A stretch of 64,000 nt of DNA from Serinicoccus hydrothermalis. Lineage in GTDB: Bacteria > Actinomycetota > Actinomycetes > Actinomycetales > Dermatophilaceae. A program made the position numbers and the translations under genes. The notes under the pieces were generated by a model. That model was not told the origin of the DNA. It was given only the letters and a program-made list of their open reading frames with translations, and made no database searches. Location: assembly GCF_001685415.1 (NCBI RefSeq), contig NZ_CP014989.1, forward strand, positions 1 to 64,000, read 5' to 3'. Shown in pieces: positions 1 to 64,000 of the stretch (position 1 is its first letter; each line of letters begins with the position of its first letter).

Positions 1-632
1 TCGTGGGTGACGACCATCATCGTCATGCCCTCCGAGGCCAGCGTCTTCATGACGTCGAGCACGTCCCCGACCAGCTCCGGGTCCAGCGCGGAGGTCGGCT
101 CGTCGAAGAGCATCATGTCCGGGTCCATCGACAGCGCCCGGGCGATGGCCACGCGCTGCTGCTGACCACCGGACAGGTGCGCCGGGTAGGCGTCGACCTT
201 CTCGGACAGCCCGACCCGCTCCAGGTTGGCGCGGGCGACCTCCTCGGCCTCCTTGCGGCCGCGCTTCTTCACCCGCTGCTGGGCGATGGTGAGGTTGCGC
301 AGCACCGTCATGTGGCTGAAGAGGTTGAACTGCTGGAAGACCATACCGATCCGGGCCCGCACCGCGTCGAGCTCGGTCTCGGGGTCGGTGATGTCGATGC
401 CCTCGATGAGCACCCGGCCCGAGGTCGGCTCCTCCAGCCGGTTGACGCAGCGCAGGAGGGTCGACTTGCCCGAGCCGGACGGGCCGATGACGCAGACCAC
501 CTGGCCGGAGTTCACGTGGAAGTCGATGCCGGTGAGCACCTCGTTGTCGCCGAACGACTTGTGCAGCTCGCGGACCTCGATCGCGGGCGCGCCCGGGTCG
601 ACCTGCTGGGTGGGGTGGAGCCGGGTGGGCAT
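1..632 (-). CDS. Polar amino acid ABC transporter ATP-binding protein (partial, 3' end outside window)
   Basis: This is the cytoplasmic ATPase that powers the amino acid importer encoded just upstream. The visible 210 codons carry the Walker A motif GPSGSGKST at residues 50-58, a Q-loop (MVFQQFN), the ABC signature LSGGQQQR, Walker [14 protein letters not shown] and the switch histidine in VVTH at the last visible codons. Only the short C-terminal tail lies beyond base 1. The pattern is that of the GlnQ/HisP family of polar amino acid transporters. The ATG at 632 overlaps the permease stop as TGATG, so translation is coupled. The amino acid transported cannot be told from the sequence. Confidence 0.93.
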
Positions 633-1426
633 CAGCGGGACCTCCTCTGTCGACGCTCCAGCCAGGCGACCATGCGGGTCAGGGGGAGCGTGATGACCAG
701 GTAGAGCAGAACGGCGAAGGTGAGCGACGTCGCGGTCCCGGCGGAGGGACCGCTGCTCATGAAGTCGCGGGCCAGTGTGGTCAGCTCCCGTTCGTTGGCC
801 GCCATGCCGATGACGAACAGCAGCGAGGTGTCCTTGATGAGGATGACCAGCTCGTTGGTGAGCGGCGGGATGACGATGCGCAGCGCCTGGGGCATGACGA
901 CGGTGGCCATCGTCCAGCCGCCGTTCATGCCGAGGGACCGGGCCGCCTCGGTCTGCCCCTTGGGCACCGCCTCGATGCCGGCCCGGAGGGTCTCGGCCAT
1001 GTAGGCGGCCGAGACCAGCATGAGGCCGACGAGACCGGCGCCGACCGGGCCGCCCGGTGGTCGCCAGCCGAAGGCGATGGGCACGCCCAGCGCCATGAAG
1101 ATGATGACGACCAGGGCGGGCAGTCCGCGGAAGAGCTCGATGTACGCCGTCGACACCCAGCGGAACGGGGCGATCGGCGCGAGCTTCATCAGCACCAGCA
1201 CCATCGCCAGCACGAAACCGCCGGCGAAGGCGATGACGGTGTAGAGGATGGTGTTCCTCGCGCCGATGAGGACGAAGTCCTGCCAGTTCGCGGTGAACCC
1301 TTCCCGCAGGAAGAAGTTGCTGGAGATCGCCTCCCAGTCCGCGACGAGCACGAAGACCACGGCGAGGACGACGAAGACGGCGTAGAGCGCCAACCGGACG
1401 GCGCGCTGCCGCTGGGTACGGGTCAC
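632..1426 (-). CDS. Polar amino acid ABC transporter permease (GlnP/HisM family)
   Basis: Inner membrane permease of the importer, 264 aa. It has an N-terminal membrane segment near residues 12-30 and about four more hydrophobic segments. The EAA loop that docks the ATPase reads [12 protein letters not shown], followed by [13 protein letters not shown], which is typical of His/Glu/Asp/Gln-type permeases. It is the second gene of a three-gene operon: binding protein, then permease after 26 bp, then ATPase overlapping by one base. Only one permease gene is visible, so the channel may be a homodimer, unless a second permease follows beyond the left edge. Confidence 0.93.
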
Positions 1427-1452
1427 GGGACGGATGCTCTCGTGCCGGCGGC

Positions 1453-2307
1453 TCAGCCCTCGGAGGTGGCCGAGGAGTCCTCGGCACCCTCGGTGGTGAA
1501 GTAGGTGTCGTAGAGCTCGTCGTACTCACCGCTGTCCCGCAGCGCGGTCAGCTGCTCGTTGACGGCGTCCACGAGAGCCGTGTTGTCCTGCTGCATCGCC
1601 AGCCCGTAGGTCTCGTCGGTGTCGTACTCCTCGACGACCTCGAAGTCACCCTTGGTCGAGTTGTCCACGTTGACGGGAAGGTCCTGCAGCAGCGCGTCGA
1701 CCTGACCGGCCTGGATGGCCTGGAACATCTCGGCGTTGCTCGGGAAGGCGGTGATCGTGGCCTCCGGCGCGTTCTCCTCGGTGTAGGACTCGCCGGTGGT
1801 CCCCTGCTGCACACCCACCGTCCTGCCGGCGAGGTCGCCGATGCCGGTGATGTCGGACCCGGCGGGGACGAGCAGGGACTGCTTGGAGTCGTAGTAGCCG
1901 TCGGAGAAGGCGAGGCTCTTCTGCCGGTCCTCGGTGATGGTCATGGCCGAGGCGGCCAGGTCGCAGTCGCCGGAGTTGAGCGCCAGTCCCGACTGCAGGG
2001 TCTCGAAGGAGGAGTCCTTGATCTCGAGCTCCAGACCCAGGCCGTCGGCGACGGCGCTGACGATGTCGACGTCGAAGCCGGTGAAACCGCTGTCGGAGGA
2101 GTCGTCGAAGTCCTCGAAGGGCGGGTAGGGGACGTCGGAGCAGACGGTCAGGGTGCCGTCGGTGATGAGGTCGAGGTCGGCGGCGGCCGCGTCACCGGAG
2201 GCCTCACCGCCGGAGCCGGCGTCGCTGCCGCCGTCGTCGGAGCCGCAGGCGGCCAGGGAGAAGGCCAGGGCGCTGGCCGCGAGCACGGGAAAGATCGAGT
2301 TCTTCAT
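1453..2307 (-). CDS. Amino acid ABC transporter substrate-binding lipoprotein
   Basis: Extracellular solute-binding protein family 3, 284 aa, first gene of the importer operon. The start at 2307 gives [21 protein letters not shown], a lipoprotein signal peptide with lipid-anchored Cys21, followed by a Gly/Ser/Asp-rich linker. The mature domain opens with [15 protein letters not shown] and contains [11 protein letters not shown] and [14 protein letters not shown], hallmarks of the SBP_bac_3 fold. A longer in-frame reading upstream is Arg/Pro-rich and would bury the signal peptide, so I rejected it. No clear ribosome binding site precedes the ATG. A strong hairpin at 2322-2356 separates it from glpK, so the operon probably has its own promoter between hairpin and start, or depends on read-through. 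Confidence 0.92.
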
Positions 2308-2321
2308 GCGCGAACCATACG

Positions 2322-2356
2322 TCCGGCCCGGGTGCGAACTGCTCACCCGGGCCGGA
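2322..2356 (-). terminator. Hairpin terminator after the glp operon
   Basis: Perfect 13-bp inverted repeat: TCCGGCCCGGGTG at 2322-2334 and its complement at 2344-2356, around a 9-nt loop. It lies 22 bp after the glpK stop codon and 15 bp before the start of the next leftward gene. There is no T-tract, as is usual for actinobacterial terminators. Confidence 0.75.
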
Positions 2357-2377
2357 TCGTGACCGAATCGATGCCTC

Positions 2378-3916
2378 TCAGGCGTCGGCCGCCTCCTCCG
2401 CGGCCTCCTCGGCGGCCTCGGCGTCCTCGTCGACCCAGTCGAAGGTCTTCGTGACGGCCTTCTTCCACTGGCGGAAGAGCCGGTCACGCTCGGCGTCCTT
2501 CATCTGGGGGCTCCAGCGCTGGCCCTCCTCCCAGTTGTCGATGACGTCCTGCTCGCCGGAGAAGAAGCCGACCGCGATGCCGGCGGCATACGCCGCGCCC
2601 AGGGCCGTCGTCTCCGCCACCTTGGGACGCACGACGTCCACGCCGAGGATGTCGGCCTGGAACTGCATGAGCGTCTCGTTGGCGACCATGCCGCCGTCCA
2701 CGCGCAGCTCCGTGAGCTCCACGCCGGAGTCGGCGTTCATCGCGTCGGAGACCTCGCGCGTCTGGAAGGCGGTGGACTCCAGCGCCGCCCGGGCGATGTG
2801 GTTCTTGTTGACGTAGCGGGTCAGCCCCACGATCGCCCCGCGGGCGTCGTCCTTCCAGTAGGGCGCGAAGAGCCCGGAGAAGGCCGGCACGATGTAGCAC
2901 CCGCCGTTGTCGTCGACCTTGTTGGCGAGGGTCTCGATCTCCGGCGCGTCCGAGATGAGCCCGATGTTGTCCCGCAGCCACTGCACCAGCGAGCCGGTGA
3001 CCGCGATCGAGCCCTCGAGGGCATACACCGCGTCCTGGTCGCCGATCTTGTAGCAGACCGTGGTCAGCAGGCCGTTCTCACTGGGGACGATCTCGGTGCC
3101 GGTGTTGAGGAGCATGAAGTTGCCGGTGCCATAGGTGTTCTTGCTCATGCCCTTCTCGAAGCAGGCCTGCCCGAAGGTCGCGGCCTGCTGGTCGCCGAGG
3201 ATCCCGGCGATCGGCACGTGCAGCTTGGTGCTCTCGCCGTAGACCTCGGCCGAGGACTTGATCTCCGGCAGCATCGACAGGGGTATGCCCATGTCCGAGG
3301 CGACCTGCTCGGACCAGGACAGCGTCTTGAGGTCCATGAGCATCGTCCGCGAGGCGTTGGTCACGTCGGTGACGTGGACGCCGCCGTCGGTGCCGCCGGT
3401 GAGATTCCAGACCGTCCAGCTGTCCGTGTTGCCGAAGAGCAGGTCACCGGCCTCGGCCTTCTCCCGGGCGCCCTCGACGTTGTCGAGGATCCACTTGACC
3501 TTGGGGCCGGAGAAGTAGGTCGCCAGCGGCAGCCCGCAGACGTCCTTGTACTTGTCCGCGCCGTCGTCGCCACCGAGCTCGGCGACGATCTTGTCGGTCC
3601 GGGTGTCCTGCCAGACGATGGCGTTGTAGACGGCCTCACCGGTGTTCTTGTCCCACACCACCGCGGTCTCGCGCTGGTTGGTGATGCCGATCGCCGCGAG
3701 GTCGTCGTTGCCGAGGCCGCCCTTGCCGAGGGCGGTGCCGATGACCTCCTTCGTGTTCTCCCAGATCTCGGCGGGGTCGTGCTCGACCCAGCCGGCCTTG
3801 GGGAAGATCTGCTCGTGCTCCTTCTGACCGACGGAGTGGATCTCGCCGCTCTTGGTGAACACGATGGCTCGGGTGCTGGTCGTTCCCTGGTCGATGGCCA
3901 GGACGTAGTCAGCCAT
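2378..3916 (-). CDS. glpK: Glycerol kinase
   Basis: Phosphorylates glycerol to sn-glycerol 3-phosphate, trapping it after entry through GlpF; cytoplasmic FGGY-family kinase, 512 aa. The N-terminal ATPase motif DQGTTSTR sits at residues 9-16, followed by [23 protein letters not shown] and the C-terminal [18 protein letters not shown] are characteristic of GlpK. The protein ends in an Ala/Glu-rich tail longer than in most homologues. AAGGAG precedes the ATG at a good distance. It is the last gene of glpD-glpF-glpK, 48 bp after glpF. The MGIP near residue 211 is coded with the rare Ile codon ATA inside a GGTATGCC word. Confidence 0.97.
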
Positions 3917-3964
3917 GCACTTGCTCCTTCACGTCGTTGTGGATGGTGGGGGTCAGGTTGGTGG

Positions 3965-4699
3965 TCAGCCGTACAGCGCGGCGACGATGCCGGCGAGGAC
4001 ACCGCCGATGAGCGGGCCGGCGACCGGCACCCACGAGTAGCCCCAGTCGTTCGTGCCCTTCCCGGGGATGGGCAGGACGGCGTGCGCGATGCGCGGGCCG
4101 AGGTCGCGGGCCGGGTTGATGGCATACCCCGTGGGTCCACCCAGGCTGGCGCCGATGCCGACGACCAGCAGCGCGACGGCCAACGGGCCGAGCTGGTGCG
4201 GGGTGTTGCCGAAGAGGATGACGACGAAGACCAGGGCGAAGGTGCCGATGATCTCGGTCACGAGGTTCCACCCGTAGCTGCGGATCTCCGGCCCGGTCGA
4301 GAAGACACCCAGCTTGGCGGCGGGGTCGCCGTCGGCGTCGAAGTGCTGCTTGTAGGCGGCCCAGGCGAGCACGGCGCCGAGGAAGGCACCGAGCATCTGC
4401 GCGGCGAAGTAGATGAACATGTTGCCGACGTTGGCGGCCACACCGGGGGCGAACTCCTCCGCCCCGTTGGCCAGCAGGCCCACGGTGACCGCGGGGTTGA
4501 TGTGCGCGCCCGACTTGTAGGCCACGAAGACACCGGCGAAGACGCCGAGGCCCCAGCCCCAGTTGATGAGCAGCCAGGCGGCACTGGGACCGCCGCCGGT
4601 CCCCTTGGTCTGGGGCAGGATAGCGTTCGCGACCACGCCGCAGCCGAAGAGCAGCAGCATCATGGTGCCGAGCACCTCGGAGACGAAAACAGCTCCCAC
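3965..4699 (-). CDS. glpF: Glycerol uptake facilitator (aquaglyceroporin)
   Basis: Six-helix MIP-family channel of 244 aa that lets glycerol diffuse into the cell. Both pore half-helix motifs are present: HINPAVTVG in the first half and INPARDLGPR in the second. The Asp after NPAR is the signature of glycerol-conducting rather than water-only members. The start is GTG at 4699 preceded by AAGGAG at proper spacing. It lies between glpD (49 bp upstream) and glpK (48 bp downstream), so channel, kinase and dehydrogenase are transcribed together. Confidence 0.95.
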   Translation of the reverse strand: MGAVFVSEVLGTMMLLLFGCGVVANAILPQTKGTGGGPSAAWLLINWGWGLGVFAGVFVAYKSGAHINPAVTVGLLANGAEEFAPGVAANVGNMFIYFAAQMLGAFLGAVLAWAAYKQHFDADGDPAAKLGVFSTGPEIRSYGWNLVTEIIGTFALVFVVILFGNTPHQLGPLAVALLVVGIGASLGGPTGYAINPARDLGPRIAHAVLPIPGKGTNDWGYSWVPVAGPLIGGVLAGIVAALYG

Positions 4700-4748
4700 G
4701 GATGACTCCTTGTGTCAACGAGGAGGACCGGGCGGTCGCCCGGACCTG

Positions 4749-6512
4749 TCAGTCGGGTGCCGCGGCTCCCGACCCCATCGCCTGCAGCGGGGCCACCTCG
4801 CCGAGGTGGTCGCGCACGCGGGCGGCGCTCTGGTCGTCCGGCTCGGCCGCGGCGGCGATCTCCGCCTCGGCCCGCGCGGTGTATGCCTCGATCTCGGCCT
4901 GCGTCGTGGCCTCGTCCCAGCCGAGCTCGGCGGCGGCGATGGCGGCGATCTCCGGCACGGTGTGCAGACCCTTGTCGGGGGCCTCGTAGATGAGCCGGGT
5001 CCGGCGCATCATGAGGTCCTCGAGGTGCAGCACGCCCTCGGTGCGGCAGGCGTAGGCGACCTCGGCCCGCAGGTAGGCGGTCGAGTGCTCCAGCGTCTGC
5101 GCCATCGAGGGGTCCTCCTCGATGAGGTCCAGCAGCTCCTCCACGAGCGAGCCGTAGCGGTGCAGGAGGTGGTCGGTCATCTGCTCCGACCAGCCGAACT
5201 GCTCGCGCAGCGCGGGCATCCGCCGCCGCATCGCGGCCTCGCCCACCGCGCCGAGCAGCGGGATCTCGTCGGTGATGCAGGGCAGCTCCTCGGCGCGCCC
5301 GCCGAGCGCGAAGTCGACGGCGTCCTTGGCCATGACCCGGTAGGTCGTGAGCTTGCCGCCGCCGATGACGGTGAGGCCGGGCACCGGGCTGGCGACGGTG
5401 TGCTCCCGGCTGACCTTCGCCGAGTCCGTGCCCTCCTTGGTGCCGGGCTGCAGCAGCGGGCGCAGACCGGCATACCAGCCGACGACGTCGTCCCGGGTGA
5501 GGGTGGTCTTGAGCACCGCGTTGGCGTGCTCGAGGACGTAGTCGATGTCCGCCGCGGTGGCGACCGGGTTCTGCCGGTCCAGCTCCCACGGCGTGTCGGT
5601 GGTGCCGAGGATCCAGTAGCGGGACCACGGGATGAAGAAGAGCACCGACTTCTCGGTCTGCAGGAACAGTCCCGAGGTGCCATGGATCCGCTCGCGCGGG
5701 ATGACCAGGTGGATGCCCTTGGACGCCAGCACGTTGAGCCCGCCGTCGGTGTCGGCGAGCTCGGAGACGTCGTCGGTCCACACGCCGGTGCAGTTGATGA
5801 TGTGCCGGGCGCGGACCTCGAAGCGCTCGCCGGACTCCAGGTCCGCCAGCTCGGCCCCGATCGCCGTGCCGTGCTCGTCCTTGACGATCTGGACGACCTC
5901 GGTGCGGCTGGCCGCGTGGGCGCCGTAGGTGTGCGCGGTCCGGACCAGCGTGGAGACCAGACGCGCGTCGTCGACGGTCGCGTCGTAGTACTTCACCGCA
6001 CCGATCGCGGTGTCGTGCCGCAGGTCCGGGAACTGCTTGCTCAGGCCGCCGCGCGTCGTGTGCTGGTGGATCGGCAGGGCGCGGCGCCCGGGCATGATGT
6101 TGGCGAGCAGGTCGTAGAGCGTGACGCCGGCGCCGTAGTAGGCCCGCTGCCACACCCGGTGCTCGAGCGGGATGAGGAAGGGCATCGGCTTGACGAGGTG
6201 CGGGGCCAGGGTCTTCAGCAGCAGCCCGCGCTCGGTGAGCGCTTCGTGGACCAGCTTGAAGTCGAGCATCTGCAGGTAGCGCAACCCGCCGTGGACCAGC
6301 TTGGTGGACCACTGCGAGGTCCCGGAGGCCCAGTCCTGGGCCTCGACGACCGCCGTCGACAGGCCACGGGTGGCCGCGTCCAGCGCAGCCCCGGCCCCGG
6401 TCACGCCACCCCCGATGACCAGCACGTCGAGCGGTTCACCACCCTCGGCGGAGTCGCGCAGGGCCCGCAGGGCCTCCTGGCGGCTGGCCGGGCTGAGTGC
6501 TCGTGGCTGCAT
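4749..6512 (-). CDS. glpD: Aerobic glycerol-3-phosphate dehydrogenase
   Basis: FAD enzyme that oxidises sn-glycerol 3-phosphate to dihydroxyacetone phosphate and passes electrons to quinone at the membrane. 587 aa from the ATG at 6512. The dinucleotide-binding motif IGGGVTGAG is at residues 33-41, followed by STKLVHGGLRYL, which is diagnostic of the GlpD family. The C-terminal third contains VAYACRTEGVLHLEDLMMRRTRL, the DAO_C domain. It is the first gene of the glp operon and diverges from the acetyltransferase gene at 6657. The 144-bp gap between them should hold both promoters; I could not pick a convincing operator, and no glpR regulator is nearby. Confidence 0.96.
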   Translation of the reverse strand: MQPRALSPASRQEALRALRDSAEGGEPLDVLVIGGGVTGAGAALDAATRGLSTAVVEAQDWASGTSQWSTKLVHGGLRYLQMLDFKLVHEALTERGLLLKTLAPHLVKPMPFLIPLEHRVWQRAYYGAGVTLYDLLANIMPGRRALPIHQHTTRGGLSKQFPDLRHDTAIGAVKYYDATVDDARLVSTLVRTAHTYGAHAASRTEVVQIVKDEHGTAIGAELADLESGERFEVRARHIINCTGVWTDDVSELADTDGGLNVLASKGIHLVIPRERIHGTSGLFLQTEKSVLFFIPWSRYWILGTTDTPWELDRQNPVATAADIDYVLEHANAVLKTTLTRDDVVGWYAGLRPLLQPGTKEGTDSAKVSREHTVASPVPGLTVIGGGKLTTYRVMAKDAVDFALGGRAEELPCITDEIPLLGAVGEAAMRRRMPALREQFGWSEQMTDHLLHRYGSLVEELLDLIEEDPSMAQTLEHSTAYLRAEVAYACRTEGVLHLEDLMMRRTRLIYEAPDKGLHTVPEIAAIAAAELGWDEATTQAEIEAYTARAEAEIAAAAEPDDQSAARVRDHLGEVAPLQAMGSGAAAPD

Positions 6513-6656
6513 GTGTCGTCTCCCGTGGTCCGTGGTGGTGCTGCGCGGTCCTGATCCTGCCCTGCGGTGGTGCGCGACGCAACAGGTCGAGGGGGGTGGA
6601 CGGGCAGGTCGTGGACCGGTGTCGCCACGTCGGCGTCCGTGCGGCAGGCTGGGGGC

Positions 6657-7511
6657 ATGCTGCGCACACTGGGCTCCGGGGCGGGGGGCGTACGGGCCTA
6701 CGGGCTCCAGGACGTGCGCCGCGCCCTGGACGTCTGCGCACAGGACCCGGTGACCAACGTCTTCGTCGCCGCCCGGATCCAGGAGAGCGGCCTCGTCGGG
6801 ACGCGCGGACCGCTCTTCGGCTACGAGGCGGCGGGCGAGCACGCCCTGTGCTGGTGCGCCGCCAACGTCGTGCCGGTGGCGGCCAGCCCGCGGGCGATCG
6901 GTGCGCTGGCGGGCAAGGTCGTCAAGCGCCGCTCCACCGCCAGCTCGATCTTCGGGCCGGTCGACCAGGCGCTCGACCTGTGGTCTCGCCTGGAGCCGCA
7001 CTGGGGGGAGGCGCGCGAGGTGCGGGAGAACCAGCTGGTCCTGACGATGCAGCAGCGCCCCTCCACCCTCGGTATGCCGATCGACCACCGGGTGCGCCCG
7101 GCCCGGGCCGACGAGCTGGACCTCGTCGTGCCGGCGGCCGCCGCCATGTTCACCGAGGAGATCGGCTACCCGCCCTACCGCGGCAGCAGCGGGGCATACC
7201 GGCGGGCGGTGGCCGGGCTGATCGAGCAGGGGCACACCCTGGTCCGGGTCGAGGACGGCGAGGTCGTCTTCAAGGCCGACCTGGGATCGGTCGCCCTCGG
7301 GGCCGCGCAGGTCCAGGGGGTCTGGGTCCATCCCGACTGGCGCGGCCGCGGGCTGGCCGCGCCCGCGATGGCCGCCGTGGTGGAGCACACCATCGAGCAT
7401 GTCGTGCCGGTCGTGACCCTCTACGTCAACGACTTCAACGTCCCGGCGGTCGCGACCTACCGCAGGGTCGGCTTCGTCCAGACCGGGACCTTCGCCACCG
7501 TCCTGCTCTGA
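6657..7511 (+). CDS. DUF4081 domain-containing GNAT N-acetyltransferase
   Basis: 284 aa. The N-terminal half (about residues 5-115), with PVTNVFVAARI, matches the actinobacterial DUF4081 domain. The C-terminal half is a GNAT acetyltransferase fold with the acetyl-CoA loop WVHPDWRGRGLAAPAM and the strand TLYVNDFNVPAVATYRRVGF. The substrate is unknown. In many actinobacteria a gene of this type lies just before proS, and here proS follows after three inserted genes, which supports the identification. The ATG at 6657 is preceded by a G-rich stretch; an upstream in-frame ATG at 6567 would add a tail unlike the family. Confidence 0.85.
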   Translation: MLRTLGSGAGGVRAYGLQDVRRALDVCAQDPVTNVFVAARIQESGLVGTRGPLFGYEAAGEHALCWCAANVVPVAASPRAIGALAGKVVKRRSTASSIFGPVDQALDLWSRLEPHWGEAREVRENQLVLTMQQRPSTLGMPIDHRVRPARADELDLVVPAAAAMFTEEIGYPPYRGSSGAYRRAVAGLIEQGHTLVRVEDGEVVFKADLGSVALGAAQVQGVWVHPDWRGRGLAAPAMAAVVEHTIEHVVPVVTLYVNDFNVPAVATYRRVGFVQTGTFATVLL

Positions 7512-7523
7512 GGAGCCCTGCGC

Positions 7524-9584
7524 TCAGGCGGTGAGCCGGGTGTGCAGGAAGGTCCAGGCCAGGGCGTGCCACGAGGCCCACTGGTCGGCGGTGCTCGCGC
7601 CGCCGTGGCCGCCCTCCGTGTTCTCCCAGTAGGTGACGTCGCGACCGTGCTCCTCGAGCAGCGCGGCCATCTTGCGTGCGTGCCCGGGGTGCACCCGGTC
7701 GTCCCGGGTCGAGGTGGCCAGGTAGACCGGCGGCGTCGGGCGGTCCGGCTGGAAGCGCTGGTAGGGGGAGAACGTGCGCAGCCACTCCCACTGCGTGGGG
7801 TCGTCCGGGTCGCCGTACTCCGCCATCCACGACGCCCCGGCGAGCAGCTCGTGGTAGCGGGACATGTCCAGCAGCGGCACCTGGCAGACGACGGCGCCGA
7901 AGTCCTCGGGGTAGCCGGTGAGCATGTTGCCCACGAGCAGGCCGCCGTTGCTCCGCCCGGTCGTGCCGAGCCGCGGGACCGAGGTCACCCCGCGGGCGAC
8001 GAGGTCACGCGCGACGGCCACGAAGTCCTCGTAGGCCCGGTGCCGCTGGTCCTGCAGCGCGGCCTGGTGCCAGCGGGGCCCGAACTCGCCGCCGCCGCGG
8101 ATGCCGGCGACGACGTGCACGAAGCCGTGCGCGAGCCAGGCCCGGCCCACGATCGGGTCGTAGGCCGGGGTGAGGGCGTGCTCGAAGCCGCCGTAGCCGT
8201 GCAGCACCGTGGGGGTGGACCCGTCCATGGGCAGGTCGGCCGGACCGACCTGCCAGTAGGGCACGCGGGTGCCGTCGGCCGACGTGGCCCACTCCTGGGT
8301 CACGGTGAGGCCACTGGCGTCGAAGCGCGCGGGCGCGGTGCGCAGGACCTCGAGCCCGACCTCGGACCCACCCGTCACCGTGGCCAGCGAGAGCTGCATG
8401 GGCTCGACGAAGCCGGTCGTCACGACCCACAGGTCGTCGCTGCGGTCGTCGTCGACCGCCGCGACGCTGACCGTGCGCAGGCCGATGTCCAACGCGTCGG
8501 TCAGGTCCGTGGTCTCCCACCCCTGGTCGGTATGCCGGTGCGCCTGGACGGTGTGCCGGACGTCGACGAGGGTGGTGGTCACCAGCCGGGAGGCGGTCCA
8601 GGTGAGGTCGAGCAGGGCCGACCGGTCGTCCGGGGCGACCAGCGTCGTCCAGGCCGCGGAGCCGGCATCGGCCAGGACGTCCGCCAGCGGGGCCACGACG
8701 AGGGACCCTGCGGGGAAGGACGCGCCGGAGCCGCGCTCCCAGGCGTGCCGCAGGCGGACCGCGACGTGCTCGCCGTGGACCGAGGTCTCGGCGCTCTCGG
8801 GGAGGTCGAGGCGCTGCGGACCGTCGTCGGTGAGCACGAGCGTGTGACCGCGGTAGAAGGCCACCGCGTGGTGGAGCACGGTCTGCCCCTGCTCCTGGTC
8901 GTGCTGGACGAAGAGCCCCAGGTCGTCCTCGGAGACGGTGTGGACGACCTCGGCCTCGGACAGCGGCGTGCCGCGGCGCCACAGGCGGGCGGTCCGGGGA
9001 TAGCCCGAGCGGGTCGCGCCGGTCGGGTCGTCGGCGGTTGTGAGGTAGACGTGGTCCCGGTCCCGCCAGGCCAGCGTGCCCTTCGCCTCCGGCTTGGCGA
9101 AGCCCTCGGGGGCGGGCACGACCTCGCCCGTCGTCAGGTCCAGCTCGCGGGTGGTCCCCGCGTCCGAGCCGCCGCGCGACAGGTGCACGAGCGCGCGGTC
9201 GGCGTGCGGGCGCAGCAGCCGCGCGCCCTGCCAGACCCACGGCACGCCCTCCTGCTCGGCGAGCGCGTCCACGTCGACGAGCACCTCCCAGCGCGGGTCG
9301 TCCGTGCGGTAGGACTCCCAGGTGGTGCGCCGCCATACCCCTCTCGGGTGCTCGGCGTCGGTCCAGAAGCCGTAGAGGTGGTCCCCGACCTGGGAGACGA
9401 GCGGGATCCGGTCGCTCGCCTGCAGCGCCTCCCGGATCCCGTCGTGCAGGGAGCCGTGCAGCGGGTGGGAGTGCAGGGTCTGCTCGCTGGCGGCGCTGCG
9501 CTCGCGGACCCAGGAGAGCGCGTCGTCGGACTCGACCTCCTCCAGCCAGCGGTACGGGTCGTCGGAGGAGGAGGTCGTCGTCAT
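7524..9584 (-). CDS. Prolyl oligopeptidase family serine peptidase (S9A)
   Basis: Cytoplasmic serine peptidase of 686 aa expected to cleave short peptides, classically after proline. The N-terminus (DPYRWLEEVESDDALSWVRE) matches the S9 propeller domain, which runs to about residue 420. The alpha/beta hydrolase domain carries the nucleophile Ser545 in GRSNGGLL, the acidic motif DDRV at 628-629 and His660 in GGHGG, the expected order of the triad. No signal peptide is seen. It is convergent with the acetyltransferase gene (12 bp between stops) and divergent from the secreted M28 aminopeptidase. It may belong to the post-proline peptidases or to the protease II branch; the sequence alone does not decide. 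Confidence 0.93.
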   Translation of the reverse strand: MTTTSSSDDPYRWLEEVESDDALSWVRERSAASEQTLHSHPLHGSLHDGIREALQASDRIPLVSQVGDHLYGFWTDAEHPRGVWRRTTWESYRTDDPRWEVLVDVDALAEQEGVPWVWQGARLLRPHADRALVHLSRGGSDAGTTRELDLTTGEVVPAPEGFAKPEAKGTLAWRDRDHVYLTTADDPTGATRSGYPRTARLWRRGTPLSEAEVVHTVSEDDLGLFVQHDQEQGQTVLHHAVAFYRGHTLVLTDDGPQRLDLPESAETSVHGEHVAVRLRHAWERGSGASFPAGSLVVAPLADVLADAGSAAWTTLVAPDDRSALLDLTWTASRLVTTTLVDVRHTVQAHRHTDQGWETTDLTDALDIGLRTVSVAAVDDDRSDDLWVVTTGFVEPMQLSLATVTGGSEVGLEVLRTAPARFDASGLTVTQEWATSADGTRVPYWQVGPADLPMDGSTPTVLHGYGGFEHALTPAYDPIVGRAWLAHGFVHVVAGIRGGGEFGPRWHQAALQDQRHRAYEDFVAVARDLVARGVTSVPRLGTTGRSNGGLLVGNMLTGYPEDFGAVVCQVPLLDMSRYHELLAGASWMAEYGDPDDPTQWEWLRTFSPYQRFQPDRPTPPVYLATSTRDDRVHPGHARKMAALLEEHGRDVTYWENTEGGHGGASTADQWASWHALAWTFLHTRLTA

Positions 9585-9735
9585 GGGCCCATGCCATCAC
9601 ACGAGCGAGACGGGCTGAGCAGACGCTCGCCGGCGGGGCGGGGCCATTCAGGTGGGATGTGCCGGCGCCCTCTGCTTGGGTGAGGTACGTCGGACCCTGT
9701 CCCGGACCGACCCCAGATGAGACGAAGGAGTCCTC

Positions 9736-11313
9736 ATGATGCTGTCCCGTCGTCGGGGCACGCTGGCCGCTGCAGCGGCCGCTGCCCTCACCGCCTCCGC
9801 CGTGGTCGCCGCTCCGTCCGGAGCCGCTCCGGCGAAGAACGGGTGCGAGAACCGCACCAACAACACCTACGCCAAGCTGCTGGAGTGCGTCAGGGTCGAC
9901 GGTGTGATGGAGCACCTGGAGGCCCTCCAGCAGATCGCGGACGACAACGGCGGCAACCGTGCCGCCCAGTCGCCGGGCTACGACGCGAGCGTCGACTACG
10001 TGGTCGACGTGCTCGAGGCGGCCGGGTGGTCGGCCGAGGTGGTGCCGTTCACCTATGCCGCCGTCGACTCCGCCCTCACGCAGCTCTCGCCGGACCAGGC
10101 GGAGTTCCCGCACGCGGACGCCACGGGCACCGGCGAGGGCGACGTCACCGCCGAGGTCGTGCCGGTGGACGTCAACCTCGACCCGCCCCGCGCCAACTCC
10201 AGCGGTTGCGAGGCGCAGGACTTCGCCGACTTCCCCACGGGAGCGATCGCGCTCGTCCAGCGTGGGTCGTGCGCCTTCTCCGTCAAGGCGCTCAACGCCG
10301 AGGCCGCGGGTGCGTCCGCCGTCGTCATCTTCAACCAGGGCGACTCCGACGCCGCCGACCGTACCGGGGTGGTCAACCCGACCCTGGGAGGCGAGGGTGT
10401 CGTCGACATCCCCGTCGTCGGGACCTCCTTCGCCGCCGGCCAGTCCCTCGCCCAGGACGGCTCCACGGCGAGGGTGGCGGTCGACTTCTACGACGCGACC
10501 TCGTACAACGTGATCGGCGAGCTCGCCGGACGGACCGACGGCAACGTCGTCATGGCCGGAGCCCATCTCGACTCGGTCACCGTCGGGCCGGGCATCAACG
10601 ACAACGGGTCCGGTTCGGCCGGCCTGCTCGAGGTGGCACAGCAGATGAGCAAGAGCCGCCCGCACAACACCGTGCGCTTCGCGTGGTGGGGAGCCGAGGA
10701 GCTCGGGCTGCTGGGTTCCCGGGCGTGGGTGGACCAGCGCAGCGAGTCCGAGCTCGAGGACATCGCTCTCTACCTCAACTTCGACATGATCGGGTCGCCG
10801 AACTACTACCTCGGTGTCTACGACGCCGACGAGTCGAGCTTCGCCGCCCCGGTCGTCGTCCCCGAGGGCTCGGAGGACATCGAGGAGACGTTCGAGTCGT
10901 TCTACACCCTCCGTGGCGAGCCCTACGACGACTCGGCGTTCAGCGGTCGCAGCGACTACCAGGCGTTCATCGACAACGGCATCCCCTCGGGTGGGCTCTT
11001 CACCGGTGCCGAGGTGGTCAAGACTGCCGAGCAGCAGGAGATCTGGGGCGGGACCGCGGGTGAGTCCTTCGACCAGTGCTACCACCAGGCGTGCGACACC
11101 ATCGGCAACATCGACGAGGACGCGCTGGACGTCAACGCCGACGCGGTGGCCTTCGCGGTCTTCCGCTACGCGGCGTCGACGGAGGCCGTCAACGGGGTGC
11201 CCGGACGCGCCATCCCGGGGAAGTTCGAGATCCCCGCTCCCGCAGGTCCGGAGCACACCTTCGCCGGCCCGCTGGGCGGCGACGAGCACGACCACGAGGC
11301 AGAGCGCGAGTGA
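9736..11313 (+). CDS. Secreted M28-family zinc aminopeptidase with PA domain
   Basis: Exported metallo-aminopeptidase, 525 aa. A signal peptide with RRR and a long Ala-rich core ends near APSGAAPA (residue ~32). A protease-associated domain (about 130-255) contains GAIALVQRGSCAFSVKALNAE. The M28 catalytic domain follows, with all expected zinc and catalytic residues: His277, Asp289, Glu321/Glu322, Asp350 and His450. The closest recognised type is the Streptomyces griseus aminopeptidase/YwaD group. AAGGAG lies just before the ATG at 9736; a second ATG follows directly at 9739. A hairpin at 11339 closes the unit. Its His/Glu-rich end (DEHDHEAERE) could bind metal. Confidence 0.94.
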   Translation: MMLSRRRGTLAAAAAAALTASAVVAAPSGAAPAKNGCENRTNNTYAKLLECVRVDGVMEHLEALQQIADDNGGNRAAQSPGYDASVDYVVDVLEAAGWSAEVVPFTYAAVDSALTQLSPDQAEFPHADATGTGEGDVTAEVVPVDVNLDPPRANSSGCEAQDFADFPTGAIALVQRGSCAFSVKALNAEAAGASAVVIFNQGDSDAADRTGVVNPTLGGEGVVDIPVVGTSFAAGQSLAQDGSTARVAVDFYDATSYNVIGELAGRTDGNVVMAGAHLDSVTVGPGINDNGSGSAGLLEVAQQMSKSRPHNTVRFAWWGAEELGLLGSRAWVDQRSESELEDIALYLNFDMIGSPNYYLGVYDADESSFAAPVVVPEGSEDIEETFESFYTLRGEPYDDSAFSGRSDYQAFIDNGIPSGGLFTGAEVVKTAEQQEIWGGTAGESFDQCYHQACDTIGNIDEDALDVNADAVAFAVFRYAASTEAVNGVPGRAIPGKFEIPAPAGPEHTFAGPLGGDEHDHEAERE

Positions 11314-11338
11314 CGCCCTGACCTACACCCTCGGTGCC

Positions 11339-11372
11339 GGAGGCCCGGCGGGCACCAGCCCGTCGGGCCTCC
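11339..11372 (+). terminator. Hairpin terminator after the M28 peptidase gene
   Basis: GGAGGCCCG at 11339-11347 pairs perfectly with CGGGCCTCC at 11364-11372. It starts 25 bp after the stop codon at 11313. No T-tract follows. Confidence 0.6.
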
Positions 11373-11467
11373 GGGCTCCTTCCGTCACGGGCCGGATCCC
11401 CCCGGTGGCAGGGGGGCCACGGGGTGCCCGGCCGCGCTCCCGGGCGGCCTGACCTAGCCTGAGCGGT

Positions 11468-12679
11468 ATGCCGCTCGACGTCGACGCCGTCCGTGCCCAG
11501 TTCCCCTCGCTCGCCGGCGGGACCGCCTTCTTCGACGGGCCCGGGGGGTCCCAGACGCCGCGCGCCGTCGCGGACGCGGTGGCGAGCACCCTGACCAGCG
11601 CCATCTCCAACCGGGGCACGGTGACCGGCTCCGAGCGACGGGCCGATGACACGGTCGCGCAGGCCCGGGAGGCGATGGGCGACTTCCTGGGGGTCGACCC
11701 CGCGACGGTCGTCTTCGGCCGGAGCATGACCGCACTGACCATGAACCTCGCGCGCACGCTGGCCCGCTGCCAGGGCTGGGGGCCTGGGGACGAGGTCGTC
11801 GTCACCTCGCTCGACCACGACGGCAACATCCGCCCGTGGGTGAACGCCGCGCTCGCGGTCGGCGCCACCGTGCGCTGGGCCGAGGTCGACCCCGCCACCG
11901 GCGAGCTGCCCGTCGAGGCGGTCGGCTCCGTCCTGTCGGAGCGCACGCGCCTCGTGGCCGTCACCGGGGCCGCCAACCTCATCGGCACCCGGCCGGACCT
12001 CCCCGCGATCAGCGAGGCGGTGCACGACGTCGGCGCGCTGCTGCACGTCGACGCCGTCCACCTGGCGGCCCACGACCGGATCGACGCCGCGGCCCTGGGC
12101 GCCGACCTGCTGTCCTGCTCCCCCTACAAGTTCTTCGGCCCGCACCTCGGGGTGCAGACCGGTCGGGCCGAGCTGCTGGAGCAGCTGCGCCCGGACAAGC
12201 TCCTCCCGTCGAGCGACGCCGTGCCGGAGCGCTTCGAGCTCGGCACGCTGCCCTACGAGCTGCTGGCCGGCACCACTGCCGCGGTGGACTTCATCGCCTC
12301 CCTCGGGGAGGGGACCACCCGCGCCGAGCGACTCACCGCCGCCTTCGCCGCCGTCGAGGAGCACGAGGACGCGATGCGTCGTCGCGCGGAGGAGGGGCTG
12401 GCGCAGATCCCCGGCCTGACCCTGTGGTCCCGCGCCGCGCACCGCACCCCCACGCTGCTGTTCACCGTCGAGGGCGTCGAGCCGGCCGCGATCCACCGTC
12501 ATCTCGCGACGCTGGACGTCAACGCGCCGGCCTCGCACTTCTACGCCTGGGAGCTCTCGCACCGCCTCGGCCTCGGGCCGGCCGGCGGCGTCCGGGTCGG
12601 GATGGCGCCCTACACCACGGCCGACGAGGTCGACCGCCTCCTCGAGGGCGTCCGCCAGGTCGTCCCCTCGGCCGGGTAG
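11468..12679 (+). CDS. Cysteine desulfurase-like class V aminotransferase
   Basis: PLP-dependent enzyme of 403 aa in the aminotransferase class V fold. The N-terminus has FFDGPGGSQTPRAV, the middle has the PLP-phosphate region TGAANLIGTRPDL and the Asp/His pair HVDAVHLAAHD, and the Schiff-base lysine is Lys221 in SPYKFFGPH. These features match the cysteine desulfurase-like subgroup (TIGR01976 type) rather than SufS or IscS, and no Suf or Isc scaffold gene is near. The reaction is not established for this subgroup. It stands alone between the M28 terminator and the proS leader; the start at 11468 has only a weak ribosome site. Confidence 0.88.
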   Translation: MPLDVDAVRAQFPSLAGGTAFFDGPGGSQTPRAVADAVASTLTSAISNRGTVTGSERRADDTVAQAREAMGDFLGVDPATVVFGRSMTALTMNLARTLARCQGWGPGDEVVVTSLDHDGNIRPWVNAALAVGATVRWAEVDPATGELPVEAVGSVLSERTRLVAVTGAANLIGTRPDLPAISEAVHDVGALLHVDAVHLAAHDRIDAAALGADLLSCSPYKFFGPHLGVQTGRAELLEQLRPDKLLPSSDAVPERFELGTLPYELLAGTTAAVDFIASLGEGTTRAERLTAAFAAVEEHEDAMRRRAEEGLAQIPGLTLWSRAAHRTPTLLFTVEGVEPAAIHRHLATLDVNAPASHFYAWELSHRLGLGPAGGVRVGMAPYTTADEVDRLLEGVRQVVPSAG

Positions 12680-12707
12680 CAACAAGGGCAAGGAGACCCC
12701 CGGTCGG

Positions 12708-12767
12708 GCGGGGGGCGGGGCGCAAACCCGTCGAACCGCCGCGGGGGGCGGGGCGCAAACCCGTCGA
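12708..12767. repeat. Two direct copies of a 27-bp G-rich repeat
   Basis: Identical 27-bp units at 12708-12734 and 12741-12767, 33 bp apart start to start. Each starts with GCGGGGGGCGGGGCG and ends in CAAACCCGTCGA. They lie in the 191-bp gap between the class V enzyme and proS, which otherwise holds only a GGCATACC word at 12823 and the proS ribosome site. No protein reads through them convincingly. Confidence 0.9.
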
Positions 12768-12870
12768 GCCGCGCCGTGGCCGGCAGGTACCCTCGTAGCG
12801 CCCGTGGCGTGCGGCATACCGTGACGCCGCGGACGCCCGAGCACCGACCCACCCGAGGAGACCCGCCACC

Positions 12871-14658
12871 GTGACGCGCCCCCTGCGCCTGTCGACCCTG
12901 TTCCTGCGGACCCTGCGCGAGGACCCGGCCGACGCCGAGCTGCCCGGGCACAAGCTGCTCGTGCGGGCCGGCTACATCCGGCGCGCCGCGCCCGGCATCT
13001 ACTCCTGGATGCCGCTGGGGCTGCGGGTCCTGCGCAAGGTCGAGCGCATCGTGCGCGAGGAGATGGACGCCATCGGCGGCCAGGAGCTGTCCTTCCCCGC
13101 GCTGCTCCCGCGCGAGCCCTACGAGGCGACCAACAGGTGGACCGAGTACGGCCCCAACCTCTTCCGCCTCCACGACCGCAAGGGGGTCGACATGCTGCTC
13201 GGCCCCACGCACGAGGAGATGTTCACCCTCGCGGTCAAAGACATGTTCAGCTCCTACAAGGAGCTGCCGCTCACGCTCTACCAGATCCAGACGAAGTACC
13301 GCGACGAGGCGCGTCCCCGCGCCGGGCTGCTGCGCGGGCGCGAGTTCATCATGAAGGACTCCTACTCCTTCGACGTCGGCGACGACGGGCTCGACGAGGC
13401 CTACCAGCGCCACCGCGAGGCCTACATCAAGATGTTCGACCGGCTCGGCTTCGACTACGTCATCGTGCACGCCGACTCCGGCGCGATGGGCGGGTCCGCG
13501 AGCGAGGAGTTCCTCGCCGTCAGCCCGGTGGGCGAGGACACCTTCGTGCGCTGCGAGGCGTCCGGGTATGCCGCCAACGTCGAGGCGGTCGTCGTGCCCC
13601 GGGCCCCTGCCGTCGACGAGGCCACGGTGGCGGCCACCCCGGCGGCCCACGTCGAGGACACGCCGGACAGCCCCACGATCGCGACCCTGGTGTCGCAGGC
13701 CGACGCGCTGCACCCGCGCTCGGACGGGCGCGGGTGGACCGCCGCCGACACGCTCAAGAACGTCGTCGTCCTGCTGACCCACCCCGACGGCAGCACCGAG
13801 CCCCTGGCGATCGGACTGCCGGGCGACCGCGACGTCGACGCCAAGCGGCTCGAGGCGCAGGTGGCGCCCGCCGACTGGCGCCCCTTCGAGGCGGCCGACT
13901 TCGCGGCATACCCCATGCTGGCCAAGGGCTACATCGGGCCGGGCGTGCTGGGCGAGGAGCGCTCATCCGGCATCAGGTACCTCCTCGACCCCTCCGTGGC
14001 GGAGGGCTCGGCCTGGGTGACGGGCGCCGACGAGCACGGCAAGCACGTCTTCGACCTCGTCCTGGGCCGCGACTTCACCGCGGACGGCACCATCCAGGCC
14101 GGTGAGATCCGCGAGGGCGACCCCAGCCCGGACGGCGCCGGACCGCTCACCCTGGCGCGGGGCATCGAGATGGGCCACATCTTCCAGCTCGGGCGCAAGT
14201 ATGCCGAGGCGCTCGACCTCAAGGTGCTGGACGAGAACGGCAAGCTCGTCACCGTGACGATGGGCTCCTACGGCGTGGGGGTCTCGCGTGCCGTCGCCGC
14301 CGTCGCGGAGGCGACGCATGACGAGCTCGGCCTGGTGTGGCCGCGGGAGCTCGCTCCCGCCGACGTGCACGTCGTGGCGACGGGCAAGGACGCGGCCGTC
14401 TTCGACCACGCCGGCGGCCTCGTCGACCAGCTCGCCGCCGAGGGCGTCGAGGTGATCTACGACGACCGGCCCAAGGTCAGCCCCGGGGTGAAGTTCAAGG
14501 ACGCCGAGCTGCTCGGCGTGCCCACGATCGTCGTGGTCGGCAAGGGACTGGCGGACGGCGTGCTGGAGCTCAAGGACCGGCGCACCGGCGAGCGCCAGGA
14601 CGTGCCGGTCGACGCCGCGGTGGAGCAGATCCTGGCGGCGGTCCGCCCCGGCGCGTGA
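12871..14658 (+). CDS. proS: Proline--tRNA ligase
   Basis: Charges tRNA-Pro with proline; cytoplasmic class II synthetase, 595 aa, the usual size for the bacterial form with an editing insert. Motif 1 region [17 protein letters not shown], motif 2 region [25 protein letters not shown] and the motif 3 area [13 protein letters not shown] are all clear. The INS editing domain occupies about residues 225-390, between motifs 2 and 3. The start is GTG at 12871 with GAGGAG about 10 bases upstream. The stop overlaps the next gene's GTG start as GTGA. Confidence 0.97.
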
Positions 14659-15449
14659 TCGAGGGGCTCGAGCCCGGAACCCTCGCCTTCCTCGCCCTGG
14701 CCGGCTTCGCGGCCGGGTTCATCGACGCGGTCGTGGGTGGGGGAGGGCTCGTGCAGCTCCCGGCGCTGCTCGTGGGGCTCCCCGGCGCGACGCCGGTGCA
14801 GCTGCTCGCCACCAACAAGCTCGGCTCGATCTGCGGCACCTCGGTGAGCTCGGTCACCTACTTCCGCCGCATCCGCCCGGACCTGCGCACCGCCGTCCCG
14901 CTGGCCCTCGCCGCCTTCGTGGGCAGCGCCGCGGGTGCCGCGCTCGCCTTCCTCATCAGCAAGGAGGCCTTCAACCCGATCATCCTCGTGGTGCTCGTGG
15001 CCGTCGGGGCCTACACGCTGCTCAAGCCCTCGATGGGTCAGCTGCAGGCGCTGCGCTTCGGTCACGCCCGGCGCCGCCACCTGGGCACGGCGGTCATCAT
15101 CGGGCTCGTCGTCGGCGCCTACGACGGGGCGCTCGGCCCCGGGACCGGCTCCTTCTTCGTCTTCGCCCTGGTCAGCGCCCTCGGGTATGGCTTCCTCGAG
15201 GCGAGCGCGAAGGCCAAGATCGCGAACCTCGCCACGAACCTCGCGGCGCTCGTGGTCTTCGTCCCGCAGGGCGCGGTGATCTGGTCGGTGGGGCTGCTCC
15301 TCGGCGCCGGCAACGTCCTCGGTGGTTACCTCGGCGCGCGGGTCGCCGTGGCCCGGGGCAGCCGCTTCGTGCGCGTCGTCTTCGTGGTGATCGTGCTCGC
15401 CTTCATCCTCAAGATCGGCTGGGACACCTGGAGGCAGTTCACGGGGTGA
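14655..15449 (+). CDS. TSUP/TauE-SafE family membrane permease
   Basis: Integral membrane protein of 264 aa with about seven to eight hydrophobic segments. The first half has [22 protein letters not shown], the second [22 protein letters not shown]; this repeated glycine-rich half-motif is the mark of the TauE/SafE family of sulfite/organosulfur-type anion exporters. The actual substrate is unknown. The GTG at 14655 overlaps the proS stop (GTGA), so the two are translationally coupled, although their functions are not obviously linked. Its 3' end overlaps the convergent CapA gene by 11 bp. Confidence 0.88.
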
Positions 15450-16746
15450 GGGTCGAGGACGCCAGCGCGCGCGCACCGCACCCGCCGAGCAGGTCGACGG
15501 CGGACGTCGTGCGCTCCCAGGTCTCGGGGGCGGACTCGGGCCGGACGAGCCGCACCACGTGGCTGGGCCCCTCGGGGGTGATCTCCACCCGGGTCGGGTG
15601 GTAGGCCAGCTCGGTGGTGACAGCCCCGCCCTCGTCGCCGCGCACCGTGAGGACGGCGACCATCCCCTCCTGCGTGCCCGGTGCCAGGGCGGGGTTCACC
15701 TCGTGGCCCTGGTTGGACAGGAAGTTGCCCATCCCGTAGAGGACGTGGCCGCCGTCGATGCGCTCGCAGGGCTGGACCACGTGCACGTGCGTGCCGAGGA
15801 CGGCGTCGACGTCGGGCGACCCCAGCAGCTCGCGCGCCAGGCGCGTCTGGTCCTGCGTCGGCTCCACCTGGTACTCCTGGCCCCAGTGCATCGACACGAC
15901 CACCACGTCGACCCCGGCCGCCCGCGCGGCGCGGGCCTGCTCGCGTATGCCCTCGCTGCCGATCGAGGGCCAGGACGCCAGCTCGAGCCAGGGCGCCTCT
16001 CCCGGGACGTGCGTCGTGGGGCTGCCGTCGTTGGGGTAGGTGTAGGTGTAGGCGAGGTGCGCGACGGTGACGTCGTCGCGGCCCGCCACCGGCACCTCGT
16101 AGAGCTCCGCCTCGCCGGCGCGGTCCTGCGAGGCGGTCGGCCCGGCATACCCCATGCCGGCCCCGCGGACCACCTGCTCGGTGGCGGCCAGACCCTCGAG
16201 GCCCCGGTCCATCGTGTGGTTGGAGGCGAAGTCGCACCCGTCGACACCGGCGTCCGCGAGCGCCTCCGCCACCTCGTGCGGGGAGTTGAAGGCCAGGACG
16301 TCCGGGGCCGTCAGGGCGGTGTCGTCGGCCGACAGCGGCGTCTCGAGGTGGCAGAGGGTGAGGTCCGCGGCACCGAGCAGGTCCCGCACGTCGGCGAGCA
16401 TGGGGGAGTAGTCGAAGGCGGCTCCCGCGCGCCCCTGCTCGGCGTAGGCCCGCGCCGACTCGTTGACCGCGTGGTGGGGCAGGATGTCGCCGGTCGCCGC
16501 GATGGTGATCTCGAAGGCGCCGTCCTGTGGCCCCGGGTCGGTGGTGCGGGCGGCGTCGGGGGAGACGGTCGGGTCGGCGGGCTCCTCGGAGGACGCGGCC
16601 GCGGTGCTCGGCGCGCTCGCGGCCGGGGTCGGTGCCGCCGGCGTCGTGGTGGGGAGGTCGCGGGCCGGGCCCGCGGTGCAGCCGAGCAGCGCGGAGGGGA
16701 CGAGCATGATCGCCGCGAGCCGACCGACCACGCCCGCGGACCTCAC
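15439..16746 (-). CDS. CapA family lipoprotein (PGA_cap metallophosphatase fold)
   Basis: Predicted lipoprotein of 435 aa. The start GTG at 16746 overlaps the upstream LCP stop as GTGA and gives a signal peptide ending in LLGC with Cys23, followed by a Thr/Pro/Ala-rich linker to about residue 75. The catalytic-like domain begins ITIAATGDILPHHAVN and holds CHLETPLS, ASNHTMDRG, VSMHWGQEYQ, LGTHVHVVQP and GMGNFLSNQ, the conserved metal-site blocks of the CapA/PgsA family. Named for poly-gamma-glutamate capsule synthesis, but no capB/capC genes are here, so that role is not supported. Its coupling to an LCP protein suggests action on a cell wall polymer. Confidence 0.9.
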   Translation of the reverse strand: MRSAGVVGRLAAIMLVPSALLGCTAGPARDLPTTTPAAPTPAASAPSTAAASSEEPADPTVSPDAARTTDPGPQDGAFEITIAATGDILPHHAVNESARAYAEQGRAGAAFDYSPMLADVRDLLGAADLTLCHLETPLSADDTALTAPDVLAFNSPHEVAEALADAGVDGCDFASNHTMDRGLEGLAATEQVVRGAGMGYAGPTASQDRAGEAELYEVPVAGRDDVTVAHLAYTYTYPNDGSPTTHVPGEAPWLELASWPSIGSEGIREQARAARAAGVDVVVVSMHWGQEYQVEPTQDQTRLARELLGSPDVDAVLGTHVHVVQPCERIDGGHVLYGMGNFLSNQGHEVNPALAPGTQEGMVAVLTVRGDEGGAVTTELAYHPTRVEITPEGPSHVVRLVRPESAPETWERTTSAVDLLGGCGARALASSTLTP

Positions 16747-17882
16747 GGGGCGTACCCGCTGCCCCAGCGCTCGACATACTCCTCGAGGGAGTCCTCCCGC
16801 AGGGCCGTGCCGAGCGCGGCGGTCTGCTCCCGGTCGACGATGTTGACCGACTGGCCCTGGATCATGTCGAAGCCGGTGATGGGCACCATGAGGGAGAGGG
16901 TGTCCTCCGGGTCCAGCTCCCGCAGCAGCGGGGTGAGCGCCACGAAGTCGCGCAGGTCGAGGTCGCCGGTGACCTTCACGTTGTCGTGCAGGTGCTCCAC
17001 GAGCTCGGGGAAGGCGCGCGGGTCGTCCGCGAGACGCTCCTGCAGCCGGCCCATCATGCCGATGATGACCGCCCGCTGGCGCTCGGTCCGGTCCAGGTCG
17101 CCGAGCGGCAGGCCCTTGCGCTGGCGGGAGTAGATGAGGCCGTCGGTGTTCTCCAGCCAGATCTGTCCCTCGTCGAAGACGACCTGACGCCCGGTCGAGC
17201 CCACCGTCACCGACGACGCGTGCTGGTTGTCGACCTCGAAGCCCTCGAGCCACCGGGTGAGGTTGATGAACCCCTGGAAGTTGGACTGGACGACGTAGTC
17301 GATCTCGACACCGCCCAGCAGGTCGGACACGGTGCGGCGCAGGGTGTCGGTCCCGCCGAGCGCGAAGGCGGCGTTGATCTTGCCCTGGCCCATGCCCGGG
17401 ATGTCCACCCACATGTCGCGGGTCAGCGACACGAGGGCGACCTCCTCGCGGTCCTCCGGCAGGTGCATGAGCATGATCGTGTCCGAGGCGCCGGTCATCG
17501 ACCCCGGGTCGCGCGAGTCGGTGCCGACGAGCAGGATCGTCACCGGTCCGTCGGCCAGCGGCGAGTCCGGGGCGGGCTCGCTCGACCGCTCAGCGCTCGT
17601 CGTCGCCGATCCCGCCTCCGTGCTGGCCGCCGTACCCGCGCCGCTCGTCCCCTCCGGCGCCGAGGTCTGCGACGACGTGGTGGCGCTCGTGGTGCGGTCC
17701 GCCGCCGTGCCCTCGGGAGCCGGGCCGGCCGTGGCGGTCGTCGCTTCCGGGCCGGTCGGGGTGGGCTCCGGGCTCACCGCGGCGGTCGTGGGCGCGGTGT
17801 CCGAGGTGTTCCCGTCGTCGGGGCCGCAGCCGGTGAGGAGCAGGGACACGACGAGGCCGCCGGTGAGGAGAGAGGTGCGCAC
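16743..17882 (-). CDS. LytR-CpsA-Psr (LCP) family lipoprotein
   Basis: LCP enzymes move lipid-linked glycopolymers onto peptidoglycan outside the membrane. About 379 aa from the GTG at 17882, which follows AGGATGGTGGG and gives a compact lipoprotein signal ending LLLTGC (Cys19). A longer reading from GTG 17924 overlaps the previous stop as GTGA and cannot be excluded. A Thr/Ser/Ala/Pro linker runs to about residue 110. The LCP domain shows LLVGTDSRDPGSMTGASDTIML, then SLTRDMWVDIPG, GKINAAFALGG and the Arg-rich QRKGLPLGDLDRTERQRAVI, as expected for the pyrophosphate-binding pocket. It is read in tandem with CapA downstream. Confidence 0.9.
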   Translation of the reverse strand: MRTSLLTGGLVVSLLLTGCGPDDGNTSDTAPTTAAVSPEPTPTGPEATTATAGPAPEGTAADRTTSATTSSQTSAPEGTSGAGTAASTEAGSATTSAERSSEPAPDSPLADGPVTILLVGTDSRDPGSMTGASDTIMLMHLPEDREEVALVSLTRDMWVDIPGMGQGKINAAFALGGTDTLRRTVSDLLGGVEIDYVVQSNFQGFINLTRWLEGFEVDNQHASSVTVGSTGRQVVFDEGQIWLENTDGLIYSRQRKGLPLGDLDRTERQRAVIIGMMGRLQERLADDPRAFPELVEHLHDNVKVTGDLDLRDFVALTPLLRELDPEDTLSLMVPITGFDMIQGQSVNIVDREQTAALGTALREDSLEEYVERWGSGYAP

Positions 17883-17920
17883 CCCACCATCCTGGCAAAG
17901 ACGACGCCCGGGACGCAGGC

Positions 17921-19864
<1,944 letters not shown>

Positions 19865-19888
19865 ACCCCCAGTGTGCCGGGGGCGGGG

Positions 19889-20857
19889 TCAGGGCAGGTC
19901 CATGCCCGGGAAGGCGCCCTGCTGCGTCCCCAGCCGCAGGCTCCACGCCGTGGCCTCGACGGTGAGTCGCAGCACCGACTCGACCTGGTCCGGTGCCGAC
20001 CCGGCCCGGTCGGCGACGCGCAGCACCGCCGGGGCGATGTCCTGCACGACCGACCGTGCCAGCTCACGTCGGTCCGACCGGTCCGCGAGGGGCTCGGGCA
20101 GGTCGTAGCCGAGCGGTGGCACCGGCGCGGCGTCACCGGCCAGGGTGGTCAGGGTCCTGGTCACGCCCCGCAGCGGGGCGAGCACGTCCTCGTAGACCTC
20201 GCGCTCCTCGCCACCGGAGCGCGCCGCGACGACCTCGAGCGCGAAGACGGCCGGGCGGGTGCTGGCCAGCACGGGGACCGCCGCGGCACCCGTGGGCCCG
20301 ACCAGCGCCGGCCAGTCGATCCCCGCCCCCAGCCGGTCCGCGCTGAGCAGGTGCTGCGCCGAGAGGGACAGCAGCATCGCACGGTTGGTCGACGTCGACC
20401 CCGCGATGTCCGCCACCATCACCTCCCGGTCCGCGCGCAGCGCGCGTCCCAGGTCCAACGCCTCGAGGGGTCCGCTGCTCGTGACCGCCGCGTCGTCGGC
20501 CGGGGCGGCACCACTCGCGGCCGCTGCGTCGTCCGCCGGGCCCGCACCGAGCGCGGACAGCAGGGCGTCGAGCCGCTCGGCCTGGAGGCCCCAGATCTCG
20601 TCGAGCTCGTCGAGGAGGTCACGGCTGCTCTCTGCCGGCTGCACCTGCGCCAGCGTGGCGCGGTAGGTGAGGACCCGGTCGCGCGCGGCCCGGACCAGCG
20701 CGAGGTCGGGCGCGTCCGGCCCGGTCTGCTCCTCCGGCGGCTCCGGCGCCCACGGGGTGCGCAGCCGGTCCCCGCTGCAGCCGGAGAGAACCCCCGCCAC
20801 CGCGGCCCAGGCGCCGACCCGCACCGCGGTGCGACGGGAGACCGGGGCGGGTGGCAT
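19889..20857 (-). CDS. Ferritin-like (DUF4439-type) lipoprotein
   Basis: 322 aa. The ATG at 20857 has AGGA eight bases upstream; another ATG at 20866 is possible. The N-terminus (SRRTAVRVGAWAAVAGVLSGC) is a lipoprotein signal with twin arginines. The rest is largely helical and acidic. The C-terminal half, with LLSLSAQHLLSADRLG and YEDVLAPLRGVTRTL, resembles the ferritin-like domain annotated as DUF4439 in actinobacteria. A gene of this type commonly sits next to rimP there, and it does here, divergently. Function unknown; my assignment rests on context plus weak sequence likeness. It reads into YyaL after 24 bp. Confidence 0.7.
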   Translation of the reverse strand: MPPAPVSRRTAVRVGAWAAVAGVLSGCSGDRLRTPWAPEPPEEQTGPDAPDLALVRAARDRVLTYRATLAQVQPAESSRDLLDELDEIWGLQAERLDALLSALGAGPADDAAAASGAAPADDAAVTSSGPLEALDLGRALRADREVMVADIAGSTSTNRAMLLSLSAQHLLSADRLGAGIDWPALVGPTGAAAVPVLASTRPAVFALEVVAARSGGEEREVYEDVLAPLRGVTRTLTTLAGDAAPVPPLGYDLPEPLADRSDRRELARSVVQDIAPAVLRVADRAGSAPDQVESVLRLTVEATAWSLRLGTQQGAFPGMDLP

Positions 20858-20965
20858 GACCGTCATCCTCGCAGACGGTAGGGTATATGGCCCGGGCGGC
20901 ACCGCACCCGTCGCGCGAGGTGCCTGTGCGCCCCGGACACGACAGCAGAAGACGAGGAGCCCGGT

Positions 20966-21478
20966 ATGGACGCACGCGCCGCAGCCGCCACCATGACGCA
21001 GCACGCGACCGACGCGCTCGCCCGCACCGACCTGGACGTGGTCGTCGACGGGCTGTCCGTGCAGGAGGCCGGTCGCCGTCGCCTCGTCCGGGTGCTGCTG
21101 GCCAGGGACGTCTCCGGGCTGGCACCGGACGACCACACCTCACCCGTGGAGCCGCTGAGCCTGGACGAGGTCTCCGCGGCGACGCAGAGCGTGTCGGCGG
21201 CCGTGGACGCCTCCGGGGTCATGGGGGAGCGCTCCTACACCCTCGAGGTCAGCTCCTCCGGGCTGGACCGGCCGCTCACCGAATTCTCGCAGTTCCGTCG
21301 CAACGTGGGACGTCTGCTCAAGGTGACCCGCACCGACGGGAGCACCCTCACCGGCCGCCTGCAGGAGGCCGGGCCCGATCATCTGAGGATCGCCGACCAC
21401 GACCCGGTGCCGTTGTCCGAGGTGGCCAAGGCGCTGGTCCAGGTCGAGTTCACCAGCCCCGACCCAAAGGAGTCCTGA
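20966..21478 (+). CDS. rimP: Ribosome maturation factor RimP
   Basis: Cytoplasmic assembly factor for the 30S subunit, 170 aa. The conserved core is visible as [18 protein letters not shown] and [14 protein letters not shown], followed by the C-terminal SH3-like part with [22 protein letters not shown] precedes the ATG, which lies in a GGTATGG context. It opens the rimP-nusA-ylxR-infB cluster and its stop overlaps nusA as TGATG. Confidence 0.95.
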
Positions 21479-22509
21479 TGGATATCGACATGACGGCGCT
21501 GCGGATGCTCGAGCGGGAGCGCGAGATCCCCATGGACGTGATCGTCGAGGCCATCGAGCAGGCCCTGCTCTCGGCATACCAGCGCGTCGACGGCCACGCC
21601 CGGCACGCCAGGGTCGAGCTCGACCGCAAGAGCGGGCACGTCACCGTGTGGGCCCGGGAGGACCCCGAGGTGCTCGAGGACGGGAGGCAGGGGGAGCCGG
21701 GGCCGGAGTACGACGACACCCCCGAGGGCTTCGGTCGGGTGGCCGCGGCCACCGGGCGCCAGGTCATCGCCCAGCGGATGCGCGACCTCGAGGACGACGC
21801 CGTGCTCGGTGACTTCCGGGGTCGCGAGGGCGACATCGTCTCGGGGATCATCCAGCAGTCCAACGACCCCCGCCGGGTCCTGGTCGACTTCGGGACGATC
21901 GAGGGCGAGCTGCCCGTCTCCGAGCAGGTGCCGGGTGAGAGCTACGAGCACGGCGCCCGGCTGCGCTGCTTCGTCGTCAGCGCCAAGCGGGGGCTGCGCG
22001 GCCCCCAGGTCACCCTGTCCCGGACCCACCCCAACCTCGTCCGCCGGCTGTTCGCGCTCGAGGTGCCGGAGATCGCCGACGGGACGGTGCAGATCCAGGC
22101 CGTGGCCCGCGAGGCCGGCCACCGGACCAAGATCGCCGTCAGCTCGACCGTGCCGGGGGTCAACGCCAAGGGCGCCTGCATCGGTCCGATGGGGCAGCGC
22201 GTGCGCGCGGTCATGGCCGAGCTGCAGGGCGAGAAGATCGACATCGTGGACTACGACGACGACCCGGCGCAGTTCGTGGCTGCCGCGCTCTCGCCGGCGC
22301 GCGTGTCGTCGTCCACCATCGTGGACGGCCGGACCAAGCAGGTGCGGGTCGTCGTCCCCGACTACCAGCTCTCCCTGGCCATCGGCCGGGAAGGGCAGAA
22401 CGCCCGCCTCGCCAACCGGCTGACGGGGTGGAAGATCGACATCCGGGCCGACACCGAGGAGCAGGTCGAGCGCGGGGCCGAGGCGCCGGCGACCGACGCC
22501 GGCGTGTAG
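21478..22509 (+). CDS. nusA: Transcription termination/antitermination factor NusA
   Basis: Binds RNA polymerase and nascent RNA to control pausing and termination. 343 aa, the short actinobacterial form without C-terminal acidic repeats. Order: N-terminal polymerase-binding domain (1-~115, [20 protein letters not shown]), S1 domain (~120-195, [20 protein letters not shown]), KH1 (~215-280, VKINAK-type region [18 protein letters not shown]) and KH2 (~285-335, [23 protein letters not shown]). The ATG at 21478 is preceded by AAAGGAG and overlaps the rimP stop by one base. Confidence 0.96.
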
Positions 22510-22510
22510 A

Positions 22511-22828
22511 GTGAAGGGTCGGAGCGGAGTCGTCTCCACCTCGCAGGACGTGCAACCCGTGCGTACCTGCGTGGGGTGTCGGAGCCGCTGCGAACAGACC
22601 GCGTTGCTGCGGTTCGTCGCACGAGCGGACGATGCCGGCCCACAATGGCGGGTGATCCTCGACGAGCGACGGCGGCTCCCGGGTCGTGGTGCCTATGTCC
22701 ACCCCGATCCGGAGTGCCTGGAGGCGGCGATCACCCGTCGCGCCCTCCTCCGCGCCCTGCGCCTCACGGTGCCCGGCGAGGTGGACCTGGGCGACGTGCG
22801 ATCTCTGCAGGCGCAGCAGCACGGATGA
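22511..22828 (+). CDS. YlxR family RNA-binding protein (DUF448)
   Basis: Small basic protein of about 105 aa, encoded one base after the nusA stop. The family signature VRTCVGCRSR and the later GRGAYVHPDPECLEAAI are clear. YlxR binds RNA and is usually cotranscribed with nusA and infB. The start is uncertain: GTG 22511 gives 105 aa, while in-frame GTG codons at about 22550 and 22559 would place the start directly before the conserved TCVGCR block. Confidence 0.9.
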   Translation: MKGRSGVVSTSQDVQPVRTCVGCRSRCEQTALLRFVARADDAGPQWRVILDERRRLPGRGAYVHPDPECLEAAITRRALLRALRLTVPGEVDLGDVRSLQAQQHG

Positions 22829-22921
22829 CAGCACCACCTGGGCCACCCGGCCCGGGGAGAGACACCAGAGGCGGGTCCGACCGGACCTGTCATCGAGGAC
22901 ACCGGAAGCGGGTTTGACGCT

Positions 22922-22957
22922 GATGAGCACCCGATGAGTACTCAGCGATGAGCACCC
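22922..22957. promoter_or_regulatory. Palindrome and direct repeats upstream of infB
   Basis: GATGAGCACCC occurs at 22922-22932 and again at 22947-22957. Between them lies the perfect palindrome TGAGTACTCA at 22935-22944, itself part of a third GATGAG (22933). It sits in the 199-bp gap between ylxR and infB, about 70 bp before the infB start. The arrangement fits a protein-binding site or a promoter region; the factor is unknown. Confidence 0.5.
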
Positions 22958-22969
22958 ACCAGCAGTAGT

Positions 22970-23000
22970 CACGACCGCCCCTGAGCGGGTCACGGTCGTG
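22970..23000 (+). other. Hairpin in the infB leader
   Basis: CACGACCG at 22970-22977 pairs with CGGTCGTG at 22993-23000 around a 15-nt loop that includes GC-rich inner pairs. It ends 28 bases before the infB GTG, so it may act in the leader RNA rather than as a terminator. Confidence 0.5.
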
Positions 23001-23027
23001 GCGCCAACACCGAGGAGACACCACACC

Positions 23028-25796
23028 GTGCCAAAGCTCAGGGTTTACGAGCTCGCCAAGGAGCTCGGGGTCGAGAGCAAGGAGCTGCTCGCCCACCTGA
23101 AGGACCAGGGAGAGTTCGTGAGGTCGGCATCGTCGACCATCGAGCCCCCGGTCGTCCGCAAGATCCGGGAGAACCCCCCGGCCACCGCCGACACGGCGGA
23201 CAAGGCCAGCAGCAAGGCCAAGGCCGAGGAGAAGAAGGCTCCCTCCCCGACGCCGAAGAAGTCGGCCGCGCCCAAGCCGGGCCCGGCCCCCACCGCCACC
23301 ACCACCGAGGCGGCCACCCCGGCGCCGCCCACCCCGCAGACCTCCGCCCCGGAGGCGCCCGAGGAGGTGGCGGAGCGGCCGACGCCGTCCGCCCCGACCC
23401 CGGCGCCGCCGACCCCGTCCGCCCCGGCGGCACGGGAGGAGAAGCCCCGGTCGCCGCGACCGGGCGCCAAGCCGGGCCCGCGGCCCGGCAACAACCCCTT
23501 CAGCTCCAACCAGGGCATGGGGCAGTCCCGTGACCGCCGTGGCGGGGGGTCCGGTGACCGCTCGGGGACGCCGCGCCCCGGCAACAACCCGTTCGCGACC
23601 AGCCAGGGTATGCCGCGACCCGGCGGCAGCCGGGGCGCCGAGCGTCCCGGTGGACGCCAGGGCACCGGCGCCGCCGGCCCGCGCCCGGGCGCTCCGCGCC
23701 CGAACCCCGGCATGATGCCCGCCCAGGCGGCCGTGCCGCGTCCCGGCGAGCGTCCCACCCGCGGCGGAGGCCGCGGTCGCCCGGGTGGCGGCCCCGGCGG
23801 CCCGCCCGGTGGCGGCTTCCGCGGCCCGGGCGGGGGTCGTGGCGGCGGCCCGCGCGGTCGCGGCGGCACCCAGGGTGCCTTCGGCCGAGGCGGCGGGAAG
23901 GTCCGCGGTCGCAAGTCCAAGCGGGCCAAGCGCCAGGAGTTCGAGCAGATGCAGGCGCCGACCATCGGTGGCGTCAGCATCCCCCGCGGCAACGGGGCCA
24001 CCGTGACCGTGCGTCGCGGCGCCTCGCTCACCGACTTCGCCGACAAGATCAACGTCGACCCGGCGTCGCTGGTGACGGTGCTGTTCCACCTCGGTGAGAT
24101 GGCGACCGCCACCCAGTCGCTGGACGAGGACACCTTCGGCGTGCTCGGCGAGGAGCTGGACTACAAGATCCGCGTCGTGTCCCCCGAGGAGGAGGAGCGC
24201 GAGCTGCTCAGCTCCTTCAACATCGACCTCGAGGCCGAGGCGGACGCCGAGTCCGACGAGGACCTCGAGGCGCGCCCGCCGGTCGTCACCGTCATGGGTC
24301 ACGTGGACCACGGCAAGACCCGGCTGCTGGACGCCATCCGGCAGGCGGACGTGACCGCGGACGAGGCCGGCGGCATCACCCAGCACATCGGCGCATACCA
24401 GGTGCACACCGAGCACGAGGGCGAGGAGCGCGCGATCACCTTCATCGACACTCCGGGTCACGAGGCCTTCACGGCCATGCGTGCCCGCGGTGCCAAGGTG
24501 ACCGACATCGCCATCCTCGTCGTCGCCGCCGACGACGGCGTCATGCCGCAGACCATCGAGGCGCTCAACCACGCCCAGGCGGCGGACGTGCCGATCGTGG
24601 TCGCGGTCAACAAGATCGACGTCGACGGTGCGGACGCGGCCAAGGTCCGCGGCCAGCTCACCGAGTACAACCTCATCGCGGAGGAGTACGGCGGCGAGAC
24701 GATGTTCGTCGACGTCTCGGCGAAGAACCAGCTCAACATCGAGGACCTGCTCGACGCCGTGCTCCTGACGGCCGACGCGGCCCTGGACCTGCGGGCCAAC
24801 CCGGACAAGGACGCGCGCGGTGTCGCCATCGAGGCCAACCTCGACAAGGGACGCGGTGCGGTCGCGACCGTCCTCGTCCAGCAGGGCACCCTGCGGGTCG
24901 GCGACGCCATCGTCTCCGGCGGCAGCCACGGCCGCGTGCGCGCCATGCTCGACGAGCACGGCAACAACGTCGAGGAGGCCACCCCGTCGCGTCCGGTGCA
25001 GGTGCTGGGCATGGACACGGTGGCCCGGGCCGGCGACACCTTCGTCGTCGCGCCGGACGACCGCACGGCCCGGCAGATCGCCGAGAAGCGCGAGGCTGCC
25101 GACCGGCAGGCCGCGCTGGCCAAGTCGCGCAAGCGGATCAGCCTGGAGGACCTCAACCAGGCCCTCGCGCAGGGCAAGGTCGAGACCCTCAACCTCATCC
25201 TCAAGGGCGACGTGTCGGGTTCGGTGGAGGCGCTGGAGGACGCGCTGCTGCAGATCGACGTCGGCGACGAGGTCGACCTGCGGATCATCGACCGTGGCGT
25301 CGGCGCGATCACGATGAACAACATCAACCTCGCCGTCGCCTCGGACGCGGTCATCCTCGGCTTCAACGTCCGCGCGGAGGGGCAGAACGCCGACTACGCG
25401 GACAAGGAAGGCGTGGAGATCCGCTACTACTCGGTGATCTACCAGGCCATCGAGGACATCGAGAACGCCCTCAAGGGCATGCTCAAGCCGGAGTACGAGG
25501 AGGTCGAGACGGGCACCGCGGAGATCCGCGAGGTCTTCCGCAGCTCCAAGTTCGGCAACGTCGCCGGCTGCATGGTCAGGAGCGGCGAGATGCGGCGTGG
25601 CGCCAAGGCGCGCATCACCCGCGACGGTGTCGTCATCACCGAGGGCCTGCAGATCGCCGGTCTGCGGCGCTTCAAGGACGACGTCACCGAGGTCCGCGAG
25701 GGCTTCGAGTGCGGTGTCAACCTGGGGTCGTTCAACGACATCCAGAGCGATGACCTCATCACCACCTACGAGATGCGCGAGATCCCGCGCACCTGA
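23028..25796 (+). CDS. infB: Translation initiation factor IF-2
   Basis: GTPase that places initiator tRNA on the 30S subunit, 922 aa. The N-terminus [20 protein letters not shown] is the IF2_N domain. Residues ~50-305 are a low-complexity Pro/Ala then Gly/Arg region, typical of actinobacterial IF-2. After a second IF2_N-like block comes the G domain: G1 GHVDHGKT at 424-431, G2 [11 protein letters not shown]3 DTPGHEAF, G4 NKID and G5 SAK. Domains II to IV complete the C-terminus. Start is GTG 23028 with GAGGAG ten bases upstream; a slightly longer in-frame reading adds only leader codons. Confidence 0.97.
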
Positions 25797-25874
25797 CCCA
25801 GGTGGACCGGCGCGGGTCGGACCCCGCACGGGGGTCGGCCCGCGCCCAGCGTCAGCACACGTCGAGGAGGAGTC

Positions 25875-26345
25875 ATGGTCGACCAGGCGCGCGCCCGCCG
25901 CATCGCCGAGCGCACCAAGCAGTTGGTCACCCAGGGCCTGTCCCAGGTGGTCAAGGACGAGAGGGTCGGGTTCGTCACGATCACCGACGTCCGGGTGACG
26001 GGCGACCTGCAGCACGCGAGCGTGTTCTACACCGTGCTGGGCAGCGACACGGACCGGGAGACGGCCGCCGAGATCCTGGAGGCATACCGGGGCCGCCTGC
26101 GCTCCTTCGTGGGCAAGGGGCTCGGGATCCGGCTCACACCCACCCTGGAGTTCATCCTCGACGCCCTGCCCGAGGACGCGCAGCACATGGACGACCTGCT
26201 GCGCCGGGTCGCCGCGCGCGACGCGGAGCTCGCCGCGGGCCGGTCCTCCTCGGGGTATGCAGGTGAGGCCGACCCCTACCGCAAGCCACGGACCGACGAG
26301 ACCGAGGCCGAGGACGACGCACCGGGCGTGGCCGACCCGCGATGA
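25875..26345 (+). CDS. rbfA: Ribosome-binding factor A
   Basis: Assists late 16S rRNA processing and cold adaptation of the 30S subunit. 156 aa. The KH-like core has RIAERTKQLVTQGLSQVVKD, VTITDVRVTGDLQHASVFYTVLG and TPTLEFILDALPEDAQHMDDLL. The acidic tail after about residue 125 is probably disordered. GAGGAGGAG precedes the ATG. The stop overlaps truB as ATGA. Confidence 0.95.
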   Translation: MVDQARARRIAERTKQLVTQGLSQVVKDERVGFVTITDVRVTGDLQHASVFYTVLGSDTDRETAAEILEAYRGRLRSFVGKGLGIRLTPTLEFILDALPEDAQHMDDLLRRVAARDAELAAGRSSSGYAGEADPYRKPRTDETEAEDDAPGVADPR

Positions 26346-27259
26346 GCGGTGGGCCGCAGCCCCCGGTGGGGGACGGGCTGCTCGTCGTCGACAAGCCGGC
26401 CGGGTGGACCAGCCACGACGTGGTCGCCCGGGGACGTCGGTTGTGCCGGACCCGGAAGGTCGGGCACGCCGGCACCCTCGACCCGATGGCGACGGGTGTG
26501 CTGGTCCTCGGTGTCGGGCGCGGGACCAAGCTGCTGACCTTCCTCGTCGGCCACGACAAGGCCTACGAGGCCACGATCCGGCTGGGGGAGAGCACGGTCA
26601 CCGACGACGCCGAGGGCGAGGTCCTGACGCGCACCGACGCCGGTGACCTCGGTGAGCAGGATGTCGCCGACGCGGTGCAGGCTCTCACCGGGGACCTCGA
26701 GCAGGTTCCCAGCTCGGTCAGCGCAATCAAGGTCGACGGCGTCCGCTCCTACGCCCGGGTCCGGTCGGGCCAGGACGTCGCGCTCTCCGCCCGGCCCGTC
26801 ACCGTCAGCAGCTTCGAGGTGCTGACGAGGCGCACCTCGGGGACGCACCTGGACCTGGACGTGCGGGTCGAGGTCTCCTCCGGCACCTACGTACGTGCCC
26901 TGGCCCGCGACCTCGGTGCGGCGCTGGGCGTGGGCGGTCACCTCACCGCCCTGCGGCGGACGCGGGTCGGCGGCCTGGGCCTGGACCGGGCCACGTCGCT
27001 GGCCACCGTGGAGGCCGAGGGTGCGGACGCCCACCTCCTCCCGCTGGCCGACGCGGCCCGGGTCTGCCTGCCCACGCGCGAGCTGGACGAGCCGGAGGCG
27101 CGCGCCCTCGGCTACGGGCAGCGGGTCGCCTCGGCGCGGCCGGGGCGCACCGAGCCCGTCGCCGCCTTCGGGCCGGACGGCGTCCTCGTCGCCGTGCTCG
27201 ACGAGAGCGCGGAGCAGGCGCGCGCCCACGTGGTCCTCGCCCCCGCGGGCGAGAGCTAG
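26342..27259 (+). CDS. truB: tRNA pseudouridine(55) synthase
   Basis: Makes pseudouridine 55 in the T-loop of tRNAs. 305 aa. The N-terminus has LLVVDKPAGWTSHD and the catalytic Asp47 lies in GHAGTLDPMATGVLVL. The C-terminal part has the actinobacterial TruB extension near residues 240-300. The ATG overlaps the rbfA stop, so it is coupled to rbfA. Confidence 0.96.
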   Translation: MSGGPQPPVGDGLLVVDKPAGWTSHDVVARGRRLCRTRKVGHAGTLDPMATGVLVLGVGRGTKLLTFLVGHDKAYEATIRLGESTVTDDAEGEVLTRTDAGDLGEQDVADAVQALTGDLEQVPSSVSAIKVDGVRSYARVRSGQDVALSARPVTVSSFEVLTRRTSGTHLDLDVRVEVSSGTYVRALARDLGAALGVGGHLTALRRTRVGGLGLDRATSLATVEAEGADAHLLPLADAARVCLPTRELDEPEARALGYGQRVASARPGRTEPVAAFGPDGVLVAVLDESAEQARAHVVLAPAGES

Positions 27260-27260
27260 A

Positions 27261-28235
27261 GTGACGCCCGTGCATCGCTGGACCCGCCTGGAGGACGTGC
27301 CGGCCGAGCTCGGCCCGACCGTGGCCACGCTCGGCAACTTCGACGGTGTCCACCAGGGCCACCGCGCCGTGCTGGAGACCGTGACCGACCTCGCCCGCGA
27401 GCGCGGGCTCGCCTCGGTGGCGGTCACCTTCGACCCGCACCCGGTCGCGGTGCTCCACCCCGAGCGCGCCCCGCAGGAGATCGCCAGCCTGGAGCACCGG
27501 CTCGACCTGCTGGAGGAGGCGGGGCTCGACGGCGTGGTCGTCATCGAGTTCACCGCGGAGTACGCCCGGCTCTCGCCCGAGGACTTCGTCGTCGAGACCT
27601 TCGTCGACGGGCTGCGCGCCGAGGTCGTGGTCGTCGGCCAGGACACGCGCTTCGGGCTGCACAACTCCGGGGACGTCGGCACGATGCGCACCCTGGGGGA
27701 GCTGCACGGCTTCGACGTGGTCGTCCAGGACACGGCCGGCGGGCTGGACGGGGGGCTGCGCACCTGGTCCTCGACCGTTCTGCGGCAGGCGCTCGCCGAC
27801 GGCGACATGGCCACGGCCAACGCGATCCTCGACCGTCCCCACCGTGTGTCGGGGGAGGTCGTGCACGGTCACCACCGGGGTCGCGAGCTCGGCTACCCGA
27901 CCGCCAACCTCGCCTTCGACGCCGTCGGCATGGTGCCGGCGGACGGGGTCTACGCCGGGTGGCTGGAGCGCCCCGACCTGCCTGACGACCACCCCGACCG
28001 GCGCCTGCCCGCGGCCATCTCGGTCGGGACCAACCCCACCTTCGACGACGTCGAGCAGCGGACCGTCGAGGCCTACGTCCTCGACCGTCTCGACCTCGAC
28101 CTCTACGGCGAGGTGGTCTGGGTCGACTTCGTGCAGCGGCTGCGCGGCAACGTCCGCTTCGACTCCCTCGACGAGCTCATGGCGCAGATGGCCTCCGACG
28201 TGGACCGCAGCCGCGACCTGCTGCAGCAGGGGTAG
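27261..28235 (+). CDS. ribF: Bifunctional riboflavin kinase/FAD synthetase
   Basis: Converts riboflavin to FMN and FMN to FAD. About 324 aa. The N-terminal nucleotidyltransferase domain shows VATLGNFDGVHQGHRAVL, VTFDPHP and VVVGQDTRFG. The C-terminal flavokinase domain begins near residue 195 with RVSGEVVHGHHRGRELGYPTANL and includes AISVGTNPTF. The start is GTG 27261 just after the truB stop; GTG 27270, three codons later, is an equally good candidate. Confidence 0.95.
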   Translation: MTPVHRWTRLEDVPAELGPTVATLGNFDGVHQGHRAVLETVTDLARERGLASVAVTFDPHPVAVLHPERAPQEIASLEHRLDLLEEAGLDGVVVIEFTAEYARLSPEDFVVETFVDGLRAEVVVVGQDTRFGLHNSGDVGTMRTLGELHGFDVVVQDTAGGLDGGLRTWSSTVLRQALADGDMATANAILDRPHRVSGEVVHGHHRGRELGYPTANLAFDAVGMVPADGVYAGWLERPDLPDDHPDRRLPAAISVGTNPTFDDVEQRTVEAYVLDRLDLDLYGEVVWVDFVQRLRGNVRFDSLDELMAQMASDVDRSRDLLQQG

Positions 28236-28241
28236 CGCGCG

Positions 28242-29378
28242 GTGCGCGAGCGGTACCTGCGCACCGACTGGGCCCCCTTCGTCGCCGCGCTCGGCCTGAG
28301 CCTGGTCGGCGCGCTGCTCGTCTGGTCCGCCACGCACACCTGGGCCGGGCCGGCGCTCGCGGTCCGGCACCTGGTCAACACGGCCGTGGGCGTCGTGCTG
28401 GCCCTGGTCCTCATCGGGGTGGACGTGCGCTGGCTGCGTGCCGCGGCCCCCTGGGTCTACCTCGCCGGGCTGCTGGGGCTGGCCTCGGTCCTCACCCCGC
28501 TGGGCCAGACGGTCAACGGCTCCCGCTCCTGGCTGTTCCTGCCCGGCGGCTTCTCGCTGCAGCCGGCGGAGCTGGCCAAGATCGGGCTCGTCGTCGGCCT
28601 GGCCATGATCCTCGCCGAGGGCCGGGACCCGTATGCCCGTCCGGGCTGGCGCGACGTCCTGCCGGCGTGGCTGCTCGCCGCCGTGCCGCTGGGCCTCATC
28701 ATGCTCCAGCCCGACCTGGGCAGCGCCCTGGTGCTCGGCGTCCTCACGATCGGGATGGTCGCGACCTCGGGAGCCTCGTGGCGGTGGACGGCGGCCGCGC
28801 TGGTGGGCACGGCCTCGGCCGTGGTGGCGGCGATCCGGGTGCCGTTGCTCGACCCCTACCAGGTGGACCGCCTCCTGGCCTTCCGCGACCCGGCGCTGGA
28901 CCCCGAGGGCATCGGCTACCAGACGCAGCAGGCGCGGCTCGCGATCGGCTCCGGCGGCTGGTCGGGGACCGGGCTGGGGCAGGGGCCGCAGACCCAGGGC
29001 GGGTTCATCCCGTTCCAGTACACCGACTTCGTCTTCTCCGTGGCGGGTGAGGAGCTCGGGTTCCTCGGGGCGATGGGGCTGGTGCTGCTGCTGGGCTTCC
29101 TCGTGGTCCGGGGGCTGGTCGTGGCGCTGCGCTGCGAGGACCCCTTCGGCCGGCTCCTGGCGGTGGGGGTCGCCTCCTGGTTCGGTTTCCAGACCTTCCA
29201 GAACCTCGGGATGAACCTGGGGCTCATGCCGGTGACGGGGCTCCCGCTGCCCTTCCTGTCCTACGGCGGGTCCTCGATGCTGGCCTGCTGGCTGGGGATC
29301 GGCCTGCTCGCCTGCGCGAGCGGGCGCGAGCCCCGGCCCGTGTCGTCTTGGTCGGCCCCGGCGAACCTGCGAGGATGA
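28242..29378 (+). CDS. rodA: SEDS family glycosyltransferase RodA
   Basis: Membrane peptidoglycan polymerase of the SEDS (RodA/FtsW) family, 378 aa with about ten transmembrane helices. Diagnostic blocks are GSRSWLFLPGGFSLQPAELAK, LIMLQPDLGSALVL and FQYTDFVFSVAGEELGFLG, the last matching the TDFIF/GEE region of RodA more than of FtsW. No partner class B penicillin-binding protein is encoded beside it, which is unusual for rodA loci. Starts with GTG 28242 six bases after ribF. Confidence 0.92.
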   Translation: MRERYLRTDWAPFVAALGLSLVGALLVWSATHTWAGPALAVRHLVNTAVGVVLALVLIGVDVRWLRAAAPWVYLAGLLGLASVLTPLGQTVNGSRSWLFLPGGFSLQPAELAKIGLVVGLAMILAEGRDPYARPGWRDVLPAWLLAAVPLGLIMLQPDLGSALVLGVLTIGMVATSGASWRWTAAALVGTASAVVAAIRVPLLDPYQVDRLLAFRDPALDPEGIGYQTQQARLAIGSGGWSGTGLGQGPQTQGGFIPFQYTDFVFSVAGEELGFLGAMGLVLLLGFLVVRGLVVALRCEDPFGRLLAVGVASWFGFQTFQNLGMNLGLMPVTGLPLPFLSYGGSSMLACWLGIGLLACASGREPRPVSSWSAPANLRG

Positions 29379-29410
29379 GCACCGAGGACCAGCCGACCCG
29401 AGGAGTTGCC

Positions 29411-31249
29411 GTGGCCCGTCTCATCGATGAGCAGCCAGACCTGTCCGTGATCGAGAACCGCGCTCCCAGCGTGGGTCACCTCCTGCGGGAACGGGTCGCC
29501 GCGACCCCGTCCTCCGACGCCTACCTCTACCCGGACGGCGACACGTGGCCGGCGCTGACGTGGTCGCAGGCCGGCGAGCGTGCCTACGCCCTGGCGGCGG
29601 GGCTCATCGAACTCGGCGTCGATCCGGAGGAGCGGGTGGCGCTGGCCTGCTCGACCCGCATCGAGTGGGTCCTAGTCGACCTCGCGGTCATGTGCGCCGG
29701 CGCGGCCACCACCACCATCTACCCGACCACGCTGTCCGACGACGTGGCCTTCATCGTCACCGACTCCGGCAGCCGCGTCGTCGTGGCCGAGGACGCGGAG
29801 CAGGTGGCCAAGGTGCTCGAGCACCGGGACCAGCTGGGCGCCGTGCTCAAGATCGTCGTCATCGACGGTGAGGGGGACGGCGGGGACGTCATCACGCTGG
29901 CCGAGCTGGAGGAGCTCGGGCGGGCGCGGCTGGAGTCCGAGCCGGGGGTCGTCGACCAGCGGATCGACGCCCTGACCCCGGAGCACCTGGCGACCATCAT
30001 CTACACCTCCGGCACGACCGGGCGCCCCAAGGGGGTGCGGCTGCCGCACTCCGCCTGGACCTACGAGGGGGCCAGCGTCGACGCCGTGCGCCTGCTCGGG
30101 CCGGACGACCTGCAGTACCTCTGGCTGCCGCTGGCGCACGTCTTCGGCAAGTGCCTGCTGACACTGCCCCTGCAGATGGGCTTCCCCACGGCGGTCGACG
30201 GCCGGGTCGACAAGATCGTCGAGAACCTCGCGGTCGTGCGGCCGACCTTCATGGGCGCCGCCCCGCGGATCTTCGAGAAGGCCTACGGCCGCATCACGAC
30301 CATGATGGCCGACGAGGGCGGCGTGAAGGAGAAGCTCTTCGGCTGGGCCAGCGGGGTGGGCCGAGAGGTCGCCGAGATCCGGGCCGCCGGCGGGCAGCCG
30401 GGCGGTCTGCTCAAGGCCAAGCACGCCCTCGCCGACAAGCTCGTGCTCTCCAAGATCCGGGAGCGCTTCGGCGGACGGATCCGGTTCTTCATCTCCGGCT
30501 CGGCCGCGCTCAACCACGACATCGCCCACTGGTTCGACGCCATGGGCCTGACGATCATCGAGGGCTACGGCCTCACCGAGTCCAGCGCCGCCTCGATCGT
30601 CAACCGGCCCGAGGACGGGGTCAACAAGATCGGCACCGTCGGCTGGCCGCTGCCCGGCACCGAGGTGCGCCTGGCGGACGACGGAGAGCTGCTCATGCGC
30701 GGCCCCGGCATCATGACCGGCTACCACCAGAACGACGAGGCCACCACGGAGGCGCTGCAGGACGGGTGGCTGGCCACCGGGGACATCGCCGAGATCGACG
30801 AGGACGGCTACGTCCGCATCACCGACCGCAAGAAGGACCTCTTCAAGACCTCCGGCGGCAAGTACGTCGCGCCCTCCCGCATCGAGTCCCTCTTCAAGGG
30901 GATCTGCCCCTACGCCAGCCAGCTCATCGTCGAGGGGGACGGGCGCAACTTCGTCTCCGCCCTCATCACGCTGGACCCGGACGCCATCACCGCGTGGGCG
31001 GCCAAGAACGGCATGGCCGGCGACTCGTATGCCCAGATCGTCACCTCGGACGCGGCCCGGGAGATGGTCCAGGGCCACGTGGACCAGCTCAACGAGAAGC
31101 TGGCCCGGCACGAGCAGGTCAAGCAGTTCCACATCCTCGACCACGACCTGTCGATCGAGGACGGCGACCTCACGCCGAGCATGAAGCTCAAGCGGCGTGC
31201 GGTCACGGCGAAGTACAAGGACGAGCTGGACCGCTTCTACACCGGCTGA
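29411..31249 (+). CDS. Long-chain fatty acid--CoA ligase (AMP-forming)
   Basis: Activates fatty acids to acyl-CoA through an acyl-adenylate. 612 aa from GTG 29411, chosen because GAGGAG lies five bases upstream; the ATG at 29375, overlapping the rodA stop, lacks such spacing. The P-loop-like motif YTSGTTGRPKGV, the FACS region EGYGLTESSAA and the adenylate-binding GDIAEIDEDGYVRITDRKKDLFK are all present, in the usual order for the FadD15-like group. The hinge and C-terminal lysine region KTSGGKYVAPSRIE is intact. It stands at the end of the rightward block and meets the polyol operon head to head at the 31262 hairpin. Confidence 0.94.
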   Translation: MARLIDEQPDLSVIENRAPSVGHLLRERVAATPSSDAYLYPDGDTWPALTWSQAGERAYALAAGLIELGVDPEERVALACSTRIEWVLVDLAVMCAGAATTTIYPTTLSDDVAFIVTDSGSRVVVAEDAEQVAKVLEHRDQLGAVLKIVVIDGEGDGGDVITLAELEELGRARLESEPGVVDQRIDALTPEHLATIIYTSGTTGRPKGVRLPHSAWTYEGASVDAVRLLGPDDLQYLWLPLAHVFGKCLLTLPLQMGFPTAVDGRVDKIVENLAVVRPTFMGAAPRIFEKAYGRITTMMADEGGVKEKLFGWASGVGREVAEIRAAGGQPGGLLKAKHALADKLVLSKIRERFGGRIRFFISGSAALNHDIAHWFDAMGLTIIEGYGLTESSAASIVNRPEDGVNKIGTVGWPLPGTEVRLADDGELLMRGPGIMTGYHQNDEATTEALQDGWLATGDIAEIDEDGYVRITDRKKDLFKTSGGKYVAPSRIESLFKGICPYASQLIVEGDGRNFVSALITLDPDAITAWAAKNGMAGDSYAQIVTSDAAREMVQGHVDQLNEKLARHEQVKQFHILDHDLSIEDGDLTPSMKLKRRAVTAKYKDELDRFYTG

Positions 31250-31261
31250 CGCTCACCCGGC

Positions 31262-31283
31262 GACCAGGGGCATACCCCCGGTC
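31262..31283. terminator. Convergent hairpin terminator with a GGCATACC core
   Basis: GACC-a-GGGG, loop CATA, CCCC-c-GGTC: two 4-bp stems separated by an A/C mismatch. It lies between the convergent stops of the acyl-CoA ligase (31249) and xylulokinase (31282). The dispersed GGCATACC word forms the loop and inner stem. Confidence 0.5.
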
Positions 31284-32712
31284 AGACGCCGTGCACGGTG
31301 CCGACGAGCTCGCGGTAGCGGGCGCGGACCTCCTGGGCCGCGGACGAGGGGCGTGCCTCGAGTCGCTGGGCGGTGCCGGCCCGCCAGGGCGGCAGGTCCC
31401 CGTCTCGCAGCGTCGAGGCCGCCTGCCGGGCCGCGCCGAGCGCGACGTACTCCCCGGCCTCGGGGACCACCACGGGCACCCCGAGCAGGTCGGCGGCCAC
31501 CTCGCGCACCGCGCGCGAGGCGACGGCGCCTCCGATGAGGTGCACCTGCTCGACCGCGACGCCCTCGCGCCGCAGCGAGTCGACACCGGCCCCGACGCCC
31601 AGCACCATGCCCTCGACCATGGCGCGCGCCAGGTTGGCCGGGGTGAGGTTGTCCCGCGTGATCCCGGACAACGTGCCGGTTGCGTCGGGGAGGTTGGGCG
31701 TGCGCTCGCCGTCGAGGTAGGGGAGCAGGGTGAGCCCCTCGGCACCCAGCGGTGCCTGCAGCGCGAGCTCGGCCAGCCCGGCGAGATCGGTCTGCAGCAC
31801 CGTGGACGCCGCGGTCAGCACCCGGGCCGCGTTGAGCGTGCAGACCAGGGGGAGGAAGGCCCCGGACGCGTCGGCGTAGGAGGCCACCTCGCCCGAGGCG
31901 TCGGCGCTGGGCGAGTCGTGGACGGAGAAGGCGGTGCCGCTCGTGCCCAGCGACATCACCACGTCGCCGGGGGAGACCCCGAGGCCGAGCGCTGCCGCCG
32001 CGTTGTCGCCGGTGCCCGGGCCGAGCAGCATCCCGCCGGAGCCCCGGGCGAGGCGGCCCGCGGCCTCGTGCGGTCCGAGCACCCGCGGGAGACCGAGGTC
32101 GCCCCCGCCCGTGGCCAGGCGCACCAGGTCGTGGTCGTAGTCGTCGGTGGCGGCGCTGAAGTAGCCGGTCCCGGACGCGTCCCCGCGGTCGGTGGTCCAG
32201 CCCCGCACCTCGCCGCCGGGGCGACGCAGGATCTGGCCGGTCAGCCAGTCGTGGGGGAGCACGCAGGTCGCGGCGCGCCGCAGGCTCTCCGGCTCGTGCT
32301 CGGCCACCCACCGCAGCTTGCTGGCCGTGATCGCCGCCAGGGGCACGACGCCGATCCGGTCGGCCCACGCCTGGGGACCCCCGAGCTCGTCCACGAGCTG
32401 GCGCGCCGCGTCCGCCGACCGGGTGTCGTTCCACAGCAGCGCCGGGCGGACCACCTCGTCCTGCTCGTCCAGGAGGACCATGCCGTGCTGCTGCCCACCG
32501 ACGGCGAGCGCCTGCACCCCCTCGAGCAGGTCACCGGAGGTGGCCTCCTGGAAGGCGGACCACCAGTGCTCGGGGTCGACCTCGGTTCCGTTCGGGTGGC
32601 TCCCGCGTCCCTCACGGACGATCTCGCCGGTGTCCGCGTCGCAGACGACGACCTTGCAAGACTGGGTCGAGGTGTCGACCCCGGCGACCAGCGTGGCATC
32701 AGCTCCAGTCAT
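31282..32712 (-). CDS. xylB: Xylulokinase
   Basis: FGGY-family sugar kinase, 476 aa, expected to make D-xylulose 5-phosphate. N-terminal GVDTSTQSCKVVVCDADTG and DPEHWWSAFQEAT, middle VGGQQHGMVLLDEQ, and the ATP region VMSLGTSGTAFSV match XylB. It follows the polyol dehydrogenase with a 14-bp overlap, so its substrate is probably the ketose made by that enzyme. With a mannitol/arabitol dehydrogenase, D-arabitol to D-xylulose to D-xylulose 5-phosphate is the most coherent route. Last gene of the operon. Confidence 0.9.
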   Translation of the reverse strand: MTGADATLVAGVDTSTQSCKVVVCDADTGEIVREGRGSHPNGTEVDPEHWWSAFQEATSGDLLEGVQALAVGGQQHGMVLLDEQDEVVRPALLWNDTRSADAARQLVDELGGPQAWADRIGVVPLAAITASKLRWVAEHEPESLRRAATCVLPHDWLTGQILRRPGGEVRGWTTDRGDASGTGYFSAATDDYDHDLVRLATGGGDLGLPRVLGPHEAAGRLARGSGGMLLGPGTGDNAAAALGLGVSPGDVVMSLGTSGTAFSVHDSPSADASGEVASYADASGAFLPLVCTLNAARVLTAASTVLQTDLAGLAELALQAPLGAEGLTLLPYLDGERTPNLPDATGTLSGITRDNLTPANLARAMVEGMVLGVGAGVDSLRREGVAVEQVHLIGGAVASRAVREVAADLLGVPVVVPEAGEYVALGAARQAASTLRDGDLPPWRAGTAQRLEARPSSAAQEVRARYRELVGTVHGV

Positions 32713-34216
32713 GACCCTCTAGCGTGGCGCGGGCGCCCACGTCGTGCAACTGCTGCAGGAAATGGGTGTAGGCCTTCGTGAAGGCCTCCTGCTCGCGCAG
32801 GTCGCCGAAGAAGGTCTCGTCCTCGAGGAAGGCCAGCGGCTCCTCCCGCTGCCGGGCCGCGGCCGCCATGACCCGGTCCTTGTACCGGTCGACGACCTCG
32901 ATGGGCTCGCCCTGCTCGTCCTCACCCTCGGCATACCGGGCCCAGGAGGCCACCACGAGGGCCGAGCGCTCGATCTGGCCGCCGTGCTCGAGGTTGTGCC
33001 GGATGACGGGCACCAGCCACTTGGGTATGCGGTCGCTGCTCTCCGCGCACAGCCGCGCCAGGGTGTCGCGCACCTCGGGGTTGGCGAAGCGCTCGACGAG
33101 GGTCTGCCGGTAGTCGGCGAGGTCGACGTCCGGCACCTCCGGCAGGGTGGGGGTCCCCTCCTTCTCCATGTAGCCGAGGAGGAAGTCGACGAAGAGCGGG
33201 TCCTGCGCCACCTCGTGGGCGTAGCGGTAGCCGGCGAGGTAGCCGAGGTAGCACAGGGCCTGGTGGCTGGCGTTGAGCAGCCGCAGCTTCATGAGCTCGT
33301 AGGGCTCGACGTCCTCGACCACCTGCACGCCGACCTCCTCGACCGCGGGCCGTCCGGAGGTGAAGTGGTCCTCCAGCACCCACTGGGTGAAGGGCTCGCA
33401 GACGACCGGCCAGGCGTCCTCGATGCCGAAGCGGTCGGCGAGCGCGTCGATGTCCTCCTGCGTGGTCACCGGGGTGATCCGGTCCACCATCGAGTTGGGG
33501 AACTGGACGTGCTCCTCCATCCAGCCGGCGAGCGGCTCGGCGTCGGGGCGGTTCCCGTCCTGCATCCGGGCGAAGGAGGTCAGCATCTTGCCCGCGACGT
33601 CGCCGTTGCCGGGCAGGTTGTCGCAGGACATCACCGTGAACGGCTCGGTGCCCGCCTCGCGACGGCGGCGCAGGGCCTCGGTGATGAAGCCGAAGGCGCT
33701 GCGCGGTGCGTCACCGGGGGAGGAGGCGATGTCCTCCTGGAGGGCCTCGTCGGCGGGGTCGAACTCGCCGGTGACCTGGTTGACGTGGTAGCCGCCCTCG
33801 GTGATCGTCAGGCTGACGATGCGCACCTGCTCCTCGGTCAGCTGGGCGAGGACCGCCTCCGGGTCGTCCGGCGCGAAGAGGTATGCCGACATCGCACCCA
33901 GGACGCGGGGCTCGAGCCGGCCGTCGGGGTGCTTGACCACGAGCGTGAACAGGCAGTCCTGCGCGGCCATGGCGTCGCGCATACGCGCGTCCCCGGGCAT
34001 GGTGCCGACCCCGACGATCGACCAGTCCAGGCCCTGCTCGGGCTGCTCGCCCATGAGCGTGTCGAGGTACATCGCCTGGTGCGCGCGATGGAACCCGCCG
34101 ACGCCGAAGTGCACGATGCCGGGACGCAGCCGTCTCCGGTCGTAGCGGGGCCGCCCCACCTTCTCCGGCAGGCCCGGCAGGGTGTCGTCGCTGAGGGTGA
34201 TCTGTTCCGTGCTCAC
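32699..34216 (-). CDS. Mannitol/arabitol 2-dehydrogenase family protein
   Basis: NAD-dependent long-chain polyol dehydrogenase, 505 aa. The Rossmann start is GIVHFGVGGFHRAHQAMYLD, followed by LFTLVVKHPDGR, SCDNLPGNGD, FPNSMVDRITPVT and the catalytic-type segment LRLLNASHQALCYLGYLAG, with the lysine in YELMKLRLLN. This family includes mannitol 2-dehydrogenase, D-arabinitol 4-dehydrogenase and fructuronate reductase; the xylulokinase neighbour favours a polyol, and arabitol in particular. The GTG at 34216 overlaps the permease stop as GTGA. Confidence 0.88.
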   Translation of the reverse strand: MSTEQITLSDDTLPGLPEKVGRPRYDRRRLRPGIVHFGVGGFHRAHQAMYLDTLMGEQPEQGLDWSIVGVGTMPGDARMRDAMAAQDCLFTLVVKHPDGRLEPRVLGAMSAYLFAPDDPEAVLAQLTEEQVRIVSLTITEGGYHVNQVTGEFDPADEALQEDIASSPGDAPRSAFGFITEALRRRREAGTEPFTVMSCDNLPGNGDVAGKMLTSFARMQDGNRPDAEPLAGWMEEHVQFPNSMVDRITPVTTQEDIDALADRFGIEDAWPVVCEPFTQWVLEDHFTSGRPAVEEVGVQVVEDVEPYELMKLRLLNASHQALCYLGYLAGYRYAHEVAQDPLFVDFLLGYMEKEGTPTLPEVPDVDLADYRQTLVERFANPEVRDTLARLCAESSDRIPKWLVPVIRHNLEHGGQIERSALVVASWARYAEGEDEQGEPIEVVDRYKDRVMAAAARQREEPLAFLEDETFFGDLREQEAFTKAYTHFLQQLHDVGARATLEGHDWS

Positions 34217-35097
34217 TTGACTGCTCCCATGGACAGACCCTGCACCAGCTTGTCCTGCGCCGCAAAGCCGGCCGCCAACACCGGCAGCGAGACGACGAAG
34301 GACGCGGCGCAGACCTTGGCCAGGAAGAGCCCCTGGCTGGTGACGAAGCTGGTGAGGAAGACCGGTGCCGTGCTGGCGACGGTGCTGGTGAGCACCCGGG
34401 CGAGGAGGAGCTCGTTCCAGCTGAAGATGAAGCAGATGAGCGCGGCCGAGGCGATGCCCGGCATGACGACGGGTGCGACCACCTGCCGCAGCGTCGTCAG
34501 CAGGCTGGCGCCGTCCACCTGGGCCGCCTCGAGCATCTCCACCGGGACCTCGGCGAGGAACGACTGCAGCATCCAGACCGCGATGGGCATGTTCATCGAG
34601 GTGTAGAGGATGATGAGCAGCCAGATGTTGTCGAGCAGGTTGGTCGCCTGGGCGAAGAGGTAGATCGGCAGGATGCCGGCCACGATGGGGAGCATCTTGG
34701 TCGAGAGGAAGAAGAAGAGGACGTCGGTCCACTTCTTCACCGGGCGGATCGACAGCGCGTAGGCGGCCGGGAAGGCCAGCAGGATGACCAGCGCGGTGGA
34801 CACCAGGCTCGCCGTCATCGAGTTGAGCAGCGGGGGCCAGGGCCCGGCCTCGAAGAAGGTCCGGTAGCCCTCCAGGCTGATCGGGGCGAAGAGCTCCGGC
34901 GGGTTGCTCGCGGCGTCGGTCTCGGCGCGGAAGGAGACCAGCACCATCCAGAGCACCGGGAAGAAGAAGAGCAGGCCCACCACCCACGCCAGGACGGTGA
35001 GGAAGACCCCTCGCCGGGGCGGCTTGGGCTGCCGGTAGGTGCGGCCGCCGACCGTGGTGGTCGTGGTGCCGGTCGTGGCCGTCGTCTGCGTGCTCAT
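34213..35097 (-). CDS. Polyol/sugar ABC transporter permease (MalG type)
   Basis: Inner membrane component, 294 aa, six predicted helices. A Thr-rich N-terminus precedes the first helix at about residue 30. The EAA loop is EMLEAAQVDGASLLTTLRQVVAPVVMPG. The ATG overlaps the preceding permease stop as ATGA. It pairs with the MalF-type permease and the lipoprotein upstream; its relatives include sorbitol/mannitol (SmoG/MtlG) permeases. No ATPase gene is present in the operon. Confidence 0.92.
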   Translation of the reverse strand: MSTQTTATTGTTTTTVGGRTYRQPKPPRRGVFLTVLAWVVGLLFFFPVLWMVLVSFRAETDAASNPPELFAPISLEGYRTFFEAGPWPPLLNSMTASLVSTALVILLAFPAAYALSIRPVKKWTDVLFFFLSTKMLPIVAGILPIYLFAQATNLLDNIWLLIILYTSMNMPIAVWMLQSFLAEVPVEMLEAAQVDGASLLTTLRQVVAPVVMPGIASAALICFIFSWNELLLARVLTSTVASTAPVFLTSFVTSQGLFLAKVCAASFVVSLPVLAAGFAAQDKLVQGLSMGAVK

Positions 35098-36059
35098 CGG
35101 CCCTCCTCCTTGAAGATCGCGAAGGCCGTCCGCAGCGCGAACATCGCGACGATGAGGGTGCCCAGCACCGTCACCACGCCCGCGGCTGAGGCCCGACCGT
35201 AGTCCTGGGCGGTGTAGAAGGTCTGGTAGATGAAGTAGGGCAGGTTGGCGGTGCCGGTGGCACCGGCGGTGATGGTGAAGACGTGGTCGAAGTTCTGGAC
35301 CACGTAGATCGTCCCCAGCAGCGTGCTCAGCTCGATGTACTGGCGCAGGTGGGGCAGCGTCATGCTGGTGAAGATGCGGAACTCGGAGGCACCGTCGATG
35401 CGGGCGGCCTCGACCACGTCCAGCGGCCGGCTCTGCAGCCCGGCCAGCAGGATGAGCATCATGAAGGGCGTCCACTGCCACACGAGCGCGGCGACCAGGG
35501 CGGGCAGGGGCATGGAGCCGACCCAGTCCGGCTGCGGGGCGTTCTCGCCCAGGACCAGGGTCAGCAGGCCGTTGAACAGGCCGTACTCCGGGTTGTAGAG
35601 CGCGTGCTTCCACAGCAGGGCGGCCGCGACCGGCACCACCAGGAAGGGAGCGATCATCATCGTGCGGACGATGCCCTGCCCGCGGAACTTGCGGTCCAGC
35701 AGCAGCGCGATGGCCAGCCCGAGGACCAGGCTGATGAGCACGGTGGCGACGGTGATGAGGATCGTCACGAGGACCGCCGAGCGGGCGTTGACGTCGGTGA
35801 ACACCCGCGCGAAGTTGGAGAAGCCCGCGAAGCCCCGCTCGTCGGGGTAGTAGGCGTTCCAGTTCATGAACGAGATGATGATCGTGCCCAGGAAGGGCAG
35901 CTGCGTCATGACGATGACGAAGATCAGCGCCGGCAGCAGCGGGATCCGCCGCTGCCACGAGTCGGACCGGGTCCGGACGCGGCGTGCGGGCGGGGTGACG
36001 CCGGAGCGGCCCTCCTCGGGGTTGGTGCCCACCGAGGTGGTGTCGGTGCTGCTGCTCAT
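35094..36059 (-). CDS. Polyol/sugar ABC transporter permease (MalF type)
   Basis: Inner membrane component, 321 aa. After a 35-residue polar tail come six predicted helices. The EAA loop is VVEAARIDGASEFRIFTSMTLPHL. The conserved second-loop block NWNAYYPDERGFAGFSNFARVF is like the mannitol/sorbitol permeases SmoF/MtlF. ATGA overlaps at both ends couple it to the binding protein and to the second permease. Confidence 0.92.
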   Translation of the reverse strand: MSSSTDTTSVGTNPEEGRSGVTPPARRVRTRSDSWQRRIPLLPALIFVIVMTQLPFLGTIIISFMNWNAYYPDERGFAGFSNFARVFTDVNARSAVLVTILITVATVLISLVLGLAIALLLDRKFRGQGIVRTMMIAPFLVVPVAAALLWKHALYNPEYGLFNGLLTLVLGENAPQPDWVGSMPLPALVAALVWQWTPFMMLILLAGLQSRPLDVVEAARIDGASEFRIFTSMTLPHLRQYIELSTLLGTIYVVQNFDHVFTITAGATGTANLPYFIYQTFYTAQDYGRASAAGVVTVLGTLIVAMFALRTAFAIFKEEGR

Positions 36060-37432
36060 TGCTGTGCCGCCCTCTCCTCGTAGCGCTCGGAGATGTCCTC
36101 CGCGACCCGCTGCCCGCGGTCCAGCGCCTCCTCGACGCTCATGCGGCCGGCGATGGCCGCGCTGATGTCCTGGCTCACCTGGGTCCCGAGGTCCGGGAAC
36201 TCCGGTATGCCCACGAACTGGACGCCGATGGCCGGCCGGGGCTGGACCCCGGGGTTCTCCGGGTCGGCCGACTCGATCGCCTGGCGCGTGGCCTCGGCGA
36301 AGGGGCCTGCCTCGGCGAGGTACTCCTCGTTGTCGTAGGTCGAGGAGCGCTTGCCGGCCGGGACCCGGGACCAGCCGAGCTCCTCGCCGACGAGCTCCTC
36401 GTACTCCTTGCTGGAGGCCCAGGAGACGAACTCCCACGCGTTCTGCTGCTTCTCGCTGGCGTTCTGGATCGACCAGGACCAGGCGTACAGCCAGCCCGAG
36501 CTGTCGGTCTCCATGACCGGGGCCGGGGCATACCCGATCTTGCCCTGGACCGGCGAGCCGGGTGCCTCGAGGGAGCCCGCGGCCGAGGTGGCGTCGTACC
36601 ACATCGCCGAGTTGCCCTGCTGCAGGTTGTTGAGGCACTCGACGAAGCCGGAGGCGGGCGCGCCGTTCTGGCCGTGCTCGCGCACCAGGTCGACGTAGAA
36701 GTTCACTGCCTCGCTGAACTCCGGGGCGTTGACCTCCGGCGTCATGTCCTCCTCGAACCAGGTGCCGCCGTAGGTGTTGACCACGGTGGTCAGCGGGGCC
36801 ATGAGCTGGCCCCAGCCGGGCTGGCCCCGCAGGCAGATCCCGCTCATGCCCGGCTCGGCACCGTCGACCTCGGCGGCGATCTGCGCCACCTCGGGCCAGG
36901 TGGGCTGGTCCGGCATGGTGACGCCCTCGGCCTCGAGCACGTCCTGGCGGTACATGAGGAAGGAGGACTCGCCGTAGAAGGGGATGCCGTAGGCGACGTC
37001 GTCCACCGACAGCGAGGTGCGCATCGGCTCCAGGATGTCGTCGTAGTCGAACTCGGCGTCCTCGTCGATGAACTGGTCGAGCGGTGCCACCCAGCCGGCG
37101 CGGGCGTAGATGGGGATCTCGAAGTTGGACAGCGTGGCGACGTCGTACTGGCCGGCCTGGCTGGTGAACTCCTGGCTGATCTTGTCGCGCACGTCGTTCT
37201 CCGGCAGCACCGTGAAGTTGACGCTGATGCCCGTCTCGGCGGTGAAGTGCTCCGCCGTGAGGCTCTGCAGGTCGACCATCTGAGGGTTGTTGACCATGAG
37301 GACGTCGATGGAGTCGGGACCGCCCCCGCCGACGCCCCCACCTCCCCATCCAGCACATCCGCCGGCGACCAGCGCCGTGCTGGTGGTGGCGAGGATCACC
37401 AGTGATCTCGCCGTCCTGGTGTGTCTGGGCAA
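36056..37432 (-). CDS. Polyol/sugar ABC transporter substrate-binding lipoprotein
   Basis: Extracellular family 1 solute-binding protein, 458 aa. I place the start at TTG 37432 because GGAGG lies seven bases upstream and the product begins with a compact lipoprotein signal ending LVAGGC (Cys26). The in-frame ATG at 37483 would add 17 residues and overlap the presumed operator. The mature domain has NNPQMVDLQSLTAEHF, GQYDVATLSNFEIPIYA, YGIPFYGESSFLMYRQDV and an aromatic-rich middle, similar to sorbitol/mannitol-binding proteins. First gene of the operon, divergent from the SorC-type regulator. Confidence 0.88.
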   Translation of the reverse strand: MPRHTRTARSLVILATTSTALVAGGCAGWGGGGVGGGGPDSIDVLMVNNPQMVDLQSLTAEHFTAETGISVNFTVLPENDVRDKISQEFTSQAGQYDVATLSNFEIPIYARAGWVAPLDQFIDEDAEFDYDDILEPMRTSLSVDDVAYGIPFYGESSFLMYRQDVLEAEGVTMPDQPTWPEVAQIAAEVDGAEPGMSGICLRGQPGWGQLMAPLTTVVNTYGGTWFEEDMTPEVNAPEFSEAVNFYVDLVREHGQNGAPASGFVECLNNLQQGNSAMWYDATSAAGSLEAPGSPVQGKIGYAPAPVMETDSSGWLYAWSWSIQNASEKQQNAWEFVSWASSKEYEELVGEELGWSRVPAGKRSSTYDNEEYLAEAGPFAEATRQAIESADPENPGVQPRPAIGVQFVGIPEFPDLGTQVSQDISAAIAGRMSVEEALDRGQRVAEDISERYEERAAQQ

Positions 37433-37484
37433 AACCGAGCCTCCGCTTTCTGGATGCTCATCAGAGCGCACGGTTGCGCACATA

Positions 37485-37496
37485 TGAGTATGCTCA
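37485..37496. promoter_or_regulatory. Likely operator of the polyol operon
   Basis: TGAG-TATG-CTCA is an inverted repeat in the AT-richer part of the 173-bp gap between the divergent regulator and transport genes. ATGCTCA occurs here (37490-37496) and again at 37454-37460, 36 bp away. Position and symmetry fit binding of the SorC-type protein encoded alongside. The centre is also a GTATGC word, so part of the likeness could be due to that dispersed motif. Confidence 0.45.
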
Positions 37497-37605
37497 GTGA
37501 AACCGTCGGCGACCCGGTTGTCAAGGACATGGACGTCGACGCTCGGAGCCGCGACAATGGGCGGGCTCAGGAGCCACAGGTCGTGGCCGACTCAGGGAGG
37601 TACGG

Positions 37606-38538
37606 GTGCCGGTGCGAGACGAGCAGGACCTCGTCCTGGCGGTGGCCGTGGCACGGCGGCACTACGAGCAGAACCAGGCCAAGACGGAGATCGCCGAGGC
37701 GCTCGGGATCAGCCGGTTCAAGGTCGCCCGGCTGCTGGACCTGGCGCACGAGGCGGGGGTCGTGCGGATCGAGATCGTCGAGCCCGTCGCCGACGGGGGC
37801 CTGGCGCGCGACCTGGAGCAGGCCTTCGACCTGCGGTGCTGCAGCGTCGTCCCCATGCCCTCCTCCGCCCCCGAGGTTCGGTCCGAGGTGGGCCGGGCCG
37901 CCGCGCGGCTGCTCGGTCGGACGTTGCAGCCCGGTGACGTCCTCGGCCTGCCGTGGAGCCGGTCGGTCTACGACATGGTCGATGCGCTCGAGACGCTGCC
38001 GCAGGTGCCCATCGTGCAGCTCAGCGGCGCGCTGGCCGGCGTCCGGGAGGACTCCAGCGCCGTCGACCTGGTGCGTCGCGCGGGCCGGATCGCCGGAGGG
38101 GGTCGGCAGGTCTTCTTCGCGCCGCTCGTCATGCCGGACGCCGCGGCGGCGCAGGCGGTGCGGCGCGACCCCGCGGTGCGGGACACCCTCGCCGCGGCGG
38201 ACCAGGTGACGGTCGCGATGGTCGGCGTGGGTGCGTGGGAGGCCGGACAGTCGACGATCCACGACGCGGTCGACGCGGAGTGCCGGGAGCGGGTCCGCGA
38301 GGTCGGCGTCGTGGGCGAGTCGGTCGGGGCCTGCTTCGACGGCCGGGGCAGGTTGGTGAGCACCTGCCTGTCGGACCGGCTGATCGCGCTGTCGCCGGAC
38401 CAGCTGCGGGCCATCGACACGGTCATCGCCGTGTCCTACGGCCAGGGCAAGGTCGAGGCGCTGCGCGCCGCCATGACGGGCGACCTCGTCAACGGCCTCG
38501 TCACGACCCAGGACACGGCCCAGGCACTCCTGGCCTGA
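37606..38538 (+). CDS. SorC/DeoR-type sugar-responsive transcriptional regulator
   Basis: 310 aa. The N-terminal helix-turn-helix (about residues 15-55) has YEQNQAKTEIAEALGISRFKVARLL. The rest is the sugar-binding domain of the SorC family, with GDVLGLPWSRSVYDMV, QLSGALAG and the C-terminal VIAVSYGQGKVEALRAAM. The effector is probably a sugar phosphate or polyol product of the divergent operon. GGGAGG precedes the GTG start by five bases. It most likely controls the transporter/mtlD/xylB operon through the intergenic site. Confidence 0.92.
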   Translation: MPVRDEQDLVLAVAVARRHYEQNQAKTEIAEALGISRFKVARLLDLAHEAGVVRIEIVEPVADGGLARDLEQAFDLRCCSVVPMPSSAPEVRSEVGRAAARLLGRTLQPGDVLGLPWSRSVYDMVDALETLPQVPIVQLSGALAGVREDSSAVDLVRRAGRIAGGGRQVFFAPLVMPDAAAAQAVRRDPAVRDTLAAADQVTVAMVGVGAWEAGQSTIHDAVDAECRERVREVGVVGESVGACFDGRGRLVSTCLSDRLIALSPDQLRAIDTVIAVSYGQGKVEALRAAMTGDLVNGLVTTQDTAQALLA

Positions 38539-39256
38539 GGCCGACATCCGGCGCGACCTGCCTGCCCGATTTCGACCGTGCAGATGTTCGCCATGGCGAC
38601 GATTCCAGCGGGTCGACGGCGCGGGGCGAGGTCGGGTGCGGCTCCGCTCCCGGCGGGGTGGGTATGGCCCTGCGGGCCGGCGCCGGCAGCCGCAGGGTCA
38701 CGCCGACGTGGACCGCGGCGACCGCCAGGCTGACCCCGCCGACCAGGGCGTAGCCGCCCAGCCGGTGCAGCGGCGCGGCCGCCGCGATCGCGCCGGCCAT
38801 GACCACTAGGGCGACGCTCTCCGCGCGGGCCTTGACGAGGGCATACCGGGCGGCCTCACCCCGCGCCGACAGCTGCTCGAAGAGGTAGGCCTCCCAGGTG
38901 CCCGAGTGCATGGCGTCCGAGCAGGACCACAGGACGAAGCCGAGCAGGAAGCCCCAGAAGCTCGGCCACAGCATCCAGGTCGCGAAGGCGGCGACGTAGA
39001 CGAGGCCGGAGGCGACGAGCAGCCTCCGCCGGTCCAGGAGGTCGGCCCACGCGCCGGAGGGGATCTCCAGGACGAAGGCGCTCAGCGACCAGACGGCGAG
39101 CAGCACCGAGATCTGGGTGGTGCTCAGCCCCCGGTCGGCGAAGAGCAGCGCGTAGACGCCGAAGAGCGGGATCGCCTCGTGCGTGGCACGGTAGGCGATC
39201 GCCAGCCGGGTGAACGAGGCTCAACCCTCGCCGGTGGGGAAGGACGCTCGACTCAT
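38501..39256 (-). pseudogene. Broken MFS transporter gene
   Basis: The reading frame encodes an MFS N-terminal half: TRLAIAYRATHEAIPLFGVY as first helix, then FVLEIPSGAWADLLDRRRLL, the helix 2-3 loop, and about six helices in all. Both ends are damaged. An ATG at 39256 starts in frame but meets TGA after 11 codons (39221-39223), and no other start codon precedes the first helix. After helix 6 (near 38655) the sequence loses MFS character and the frame runs on until it overlaps the end of the SorC gene; the whole C-terminal half is missing. A sequencing error could explain the TGA but not the truncation. Confidence 0.8.
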
Positions 39257-39302
39257 GCGGACCAGCCTAGTCCCGTCCCGACCGAACGGGCCGGGGCAGC
39301 AC

Positions 39303-39444
39303 GGTGAGGATGGGTGCGGGTGCACCGATCCTCCCCGGGGTAGGGCGTTTCCGCGGCGGGTATGCCTGCGGCTGCACCGATCCTCCCCGGGGAAGGGGGG
39401 TCGCGCGGTGAGGATGGGTGCGGCTGCACCGATCCTCCCCGGGG
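39303..39444. repeat. Three tandem hairpin units, 52-bp period
   Basis: TGCACCGATCCTCCCCGGGG occurs at 39321-39340, 39373-39392 and 39425-39444, exactly 52 bp apart. In the outer two units it is preceded by GGTGAGGATGGGTGCGG (39303 and 39407); the middle unit has a diverged copy that carries GGTATGCC. Each intact unit folds: AGGATGGGTGC pairs with GCACCGATCCT with one mismatch over a 4-base loop, followed by the palindrome CCCCGGGG. The array lies 19 bp past the serA stop, so serC-serA transcripts would end in it. Confidence 0.9.
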
Positions 39445-39462
39445 AAGGGGAGGTGGGTCGCC

Positions 39463-40653
39463 TCAGCCGATCTTGCGCGCCCGGATGACACCGTCGATCG
39501 CGAGGATCGAGTCCTTGAGCTCGTCCTGCACCTCGCCCTCGACGTCGACGAGCGTGTAGGCGACCTCGCCCTTGGACTTGTTGGTGAACTCCGCGACGTT
39601 GAGCCCGGCCTCCGCGAGGGCGGCGGTGATCTGGCCGATCATGTTGGGCTTGTTCTCGTTGAAGATCCCCAGGCGCGTCGTGCCCGGCGTGCGGGCCATG
39701 ACGACCTCGGGGAAGTTGACCGAGTTGCGGATGTTGCCGTTGAGCAGGTAGTCCGAGAGCTGGTCGGCCGCCATGACCGCGCAATTGTCCTCGGCCTCGC
39801 CCGTGGACGCGCCGAGGTGCGGGAGGGCGATGACCTTCGGGTGCACCGAGCCGGCCTCGGAGGGGAAGTCGTTGACGTAGGCGTGCAGGTGCCCCGAGTC
39901 GAGCGCCTCGATGACCGCCTGCTCGTCCACGACGCCGCCACGGGCGAAGTTGAGCACGACCCCGCCGGGCGCCATCGAGGCGATCCGGTCGGCGTCCACG
40001 AGGCCCTTGGTCGCCTCGATGAGCGGCACGTGCAGCGTGATCATGTTGCTCCGGGCGAAGAGCTCCTCGACGCTGGTCACCTGCTCCACGTTGGGGGAGA
40101 GCTGCCAGGCGCGCTCGACCGTGATGGCCGGGTCGTAGCCGAGGACCTTGAGCCCGAGGGACTGCGCCGCGTTGGCGACGAGCACGCCGATCGCTCCGAG
40201 CCCGATGACCCCGAGGGTCTTGCCGGGGAGCTCGTAGCCCGCGAACTGCTTCTTGCCCGCCTCGACCTGCTTGTCCAGGTCGCCGCCGGAGAGCGCCTGG
40301 TCGGCGACGAGCCCGCGGGTGTAGTCAGCCGCGTGGTAGAGGTTGCGGGCCGCCAGCAGCATGCCGGCGATGACCAGCTCCTTGACCGCGTTGGCGTTGG
40401 CGCCCGGCGTGTTGAAGACCGGTATGCCGCGCGCCCCCAGGTCGTCCACCGGGATGTTGTTGGTGCCCGCCCCGGCGCGGGCGACGGCATACAGCGAGTC
40501 GGGGATCGGGGCCGAGTGCAGGTCCGCAGAGCGCAGCAGGATGCCCCGCGGCTCGGCGATGTCGGTGCCGAGGTCGAAGACGTCCCGGTCGAGCCGCTGC
40601 AGGCCGACGGGGGAGATCGCGTTGAGGGTCTGGATCGGGTAGGTCTGCGTCAT
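39463..40653 (-). CDS. serA: D-3-phosphoglycerate dehydrogenase
   Basis: First step of serine synthesis, oxidising 3-phosphoglycerate with NAD. 396 aa, the shorter form. Catalytic domains contain ARAGAGTNNIPVDDL, the Rossmann motif GVIGLGAIGVLVANAA, NFARGGVVDEQAV (catalytic Arg) and ALPHLGASTGEAEDNCA (catalytic His with Glu upstream). The last 75 residues are an ACT domain (RLGIFNENKPNMIGQITAAL) for serine feedback. It follows serC by 13 bp in the same operon and is followed by the three-hairpin array. Confidence 0.96.
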   Translation of the reverse strand: MTQTYPIQTLNAISPVGLQRLDRDVFDLGTDIAEPRGILLRSADLHSAPIPDSLYAVARAGAGTNNIPVDDLGARGIPVFNTPGANANAVKELVIAGMLLAARNLYHAADYTRGLVADQALSGGDLDKQVEAGKKQFAGYELPGKTLGVIGLGAIGVLVANAAQSLGLKVLGYDPAITVERAWQLSPNVEQVTSVEELFARSNMITLHVPLIEATKGLVDADRIASMAPGGVVLNFARGGVVDEQAVIEALDSGHLHAYVNDFPSEAGSVHPKVIALPHLGASTGEAEDNCAVMAADQLSDYLLNGNIRNSVNFPEVVMARTPGTTRLGIFNENKPNMIGQITAALAEAGLNVAEFTNKSKGEVAYTLVDVEGEVQDELKDSILAIDGVIRARKIG

Positions 40654-40666
40654 GGGAGTGGTGCTC

Positions 40667-41752
40667 TCAGCCGTTCTGCTGCTCGAAGTCGGTCATGAAG
40701 TCGACGAGGGCCTGGACGCCCTCGATCGGCATGGCGTTGTAGATGCTGGCGCGCATCCCGCCCACGCTGCGGTGCCCGGACAGCCCGGACAGGCCCGCCT
40801 CGGCGGCCGCCGCCACGAAGGGCTTCTCCAGCGCAGGGTCGGGTACGAGGAAGGGCACGTTCATCCAGGAGCGGGCCCGCTCCTGCACCGGGTTGGAGTA
40901 GAAGTCGGAACGCTCGATCGCGCCGTAGAGCAGGTCGGCCTTCGCCTTGTTGCGTCGGCCCATCTCCTCGACGCCGCCCTGCTGCTCGACCCACTCCAGC
41001 ACGAGGCCGACGAGGTACCACGCCAGCGTGGGCGGGGTGTTGAGCATCGAGTCGGCCGCGTCCATCGCCTTCCAGTCCAGCGCGGAGGGCACGTCGGCCC
41101 GGGCGCGGTCCAGCAGGTCGCGGCGCACGATGACCACCACGAGCCCGGCCGGACCCAGGTTCTTCTGCGCCCCCGCGTAGATCACGCCGAAGCGGGACAC
41201 GTCGAGCGGCCGCGACAGGATCGTCGAGCTGGCGTCGGTGACGAGCGGGACGTCCCCGGCGTCCGGGACGTAGGGGAACTCGACCCCGCCGATCGTCTCG
41301 TTCAGCGTGTAGTGCAGGTAGGCCGCGTCGCCGGGGACCTCGAAGGAGCCCTCGTCGGGGACCGAGGCGTAGTTCGACGCCTTCTCGTCCGCGACGACCC
41401 GGACGTCGGCATACTTCTCGCCCTCGCTGATCGCCTTCTTCGACCAGGACCCGGTGTTGAGGTATGCCGCGGGCTGGCCGGGTGCGGCGAGGTTGAGCGG
41501 GACGCCGGAGAACTGCCCGGTGGCTCCGCCCTGCAGGAAGAGGACGGCGTGGTCGTCCGGCACCGAGAGCAGCGAGCGGAGGCGCTGCTCGGCCTCGGCC
41601 GCGATGGACACGAACTCGGGGCTGCGGTGGGACATCTCCATGACGGACATCCCGGAGCCGCGCCAGTCGGTCAGCTCGGACTGGGCGCGCTCGAGGACCT
41701 CGAGCGGCATGGTGGCTGGGCCGGCAGAGAAGTTGAAGACTCGCACGGGCAC
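40667..41752 (-). CDS. serC: Phosphoserine aminotransferase
   Basis: PLP enzyme converting 3-phosphohydroxypyruvate to O-phosphoserine, 361 aa. The N-terminus VFNFSAGPATMPLEVL is diagnostic. LQGGATGQFSGVPLNL, YLHYTLNETIGGVEFPY and the PLP lysine in YAGAQKNLGPAG are all present, as is the C-terminal GHRSVGGMRASIYNAMP. GTG 41752 is the likely start; GTG 41746 is possible. With serA it supplies two of the three serine steps; serB is not in the window. Confidence 0.96.
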   Translation of the reverse strand: MPVRVFNFSAGPATMPLEVLERAQSELTDWRGSGMSVMEMSHRSPEFVSIAAEAEQRLRSLLSVPDDHAVLFLQGGATGQFSGVPLNLAAPGQPAAYLNTGSWSKKAISEGEKYADVRVVADEKASNYASVPDEGSFEVPGDAAYLHYTLNETIGGVEFPYVPDAGDVPLVTDASSTILSRPLDVSRFGVIYAGAQKNLGPAGLVVVIVRRDLLDRARADVPSALDWKAMDAADSMLNTPPTLAWYLVGLVLEWVEQQGGVEEMGRRNKAKADLLYGAIERSDFYSNPVQERARSWMNVPFLVPDPALEKPFVAAAAEAGLSGLSGHRSVGGMRASIYNAMPIEGVQALVDFMTDFEQQNG

Positions 41753-42123
41753 CTACCGTACCGTCAGGCGGCGCCGTGCCCCGCGTCGGCCCGAGCGCCG
41801 CGAGGAGGGGCCACCCGTGTGCGATACTGCATAGCGGTCGAGCGAGGACCCACACCCTCGTGAGACCCGGTGCGAGTCCCTCGCGGTGCGACTAGAAGCA
41901 GGTCCGCACGCGAGACCCACGGTGCTCGGAATCGAGGCCGGACGGCCCGCACCGCGCCGGAGCCGGTGCCGCGCGGGTACGCGAGCCGCCCTCCTGGTGA
42001 CACGGAAGACTTCCGTCGTGGCCGACCGGTCGCGACGACACCGCACCCGCGCCGCGCGGGCAGTGGGGCCGCTGGTCGGCCCCGACGTGTGGACTGGCAC
42101 CGCGTGGCCTGGAAGGACACGGC
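41753..42123. promoter_or_regulatory. 371-bp divergent control region between serC and the RNase E/G gene
   Basis: No gene is supported here. A -10-like GATACT at 41823-41828 with TG two bases upstream points right and would give an RNA leader of nearly 290 nt before the RNase gene. That leader contains ACGGAAG-A-CTTCCGT at 42002-42016, a near-perfect inverted repeat, and the hairpin GGGGCCG-ctggt-CGGCCCC at 42065-42083. Long structured leaders are known to mediate autoregulation of RNase E in enterobacteria; the same role here is inference. Confidence 0.45.
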
Positions 42124-44898
42124 GTGTCTGACGAGAGCACCCGCGAAGCCACCGACGAGGTGGAGACGGACACGAACCCCGCCGCTGACGCGGCCGAGGC
42201 GACCGAGGTGGCCGCGCCGGAGAGCACGCAGGCCCCTGCGTCGGAGACGGACGAGCAGACGGCCGCCCCGGAGACGGCGGAGGTTGCGGCTCCGGAGACG
42301 GACGAGCCGGCCGCGGAGACCCCCGCCTCCCCGGACGACACCGAGGACGACGCGCAGGACCAGCAGCCGGAGGGTGCGGGTATGCCCTCATTCGGCCTGG
42401 TCTTCCAGGCGCCCGACCTCACGGACCTGCCCAAGCGGCGCTCCCGGCGGGCCACCTCCGCGTCGACCGCCCCGACGCCCGCACCCGCGGCGGACACGCC
42501 GAGCGCTGCGGCGCAGGAGCAGGACGACTCCGGGACCGGACCGTCCGACGACGACGGTGGCGACGACGAGCAGGGCGGACGCGGCCGCCGCCGCCGACGC
42601 CGCGGCGGCAAGGGCCGGCGTGGCCGCTCCGAGGACCAGGACGGCGGTCAGGATGGGGGCGCGAACCAGACCGACACTGCCGACGAGAAGGCCGGCGACG
42701 AGGGCGGCGACCAGGACCGTTCGTCGTCGAAGGGCTCGGGCGGTGGCCGTCGTCGTCGTGGCGGCGGTGACTCCGGTGACGGCTCCGGCAAGGGCGGCCA
42801 GAAGGAGGGCCCAGGGAAGGACTCCGGGAAGAAGGACGGCGCCGACGGCTCGGCCGACTCCTCGTCCTCCGACGGTGGCAACGACGGCGACGGGGGCGGC
42901 AGCACCAAGCGTCGCCGGCGTCGCTCCCGCAGCGGGAGCGAGCGGCCGGCGGCCAAGGACGAGGTCACCTCGGTCAAGGGGTCGACCCGGCTGGAGGCCA
43001 AGCGCCAGCGTCGCCGAGAGGGCCGTGAGGCCGGACGGCGCCGCACGGTCATCACCGAGGCGGAGTTCCTGGCCCGGCGCGAGAGCGTGGAGCGGGTCAT
43101 GGTCGTGCGCGGGCTCGAGGACCGCACCCAGATCGCGGTGCTGGAGGACGGCGTCCCGGTCGAGCACTACGTCTCGCGCTCCGCGCAGTCCACGATGGTG
43201 GGCAACGTCTACCTCGGTCGGGTGCAGAACGTCCTGCCCAGCATGGAGGCGGCCTTCGTCGACATCGGCAAGGGGCGCAACGCGGTCCTGTATGCCGGTG
43301 AGGTCAACTGGGACGCCGCCGGCCTGGAGGGCAACCAGCCCAAGCGGATCGAGAACGCCCTCAAGTCCGGCGAGTCGGTCCTGGTCCAGGTGACCAAGGA
43401 CCCCATCGGTCACAAGGGTGCCCGGCTGACCTCCCAGGTCTCCCTCCCCGGCCGGTACCTGGTCTACGTGCCCGGCAACTCGATGACCGGCATCTCGCGC
43501 AAGCTGCCCGACACCGAGCGCGCCCGGCTGAAGAAGATCCTCAAGGAGGTCGTGCCGGGCGACGCGGGCGTCATCGTGCGGACCGCGGCGGAGGGCGCCT
43601 CCGAGGCCGAGCTGCGGGCCGACGTCGAGCGGCTCACCGCGATGTGGGAGAAGATCGAGGCGAAGTCGAAGACCGCCAACGCCCCGGCCCTGCTGCACGG
43701 GGAGCCGGACATGACCGTCCGGGTCATCCGCGACGTCTTCAACGAGGACTTCGCCAAGCTGGTGGTCTCCGGTGACAAGGCCTGGGGGGAGGTCAAGCGC
43801 TACATCGACGACGTCGCGCCCGACCTCGCCGAGCGGGTGGAGAAGTACACCGGCACCACCGACGTCTTCACCACCCACCGCGTGCACGAGGCCATCGCCA
43901 AGGCGATGGACCGCAAGGTCTGGCTGCCCTCGGGCGGCTCGCTCGTCATCGACCGCACCGAGGCGATGACCGTGGTCGACGTCAACACCGGCAAGTTCAC
44001 CGGCTCCGGCGGCAACCTCGAGGAGACGGTCACCAAGAACAACATCGAGGCCGCCGAGGAGATCGTCCGGCAGCTGCGCCTGCGGGACATCGGCGGCATC
44101 ATCGTCGTCGACTTCATCGACATGGTCCTGGAGAGCAACCGGGACCTCGTCGTACGACGGCTCCTGGAGTGCCTCGGCCGGGACCGGACCAAGCACCAGG
44201 TGGCCGAGGTCACCTCGCTGGGCCTGGTCCAGATGACCCGCAAGCGGGTCGGCTCCGGGCTCATCGAGGTCTTCTCCGAGAGCTGCACGCACTGCTCCGG
44301 TCGCGGGGTCATCGTGCAGTCCGAGCCCGTCGTCCGCTCCGGCGGCGACGACGGCGGCAGCAACGGCAACAACGGCGGCGGAGGCAGCAAGCGCCGTGGC
44401 AAGGGGCGCGGCAAGAGCGCTGGTGCCGCGGAGCCGAAGAACGTGCTGCCGACGCCCAACCCCAACGGCCCGACGCCGGCCCAGATCGCCGCGGCGGCCC
44501 ACGCCGCGGCCCTCACGGCCGGGGCCAGCTCGGAGGCGGCCGACGCCGCAGCCCAGGCCGCGGCTGTCGAGGTGGCCGAGGACGCGGTGCCGCAGGAGGC
44601 TGTCGCCCCGACCGTCGAGGCCGAGCCGCAGCAGGTCACCGCACCGGCCACTGAGCCCGAGCCGGAGAAGCCGGCGACCGAGCCCGAGACGGCGGAGCCG
44701 GCGACCGAGCCCGACGCGGCGCAGGACGTCGCGCCGGCACCGGAACCCGTGGTCGAGCCCGAGCCCGAGCCGCGCCCCAAGCGTCGCCGCCGGGGCCGCG
44801 TGGTCTCGCCCGCCGGCCCGCCCACCGGTGAGGTCGCCGGGGAGCCGACGGCCGACGCGGAGCAGCCCGCCGACGGCTCCTCGCAGGACCCTTCCTGA
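42124..44898 (+). CDS. rne: Rne/Rng family ribonuclease (RNase E/G)
   Basis: Endoribonuclease for mRNA decay and rRNA/tRNA processing, 924 aa. The catalytic core (about 325-745) is flanked by disordered arms, the usual actinobacterial layout. N-terminal arm: Glu/Ala/Thr repeats, then Arg/Gly-rich and Ser/Gly stretches. Core: S1 domain MVGNVYLGRVQNVLPSMEAAFVDIGKGRNAVLY, DNase I-like catalytic segment VVDVNTGKFTGSGGNLEETV and IVVDFIDM, and the zinc-link CTHCSGRG. The C-terminal arm is Gly-rich, then Ala/Pro/Glu repeats, ending in a basic patch RPKRRRRGR. Start GTG 42124 follows GGAAGGA. Confidence 0.95.
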   Translation: MSDESTREATDEVETDTNPAADAAEATEVAAPESTQAPASETDEQTAAPETAEVAAPETDEPAAETPASPDDTEDDAQDQQPEGAGMPSFGLVFQAPDLTDLPKRRSRRATSASTAPTPAPAADTPSAAAQEQDDSGTGPSDDDGGDDEQGGRGRRRRRRGGKGRRGRSEDQDGGQDGGANQTDTADEKAGDEGGDQDRSSSKGSGGGRRRRGGGDSGDGSGKGGQKEGPGKDSGKKDGADGSADSSSSDGGNDGDGGGSTKRRRRRSRSGSERPAAKDEVTSVKGSTRLEAKRQRRREGREAGRRRTVITEAEFLARRESVERVMVVRGLEDRTQIAVLEDGVPVEHYVSRSAQSTMVGNVYLGRVQNVLPSMEAAFVDIGKGRNAVLYAGEVNWDAAGLEGNQPKRIENALKSGESVLVQVTKDPIGHKGARLTSQVSLPGRYLVYVPGNSMTGISRKLPDTERARLKKILKEVVPGDAGVIVRTAAEGASEAELRADVERLTAMWEKIEAKSKTANAPALLHGEPDMTVRVIRDVFNEDFAKLVVSGDKAWGEVKRYIDDVAPDLAERVEKYTGTTDVFTTHRVHEAIAKAMDRKVWLPSGGSLVIDRTEAMTVVDVNTGKFTGSGGNLEETVTKNNIEAAEEIVRQLRLRDIGGIIVVDFIDMVLESNRDLVVRRLLECLGRDRTKHQVAEVTSLGLVQMTRKRVGSGLIEVFSESCTHCSGRGVIVQSEPVVRSGGDDGGSNGNNGGGGSKRRGKGRGKSAGAAEPKNVLPTPNPNGPTPAQIAAAAHAAALTAGASSEAADAAAQAAAVEVAEDAVPQEAVAPTVEAEPQQVTAPATEPEPEKPATEPETAEPATEPDAAQDVAPAPEPVVEPEPEPRPKRRRRGRVVSPAGPPTGEVAGEPTADAEQPADGSSQDPS

Positions 44899-44972
44899 GT
44901 TTGGAGCCCGCAGGGTCGGCACGGTAGTCTTGTACGTCGGTTCGCGCTGGAGCGCCGGACCGGTCTCGCAGA

Positions 44973-44987
44973 CGACATACCGTGTCG
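44973..44987 (+). other. Small hairpin in the rplU leader
   Basis: CGACA-TACCG-TGTCG, a 5-bp stem with 5-nt loop, in the 163-bp gap between the RNase gene and rplU. This gap should carry the rplU promoter; I found no convincing -35/-10 pair in it. Confidence 0.3.
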
Positions 44988-45061
44988 GCTCGACCGGGTC
45001 CTGTGAACCTCCGGTGCGCGTCCGAGCCCACCGCGACCAGATGTGAGAAAGCGAGTTCAAC

Positions 45062-45376
45062 GTGTACGCGATCGTCCGTGCTGGCGGCCGCCAGGAGAAG
45101 GTCTCCGTCGGCGACGTGCTGACCATCGACAAGGTCGGTGGTGACGCCACGGCCGGCGACACCGTCGAGCTCGCCCCCGTCCTCCTCGTCGACGGCCAGA
45201 CCGTGACCACCGACGCCGACGCGCTCGGCAAGGCCACGGTCACCGCCGAGGTCCTGGGTGCGGTCAAGGGTCCCAAGATCGTCATCCAGAAGTACAAGAA
45301 CAAGACCGGGTACAAGAAGCGTCAGGGCCACCGCCAGCCGCTCACCCAGGTCAAGATCACCGCGATCGACGCCTGA
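45062..45376 (+). CDS. rplU: 50S ribosomal protein L21
   Basis: Ribosomal protein of 104 aa. The N-terminus [20 protein letters not shown] and the C-terminal [20 protein letters not shown] are typical of L21, which contacts 23S rRNA. GTG start at 45062. First gene of the rplU-rpmA unit, directly after the RNase E/G gene as in most actinobacteria. Confidence 0.97.
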
Positions 45377-45407
45377 GCGTCGCACCGAGCCGAGAAGGAG
45401 TCAGCAG

Positions 45408-45674
45408 ATGGCACACAAGAAGGGTGCGTCCTCGACCCGCAACGGTCGTGACTCGAACGCCCAGCGCCTCGGCGTGAAGCGCTTCGGCGGCCAGGTCGTC
45501 GGCGCCGGCGAGATCATCGTCCGGCAGCGCGGGACCCACTTCCACCCCGGTGAGGGTGTGGGCCGCGGCGGCGACGACACGCTGTTCGCCCTGGTCCCCG
45601 GCGTCGTCGAGTTCGGCGCCAAGCGCGGCCGCAAGACGGTCAACATCGTCACCGAGGAGACCGTCGGCGCCTGA
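45408..45674 (+). CDS. rpmA: 50S ribosomal protein L27
   Basis: Ribosomal protein of 88 aa that reaches the peptidyl transferase centre with its N-terminus. [20 protein letters not shown] and the later [17 protein letters not shown] are diagnostic. The N-terminus begins directly with AHKKG, with no cleavable leader of the Firmicute kind. AAGGAG precedes the ATG at 45408. Confidence 0.97.
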
Positions 45675-45697
45675 GGCGCGACACGTCATACCTCGTC

Positions 45698-45731
45698 GAC
45701 GCCGGTGGAGCCCTGGGGCTCCGCCGGCGTC
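45698..45731 (+). terminator. Strong hairpin between rpmA and obgE
   Basis: GACGCCGGTGGAGCC at 45698-45712 pairs with GGCTCCGCCGGCGTC at 45717-45731: 15 pairs with a single G/U, loop CTGG. It lies 24 bp after the L27 stop and 33 bp before the obgE ATG. It could end or attenuate the ribosomal protein transcript, lowering obgE expression relative to L21/L27. Confidence 0.7.
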
Positions 45732-45763
45732 GCGCTGTCTGCACCACCTGAGAGGATCACCCC

Positions 45764-47269
45764 ATGGCCAACTTCGTGGACCGTGTCGTGCTGCACCTGC
45801 GCGCCGGCAAGGGCGGTCACGGTGTCGCCTCGGTGCACCGCGAGAAGTTCAAGCCCCTCGGTGGCCCGGACGGCGGCAACGGTGGCCGCGGTGGCGACAT
45901 CGTGCTGCGGGTGGACCCGCAGATCACGACGTTGATCGACTACCACCACGGGCCGCACCGCACGGCGCCGAACGGTCGGCCGGGCGAGGGCGACGAGAAG
46001 AACGGCGCCCAGGGTGAGGACCTCGTGCTGCCGGTGCCCTCGGGCACGGTCGTGACGACCCGCGGGGGAGAGGTGCTCGCCGACCTCGTCGGCGACGGGG
46101 CCGAGCTCGTCGCGGCCCGCGGCGGTCGTGGCGGGCTGGGCAACAAGGCGCTCGCCTCCCCGCGGCGCAAGGCACCCGGCTTCGCGCTGCTGGGGGAGCC
46201 CGGCGAGGAGGCCGAGGTCGTCCTCGAGCTCAAGACCCTGGCCGACGTCGCGCTCGTGGGCTTTCCCTCCGCCGGCAAGTCCTCCCTGGTCAGCGTGCTG
46301 TCCGCGGCGCGGCCGAAGATCGCGGACTACCCCTTCACCACCCTCATCCCCAACCTCGGCGTCGTGACGGCCGGAGGGGAGCGCTTCACCATCGCCGACG
46401 TGCCGGGGCTCATCCCCGGGGCCAGCGAGGGCAAGGGGCTCGGGCTGCAGTTCCTGCGCCACGTCGAGCGCTGCCACGTGCTGGCGCACGTCGTGGACTG
46501 CGCCACGCTCGAGCCCGGACGCGACCCGCTGACCGACCTCGAGGTCATCGAGGAGGAGCTGGCGGCCTACGTCCCGCACGGCGAGCTGGGCGGCATACCC
46601 CTGGCGGAGCGGGTGCGGGTCGTCGTGCTCAACAAGGCCGACGTGCCCGAGGCCCGGGAGCTGGCCGAGATGGTGCGGCCCGACCTGGAGGAGCGCGGCT
46701 ACGAGGTGCACATCGTCTCGGCCGTCGCCCACCAGGGGCTCAAGGAGCTGACCTTCGCCCTCGCCGGGCACGTCCGGCGCGCCCGGGAGGAGCAGGTCGA
46801 GGTCGAGCCGCAGCGGGTCGTCATCCGGCCGCGGGCCATGGACGACCAGGGCTTCACCGTGCAGCGGGAGAACACCGCTGACGGCGAGATCTTCCGGGTC
46901 GTGGGGGAGCGGCCCACCCGGTGGGTGCGGCAGACCGACTTCGCCAACGACGAGGCGGTCGGCTACCTCGCCGACCGGCTCGGCCGGCTCGGCGTCGAGG
47001 AGGAGCTGCTCAAGGCCGGTGCCGTGGCGGGGTCCACGGTGCTCATCGGTCCCGCGGACGACGCGGTCGTCTTCGACTGGGAGCCGACGATGGCCGGCGG
47101 CGCCGAGCTGCTCGGCAGCCGCGGTACGGACGCGCGCCTCGAGGACCGCTCCCGGCCGACCCGCGCGGAGAAGCGCGAGGCCTTTCACGACCGCAAGGAC
47201 GCCCAGACGCAGGCCCGCGAGGAGCTCGAGGCCGAGCGCCGCGCCGGCTGGTGGACCGACGAGGACTGA
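45764..47269 (+). CDS. obgE: GTPase ObgE/CgtA
   Basis: Essential GTPase acting in 50S maturation and stress signalling, 501 aa. The glycine-rich Obg domain (1-~158) has [20 protein letters not shown] and [16 protein letters not shown]. The G domain has [10 protein letters not shown] (G1), [11 protein letters not shown] (G2), [12 protein letters not shown] (G3), NKAD (G4) and SAV (G5). The C-terminal OCT domain (~345-430) is present, followed by a charged tail of about 65 residues. GGIP near residue 277 uses the rare ATA codon inside a GGCATACC word. Confidence 0.97.
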
Positions 47270-47305
47270 CCCACACCCGTCGCGCTCGGTCCGTAGGGTG
47301 GCGTG

Positions 47306-47872
47306 ATGACCGACATCGACGTGAGGCCCACTCCCTCCGAGCTCGGCGACCTGATCGAGGAGCTGGTGGGTTCGCGCTGGCCCACCACCGAGGACGACCG
47401 TCTCGCGTGGTTCGACGAGCACGGCCTGGTCGTGGAGGATGCCGAGTGCGAGTCCCGCGACGGCGGGTCGGAGGCGTGGGCCGGCTCGGGTCCCGGGGTC
47501 TGGGGTCGGCCGAGCTGCGGCTGGAACACCGTCGAGGGCGAGCTCGTCGGGCTCTTCTGGTTTCTGTGGCGCGGGACCTCATGGGAGGAGTCGGAGCGGT
47601 CGGCCCGCGAGCTGCGTGACCTGCTCGCGGAGCGCTTCGGCGACCCGACCGAGGAGCACGTGACCGAGCCGGGGACCGGGCGCTTCACCGCCTTCTGGGA
47701 GACCCCCGGTCACACGATCGACCTCTACCTCCACGGGGGTATGCGCCCGCAGGGCGCCGACGACCAGTTCTACGACGAGCCGGTCATCCAGCTGCACCTG
47801 GACCACGCCCGGGCGGCCGGCCCCGCGCATACCCCGGAGCCCCGCGCTTCCTTGCCCGCCCCGCCCACGTAG
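47306..47872 (+). CDS. Hypothetical protein, small acidic cytoplasmic protein
   Basis: 188 aa from the ATG at 47306 (a GTG directly before it would add one residue). I do not recognise a family. It has no signal peptide or membrane segment, is rich in Trp, Glu and Asp, and has GRPSCGWNTVEGELVGLFWFLWRG as its most distinctive stretch, then an amphipathic helix (ARELRDLLAERFGD) and a short Pro/Ala tail. Codon use looks native and the gene contains two GTATGC/GCATAC words. It lies between obgE and proB, which are often adjacent, so it may be an insertion. The Trp-rich, single-domain build recalls immunity-type proteins, but no toxin gene is near. Confidence 0.6.
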   Translation: MTDIDVRPTPSELGDLIEELVGSRWPTTEDDRLAWFDEHGLVVEDAECESRDGGSEAWAGSGPGVWGRPSCGWNTVEGELVGLFWFLWRGTSWEESERSARELRDLLAERFGDPTEEHVTEPGTGRFTAFWETPGHTIDLYLHGGMRPQGADDQFYDEPVIQLHLDHARAAGPAHTPEPRASLPAPPT

Positions 47873-48017
47873 GTGTGGGGGTCGTCGGTCAAGCGTGGGG
47901 CCAAGGCGCTTCCGCGGGACGGGCGAGCTGCCGTGGCGCGGGCGAGCTGCCGCGGGGGCCGCTCATCCGGTAGAGCCACCGCCGTCCGCGGATGCATGAG
48001 TATGCGTGGGGGTGGAA

Positions 48018-48031
48018 TAGTATTCGTCCCA
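48018..48031 (+). promoter_or_regulatory. proB promoter, probably giving a leaderless mRNA
   Basis: The -10-like TAGTAT at 48018-48023 ends seven bases before the proB ATG at 48031, so transcription would begin at or next to the ATG. There is no ribosome binding site between. Leaderless mRNAs are common in actinobacteria. Confidence 0.5.
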
Positions 48032-49155
48032 TGGGCTCGACCGTCGACCGCAGCGTCATCCGCGACGCGCACCGCATGGTCGTCAAGGTCGGGTCCTCCT
48101 CGCTGACCGGCCCGGAGGGCGGGCTGGACGGCTTCCGGCTGCAGGCGCTGGCGACCTCGTTGGCGAAGAAGGCGATGTCCGGCACCCAGGTCGTGCTCGT
48201 CTCCTCCGGTGCCATCGCCGCCGGCATGGTGCCGCTCGGCCTGGAGCGCCGACCCAAGGACCTCGCGACGCAGCAGGCGGCCGCGAGCGCGGGCCAGGGC
48301 GCACTGATGGCCGCCTACACCAACGCCTTCACCATGCACGGCGTGCAGGTGGGCCAGGTCCTGCTCACCGCCGACGACATGCACAAGCGCAGCCACTACG
48401 TCAACGCCTCCCGCACCCTCGAGCGGCTGCTCGAGCTGGAGGTGGTGCCGATCATCAACGAGAACGACACCGTGGCCACCGACGAGATCCGCTTCGGGGA
48501 CAACGACCGGCTCGCCGCGCTCGTCGCCCACCTCGTGGACGCCGACGCGCTGGTCCTGCTCTCCGACGTCGACGCGCTCTACACCGGCCATCCAGCCCGC
48601 CCCGGGTCCGAGCGCATCCCGCTCGTGGCGGGGGCCGGGGCGCTGGCCGAGGTCGACGTCTCCCGGGCCGGGTCCTCGGTGGGCACGGGAGGTATGCAGA
48701 CCAAGGTCGCCGCCGCGCAGATGTCGGTGGCCGAGGGCATACCGGTCCTGCTGACCAACGCCGAGCAGGTGCACCAGGCGCTGCTCGGCGAGGACGTGGG
48801 CACCCTCTTCACCCCGGTCGGCACCAAGAGCCCCGCACGTCGGCGCTGGCTCGCGCACGCCAGCAGCGCCACCGGCCGGGTCGTGCTGGACGACGGTGCG
48901 GTCGAGGCCGTGGTGCGGCGCCGCACGTCGTTGCTGCCCGTCGGGATCACCCGGGTCGAGGGCCGCTTCAGCGCGGGTGACACGGTCGACCTCTGCGACC
49001 AGCGCGGCAGCGTCGTGGCCCGCGGGCTCGTCGGCTACGACGCGGACGAGCTCGGCCCGCTCGTCGGGCGCCGGCTGGTGCGTGACTCGGCCCTGCGCTC
49101 CGGCGCACCCGCCCCCCGCCCGGTCGTCCGGCGCGACGACCTCGTCGTCCTCTGA
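48031..49155 (+). CDS. proB: Glutamate 5-kinase
   Basis: First step of proline synthesis, phosphorylating glutamate. 374 aa, the long form with a C-terminal PUA domain (about 285-374). The kinase domain shows [47 protein letters not shown] and [14 protein letters not shown] chose ATG 48031 because the conserved kinase starts about 17 residues later and a promoter overlaps the longer reading. EGIPVLL uses ATA within GGCATACC. Confidence 0.96.
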
Positions 49156-49186
49156 CCACCCCCGAGCCCCACCGCAGGAGCAGCCC

Positions 49187-50470
49187 ATGAGCGTCACCAT
49201 CGCCCCCGACGTCACCGAGCAGGTCGCCGAGGTCGCGCGCGCCGCGCGCGTCGCCGCCCGCGAGCTGGCGCTGCTCACCCGCGCGGAGAAGGACGCCGCG
49301 CTGCTCACCCTTGCCGACGCCCTCGACGCGGGCGCGCAGCAGGTCGTCTCCGCCAACGAGGAGGACCTGCAGCGGGGCCAGGACCAGGGCCTGCCCGGCA
49401 ACCTGCTGGACCGGCTCGCCCTCGACGAGGACCGGGTGCGCGCGGTCGCCGACGCCCTGCGCCAGGTGGCGGGCCTGCCCGACCCCGTCGGGGAGGTGGT
49501 GCGCGGCTCCACCCTGGCCAACGGCCTGCAGATCCGCCAGGTGCGGGTGCCGATGGGCGTGGTCGGCATGATCTACGAGGCGCGGCCCAACGTGACCGTC
49601 GACGCCGCCGGGCTGGGGCTCAAGAGCGGCAACGCCGTCATCCTGCGCGGTGGCTCCGCCGCCGCCTCCACCAACGCGGCGCTCGTCTCGGTCCTGCGCG
49701 ACGCCCTCGAGGAGCGGGGGATCAACCCGGACGCGATCAACCTGCTCGCCGAGGGCGGTCGCGACGCGGCCCGCGCCCTCATGACCGCCCGCGGCCTCGT
49801 CGACCTCGTCATCCCGCGCGGCGGCGCGAGCCTCATCCAGACCGTGGTGACCGAGTCCACGGTGCCGGTCATCGAGACCGGCGTCGGCAACTGCCACGTC
49901 TACGTCGACGCGAGCGCGGGCACCGAGATGGCGACGGCGATCGTCACCAACTCCAAGACGCACCGGACCTCGGTCTGCAACGCCGCGGAGTCGCTGCTCG
50001 TGCACCGGGAGGCGGCGCAGCGGGTGCTGCCCCCGATCATGCGCGAGCTCGCGGCGGCGGGCGTGACCGTGCACGGCGACGAGCAGATGCAGCGGTATGC
50101 CGAGGCGGCCGGCGCGGCATACCAGCCGGTGACGGACGAGGACGACGACACCGAGTTCCTCTCCCTGGACATCTCCGCCCGGGTCGTCGACGACCTCGAC
50201 GCGGCGCTCGCGCACATCCAGGAGCACAGCAGCGGGCACACCGAGGCGATCGTCACCGACGACCGCGCCGCCGCCCGCAGGTTCACCACCGAGATCGACG
50301 CCGCAGCGGTGCTCGTCAACGCCTCCACGCGGTTCACCGACGGCGGCGAGTTCGGCTTCGGGGCCGAGATCGGGATCTCGACCCAGAAGCTGCACGCCCG
50401 CGGACCGATGGCGCTGCCCGAGCTCACGACCACCAAGTGGGTCGTCGAGGGCGACGGCCAGGTGCGCTGA
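49187..50470 (+). CDS. proA: Glutamate-5-semialdehyde dehydrogenase
   Basis: Second step of proline synthesis; reduces glutamyl 5-phosphate with NADPH. 427 aa. [27 protein letters not shown] is the cofactor region, and the nucleophilic cysteine lies in [17 protein letters not shown]. The C-terminus has [26 protein letters not shown] precedes the ATG at 49187, 31 bp after proB. Confidence 0.97.
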
Positions 50471-50507
50471 CACCGACCGGGCCGCGCACGGAGGTAGAGT
50501 GTCGGTC

Positions 50508-50723
50508 ATGTCGTCCGCGCTGTTCTTCGCGGCCGCCGAGGAAGGCGGCCACCACATCGTCAACGAGCTCCCGTTCCCGCCGATCATGTTCGGCGTCTTC
50601 GCGATCCTCGCCTTCGTGCTGCTCCTGACCTTCCTGTGGACCTTCCGCAACACCCTGGCCCTCGACCCGCACGGGGTCGCGGACGGAGCGCACGACCCCG
50701 ACGTGGGTCGAAGCCAGCACTGA
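50508..50723 (+). CDS. Small single-pass membrane protein
   Basis: 71 aa from ATG 50508; GTG 50499 would add three residues and sits closer to GGAGG. A short N-terminal segment with [21 protein letters not shown] leads into one transmembrane helix (about residues 30-50) and a polar C-terminus rich in Asp/His. Similar small proteins with the HHIVNELP block lie at this place, between proA and nadD, in other actinobacteria. Function unknown. Its stop overlaps the nadD start as TGATG. Confidence 0.8.
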
Positions 50724-51310
50724 TGCGCCTGGGGGTGATGGGTGGGACCTTCGACCCCATCCACCACGGCCACCTCGTGGCCGCGAGCGAGGCGGCGCAC
50801 CTGCTGGGGCTGGACGAGGTGGTCTTCGTGCCGACCGGTCAGCCCTACCGCAAGGACGCCAGCGAGGTCACCGATGCCGAGCACCGCTACCTCATGACCG
50901 TCATCGCGACGGCGTCCAACCCCACCTTCACCGTGAGCCGGGTGGACGTCGACCGGGAGGGACCGACATACACCCTCGACACGCTGCGGGACCTGCACGC
51001 GGAGCGGCCGGAGGACGAGCTGTTCTTCATCACCGGCGCCGACGCGCTCGCCCAGATCCTGTCCTGGAAGGGCGTGGACGAGCTCTGGGACCTCGCGCAC
51101 TTCGTGGGCGTGACCCGGCCCGGGCACGTCCTCACCGACGCCGGGCTGCCCGAGGACAAGGTGACCCTGCTCGAGGTGCCGGCCATGGCGATCAGCTCCA
51201 CCGGGTGCCGGGAGCGCACCGCGGGCGGCGACCCGGTCTGGTATCTCGTGCCGGACGGCGTCGTCCAGTACATCGGCAAGTACGACCTCTACCGGAAGGA
51301 CCCTGAGTGA
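50723..51310 (+). CDS. nadD: Nicotinate-nucleotide adenylyltransferase
   Basis: Makes deamido-NAD from nicotinate mononucleotide and ATP. 195 aa. The nucleotidyltransferase motif is [12 protein letters not shown] at residues 7-18; [28 protein letters not shown] and the ISST motif near residue 158 complete the family pattern. The ATG overlaps the previous stop, and its own stop overlaps rsfS as GTGA. Confidence 0.95.
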
Positions 51311-51687
51311 GGGCCACCCAGCGCGCGATCGAGCTCGCCCGGGCCGCCGCCGCGGCGGCGCAGGACAAGCTGGCGCAGGACGTCGTCGGGCTCGACGTCT
51401 CCGGCCAGCTCGCCCTGACCGACGTCTTCGTCATCGCCTCGGCGCCCAACGAGCGGCAGGTCGGCGCTGTCGTCGACGCCGTGGAGGAGCGGCTGCTGCA
51501 GCTGGGCGCCAAGCCGCTGCGCCGCGAGGGGCAGCACGAGGGCCGCTGGGTCCTGCTCGACTTCAGCGACATCGTCGTGCACGTCATGCACGCCGAGGAC
51601 CGTGAGTTCTACGCGCTGGAGCGGCTCTGGAAGGACTGCCCGCCGGTCCTGCTGCCCGAGGCCGGGTCCCCGGCGGCGGAGTCCTGA
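51307..51687 (+). CDS. rsfS: Ribosomal silencing factor RsfS
   Basis: Binds L14 on the 50S subunit and blocks subunit joining during starvation. 126 aa. Family blocks are [42 protein letters not shown] and [17 protein letters not shown] start overlapping the nadD stop; coupled to nadD as in most bacteria. Confidence 0.95.
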
Positions 51688-51692
51688 GGGGT

Positions 51693-52340
51693 ATGCGTCG
51701 GGTCATCGTCTGGCGGCACGGTGAGACCGAGCACAACGCGGGGGGCATCTTCCAGGGTCAGCTCGACACCGAGCTCTCGGACCGTGGCCGGGCCCAGGCC
51801 GAGCGCGCCGCGTGCGCCCTCGCCGAGCGGGGCGCCACCCGGCTCGTGGCCTCCGACCTCACCCGGGCGAGGCAGACGGCCGACGTCCTGGCCGCGCGGA
51901 CCGGGCTGAGCGTCGAGCCGGAGCCGCGGCTGCGCGAGATCCACGTCGGCCGCTGGCAGGGGCTCACCCACGCCGAGGTGCTCGCCGCCTACCCCGAGGC
52001 GCAGCAGGCGCTGGAGCGCGGCGAGGACGTCGTGCGCGGTGAGACGGGGGAGCGGGTCGCGGACGTCGCCACCCGCGCCCGTGCGGCCTTCGAGGACGTC
52101 GTCGACGACCTCCCCGAGGACGGCGTCGCCGTCCTGGCCTCGCACGGGCTCGCCACGCGCGCCCTCGTCTGCGCCGTGGTCGGCCTCGACTTCCAGCAGG
52201 CCTCCCGGGCCCTGGTCGGGCTGCGCAACTGCCACTGGGCCGAGCTCGTGGAGCACCGCACCGGATGGCGCCTGGAGGCCTGGAACGTCGGCGTCCCGGA
52301 CACCGAAGAGATCGGCACCATCGCCTCTCCCGTGCCCTGA
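51693..52340 (+). CDS. Histidine phosphatase family protein (phosphoglycerate mutase-like)
   Basis: 215 aa. The phosphohistidine motif is RHGETEHN at about residues 8-15; the second catalytic His lies in LASHGLATRAL. REIHVGRWQGLTHAEV is common in 2,3-bisphosphoglycerate-independent-type family members acting as phosphatases. The substrate is not known; a glucosyl-3-phosphoglycerate or broad phosphatase role is possible. The ATG lies in GGGGTATGCG, so the dispersed word overlaps start and ribosome site. Confidence 0.88.
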   Translation: MRRVIVWRHGETEHNAGGIFQGQLDTELSDRGRAQAERAACALAERGATRLVASDLTRARQTADVLAARTGLSVEPEPRLREIHVGRWQGLTHAEVLAAYPEAQQALERGEDVVRGETGERVADVATRARAAFEDVVDDLPEDGVAVLASHGLATRALVCAVVGLDFQQASRALVGLRNCHWAELVEHRTGWRLEAWNVGVPDTEEIGTIASPVP

Positions 52341-52346
52341 GCGAAT

Positions 52347-52376
52347 TTGGCGATTGCCGAGCCCGCTGGGTAAAGT
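52347..52376 (+). promoter_or_regulatory. tRNA-Ala promoter
   Basis: TTGGCG at 52347-52352 and TAAAGT at 52371-52376, separated by 18 bp, placed 24 bp before the tRNA. The expected start site is near 52383, leaving a short leader to be removed by RNase P. Confidence 0.6.
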
Positions 52377-52400
52377 GATCCAGTCCTCACGGGGCATCCC

Positions 52401-52475
<75 letters not shown>

Positions 52476-52481
52476 GGACGA

Positions 52482-52513
52482 GCGGGCCGGACACCATCAG
52501 GTGTCCGGCCCGC
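52482..52513 (+). terminator. Terminator of the tRNA-Ala gene
   Basis: Perfect 14-bp stem, GCGGGCCGGACACC at 52482-52495 and its complement at 52500-52513, loop ATCA. It starts nine bases after the tRNA. Confidence 0.85.
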
Positions 52514-52533
52514 ACGCATGAGAGGAGGGGCCG

Positions 52534-53748
52534 GTGTCGCAGCAGGACAGCCACTTCCGGCTGCGGGACATCGCGCTCCCGGCCTTCGCCCCCAGCGTCG
52601 TCAACGCCGTCGGCCTCGGCGCCGTCACCCCGGTGCTCGCGCTGCACGCGCGCGACCTCGGCGCGAGCGTCGGGCAGGCCGCCCTCGTCGTCGCGGTGCT
52701 CGGGCTGGGCAGCCTGCTCGGGTCGTTGCCCGCAGGGGCGCTGGTGGCTCGGATCGGCGAGCGCCGGGCGCTCATCCTGGCGGGACTCGTCGACGCGGTG
52801 ACCATGGCCGTCGCCGCGCTCGCGCCGACGCTGGGGGTGCTCGCGGCGGCTGTGCTGGTGAGCGGGAGCGCGTGGAGCGTCTTCCTGCTGGCGCGGCAGG
52901 GCTTCCTCATCGTCGTGGCACCGGTGCACCTGCGCGCCCGGGCGATGTCCACGCTCGGGGGGAGCCACCGGATCGGGGGCTTCGTCGGCCCGGTCCTCGG
53001 CGGGGTGCTCATCGGGGCCACCGGCCACGTGTCGTCGGTCTTCTGGCTCGCCGCGGTGATGGCCCTCCTGGCGGCCCTCGTCGTCCGGCTCTCGCCCGAC
53101 CTCACCGCCGGGGTGGAGCGGAGCCGTGGCGCGGACGAACCGGCCCCGGGCCGCGTGCTGACGGTGATCTGGCGGCACCGGCGCACCCTCGCCTCCGTCG
53201 GGAGCGCGGTGGTGGTGATCTCCGGGGCCCGCGCCCTGCGGATCACCCTGCTTCCCCTGTGGGCCGAGTCGATCGGCATCTCCGCCGCGACGACCTCGCT
53301 CGTCTTCGGCCTCGCCGCCTTCCTGGAGATCCTGCTGTTCTACCCGGCCGGCTGGGTCATGGACCGCTTCGGGCGCAGGGTCGTCGCGGTGACCGTGGTG
53401 CTGCTCATCGGGGCCGGGGTGCTCCTCCTCCCGCTGAGCTCCGGGGTCACCGCCTTCACCGCCCTCGCCCTGCTCATGGCGGTCGGCAACGGTCTGGGCT
53501 CGGGCATCGTCATGACCCTCGGCGCCGACACCGCCCCGGCCCGGGACCGGGCGCAGTACCTCGGCGGGTTCCGTCTCGCCGGGGACATCGGCGGCTCGGG
53601 CACCCCGCTGCTGCTCTCGGGCCTGACTTTCCTCGCCCCGCTCGCTGTCGCCTGCACCGTCGCGGGGACGGTATGCCTGCTCGGCGCGGCCTGGGTGGCG
53701 CACCGGGTCGGTCGGATCGACCGGCACCGGAGGGCCGCGTCGGGCTGA
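52534..53748 (+). CDS. MFS transporter (drug exporter-like)
   Basis: 404 aa with about 12 helices. Loop 2-3 motif is LPAGALVARIGERRALILAG, like the MFS motif A; helix 5 region has GGSHRIGGFVGPVLGGVLIG and the matching loop 8-9 motif is GWVMDRFGRR. This pattern fits proton-coupled exporters of the DHA1 type. Substrate unknown. GTG start at 52534 preceded by GAGGAGG three to eight bases upstream; it stands after the tRNA terminator. Confidence 0.88.
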   Translation: MSQQDSHFRLRDIALPAFAPSVVNAVGLGAVTPVLALHARDLGASVGQAALVVAVLGLGSLLGSLPAGALVARIGERRALILAGLVDAVTMAVAALAPTLGVLAAAVLVSGSAWSVFLLARQGFLIVVAPVHLRARAMSTLGGSHRIGGFVGPVLGGVLIGATGHVSSVFWLAAVMALLAALVVRLSPDLTAGVERSRGADEPAPGRVLTVIWRHRRTLASVGSAVVVISGARALRITLLPLWAESIGISAATTSLVFGLAAFLEILLFYPAGWVMDRFGRRVVAVTVVLLIGAGVLLLPLSSGVTAFTALALLMAVGNGLGSGIVMTLGADTAPARDRAQYLGGFRLAGDIGGSGTPLLLSGLTFLAPLAVACTVAGTVCLLGAAWVAHRVGRIDRHRRAASG

Positions 53749-53757
53749 GGCCCCGGC

Positions 53758-54153
53758 TCACAGCTCCGGGTAGTGCCCCCGGACCTCGGCGACGACACGC
53801 TCGAAGACGGCCTCGTCGAGCTGTGCGCCGGTCCGCCGCACGGCCTCCCGGTCCAGCCGCAGGAGGCGGTTGACCCGGGCCTCGCTGGGTCGGCGTCGCT
53901 CGTCCCAGGCACCGGAGCCGATGTCGGTCCACAGCCGCCCGGCCCCGGCCTCCTGAGCGGCGTCCCGGTCGTGGTCCTGGCCGGTGAGCGGCAGCGCGAG
54001 CAGCCGCGGCCCCTCGCGCCCGATGACCAGCACCGGCCGGTCCTTGCCCCGGGAGGCGTCCTCCTCGTAGGGCACCCAGGCCCAGACCACCTCGCCTGGA
54101 TCGGCCCGGTCGTCCGCCACCGGGGCATACCCGAGGCGTGGTCGGTCCTCCAT
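53758..54153 (-). CDS. PemK/MazF-like protein without a visible antitoxin
   Basis: 131 aa. The N-terminal half has [26 protein letters not shown], matching the PemK/MazF fold (GDIVWV...KRRPVLV...), and [14 protein letters not shown], which corresponds to the second strand with the conserved polar residues. MazF members cleave RNA; the usual catalytic Arg and Thr are plausible here but not certain. No antitoxin gene lies upstream (the 133 bp before it form a divergent promoter region) or downstream. ATG at 54153. It could be a domesticated or solitary family member rather than an active toxin. Confidence 0.8.
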
Positions 54154-54222
54154 GGTGCGCACCCTACCGGCGCATCCGGACGGCCTCGGGCCCGTCGCCA
54201 GCGCGACGGGTCGGTCATGGGC

Positions 54223-54228
54223 TACAGT
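54223..54228 (+). promoter_or_regulatory. Possible -10 element of the permease gene
   Basis: TACAGT, 59 bp before the GTG start of the lactate/glycolate permease, in the gap that separates it from the divergent PemK-like gene. No clear -35 is seen. Confidence 0.35.
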
Positions 54229-54286
54229 GCGCCCAGGTGACGGCGTGCCGAGGAGGGGGCGTCGCCCTGCGAGGAGAGGTGTCGAC

Positions 54287-56086
54287 GTGGACAACCTGGC
54301 TGTGCTGAGCCTGCTGGCGATCTCGCCGATCGTCGTCGTGGGGGTCCTCCTCGCCGGGTTGCGGTGGCCGGCGAAGCTGGCCATGCCGGTGGGGTATGCC
54401 GTGACTGTCGTCATCGCGCTCGTGGTCTGGCAGATGCGCCCCACCGCCGTCGTCGCGGCGACGCTCGAGGGCTTCATCATCGCGGTCACGCTGCTCTACA
54501 TCGTCTTCGGCGCCCTACTGCTCCTGGCGACCGTCATCTCCAGCGGGGCGATGGCCACCATCCGCTCCGGGTTCACCGCGATCTCCCCGGACCGCCGGGT
54601 GCAGGCCATCATCATCGGCTGGCTCTTCGGGTCCTTCCTCGAGGGCGCCTCGGGCTTCGGCACCCCCGCCGCGGTCGTCGCCCCGCTGCTCCTGGCGCTG
54701 GGCTTCCCCGCGATGGCGGCGGTCATGGTCGGCCTCATCATCCAGTCGACGCCGGTCTCCTTCGGGGCGGTCGGCACCCCGATCATCGTGGGGGTGGGCA
54801 CCGGCCTGCAGGGCGGTGCCGGGGTGGAGCAGCGCGCCGGCGAGCTGGGTCTGGACTACGACGGGCTCATCGCCGAGATCGGCTTCCAGGTGGCGGCGAT
54901 CCATGCGGTCGTCGGACTGCTCGTGCCGCTGCTCATCGCGGTCTTCCTCACCGGGTTCTTCGGCGAGCGACGCAGCTTCGCCGAGGGGCTGAAGGTGTGG
55001 CCCTTCGCCCTCTACGCCTCGGTCGCGATGACCATCCCCTCGGTGCTCGTCGCGCGCTTCTTCGGCCCCGAGTTCCCCTCGCTCCTCGGCGGACTCGCGG
55101 GGCTGGCGCTGGTGATGTTCACCTCCTCGCGCGGCTTCCTCATGCCACGACCGGAGGACACCTTCGACTTCGGCCCGCGCTCGAGCTGGCAGGAGCGCTG
55201 GATGGGGACCGTCGACACCGACCACCTCGGCGACCTCGACACCCGCCGCATGGGCATCGTGACCGCGTGGATGCCCTACGTCCTCATCGCCGTGCTGCTC
55301 CTGGCCACGCGTCTCATCGAGCCGCTCACCGCCGCCCTGCGCTCGGAGAACCCCGTCGTCACCCTGCCCTTCAACGACATCCTCGGCACCGGCATCTCGA
55401 CCACCTGGCAGTGGCTCTACAGCCCCGGGACGGTCTTCATCCTCACCTGCCTGCTGACCTACGCCCTGCACCGGATGAGCGGGCAGCAGATCCGGGAGAC
55501 CTGGTCGGTCGCCGGCCGGCAGATCCTCGGCACCGGCGTCGCCCTGCTCTTCGCGGTGCCGCTCGTGCGGCTGCTCATCCGCTCGGGCGCCGAGTTCACC
55601 GACTCCGGGCTCGCCTCGATGCCGGTCACGCTGGCCGAGGGTGCCGCGGCGGTGGCCGGGTCCAACTGGCCGCTGGTCGCGCCCTGGATCGGTGCGCTGG
55701 GCGCCTTCGTCGCGGGCTCCAACACGGTGAGCAACCTCACCTTCTCGCTGTTCCAGTTCGCGACCGGCGAGCAGATCGGGGTCCCGCCGGAGAGCGTCGT
55801 CGCCGCGCAGGCGGTCGGCGGGGCCGGCGGCAACCCGGTGGCCATCCACAACATCGTCGCCGCCTCGGCGACGGTGGGTCTGCTCGGCCGGGAGGGCGAC
55901 CTCATCCGCAAGACCGCGCTCGTCACGGCCTTCTACTGCCTCGCCGCCGGCGCGCTGAGCTACCTGGCGATCTACGGCATCGGGTTCAACCTCGGCCTGC
56001 TGCAGCTCGTGGCGCTCATCGCCCTGCTCGTGGGCCTCGCCGTCTGGGCGCGGCGCCGCGACGCGCGCACCCTCGTGACGACCTGA
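54287..56086 (+). CDS. L-lactate/glycolate permease (LctP/GlcA family)
   Basis: Membrane carrier of 599 aa with about 13 helices that imports 2-hydroxy monocarboxylates with protons. Family blocks: [44 protein letters not shown], and [23 protein letters not shown] with [19 protein letters not shown]. The family includes both LctP (lactate) and GlcA (glycolate). Because it is convergent with glcD-glcE-glcF and malate synthase, glycolate import is the better guess, though lactate remains possible. GTG 54287 is preceded by GAGGAG ten bases upstream. Confidence 0.93.
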
Positions 56087-56090
56087 GCGG

Positions 56091-56107
56091 CCCGGCGCGG
56101 CGCCGGG
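56091..56107. terminator. Convergent terminator between permease and glcF
   Basis: CCCGGCG-cgg-CGCCGGG fills the 21 bp between the two convergent stop codons and can end transcripts from both sides. Confidence 0.6.
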
Positions 56108-57481
56108 TCAGCCCACCGGCACTCCCCGGATTGAGGCGTCCAGCAGCGTCGCGGTGTGCACGAAGGGCAGCGCCCGCCCGGCCCGCTCCAGCGCCTGCGT
56201 GATCTGCATGAGGCAGCCCGGGTTGGCGGTGACGAGCAGCTCGGCCCCGGTGCGCAGGATCGAGGCCGCCTTGCGGTCGCCGAGCTCGGTCGCCGGTTCC
56301 GGGTTGAGGATGTTGTAGACCCCCGCGGACCCGCAGCAGATCTCGCCGTCGGGGATCTCGACGAGGTCCACGCCCGGTATGCCGCGCAGCAGCTCGCGCG
56401 GCGCGCTCACCACGCCCTGGGCGTGCCGCAGGTGGCAGGCGTCGTGGTAGGCGACGGTGACCGCCTCCCCCTCGCCGCCCAGCGGGTGACGCTGCGCGAC
56501 CGGGCCCAGCTCGTGGAGGAACTCGGCCAGGTCGCGCACCCGCTCGCTGAACGCGCGGGCGCGGTCGGCATACGCCGGGTCGTCGGCCAGCAGGTGCACG
56601 TAGTCCTTCATCGTCGAGCCGCAGCCCGCCGAGTTGACCACCACGGTCTCGACCCCCGACTCCTCGAAGGTGTCGATGAGGCGGCGGGCGAAGGCCATGC
56701 CCTCCCCCTCGCGGCCGGTGTGGACCGAGAGGGCGCCGCAGCAGCCCTGCCGCGCGGGCGCGATCACCTCGCACCCCTCGGCGGCGAGCACCCGGGCGGT
56801 CGCGGCGTTGACGTCGCCGAAGAACTCCCGCTGCACGCAGCCGGTGAGCATGCCGACCACCGCGCGCCGGGTCCCGACCGCCGGGGTGCGCTCCGGCACG
56901 GAGACGCGGGGACCGAGCGGGGGAGCCAGGGACTGCATGACCTCCAGCTCGGGGCTGACCCGGCCCACGAGGCCGCTGCGCCGCACGAGACCCAGCGCCC
57001 CGGTGCGCTGGGCGGCGCGCAGCGGACCGCGCAGCGCCCGCAGCCGGGCGGGGTAGGGGAAGAGGGAGAAGATGAGCGAGCGCAGCGCCCGGTCCCGGCG
57101 GGGCCGGGTGACGCGCCGCTCCACCTGCGCCCGCGTGGTCTCCAGGATGCGGTCGTACTGCACGCCGGAGGGGCAGCTGGTCACGCAGGCCATGCACCCC
57201 AGGCAGGCGTCCAGGTGGCCCACCGTCGCCGCCGTGAGCGGCGCGCCCTCGGCGGCGGCCCGGATCTGGTCGATGCGGCCGCGCGGGCTGTCCATCTCCT
57301 CGCCCCACAGCTGGTAGGTCGGGCACGTGGTGAGGCAGAAGCCGCAGTGCACGCAGTCGTCGAGCAGCTCCGGGCTCGGCGGCCGCAGCGCGTCGAAGGC
57401 AGGCTCGGCCAGTACCGCGGACACACCGCTCGCGCCGCGGACCCGGGGCATACCCAGGTGGATGTTGCGTCCGGAGCTCAT
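56108..57481 (-). CDS. glcF: Glycolate oxidase iron-sulfur subunit
   Basis: 457 aa. Two [4Fe-4S] ferredoxin motifs: CVHCGFCLTTCPTY (about residue 44) and CLGCMACVTSCPSG (about 92). Two cysteine-rich CCG domains follow, with GCCGALSVHTG, HDACHLRHAQG, CCGSAGVYN and NPGCLMQI. It takes electrons from the flavin subunits to the quinone pool at the membrane. Last of three genes each overlapping the next as TGATG, so GlcD, GlcE and GlcF are made in equal amounts. Confidence 0.93.
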   Translation of the reverse strand: MSSGRNIHLGMPRVRGASGVSAVLAEPAFDALRPPSPELLDDCVHCGFCLTTCPTYQLWGEEMDSPRGRIDQIRAAAEGAPLTAATVGHLDACLGCMACVTSCPSGVQYDRILETTRAQVERRVTRPRRDRALRSLIFSLFPYPARLRALRGPLRAAQRTGALGLVRRSGLVGRVSPELEVMQSLAPPLGPRVSVPERTPAVGTRRAVVGMLTGCVQREFFGDVNAATARVLAAEGCEVIAPARQGCCGALSVHTGREGEGMAFARRLIDTFEESGVETVVVNSAGCGSTMKDYVHLLADDPAYADRARAFSERVRDLAEFLHELGPVAQRHPLGGEGEAVTVAYHDACHLRHAQGVVSAPRELLRGIPGVDLVEIPDGEICCGSAGVYNILNPEPATELGDRKAASILRTGAELLVTANPGCLMQITQALERAGRALPFVHTATLLDASIRGVPVG

Positions 57482-58785
57482 CACAGTCCTCCCACGAAGC
57501 GGCCCGGGGCCAGCAGGCGCCCGGGGTCGAACTCGGCCTTGACCCGGCGCATGAGGTCCAGCCCGGGCACCGGCCCCCAGGTGGCCTCGGCGTCGAGGCC
57601 GGACTTGACCGCCGGGGGTGCGTCCAGGACCACGGTCGACCCGCCGAGCCGCAGGCTGGTCGCCCGCAGCTGCTCCAGGGCGTGGTGCGCCTGCTCCGGC
57701 GGGGTCTCCTCGGGCAGCCGCGCGTGCAGCACTCCCACCCCGGCCGAGCCGGTCACGCCGAAGCCCTGGTCGGTGGCGACCCGCACCAGCTCGGGTATGC
57801 CGCTCAGCCGGCCCGTGGTGCGCACCAGCACCGGCCGGGTCGTCGACGTCCCGGCGGGGGAGTCCTGCTGGTCGACGTCGGCGAGCCCGGACGGCAGCTC
57901 GTCCTCGGGAGTGCCGGGGTCCACGACCGCGACCGACCCGCCGGCGAGGTCGGGGGAGGCGAGCGAGGTCGCCACGGCGTCCGCCCGCTGCCGGGTGCCC
58001 CCGGGGGAGCCGCCGAGGCCGACCGTGACCAGGGGGTCGGAGCCGGGGGCGGCCGACACCTCCAGGGTGTGCGGGGCCAGCTGGGACCGGACGAGCAGCG
58101 CCAGGGTCGCCTCGAGCCGGTCCGGGGAGACCCGGGCGCGCACCGAGACCTCCTCCTGCGGCTCCGGGTGGAGCCGCACGGTGACCTCGGTGATGACGGC
58201 CAGCGTGCCGTAGGAGCCGGTGAGCAGCTTGGCGAGGTCGTAGCCGGCGACGTTCTTGACGACCTTGCCGCCGCTGCGCGCGACCGTCCCGTCGGCGAGC
58301 ACCAGCCGCACGCCGATGACGAGGTCGCGCACCGGCCCGGCCCACAGCCGCCGCGGGCCGCACATGCCGGTGGCGACCGCACCGCCCAGGGTCGAGCCCG
58401 CACCGTCGGCGCCGCGCCCCGCCGCGAGGTCGTCGACGACCAGCTGGTGCCGGGCCTCGGCGAGCAGTTCGCCCAGCCGGTCCAGGGGCATACCGGCACC
58501 GGCGGTGGCGACCAGGTCGCCGCGGGAGTGCTCGACCAGCCCGGCCATGCCGCCGGTCTCGAGGACGACGTCCACCCGCTCGGGCGCCCGGCCCCAGGTG
58601 ATCTTGCTGCCGTGGCCGCGGACGACGACGGCGAGCCCGGCGTCGTGGCAGGCGCGCAGCAGCGCCGAGGTCTCCTGCGCGTCGGCGGGGCGGGCCACGG
58701 CCTGAGCGGGCACCCCGTCCACCGCGTCGGCGTCCTCCGCCGGCCGGACGGCGCAGGCTCCGGACAGGAGATCCACCACCGCCAT
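57481..58785 (-). CDS. glcE: Glycolate oxidase subunit GlcE (FAD-binding)
   Basis: 434 aa, an FAD-binding PCMH/VAO-fold protein. RGHGSKITWGRAPERVD, AGRGADGAGSTLGGAVATGMCGPRRLWAGPVRDLV and SGGKVVKNVAGYDLAKLLTGSYGTL are characteristic of GlcE. The middle (~260-330) is Gly/Asp-rich and variable. It overlaps glcD upstream and glcF downstream by one base each. Confidence 0.92.
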   Translation of the reverse strand: MAVVDLLSGACAVRPAEDADAVDGVPAQAVARPADAQETSALLRACHDAGLAVVVRGHGSKITWGRAPERVDVVLETGGMAGLVEHSRGDLVATAGAGMPLDRLGELLAEARHQLVVDDLAAGRGADGAGSTLGGAVATGMCGPRRLWAGPVRDLVIGVRLVLADGTVARSGGKVVKNVAGYDLAKLLTGSYGTLAVITEVTVRLHPEPQEEVSVRARVSPDRLEATLALLVRSQLAPHTLEVSAAPGSDPLVTVGLGGSPGGTRQRADAVATSLASPDLAGGSVAVVDPGTPEDELPSGLADVDQQDSPAGTSTTRPVLVRTTGRLSGIPELVRVATDQGFGVTGSAGVGVLHARLPEETPPEQAHHALEQLRATSLRLGGSTVVLDAPPAVKSGLDAEATWGPVPGLDLMRRVKAEFDPGRLLAPGRFVGGL

Positions 58786-60257
58786 CAGAAGACCTCGGCC
58801 CCGGCGACGACGGGCTCGTCGGCGGCGTGGACGACGCGGGGACGCTCCCCGCACATCCGGGGCGTGGGGTAGATCTTGCCCGGGTTGGCCAGGTGCGCCG
58901 GGTCGAAGGCGCAGCGCACGAGCTGCATCGTGTCGAGGTCCTCCTCGCTGAACATGCGCGGCATGTAGCGCGCCTTGTCCGCGCCGACGCCGTGCTCGCC
59001 GGTGATCGACCCGCCGTGCTCGATGCACAGGTCGAGGATCATCCCGGAGACCTCCTCGGCGCGCTCGGTCGCCCCGTTCTGGGAGGCGTCGAAGAGCACG
59101 AGCGGGTGCAGGTTGCCGTCGCCGGCGTGGAAGACGTTGGCGACGCGGACACCGCGCTCGCGGGAGATTCGGCCCATCTCGCGCAGTACGTCCGGCAGCG
59201 AGGTCCGCGGGACGACGCCGTCCTGCACGATGTAGTCGGGGGAGATCCGGCCCACGGCGGCGAAGGCGGACTTGCGGCCCTTCCAGATCTCGGCGCGCTC
59301 CGCGGCGTCGGTCGCGGCGCGGAACTCCGAGCAGCCGTGCTCGTCGCAGAGCTGCCGCACCCGCTCCAGCTCGTGGGCGACCTCGACCTCGGGGCCGTCG
59401 AGCTCGATCACCAGCACGGCGCCCGCACCTTCGGGGTAGCCGCAGGAGACGGCCTTCTCGGCCGCCTCGATGGCGAGCGCGTCCATGATCTCGATGGCCG
59501 CGGGCACGACGCCGGCGGCGATGATCGCGCTGGTCGCCGACCCGGCCTCGTCGGTGCTGGCGAAGCCGGCCAGGCAGGTGCGCACGTCCTCCGGCATGCG
59601 GGTCAGGCGCAGGGTGGCCCGGGTGGCGATGCCGAGGGTGCCCTCGCTCCCGACGAAGGCGCCGAGCAGGTCGTAGCCGGGGGCGTCCGGCGCCTCGGTG
59701 CCGAGCGTGACCTGCTCGCCGTCCGGGGTCACCACCTCGAGCGACAGGACGTGCCCGGCGGTGAAGCCGTACTTGAGGCAGTGCGCGCCGCCGGAGTTCT
59801 CCGCGACGTTGCCGCCGATGGAGCAGATCTGCTGGCTGCTCGGGTCGGGGGCGAAGTAGTAGCCGTGCGGGTTCGCGGCCTTGCTCACCTGGAGGTTGAT
59901 GACGCCGGGGTCGGCGACGGCGCGCTGGTCCTGCGGGCGGACCTCGTGCAGGGTGCGCAGCCGGCTGGTGACGACGAGCACCCCGTCGGCGTGCGGCAGG
60001 GCGCCCCCGGACAGGCCGGTGCCGGAGCCGCGGGCGACGAAGGGCACGTGGTGCCGGGCGCAGGCGCGGACCGTGGCGGCCACCTGCTCGGCCGTGTCGA
60101 CGAGGACGACCAGCCCCGGGCGCACGCGGTATGCCGCGAGCCCGTCGCAGGCATACGTGTCGCGCTCGGTCGGGTCGGTGACGAGGGTGTGCGGCGGCAG
60201 GGCGGCGCGCAGGTCCGTGAGGAGGTCGTCCATCGCCTGGCTGGTCTGCTGCGTCAT
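58785..60257 (-). CDS. glcD: Glycolate oxidase catalytic flavoprotein GlcD
   Basis: 490 aa, oxidises glycolate (or D-lactate) to the 2-oxo acid. The FAD-binding core has VPFVARGSGTGLSGGALPHADGV, SIGGNVAENSGGAHCLKYG and LLGAFVGSEGTLGIATRATL. The C-terminal substrate cap has NVFHAGDGNLHPLVLFD and HGGSITGEHGVGADKARYM, with the catalytic His and metal-binding residues. GAGGAGGGC precedes the ATG at 60257. A D-lactate dehydrogenase is the main alternative, but GlcE and GlcF neighbours favour glycolate. Confidence 0.93.
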   Translation of the reverse strand: MTQQTSQAMDDLLTDLRAALPPHTLVTDPTERDTYACDGLAAYRVRPGLVVLVDTAEQVAATVRACARHHVPFVARGSGTGLSGGALPHADGVLVVTSRLRTLHEVRPQDQRAVADPGVINLQVSKAANPHGYYFAPDPSSQQICSIGGNVAENSGGAHCLKYGFTAGHVLSLEVVTPDGEQVTLGTEAPDAPGYDLLGAFVGSEGTLGIATRATLRLTRMPEDVRTCLAGFASTDEAGSATSAIIAAGVVPAAIEIMDALAIEAAEKAVSCGYPEGAGAVLVIELDGPEVEVAHELERVRQLCDEHGCSEFRAATDAAERAEIWKGRKSAFAAVGRISPDYIVQDGVVPRTSLPDVLREMGRISRERGVRVANVFHAGDGNLHPLVLFDASQNGATERAEEVSGMILDLCIEHGGSITGEHGVGADKARYMPRMFSEEDLDTMQLVRCAFDPAHLANPGKIYPTPRMCGERPRVVHAADEPVVAGAEVF

Positions 60258-60324
60258 CGCCGCCCTCCTCGTGCGGGCCCCGCGCGGGACCCTCGCCTCA
60301 CCCTAGCCCGGGCCGGTGACGGTC

Positions 60325-61944
60325 TCAGGGCATGGTCTCGTAGGCGGGCACGGTGAGGAAGTCGGCGAAGTCCTCGGCGACGGCCACCTCGAGGAAGAGG
60401 TCGGTCGCGTCGCGGTACTGCTCCGGGCCGCCGTCCATCGTGGCGAGGACCTCGTCGGTGAGCCGCTGGACCAGCTCGCGGGTGACCTGCTCGCCGGTGT
60501 CGGCCAGGGTGACGCCCTGGTGCAGCCACTGCCACACCTGGCTGCGGCTGATCTCCGCGGTGGCGGCGTCCTCCATGAGGTTGTGGATGGCGACGGCCCC
60601 GCGGCCGGTCAGCCAGACCGAGAGGTAGGCGATGGCCACCTCGATGTTGGCGCGCAGCCCCTGCTCGGTGACCTCGCCCGGCGTGTCCGCGACCGCGAGC
60701 AGGTCGGCGGCCGAGACGTCGACGTCCTCGCGGGTGCGGTCCAGCTGGTTGGGCCGGTCGCCGAGGACGGCGTCGAAGACCTCCCGGCAGGTGGGGACCA
60801 TGGCCGGGTGGGCCACCCACGACCCGTCGAAGCCGTCCTTGGCCTCCCGCTCCTTGTCGGTGCGCACCTTCTCGTAGGCCGCGGCGTTGACCTCCTCGTC
60901 CTTGGCCGGGACGAAGGCCGACATGCCCCCGATCGCGTGCGCGCCGCGCCGGTGGCAGGTCCGCACGAGCAGCTCGGTGTAGGCGCGCATGAAGGGCGCG
61001 GTCATGGTGACCGAGGCCCGGTCGGGGAGCACGAAGTCGGCGCCCCGGGTGCGGTAGGTCTTGATGACGCTGAAGAGGTAGTCCCACCGGCCGGCGTTGA
61101 GCCCGGCCGAGTGCTCGCGCAGCTCGTAGAGGATCTCCTCCATCTGGAAGGCCGCGGGGTAGGTCTCGATGAGGCAGGTGGCCCGGATGGTGCCCTGGGG
61201 TATGCCGAGCGCGTCCTGCGCGAGGACGAAGGCGTCGTTCCAGAGTCGCGCCTCCAGGTGGTGCTCCATCTTCGGCAGGTAGAAGTAGGGTCCCTTGCCG
61301 GCGTCCAGCTGCAGCTGGGCGCTGGCGCAGAGGTAGAGGGCGACGTCCACCAGGCCGCCGGCCACCCGCTCCCCGTCGACCGTGACGTGCTTCTCGTCGA
61401 GGTGCCACCCGCGCGGGCGCATGACGATCGTCGGCAGCTGCTGCTGGTCGGTCGTGGTGAGGGCGTACTCCTTGCCCTCGGGGGAGGTGAAGGCGATCGT
61501 GCCGCTGATCGCGTCGCGCAGGTTGCGCTGCCCCTCCACGACGTTCTCCCACAGCGGGGTGTTGGCGTCCTCCTGGTCGGCCAGCCACACCCGGGCGCCG
61601 GAGTTCATGGCGTTGATCGTCATCTTGCGGTCGGTGGGGCCGGTCATCTCGACCCGGCGGTCGACGAGGCCCGGTGCGGGCTCAGCGACCTGCCAGGAGT
61701 CGTCGGAGCGGATCTGCTCGGTGTCGGCCAGGAAGTCCAGGTCCTCGCCCTCGGCCACGCGGCGCACGACGTCCGCGCGCGCGGCCAGGCATTGCTGACG
61801 CCGCGGCTCCAGCGCGCGGTGCAGGTCGGCGACCAGCTCCAGCGCGGTGCGGGTGAGGATCTCCTCGTAGCCGGGCCGCAGCTCACCGGTGACCTGCACC
61901 CCCTCGGGCAGATCCAGGGTGATGGGCGCATCGGTGCGGGCCAT
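60325..61944 (-). CDS. aceB: Malate synthase A
   Basis: Condenses glyoxylate with acetyl-CoA to malate. 539 aa, the length of the A form. Signature RATCLIETYPAAFQMEEILYEL, with LREHSAGLNAGRWDYLFSVIK, ADQEDANTPLW and the catalytic DV(D/S)AADLL region near residue 450. The ATG at 61944 has GAGGAG four bases upstream; an ATG at 61959 would add five residues. It lies just upstream of glcD (67 bp) and would remove the glyoxylate that glycolate oxidase makes. Isocitrate lyase is not in the window. Confidence 0.96.
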   Translation of the reverse strand: MARTDAPITLDLPEGVQVTGELRPGYEEILTRTALELVADLHRALEPRRQQCLAARADVVRRVAEGEDLDFLADTEQIRSDDSWQVAEPAPGLVDRRVEMTGPTDRKMTINAMNSGARVWLADQEDANTPLWENVVEGQRNLRDAISGTIAFTSPEGKEYALTTTDQQQLPTIVMRPRGWHLDEKHVTVDGERVAGGLVDVALYLCASAQLQLDAGKGPYFYLPKMEHHLEARLWNDAFVLAQDALGIPQGTIRATCLIETYPAAFQMEEILYELREHSAGLNAGRWDYLFSVIKTYRTRGADFVLPDRASVTMTAPFMRAYTELLVRTCHRRGAHAIGGMSAFVPAKDEEVNAAAYEKVRTDKEREAKDGFDGSWVAHPAMVPTCREVFDAVLGDRPNQLDRTREDVDVSAADLLAVADTPGEVTEQGLRANIEVAIAYLSVWLTGRGAVAIHNLMEDAATAEISRSQVWQWLHQGVTLADTGEQVTRELVQRLTDEVLATMDGGPEQYRDATDLFLEVAVAEDFADFLTVPAYETMP

Positions 61945-61976
61945 GAGACTCCTCGGCATTCCGTCTGAAGGAAAGA

Positions 61977-62024
61977 GATATCCACTGGACGGAAGACAGC
62001 GTATCGTCTTGACGTGAAGATATC
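61977..62024. promoter_or_regulatory. Candidate operator region upstream of aceB
   Basis: GATATC at 61977-61982 and again at 62019-62024, 42 bp apart (about four helical turns). Between them lie AAGAC (61993) with GTCTT (62006), and the near-palindrome TCTTGACGTGAAGA at 62007-62020. The segment is AT-richer than its surroundings and sits directly before aceB, divergent from the GNAT gene. Confidence 0.45.
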
Positions 62025-62088
62025 TACGGGGTGCGTGGGGGTGCCGCCACCTGTGGCAGGGGCCCCCGGCCTCCCCTAGTCTCGAGGC

Positions 62089-62532
62089 GTGACCGGGCAC
62101 GAGATCGTCATCACCGCCGATGACCGACCGGAGCGTGCAGAGCTGCTGGGCCTGTACGACGCCGTCGGGTGGTCCGCCTACACCACGGACCCCGAGGCTC
62201 TCGAGGCGGCGATCGCCGGCTCCACACGGGTCGTCACCGCTCGCTACGGCGATGACCTCCTCGGTCTGGCCCGGGTCATCTCGGACGGGGCGAGCATCGC
62301 CTACCTGCAGGACGTCCTCGTCCGTCCCGAGCTGCAGCGCGAGGGCGTGGGGCGTGCCCTGGTGGTCGCCGCCCTGGAACCCTTCGACCGGTGCCGCCAG
62401 AAGGTGCTGCTCACCGAGGACGAGCCCCGCCAGCGCGCCTTCTACGAGGCGCTGGGGTGGACCGAGATCCGCGACCACGCGGACGGCCAGCTGCGCGCCT
62501 ACGTGCAGCTCAGCACCTCGTCTGTGACCTAG
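62089..62532 (+). CDS. GNAT family N-acetyltransferase
   Basis: 147 aa single-domain acetyltransferase. The acetyl-CoA loop is VLVRPELQREGVGRALVVAAL, followed by the KVLLTEDEPRQRAFYEALGW strand and helix. Substrate unknown; small-molecule amine acetylation is likely. GTG start at 62089. Divergent from aceB and reading towards the molybdoenzyme gene. Confidence 0.85.
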   Translation: MTGHEIVITADDRPERAELLGLYDAVGWSAYTTDPEALEAAIAGSTRVVTARYGDDLLGLARVISDGASIAYLQDVLVRPELQREGVGRALVVAALEPFDRCRQKVLLTEDEPRQRAFYEALGWTEIRDHADGQLRAYVQLSTSSVT

Positions 62533-62572
62533 CTCACACATCCACCGGGGTGCCTAGGGCCGAACCCTGGGC

Positions 62573-64000
62573 ATGACCACGACACGCACCCGCCGGACGG
62601 CCCGCGCGGCCGGAGCCGGCTCCGGCCTGCTCGCCGGGGCCGCCGGTGTGCTCGCCGGCGAGGGGCTGGCGTCGGTCCTGGGGGTCACCGGACCGGTCGT
62701 GGCCGTCGGCAACCGGGTGGTCGACCTGACCCCCCGCCCGGTCAAGGAATGGGCCATCGAGACCTTCGGCAGCGCGGACAAGCTCGTGCTGCTCTCCGGG
62801 GTGCTCGTCGTCCTCGCGGTCGCGCTCGCCGCCCTCGGGGTGGTCGGTGTGCGCCACCGCGCGGCGGCGCTCACCGGGCTGACCGTCCTCATCGCGCTCG
62901 CCGCCGCCGCGATGCTCCTCGACCCGGCGCAGGGGGCCGGGTCGTGGGAGGTCGTGGCGTGCGTCGCCGTGATGCTGGGAGTGGGCCTGGGGGGACTGGC
63001 GTGGATGCTGTCCTCGCTGCAGGCCCCGGCACGGGACACCGGTCCGCGCCGGCGCAGCGTGCTGGCCGCCGCCTCGGGGGTGGCCGCCGTGGGCGCGGTC
63101 GGCGCTGCGGCGCGGACGGTCGGGGACCGTTCCGCCGGGCCGCAGTCGCTCGACCTGCCGCAGCCGGCCACGTCGGCGGACCCGGTGCCCTCCGGGGTGA
63201 GCTTCGACGTGGACGGCCTCACGCCGCACGTCACGCCCACCGAGGACTTCTACCGCGTCGACACGGCGCTGCAGGTGCCCCAGGTGGACGCACGCGACCA
63301 CGTCCTGCGCATCACCGGGATGGTCGACCGCCCGCTGGAGCTCACCGTCGGTGACCTGCTGGAGCGCGACCTCGTCGAGCGCCGCATCACCATGACGTGC
63401 GTGAGCAACCCGGTCGGTGGTGACCTGCTCGGCACGGCGACCTGGATAGGCATACCGACGCGTGAGCTGCTCGCCGGGGCCGGCGTGCAGGACGGCGCCG
63501 ACGCGGTCCGCTCGGTGAGCACCGACGGCTTCACCGCCGGCACCCCGCTCGGGGTGCTGACCGACGACCGCGGCGCCCTCGTCGCGCTCGGGATGAACGG
63601 CGGTCCGCTGCCGGCCGAGCACGGCTACCCCGTGCGGATGGTGACGCCCGGCCTCTACGGCTACGTGTCCGCCACCAAGTGGCTGACCGAGCTGGAGGTG
63701 ACGCGCTTCGAGGACTTCACCGCCTACTGGACCGACCGCGGGTATGCCGCGAAGGCCCCGATCAAGCTCTCCTCCCGGATCGACGTGCCCGGCTCCTTCG
63801 CCCAGCTGGACGCGGGGGACGTGACCGTCGCGGGGGTCGCCTGGGCGCAGACCGTGGGCGTCGAGCGGGTCGAGGTCCGCGTCGACGAGGGGGAGTGGCA
63901 CGACGCCGAGCTGGGCGTCGAGGACTCCGACCAGACCTGGCGCGCCTGGCGCTGGGTGTGGCCGGCCGAGCCGGGGAACCACCGGCTCGAGGTCCGCGCG
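62573..64000 (+). CDS. Membrane-anchored molybdopterin-dependent oxidoreductase (sulfite oxidase family, partial)
   Basis: 476 codons visible, 3' end outside the window. The N-terminal 150 residues hold about four hydrophobic segments. At 159-164 comes RRRSVL followed by an Ala/Gly helix, an internal twin-arginine-like segment. The sulfite oxidase-like molybdopterin domain begins near residue 205 (GLTPHVTPTEDFYRVD), with the molybdenum-ligand Cys276 in MTCVSNPVGG, then GYPVRMVTPGLYGY and SATKWLTELEV. The last visible part is the dimerisation domain (TVAGVAWAQTVGVERVEV). The catalytic domain should face outside. Substrate unknown; sulfite is only one possibility. Confidence 0.9.
   Translation, partial: MTTTRTRRTARAAGAGSGLLAGAAGVLAGEGLASVLGVTGPVVAVGNRVVDLTPRPVKEWAIETFGSADKLVLLSGVLVVLAVALAALGVVGVRHRAAALTGLTVLIALAAAAMLLDPAQGAGSWEVVACVAVMLGVGLGGLAWMLSSLQAPARDTGPRRRSVLAAASGVAAVGAVGAAARTVGDRSAGPQSLDLPQPATSADPVPSGVSFDVDGLTPHVTPTEDFYRVDTALQVPQVDARDHVLRITGMVDRPLELTVGDLLERDLVERRITMTCVSNPVGGDLLGTATWIGIPTRELLAGAGVQDGADAVRSVSTDGFTAGTPLGVLTDDRGALVALGMNGGPLPAEHGYPVRMVTPGLYGYVSATKWLTELEVTRFEDFTAYWTDRGYAAKAPIKLSSRIDVPGSFAQLDAGDVTVAGVAWAQTVGVERVEVRVDEGEWHDAELGVEDSDQTWRAWRWVWPAEPGNHRLEVRA

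Follow-up and report, generated by a model that had tools for sequence, protein, structure and literature searches.

The array behind serA

The window, by which we mean the whole stretch of 64,000 nucleotides that was analysed, belongs to the genome of Serinicoccus hydrothermalis (3,597,394 bp, 3.6 Mb), and every count referred to below as "own" concerns that genome. In this window serA lies on the minus strand (39463-40653), its stop codon being 22 bp from the nearest of three repeat units, while the next gene in the direction of serA is a truncated MFS gene (38501-39256, minus strand), with a leader ATG at 39254-39256 and an in-frame TGA at 39221-39223. A repeat search of 39293-39449 gave one repeat family with n=3 copies and start-to-start distances of 52 and 52, and the 20-mer TGCACCGATCCTCCCCGGGG was invariant in all three units (39321-39340, 39373-39392 and 39425-39444), confirming the first-pass annotation, which had described three units at exact 52-bp spacing with a conserved 20-base right arm. 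Unit 1 (39303-39336, plus strand), defined by repeat search and folding, is a 34-bp asymmetric palindrome of the form GGTGAGGATGGGTGCG-GG-TGCACCGATCCTCCCC, and unit 3 (39407-39440, plus strand) is of the same type. In unit 2 (39355-39388, plus strand) the right arm is exact, the left arm is degenerate and the hairpin is lost; within this altered left arm lies the octamer GGTATGCC (39359-39366, plus strand). The core arm, TGCACCGATCCTCCCC, occupies 39321-39336, 39373-39388 and 39425-39440 on the plus strand, its conservation having been assessed by genome pattern counts and between-locus identity. The two spacers (39337-39354 and 39389-39406, unstranded) are 18 bp each, fixed in length and with letters little or not at all common to other loci.

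When each unit was folded alone, the outer ones reached, on the serA strand, -23.2 kcal/mol (z -4.0) and -22.9 kcal/mol (z -3.7). The middle one reached -12.6 kcal/mol (z +1.2), which amounts to no fold, owing to the sequence GGCGGGTATGCCTGCG in its left arm; the earlier observation that pairing is kept in the outer units and altered in the middle one was therefore borne out. The array region as a whole also folds better than its shuffles (z -3.2). The stems of the outer units are themselves imperfect, with mismatches at pairs 3:32 and 10:25, and a search of 38800-39800 gave 0 terminator-like sites, defined as a G+C-rich stem followed by a T-run, and no T-tract.

A dispersed family between genes

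Within the window alone, TGCACCGATCCTCCCC with 3 mismatches gives five matches, a number which 4 of 100 shuffles also reach, and the weight of the array beyond chance comes instead from the whole genome. There, the core arm with at most 2 mismatches was found 51 times, against once for the reversed pattern (54 against a control of 5 in the count across the genus). By DNA search the copies group into 17 loci with about 40 units, which rules out the case, considered in the first-pass annotation, that no other copies exist. Fifteen stretches were fetched, covering the 16 loci other than serA, and all 17 loci are intergenic in a genome whose coding share is 90.7% of the sequence, as called by a small, unvalidated codon-usage script which in its first run missed a short gene at locus L033. 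Six of the loci sit between convergent, nine between tandem and two between divergent gene pairs. One unit is present at two loci, two at nine, three at four and four at two. From 41 unit candidates, one of which (2427989) was doubtful and was left out, 23 distances between neighbours were obtained, and 18 of these are exactly 52 bp; three are 53 bp, one is 61 and one is 88.

Regarding the genes that flank the own loci, 28 of 32 proteins gave ordinary Pfam matches and four gave none, and no transposase was found among the 32 scanned. A regulon reading was dropped, as the flanks (a LigD-type primase, spoU, pheS, hisS, tsf-pyrH, citrate synthase and a two-component pair, among others) share nothing obvious. 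Two further observations were made next to the arrays. A gene that is flanked by two arrays and situated between spoU and pheS (L032, 3950-5180; genome 171049-172282), an arrangement also present in the congener here called G135 (L112), matches the MTES_1575 nuclease family weakly, at 24.6 bits and below the cut-off of 38.2. In addition, a second dispersed palindrome, GGTGTTCCTCTGCGG..GATGCATCACCGCAGAGGAACACC, lies in full or partial form beside two arrays (L036, about 4090-4140, and L045, about 3900-3950).

Congeners and the two registers

Arm matches with at most 2 mismatches were in excess in three other genomes of the genus, namely G135 with 77 (control 2), G120 with 28 (control 5) and G132 with 21 (control 2), and the other 27 of the 31 genus genomes held 2 to 12 matches (controls 0 to 9). 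As an exact 13-mer, ACCGATCCTCCCC occurs 33 times in the own genome, 24 times in G135 and 0-3 times in every other one of 186 family genomes, being present at all in 24 of the 186. The same palindrome family, in the 52-bp register, exists in G135, and in the own genome and G135 together neighbours are exactly 52 bp apart in 40 of 48 cases. The G135 copies were taken from exact CCGATCCTCCCC matches only, so the list of its loci may be incomplete, and three of its stretches with a single in-gene match each (L107, L110 and L115) were dropped.

In the sister species G120, G132 and G123 the arm reads GGTCCGATCCTCCCCAA (with GTACC in G123) and returns every 32 bp, an inverted partner being absent in most cases. 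In the nine fetched stretches of these genomes, to which the sister-species figures refer and which contain some of the copies, same-strand neighbours within 2 mismatches are 32 bp apart in 20 of 20 cases. A single orientation is seen in five of the nine and both orientations in L117, L120, L121 and L123, and in four (L117, L119, L120 and L122) the closest copy is 4-9 bp from a called stop codon, the orientation relative to the neighbouring gene not being strict. Several flanks of the sister genomes were mis-called by the gene caller, which labelled 11 matches as in-gene, including the real-looking arrays L111, L123 and L124. Since these three genomes carry the arm mostly unpaired, it is the arm, and not the hairpin, that the species share. 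As a separate observation, L117 (G120:C3:60094-60333) consists of eight 32-bp single-arm units that follow a stop codon; its seven spacers are all identical, and this eight-copy array is likely a variable-number repeat.

A scan of the whole collection with a perfect-hairpin pattern, possibly run without the own genome, returned one record, from Serinicoccus kebangsaanensis, with a single unit which, as read by eye, is behind a stop codon. Moreover, the flanking genes match those of a fetched G135 array stretch at three of the 17 own loci, where whole-region identities, given with their shuffled values, are 0.69/0.66, 0.68/0.65 and 0.80/0.77 and the core arms are still recognisable by eye.

The serA locus across the genus

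Within 400 nt after the serA stop codon the array is absent from all 29 other loci of the genus, and the core arm with at most 2 mismatches appears in that interval in L155 only, as one two-mismatch match. G135 carries the family elsewhere in its genome, yet has no array behind serA. The serA array is a gain of the own lineage or a loss in all the others. The serA-MFS order is kept in 11 of the 29 congener loci, where 33-90 nt separate the serA stop from the MFS leader ATG, against 206 nt in the own genome. The similarity of the own MFS gene ends near residue 216, compared with 420-445 residues in six congeners, and because this adjoining gene is truncated, the description of the place as a site of gene decay was right for the serA locus. 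Regarding the accompanying proposal of a mobile palindromic repeat that expanded there, dispersal (17 loci) and a gain at the serA site (0 of 29 congener loci) are the parts that found support from sequence comparison, mobility of the units being a candidate reading.

The MFS gene deserves some remarks of its own. It starts with ATG-M..FPxGEG, followed by an in-frame TGA at codon 12 (39221-39256, minus strand), and the frame continues past the TGA without a usual start codon nearby; this truncated frame (38501-39220, minus strand) faces a convergent open frame at 37606-38538. A TGA after FP(S/A/T)GE(G/S/A)-like letters is present in all 15 MFS homologues of 30 serA loci (the own and 14 congeners), and the linkers vary in length yet stay in frame. 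A tRNA-Sec gene with a tca anticodon was found in the own genome (64 bits), and such genes above 60 bits occur in 14 of the 15 genomes with the TGA-MFS gene, but also in 25 of the 31 genus genomes. The exception is G138 (93% complete, 570 contigs; L147), whose TGA without tRNA-Sec either argues against selenocysteine or points to a missing contig. A stable hairpin (z -3.5) lies 3' of the TGA. Candidate explanations for this codon are a selenoprotein, readthrough or a leader peptide.

Conserved arm and drifting spacers

The comparison of distances and spacers was based on 39 own and 35 G135 units, including one doubtful unit in L113, which gives the sole distance of 51; its scan did not extend to the fourth unit of L034. 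Arm identities were computed on 73 units. Between different loci the identity of the right arm is 0.91-0.93 and that of the left arm 0.71-0.73; the 18 flanking bases on each side reach 0.36-0.38, where composition alone would give 0.32. Right arms of the own genome and of G135 are as alike (0.92) as own right arms are among themselves. Spacers are 0.75 identical within one array (37 pairs), compared with 0.41 between arrays (866 pairs) and 0.32 for shuffled spacers, the slight likeness over chance between arrays being partly due to GGTATGC, which 16 of the 48 spacers carry, the full octamer being found in eight of the 48. Thus, the length of the spacer is held and its letters are not. Neighbours at 51-53 bp have the same orientation in 36 cases and the opposite one in six, some of the latter being near-symmetric units. 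From these alignments, the conserved object is read as one DNA arm of about 13-16 bp, (T/A)CCGATCCTCCCC.

The spacers also bear on two further readings. A CRISPR-like arrangement (34-bp repeat, 18-bp spacer) was considered and dropped, since the spacers of one array nearly duplicate one another (0.75). The same likeness would be expected of a neutral local duplication without meaning; nevertheless, 17 loci keep one 52-bp register with near-unrelated spacers, and the register is repeated in a second species (G135), which makes such an explanation hardly credible. Local tandem duplication does explain, as a contributing process, the alike spacers within arrays and the seven identical spacers of L117.

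Pairing and the RNA question

Whether the palindrome is preserved as a structure was judged on 69 distinct units. Paired cells make up 79.2%, with a shuffle mean of 79.2%. Double changes affect 3 pairs, compared with 4.2 pairs in shuffled sets, and 130 of 500 shuffles attain the observed covariation score. Of the 69 units, 48 lack pair 3:32 and 47 lack pair 10:25. The register in which the arms pair is real, since slid alignments of the arms pair only 37-52%. Hence there is a palindrome, but compensatory changes do not maintain it.

An RNA element, that is, a group of terminators or of structures stabilising 3' ends, serving serA and other upstream genes, would agree with the good folding of the outer units and of the whole array, and with the placement of the loci, at least one gene 3' end adjoining 15 of the 17 and six lying between convergent genes. 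It is opposed by the lack of a T-tract or any terminator-like site at the serA array, by the recurrent unpaired positions (3:32 and 10:25) without compensation, by the middle unit that does not fold and by the sister-species arm arrays that have no inverted partner. Rfam, in addition, gave a single match (E 0.94), far under the gathering score and taken as chance. We consider this explanation improbable, and the earlier suggestion of a multiple terminator or mRNA stabiliser was not upheld as a conserved function, given that no terminator-like site was found, that pairing equals that of shuffles and that the sister arms are mostly unpaired. Arm identity, the lack of compensation and the absence of the array from the serA site of congeners indicate that a DNA sequence in helical register, and not an RNA hairpin, is the conserved thing; most likely it is either a site recognised by a protein or a repeat of the REP kind.

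Relation to known repeats

The family resembles REP/BIME elements, which are imperfect palindromes of 20-40 bp (34 here), in being dispersed, intergenic (17 of 17) and arranged in dimers or clusters, with species-specific numbers. A REP-like selfish repeat, spread by a transposase that is not a RAYT or has since been lost, and multiplied locally by tandem duplication, would account for these traits, for a copy number restricted by species, for the array gained at serA and for the fact that only three of the 17 own loci have flanks matching a fetched G135 array stretch. Furthermore, PMC3733652 records REP dimers whose spacers are similar in length but differ in sequence, and according to it CGTC-type REPs likewise have no dedicated transposase.

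Several features set the family apart. The RAYT, the Y1 transposase of GTAG-type REPs, is absent from the own genome, where PF01797 gave 0 matches (five of 14 control genomes do give matches), so RAYT-driven mobility was rejected. The terminal GTAG or CGTC tag is not consistent, since of 74 units only 10 have CGTC within 8 bp, five have GACG, and one each has GTAG and CTAC. In REP families the prevailing order is head-to-head or tail-to-tail (PMC3733652), whereas the present units are mostly head-to-tail in a fixed 52-bp register, the 36 same-orientation neighbours exceeding the six opposite ones. The number of about 40 units is below the abundance usual for REPs, which PMC2817692 puts at more than 100 copies per genome, but copy number is a weak criterion because PMC3733652 allows families of 20-100 units or fewer. 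One arm is conserved and the other is not, and the sister species use the arm without a partner. Finally, since spacers are near random between loci and the right arm is more than 90% alike, the family is explained neither by the copying of whole arrays nor by copies that decay evenly. A selfish repeat of this kind is possible, though we would wager against it, and it stands close behind the recognition-site reading set out below.

The second comparison, drawn from general knowledge, is with iteron-type or phased protein-binding arrays, in which a site is directly repeated at near-integral helical turns and the spacers are unconserved. The likeness covers all three traits. The difference is that the own family extends over 17 loci across the chromosome, between genes, and that its binding protein is putative.

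A genome-wide octamer

The octamer in the left arm of unit 2 is a lead outside the array itself. GGTATGCC has 2,180 copies in the own genome (1065 + 1115 by strand) against 11 for the reversed-word control (4 + 7), and 42 in the window, where 0.62 are expected, for instance at 39359-39366 and 40421-40428. A count over 186 kb gave 152 exact copies and at most 25 of any one-letter variant, with little flank preference. Its density is 2.14 per kb outside genes and 0.68 inside, a threefold difference, and in genes it has a codon cost, holding 22 of 35 ATA and 44 of 111 TAT codons. In serA, GGCATACC is found at one spot in four of 30 loci and GGCATCCC in most others where the stretch was found. Counts across 119 family genomes range from 6 to 2,228 and differ within genera.

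The octamer resembles, in its sequence statistics, a DNA uptake sequence or HIP1. With the uptake sequences of Neisseriaceae and Pasteurellaceae, as presented in PMC1939737, it shares a frequency of about one per 1.65 kb, strand balance, greater density outside genes and tolerance inside them; the differences are that its host is an Actinobacterium, that an 8-mer core with little flank preference is concerned and that it is known here from sequence counts. HIP1 (GCGATCGC), which PMC4390886 describes as a palindromic, high-frequency genome octamer of cyanobacteria, is similar in frequency, but GGTATGCC is not palindromic. The presence of competence genes failed as a discriminator, since ComEC, found in 115 of 119 family genomes, the own included, is nearly universal; it cannot split high- from low-copy genomes and so says little on the octamer.

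Two local arrangements were also observed. In the window at 50094-50123, GGTATGCC..GGCATACC form an inverted pair with 14 bases between them, which could form a hairpin and which is the only case of inverted octamer neighbours within 40 bp in 186 kb. Three octamer copies lie in a 27-bp tandem repeat adjoining the array at L038 (3783-3844; genome 1547882-1547943).

A putative phased recognition site

Tentatively, and with somewhat less than even confidence, we favour the explanation that the array is one locus of a lineage-specific, dispersed, intergenic repeat family whose arm is a putative phased protein recognition site. Its starting points are the observed dispersal, intergenic placement and register, the arm conserved against near-random spacers, the lack of compensatory pairing and the absence of the array from the serA site of congeners. 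Distances of 52 and 32 bp correspond to about five and three turns of B-DNA, and conserved sites with drifting spacers at nearly integral turns fit protein binding.

According to this recognition-site explanation, the arm would be bound by a putative sequence-specific DNA-binding protein, which might occupy several sites on one helix face at gene ends. In the own genome and G135 a second, degenerate copy of the arm is usually inverted 2 bp away, giving the 34-bp palindrome, and these units are set mostly head to tail every five helical turns, the arms of the sister species every three; the hairpin would then be a by-product of two inverted sites. Given its position between genes, for the most part at their ends, a bound array could act as a boundary or transcription roadblock. 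Phasing is not essential everywhere, since 11 of the 17 loci have one or two units. The likeness of spacers within arrays, the copies in both orientations in four of the nine sister stretches and the lax orientation towards neighbouring genes also weigh against this explanation. Moreover, a family confined to few congeneric species is more readily understood as a selfish repeat than as a core function, and the likeness of the arms may also stem from recent spread, which would count against a binding site. A more specific version, in which the arrays are binding platforms of a putative undescribed actinobacterial protein marking gene ends, in genomes likewise saturated with GGTATGCC, and in which this possibly uptake-like word overwrote the middle left arm, seems to us rather unlikely.

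Neither the palindrome family nor the GGTATGCC octamer was found described in the titles and abstracts searched, a coverage in which subscription journals are mostly not included. Were the octamer an uptake sequence, it would be a case in Actinobacteria, the literature, in the parts available, speaking of Neisseriaceae and Pasteurellaceae. As for the family, it would represent dispersed intergenic palindromes in which one DNA arm at fixed helical spacing, and not the hairpin, is conserved. The fact that sister species differ, with 32-bp arm arrays in some and 52-bp palindrome arrays in others, makes a direct test between a selfish repeat and a protein site possible.
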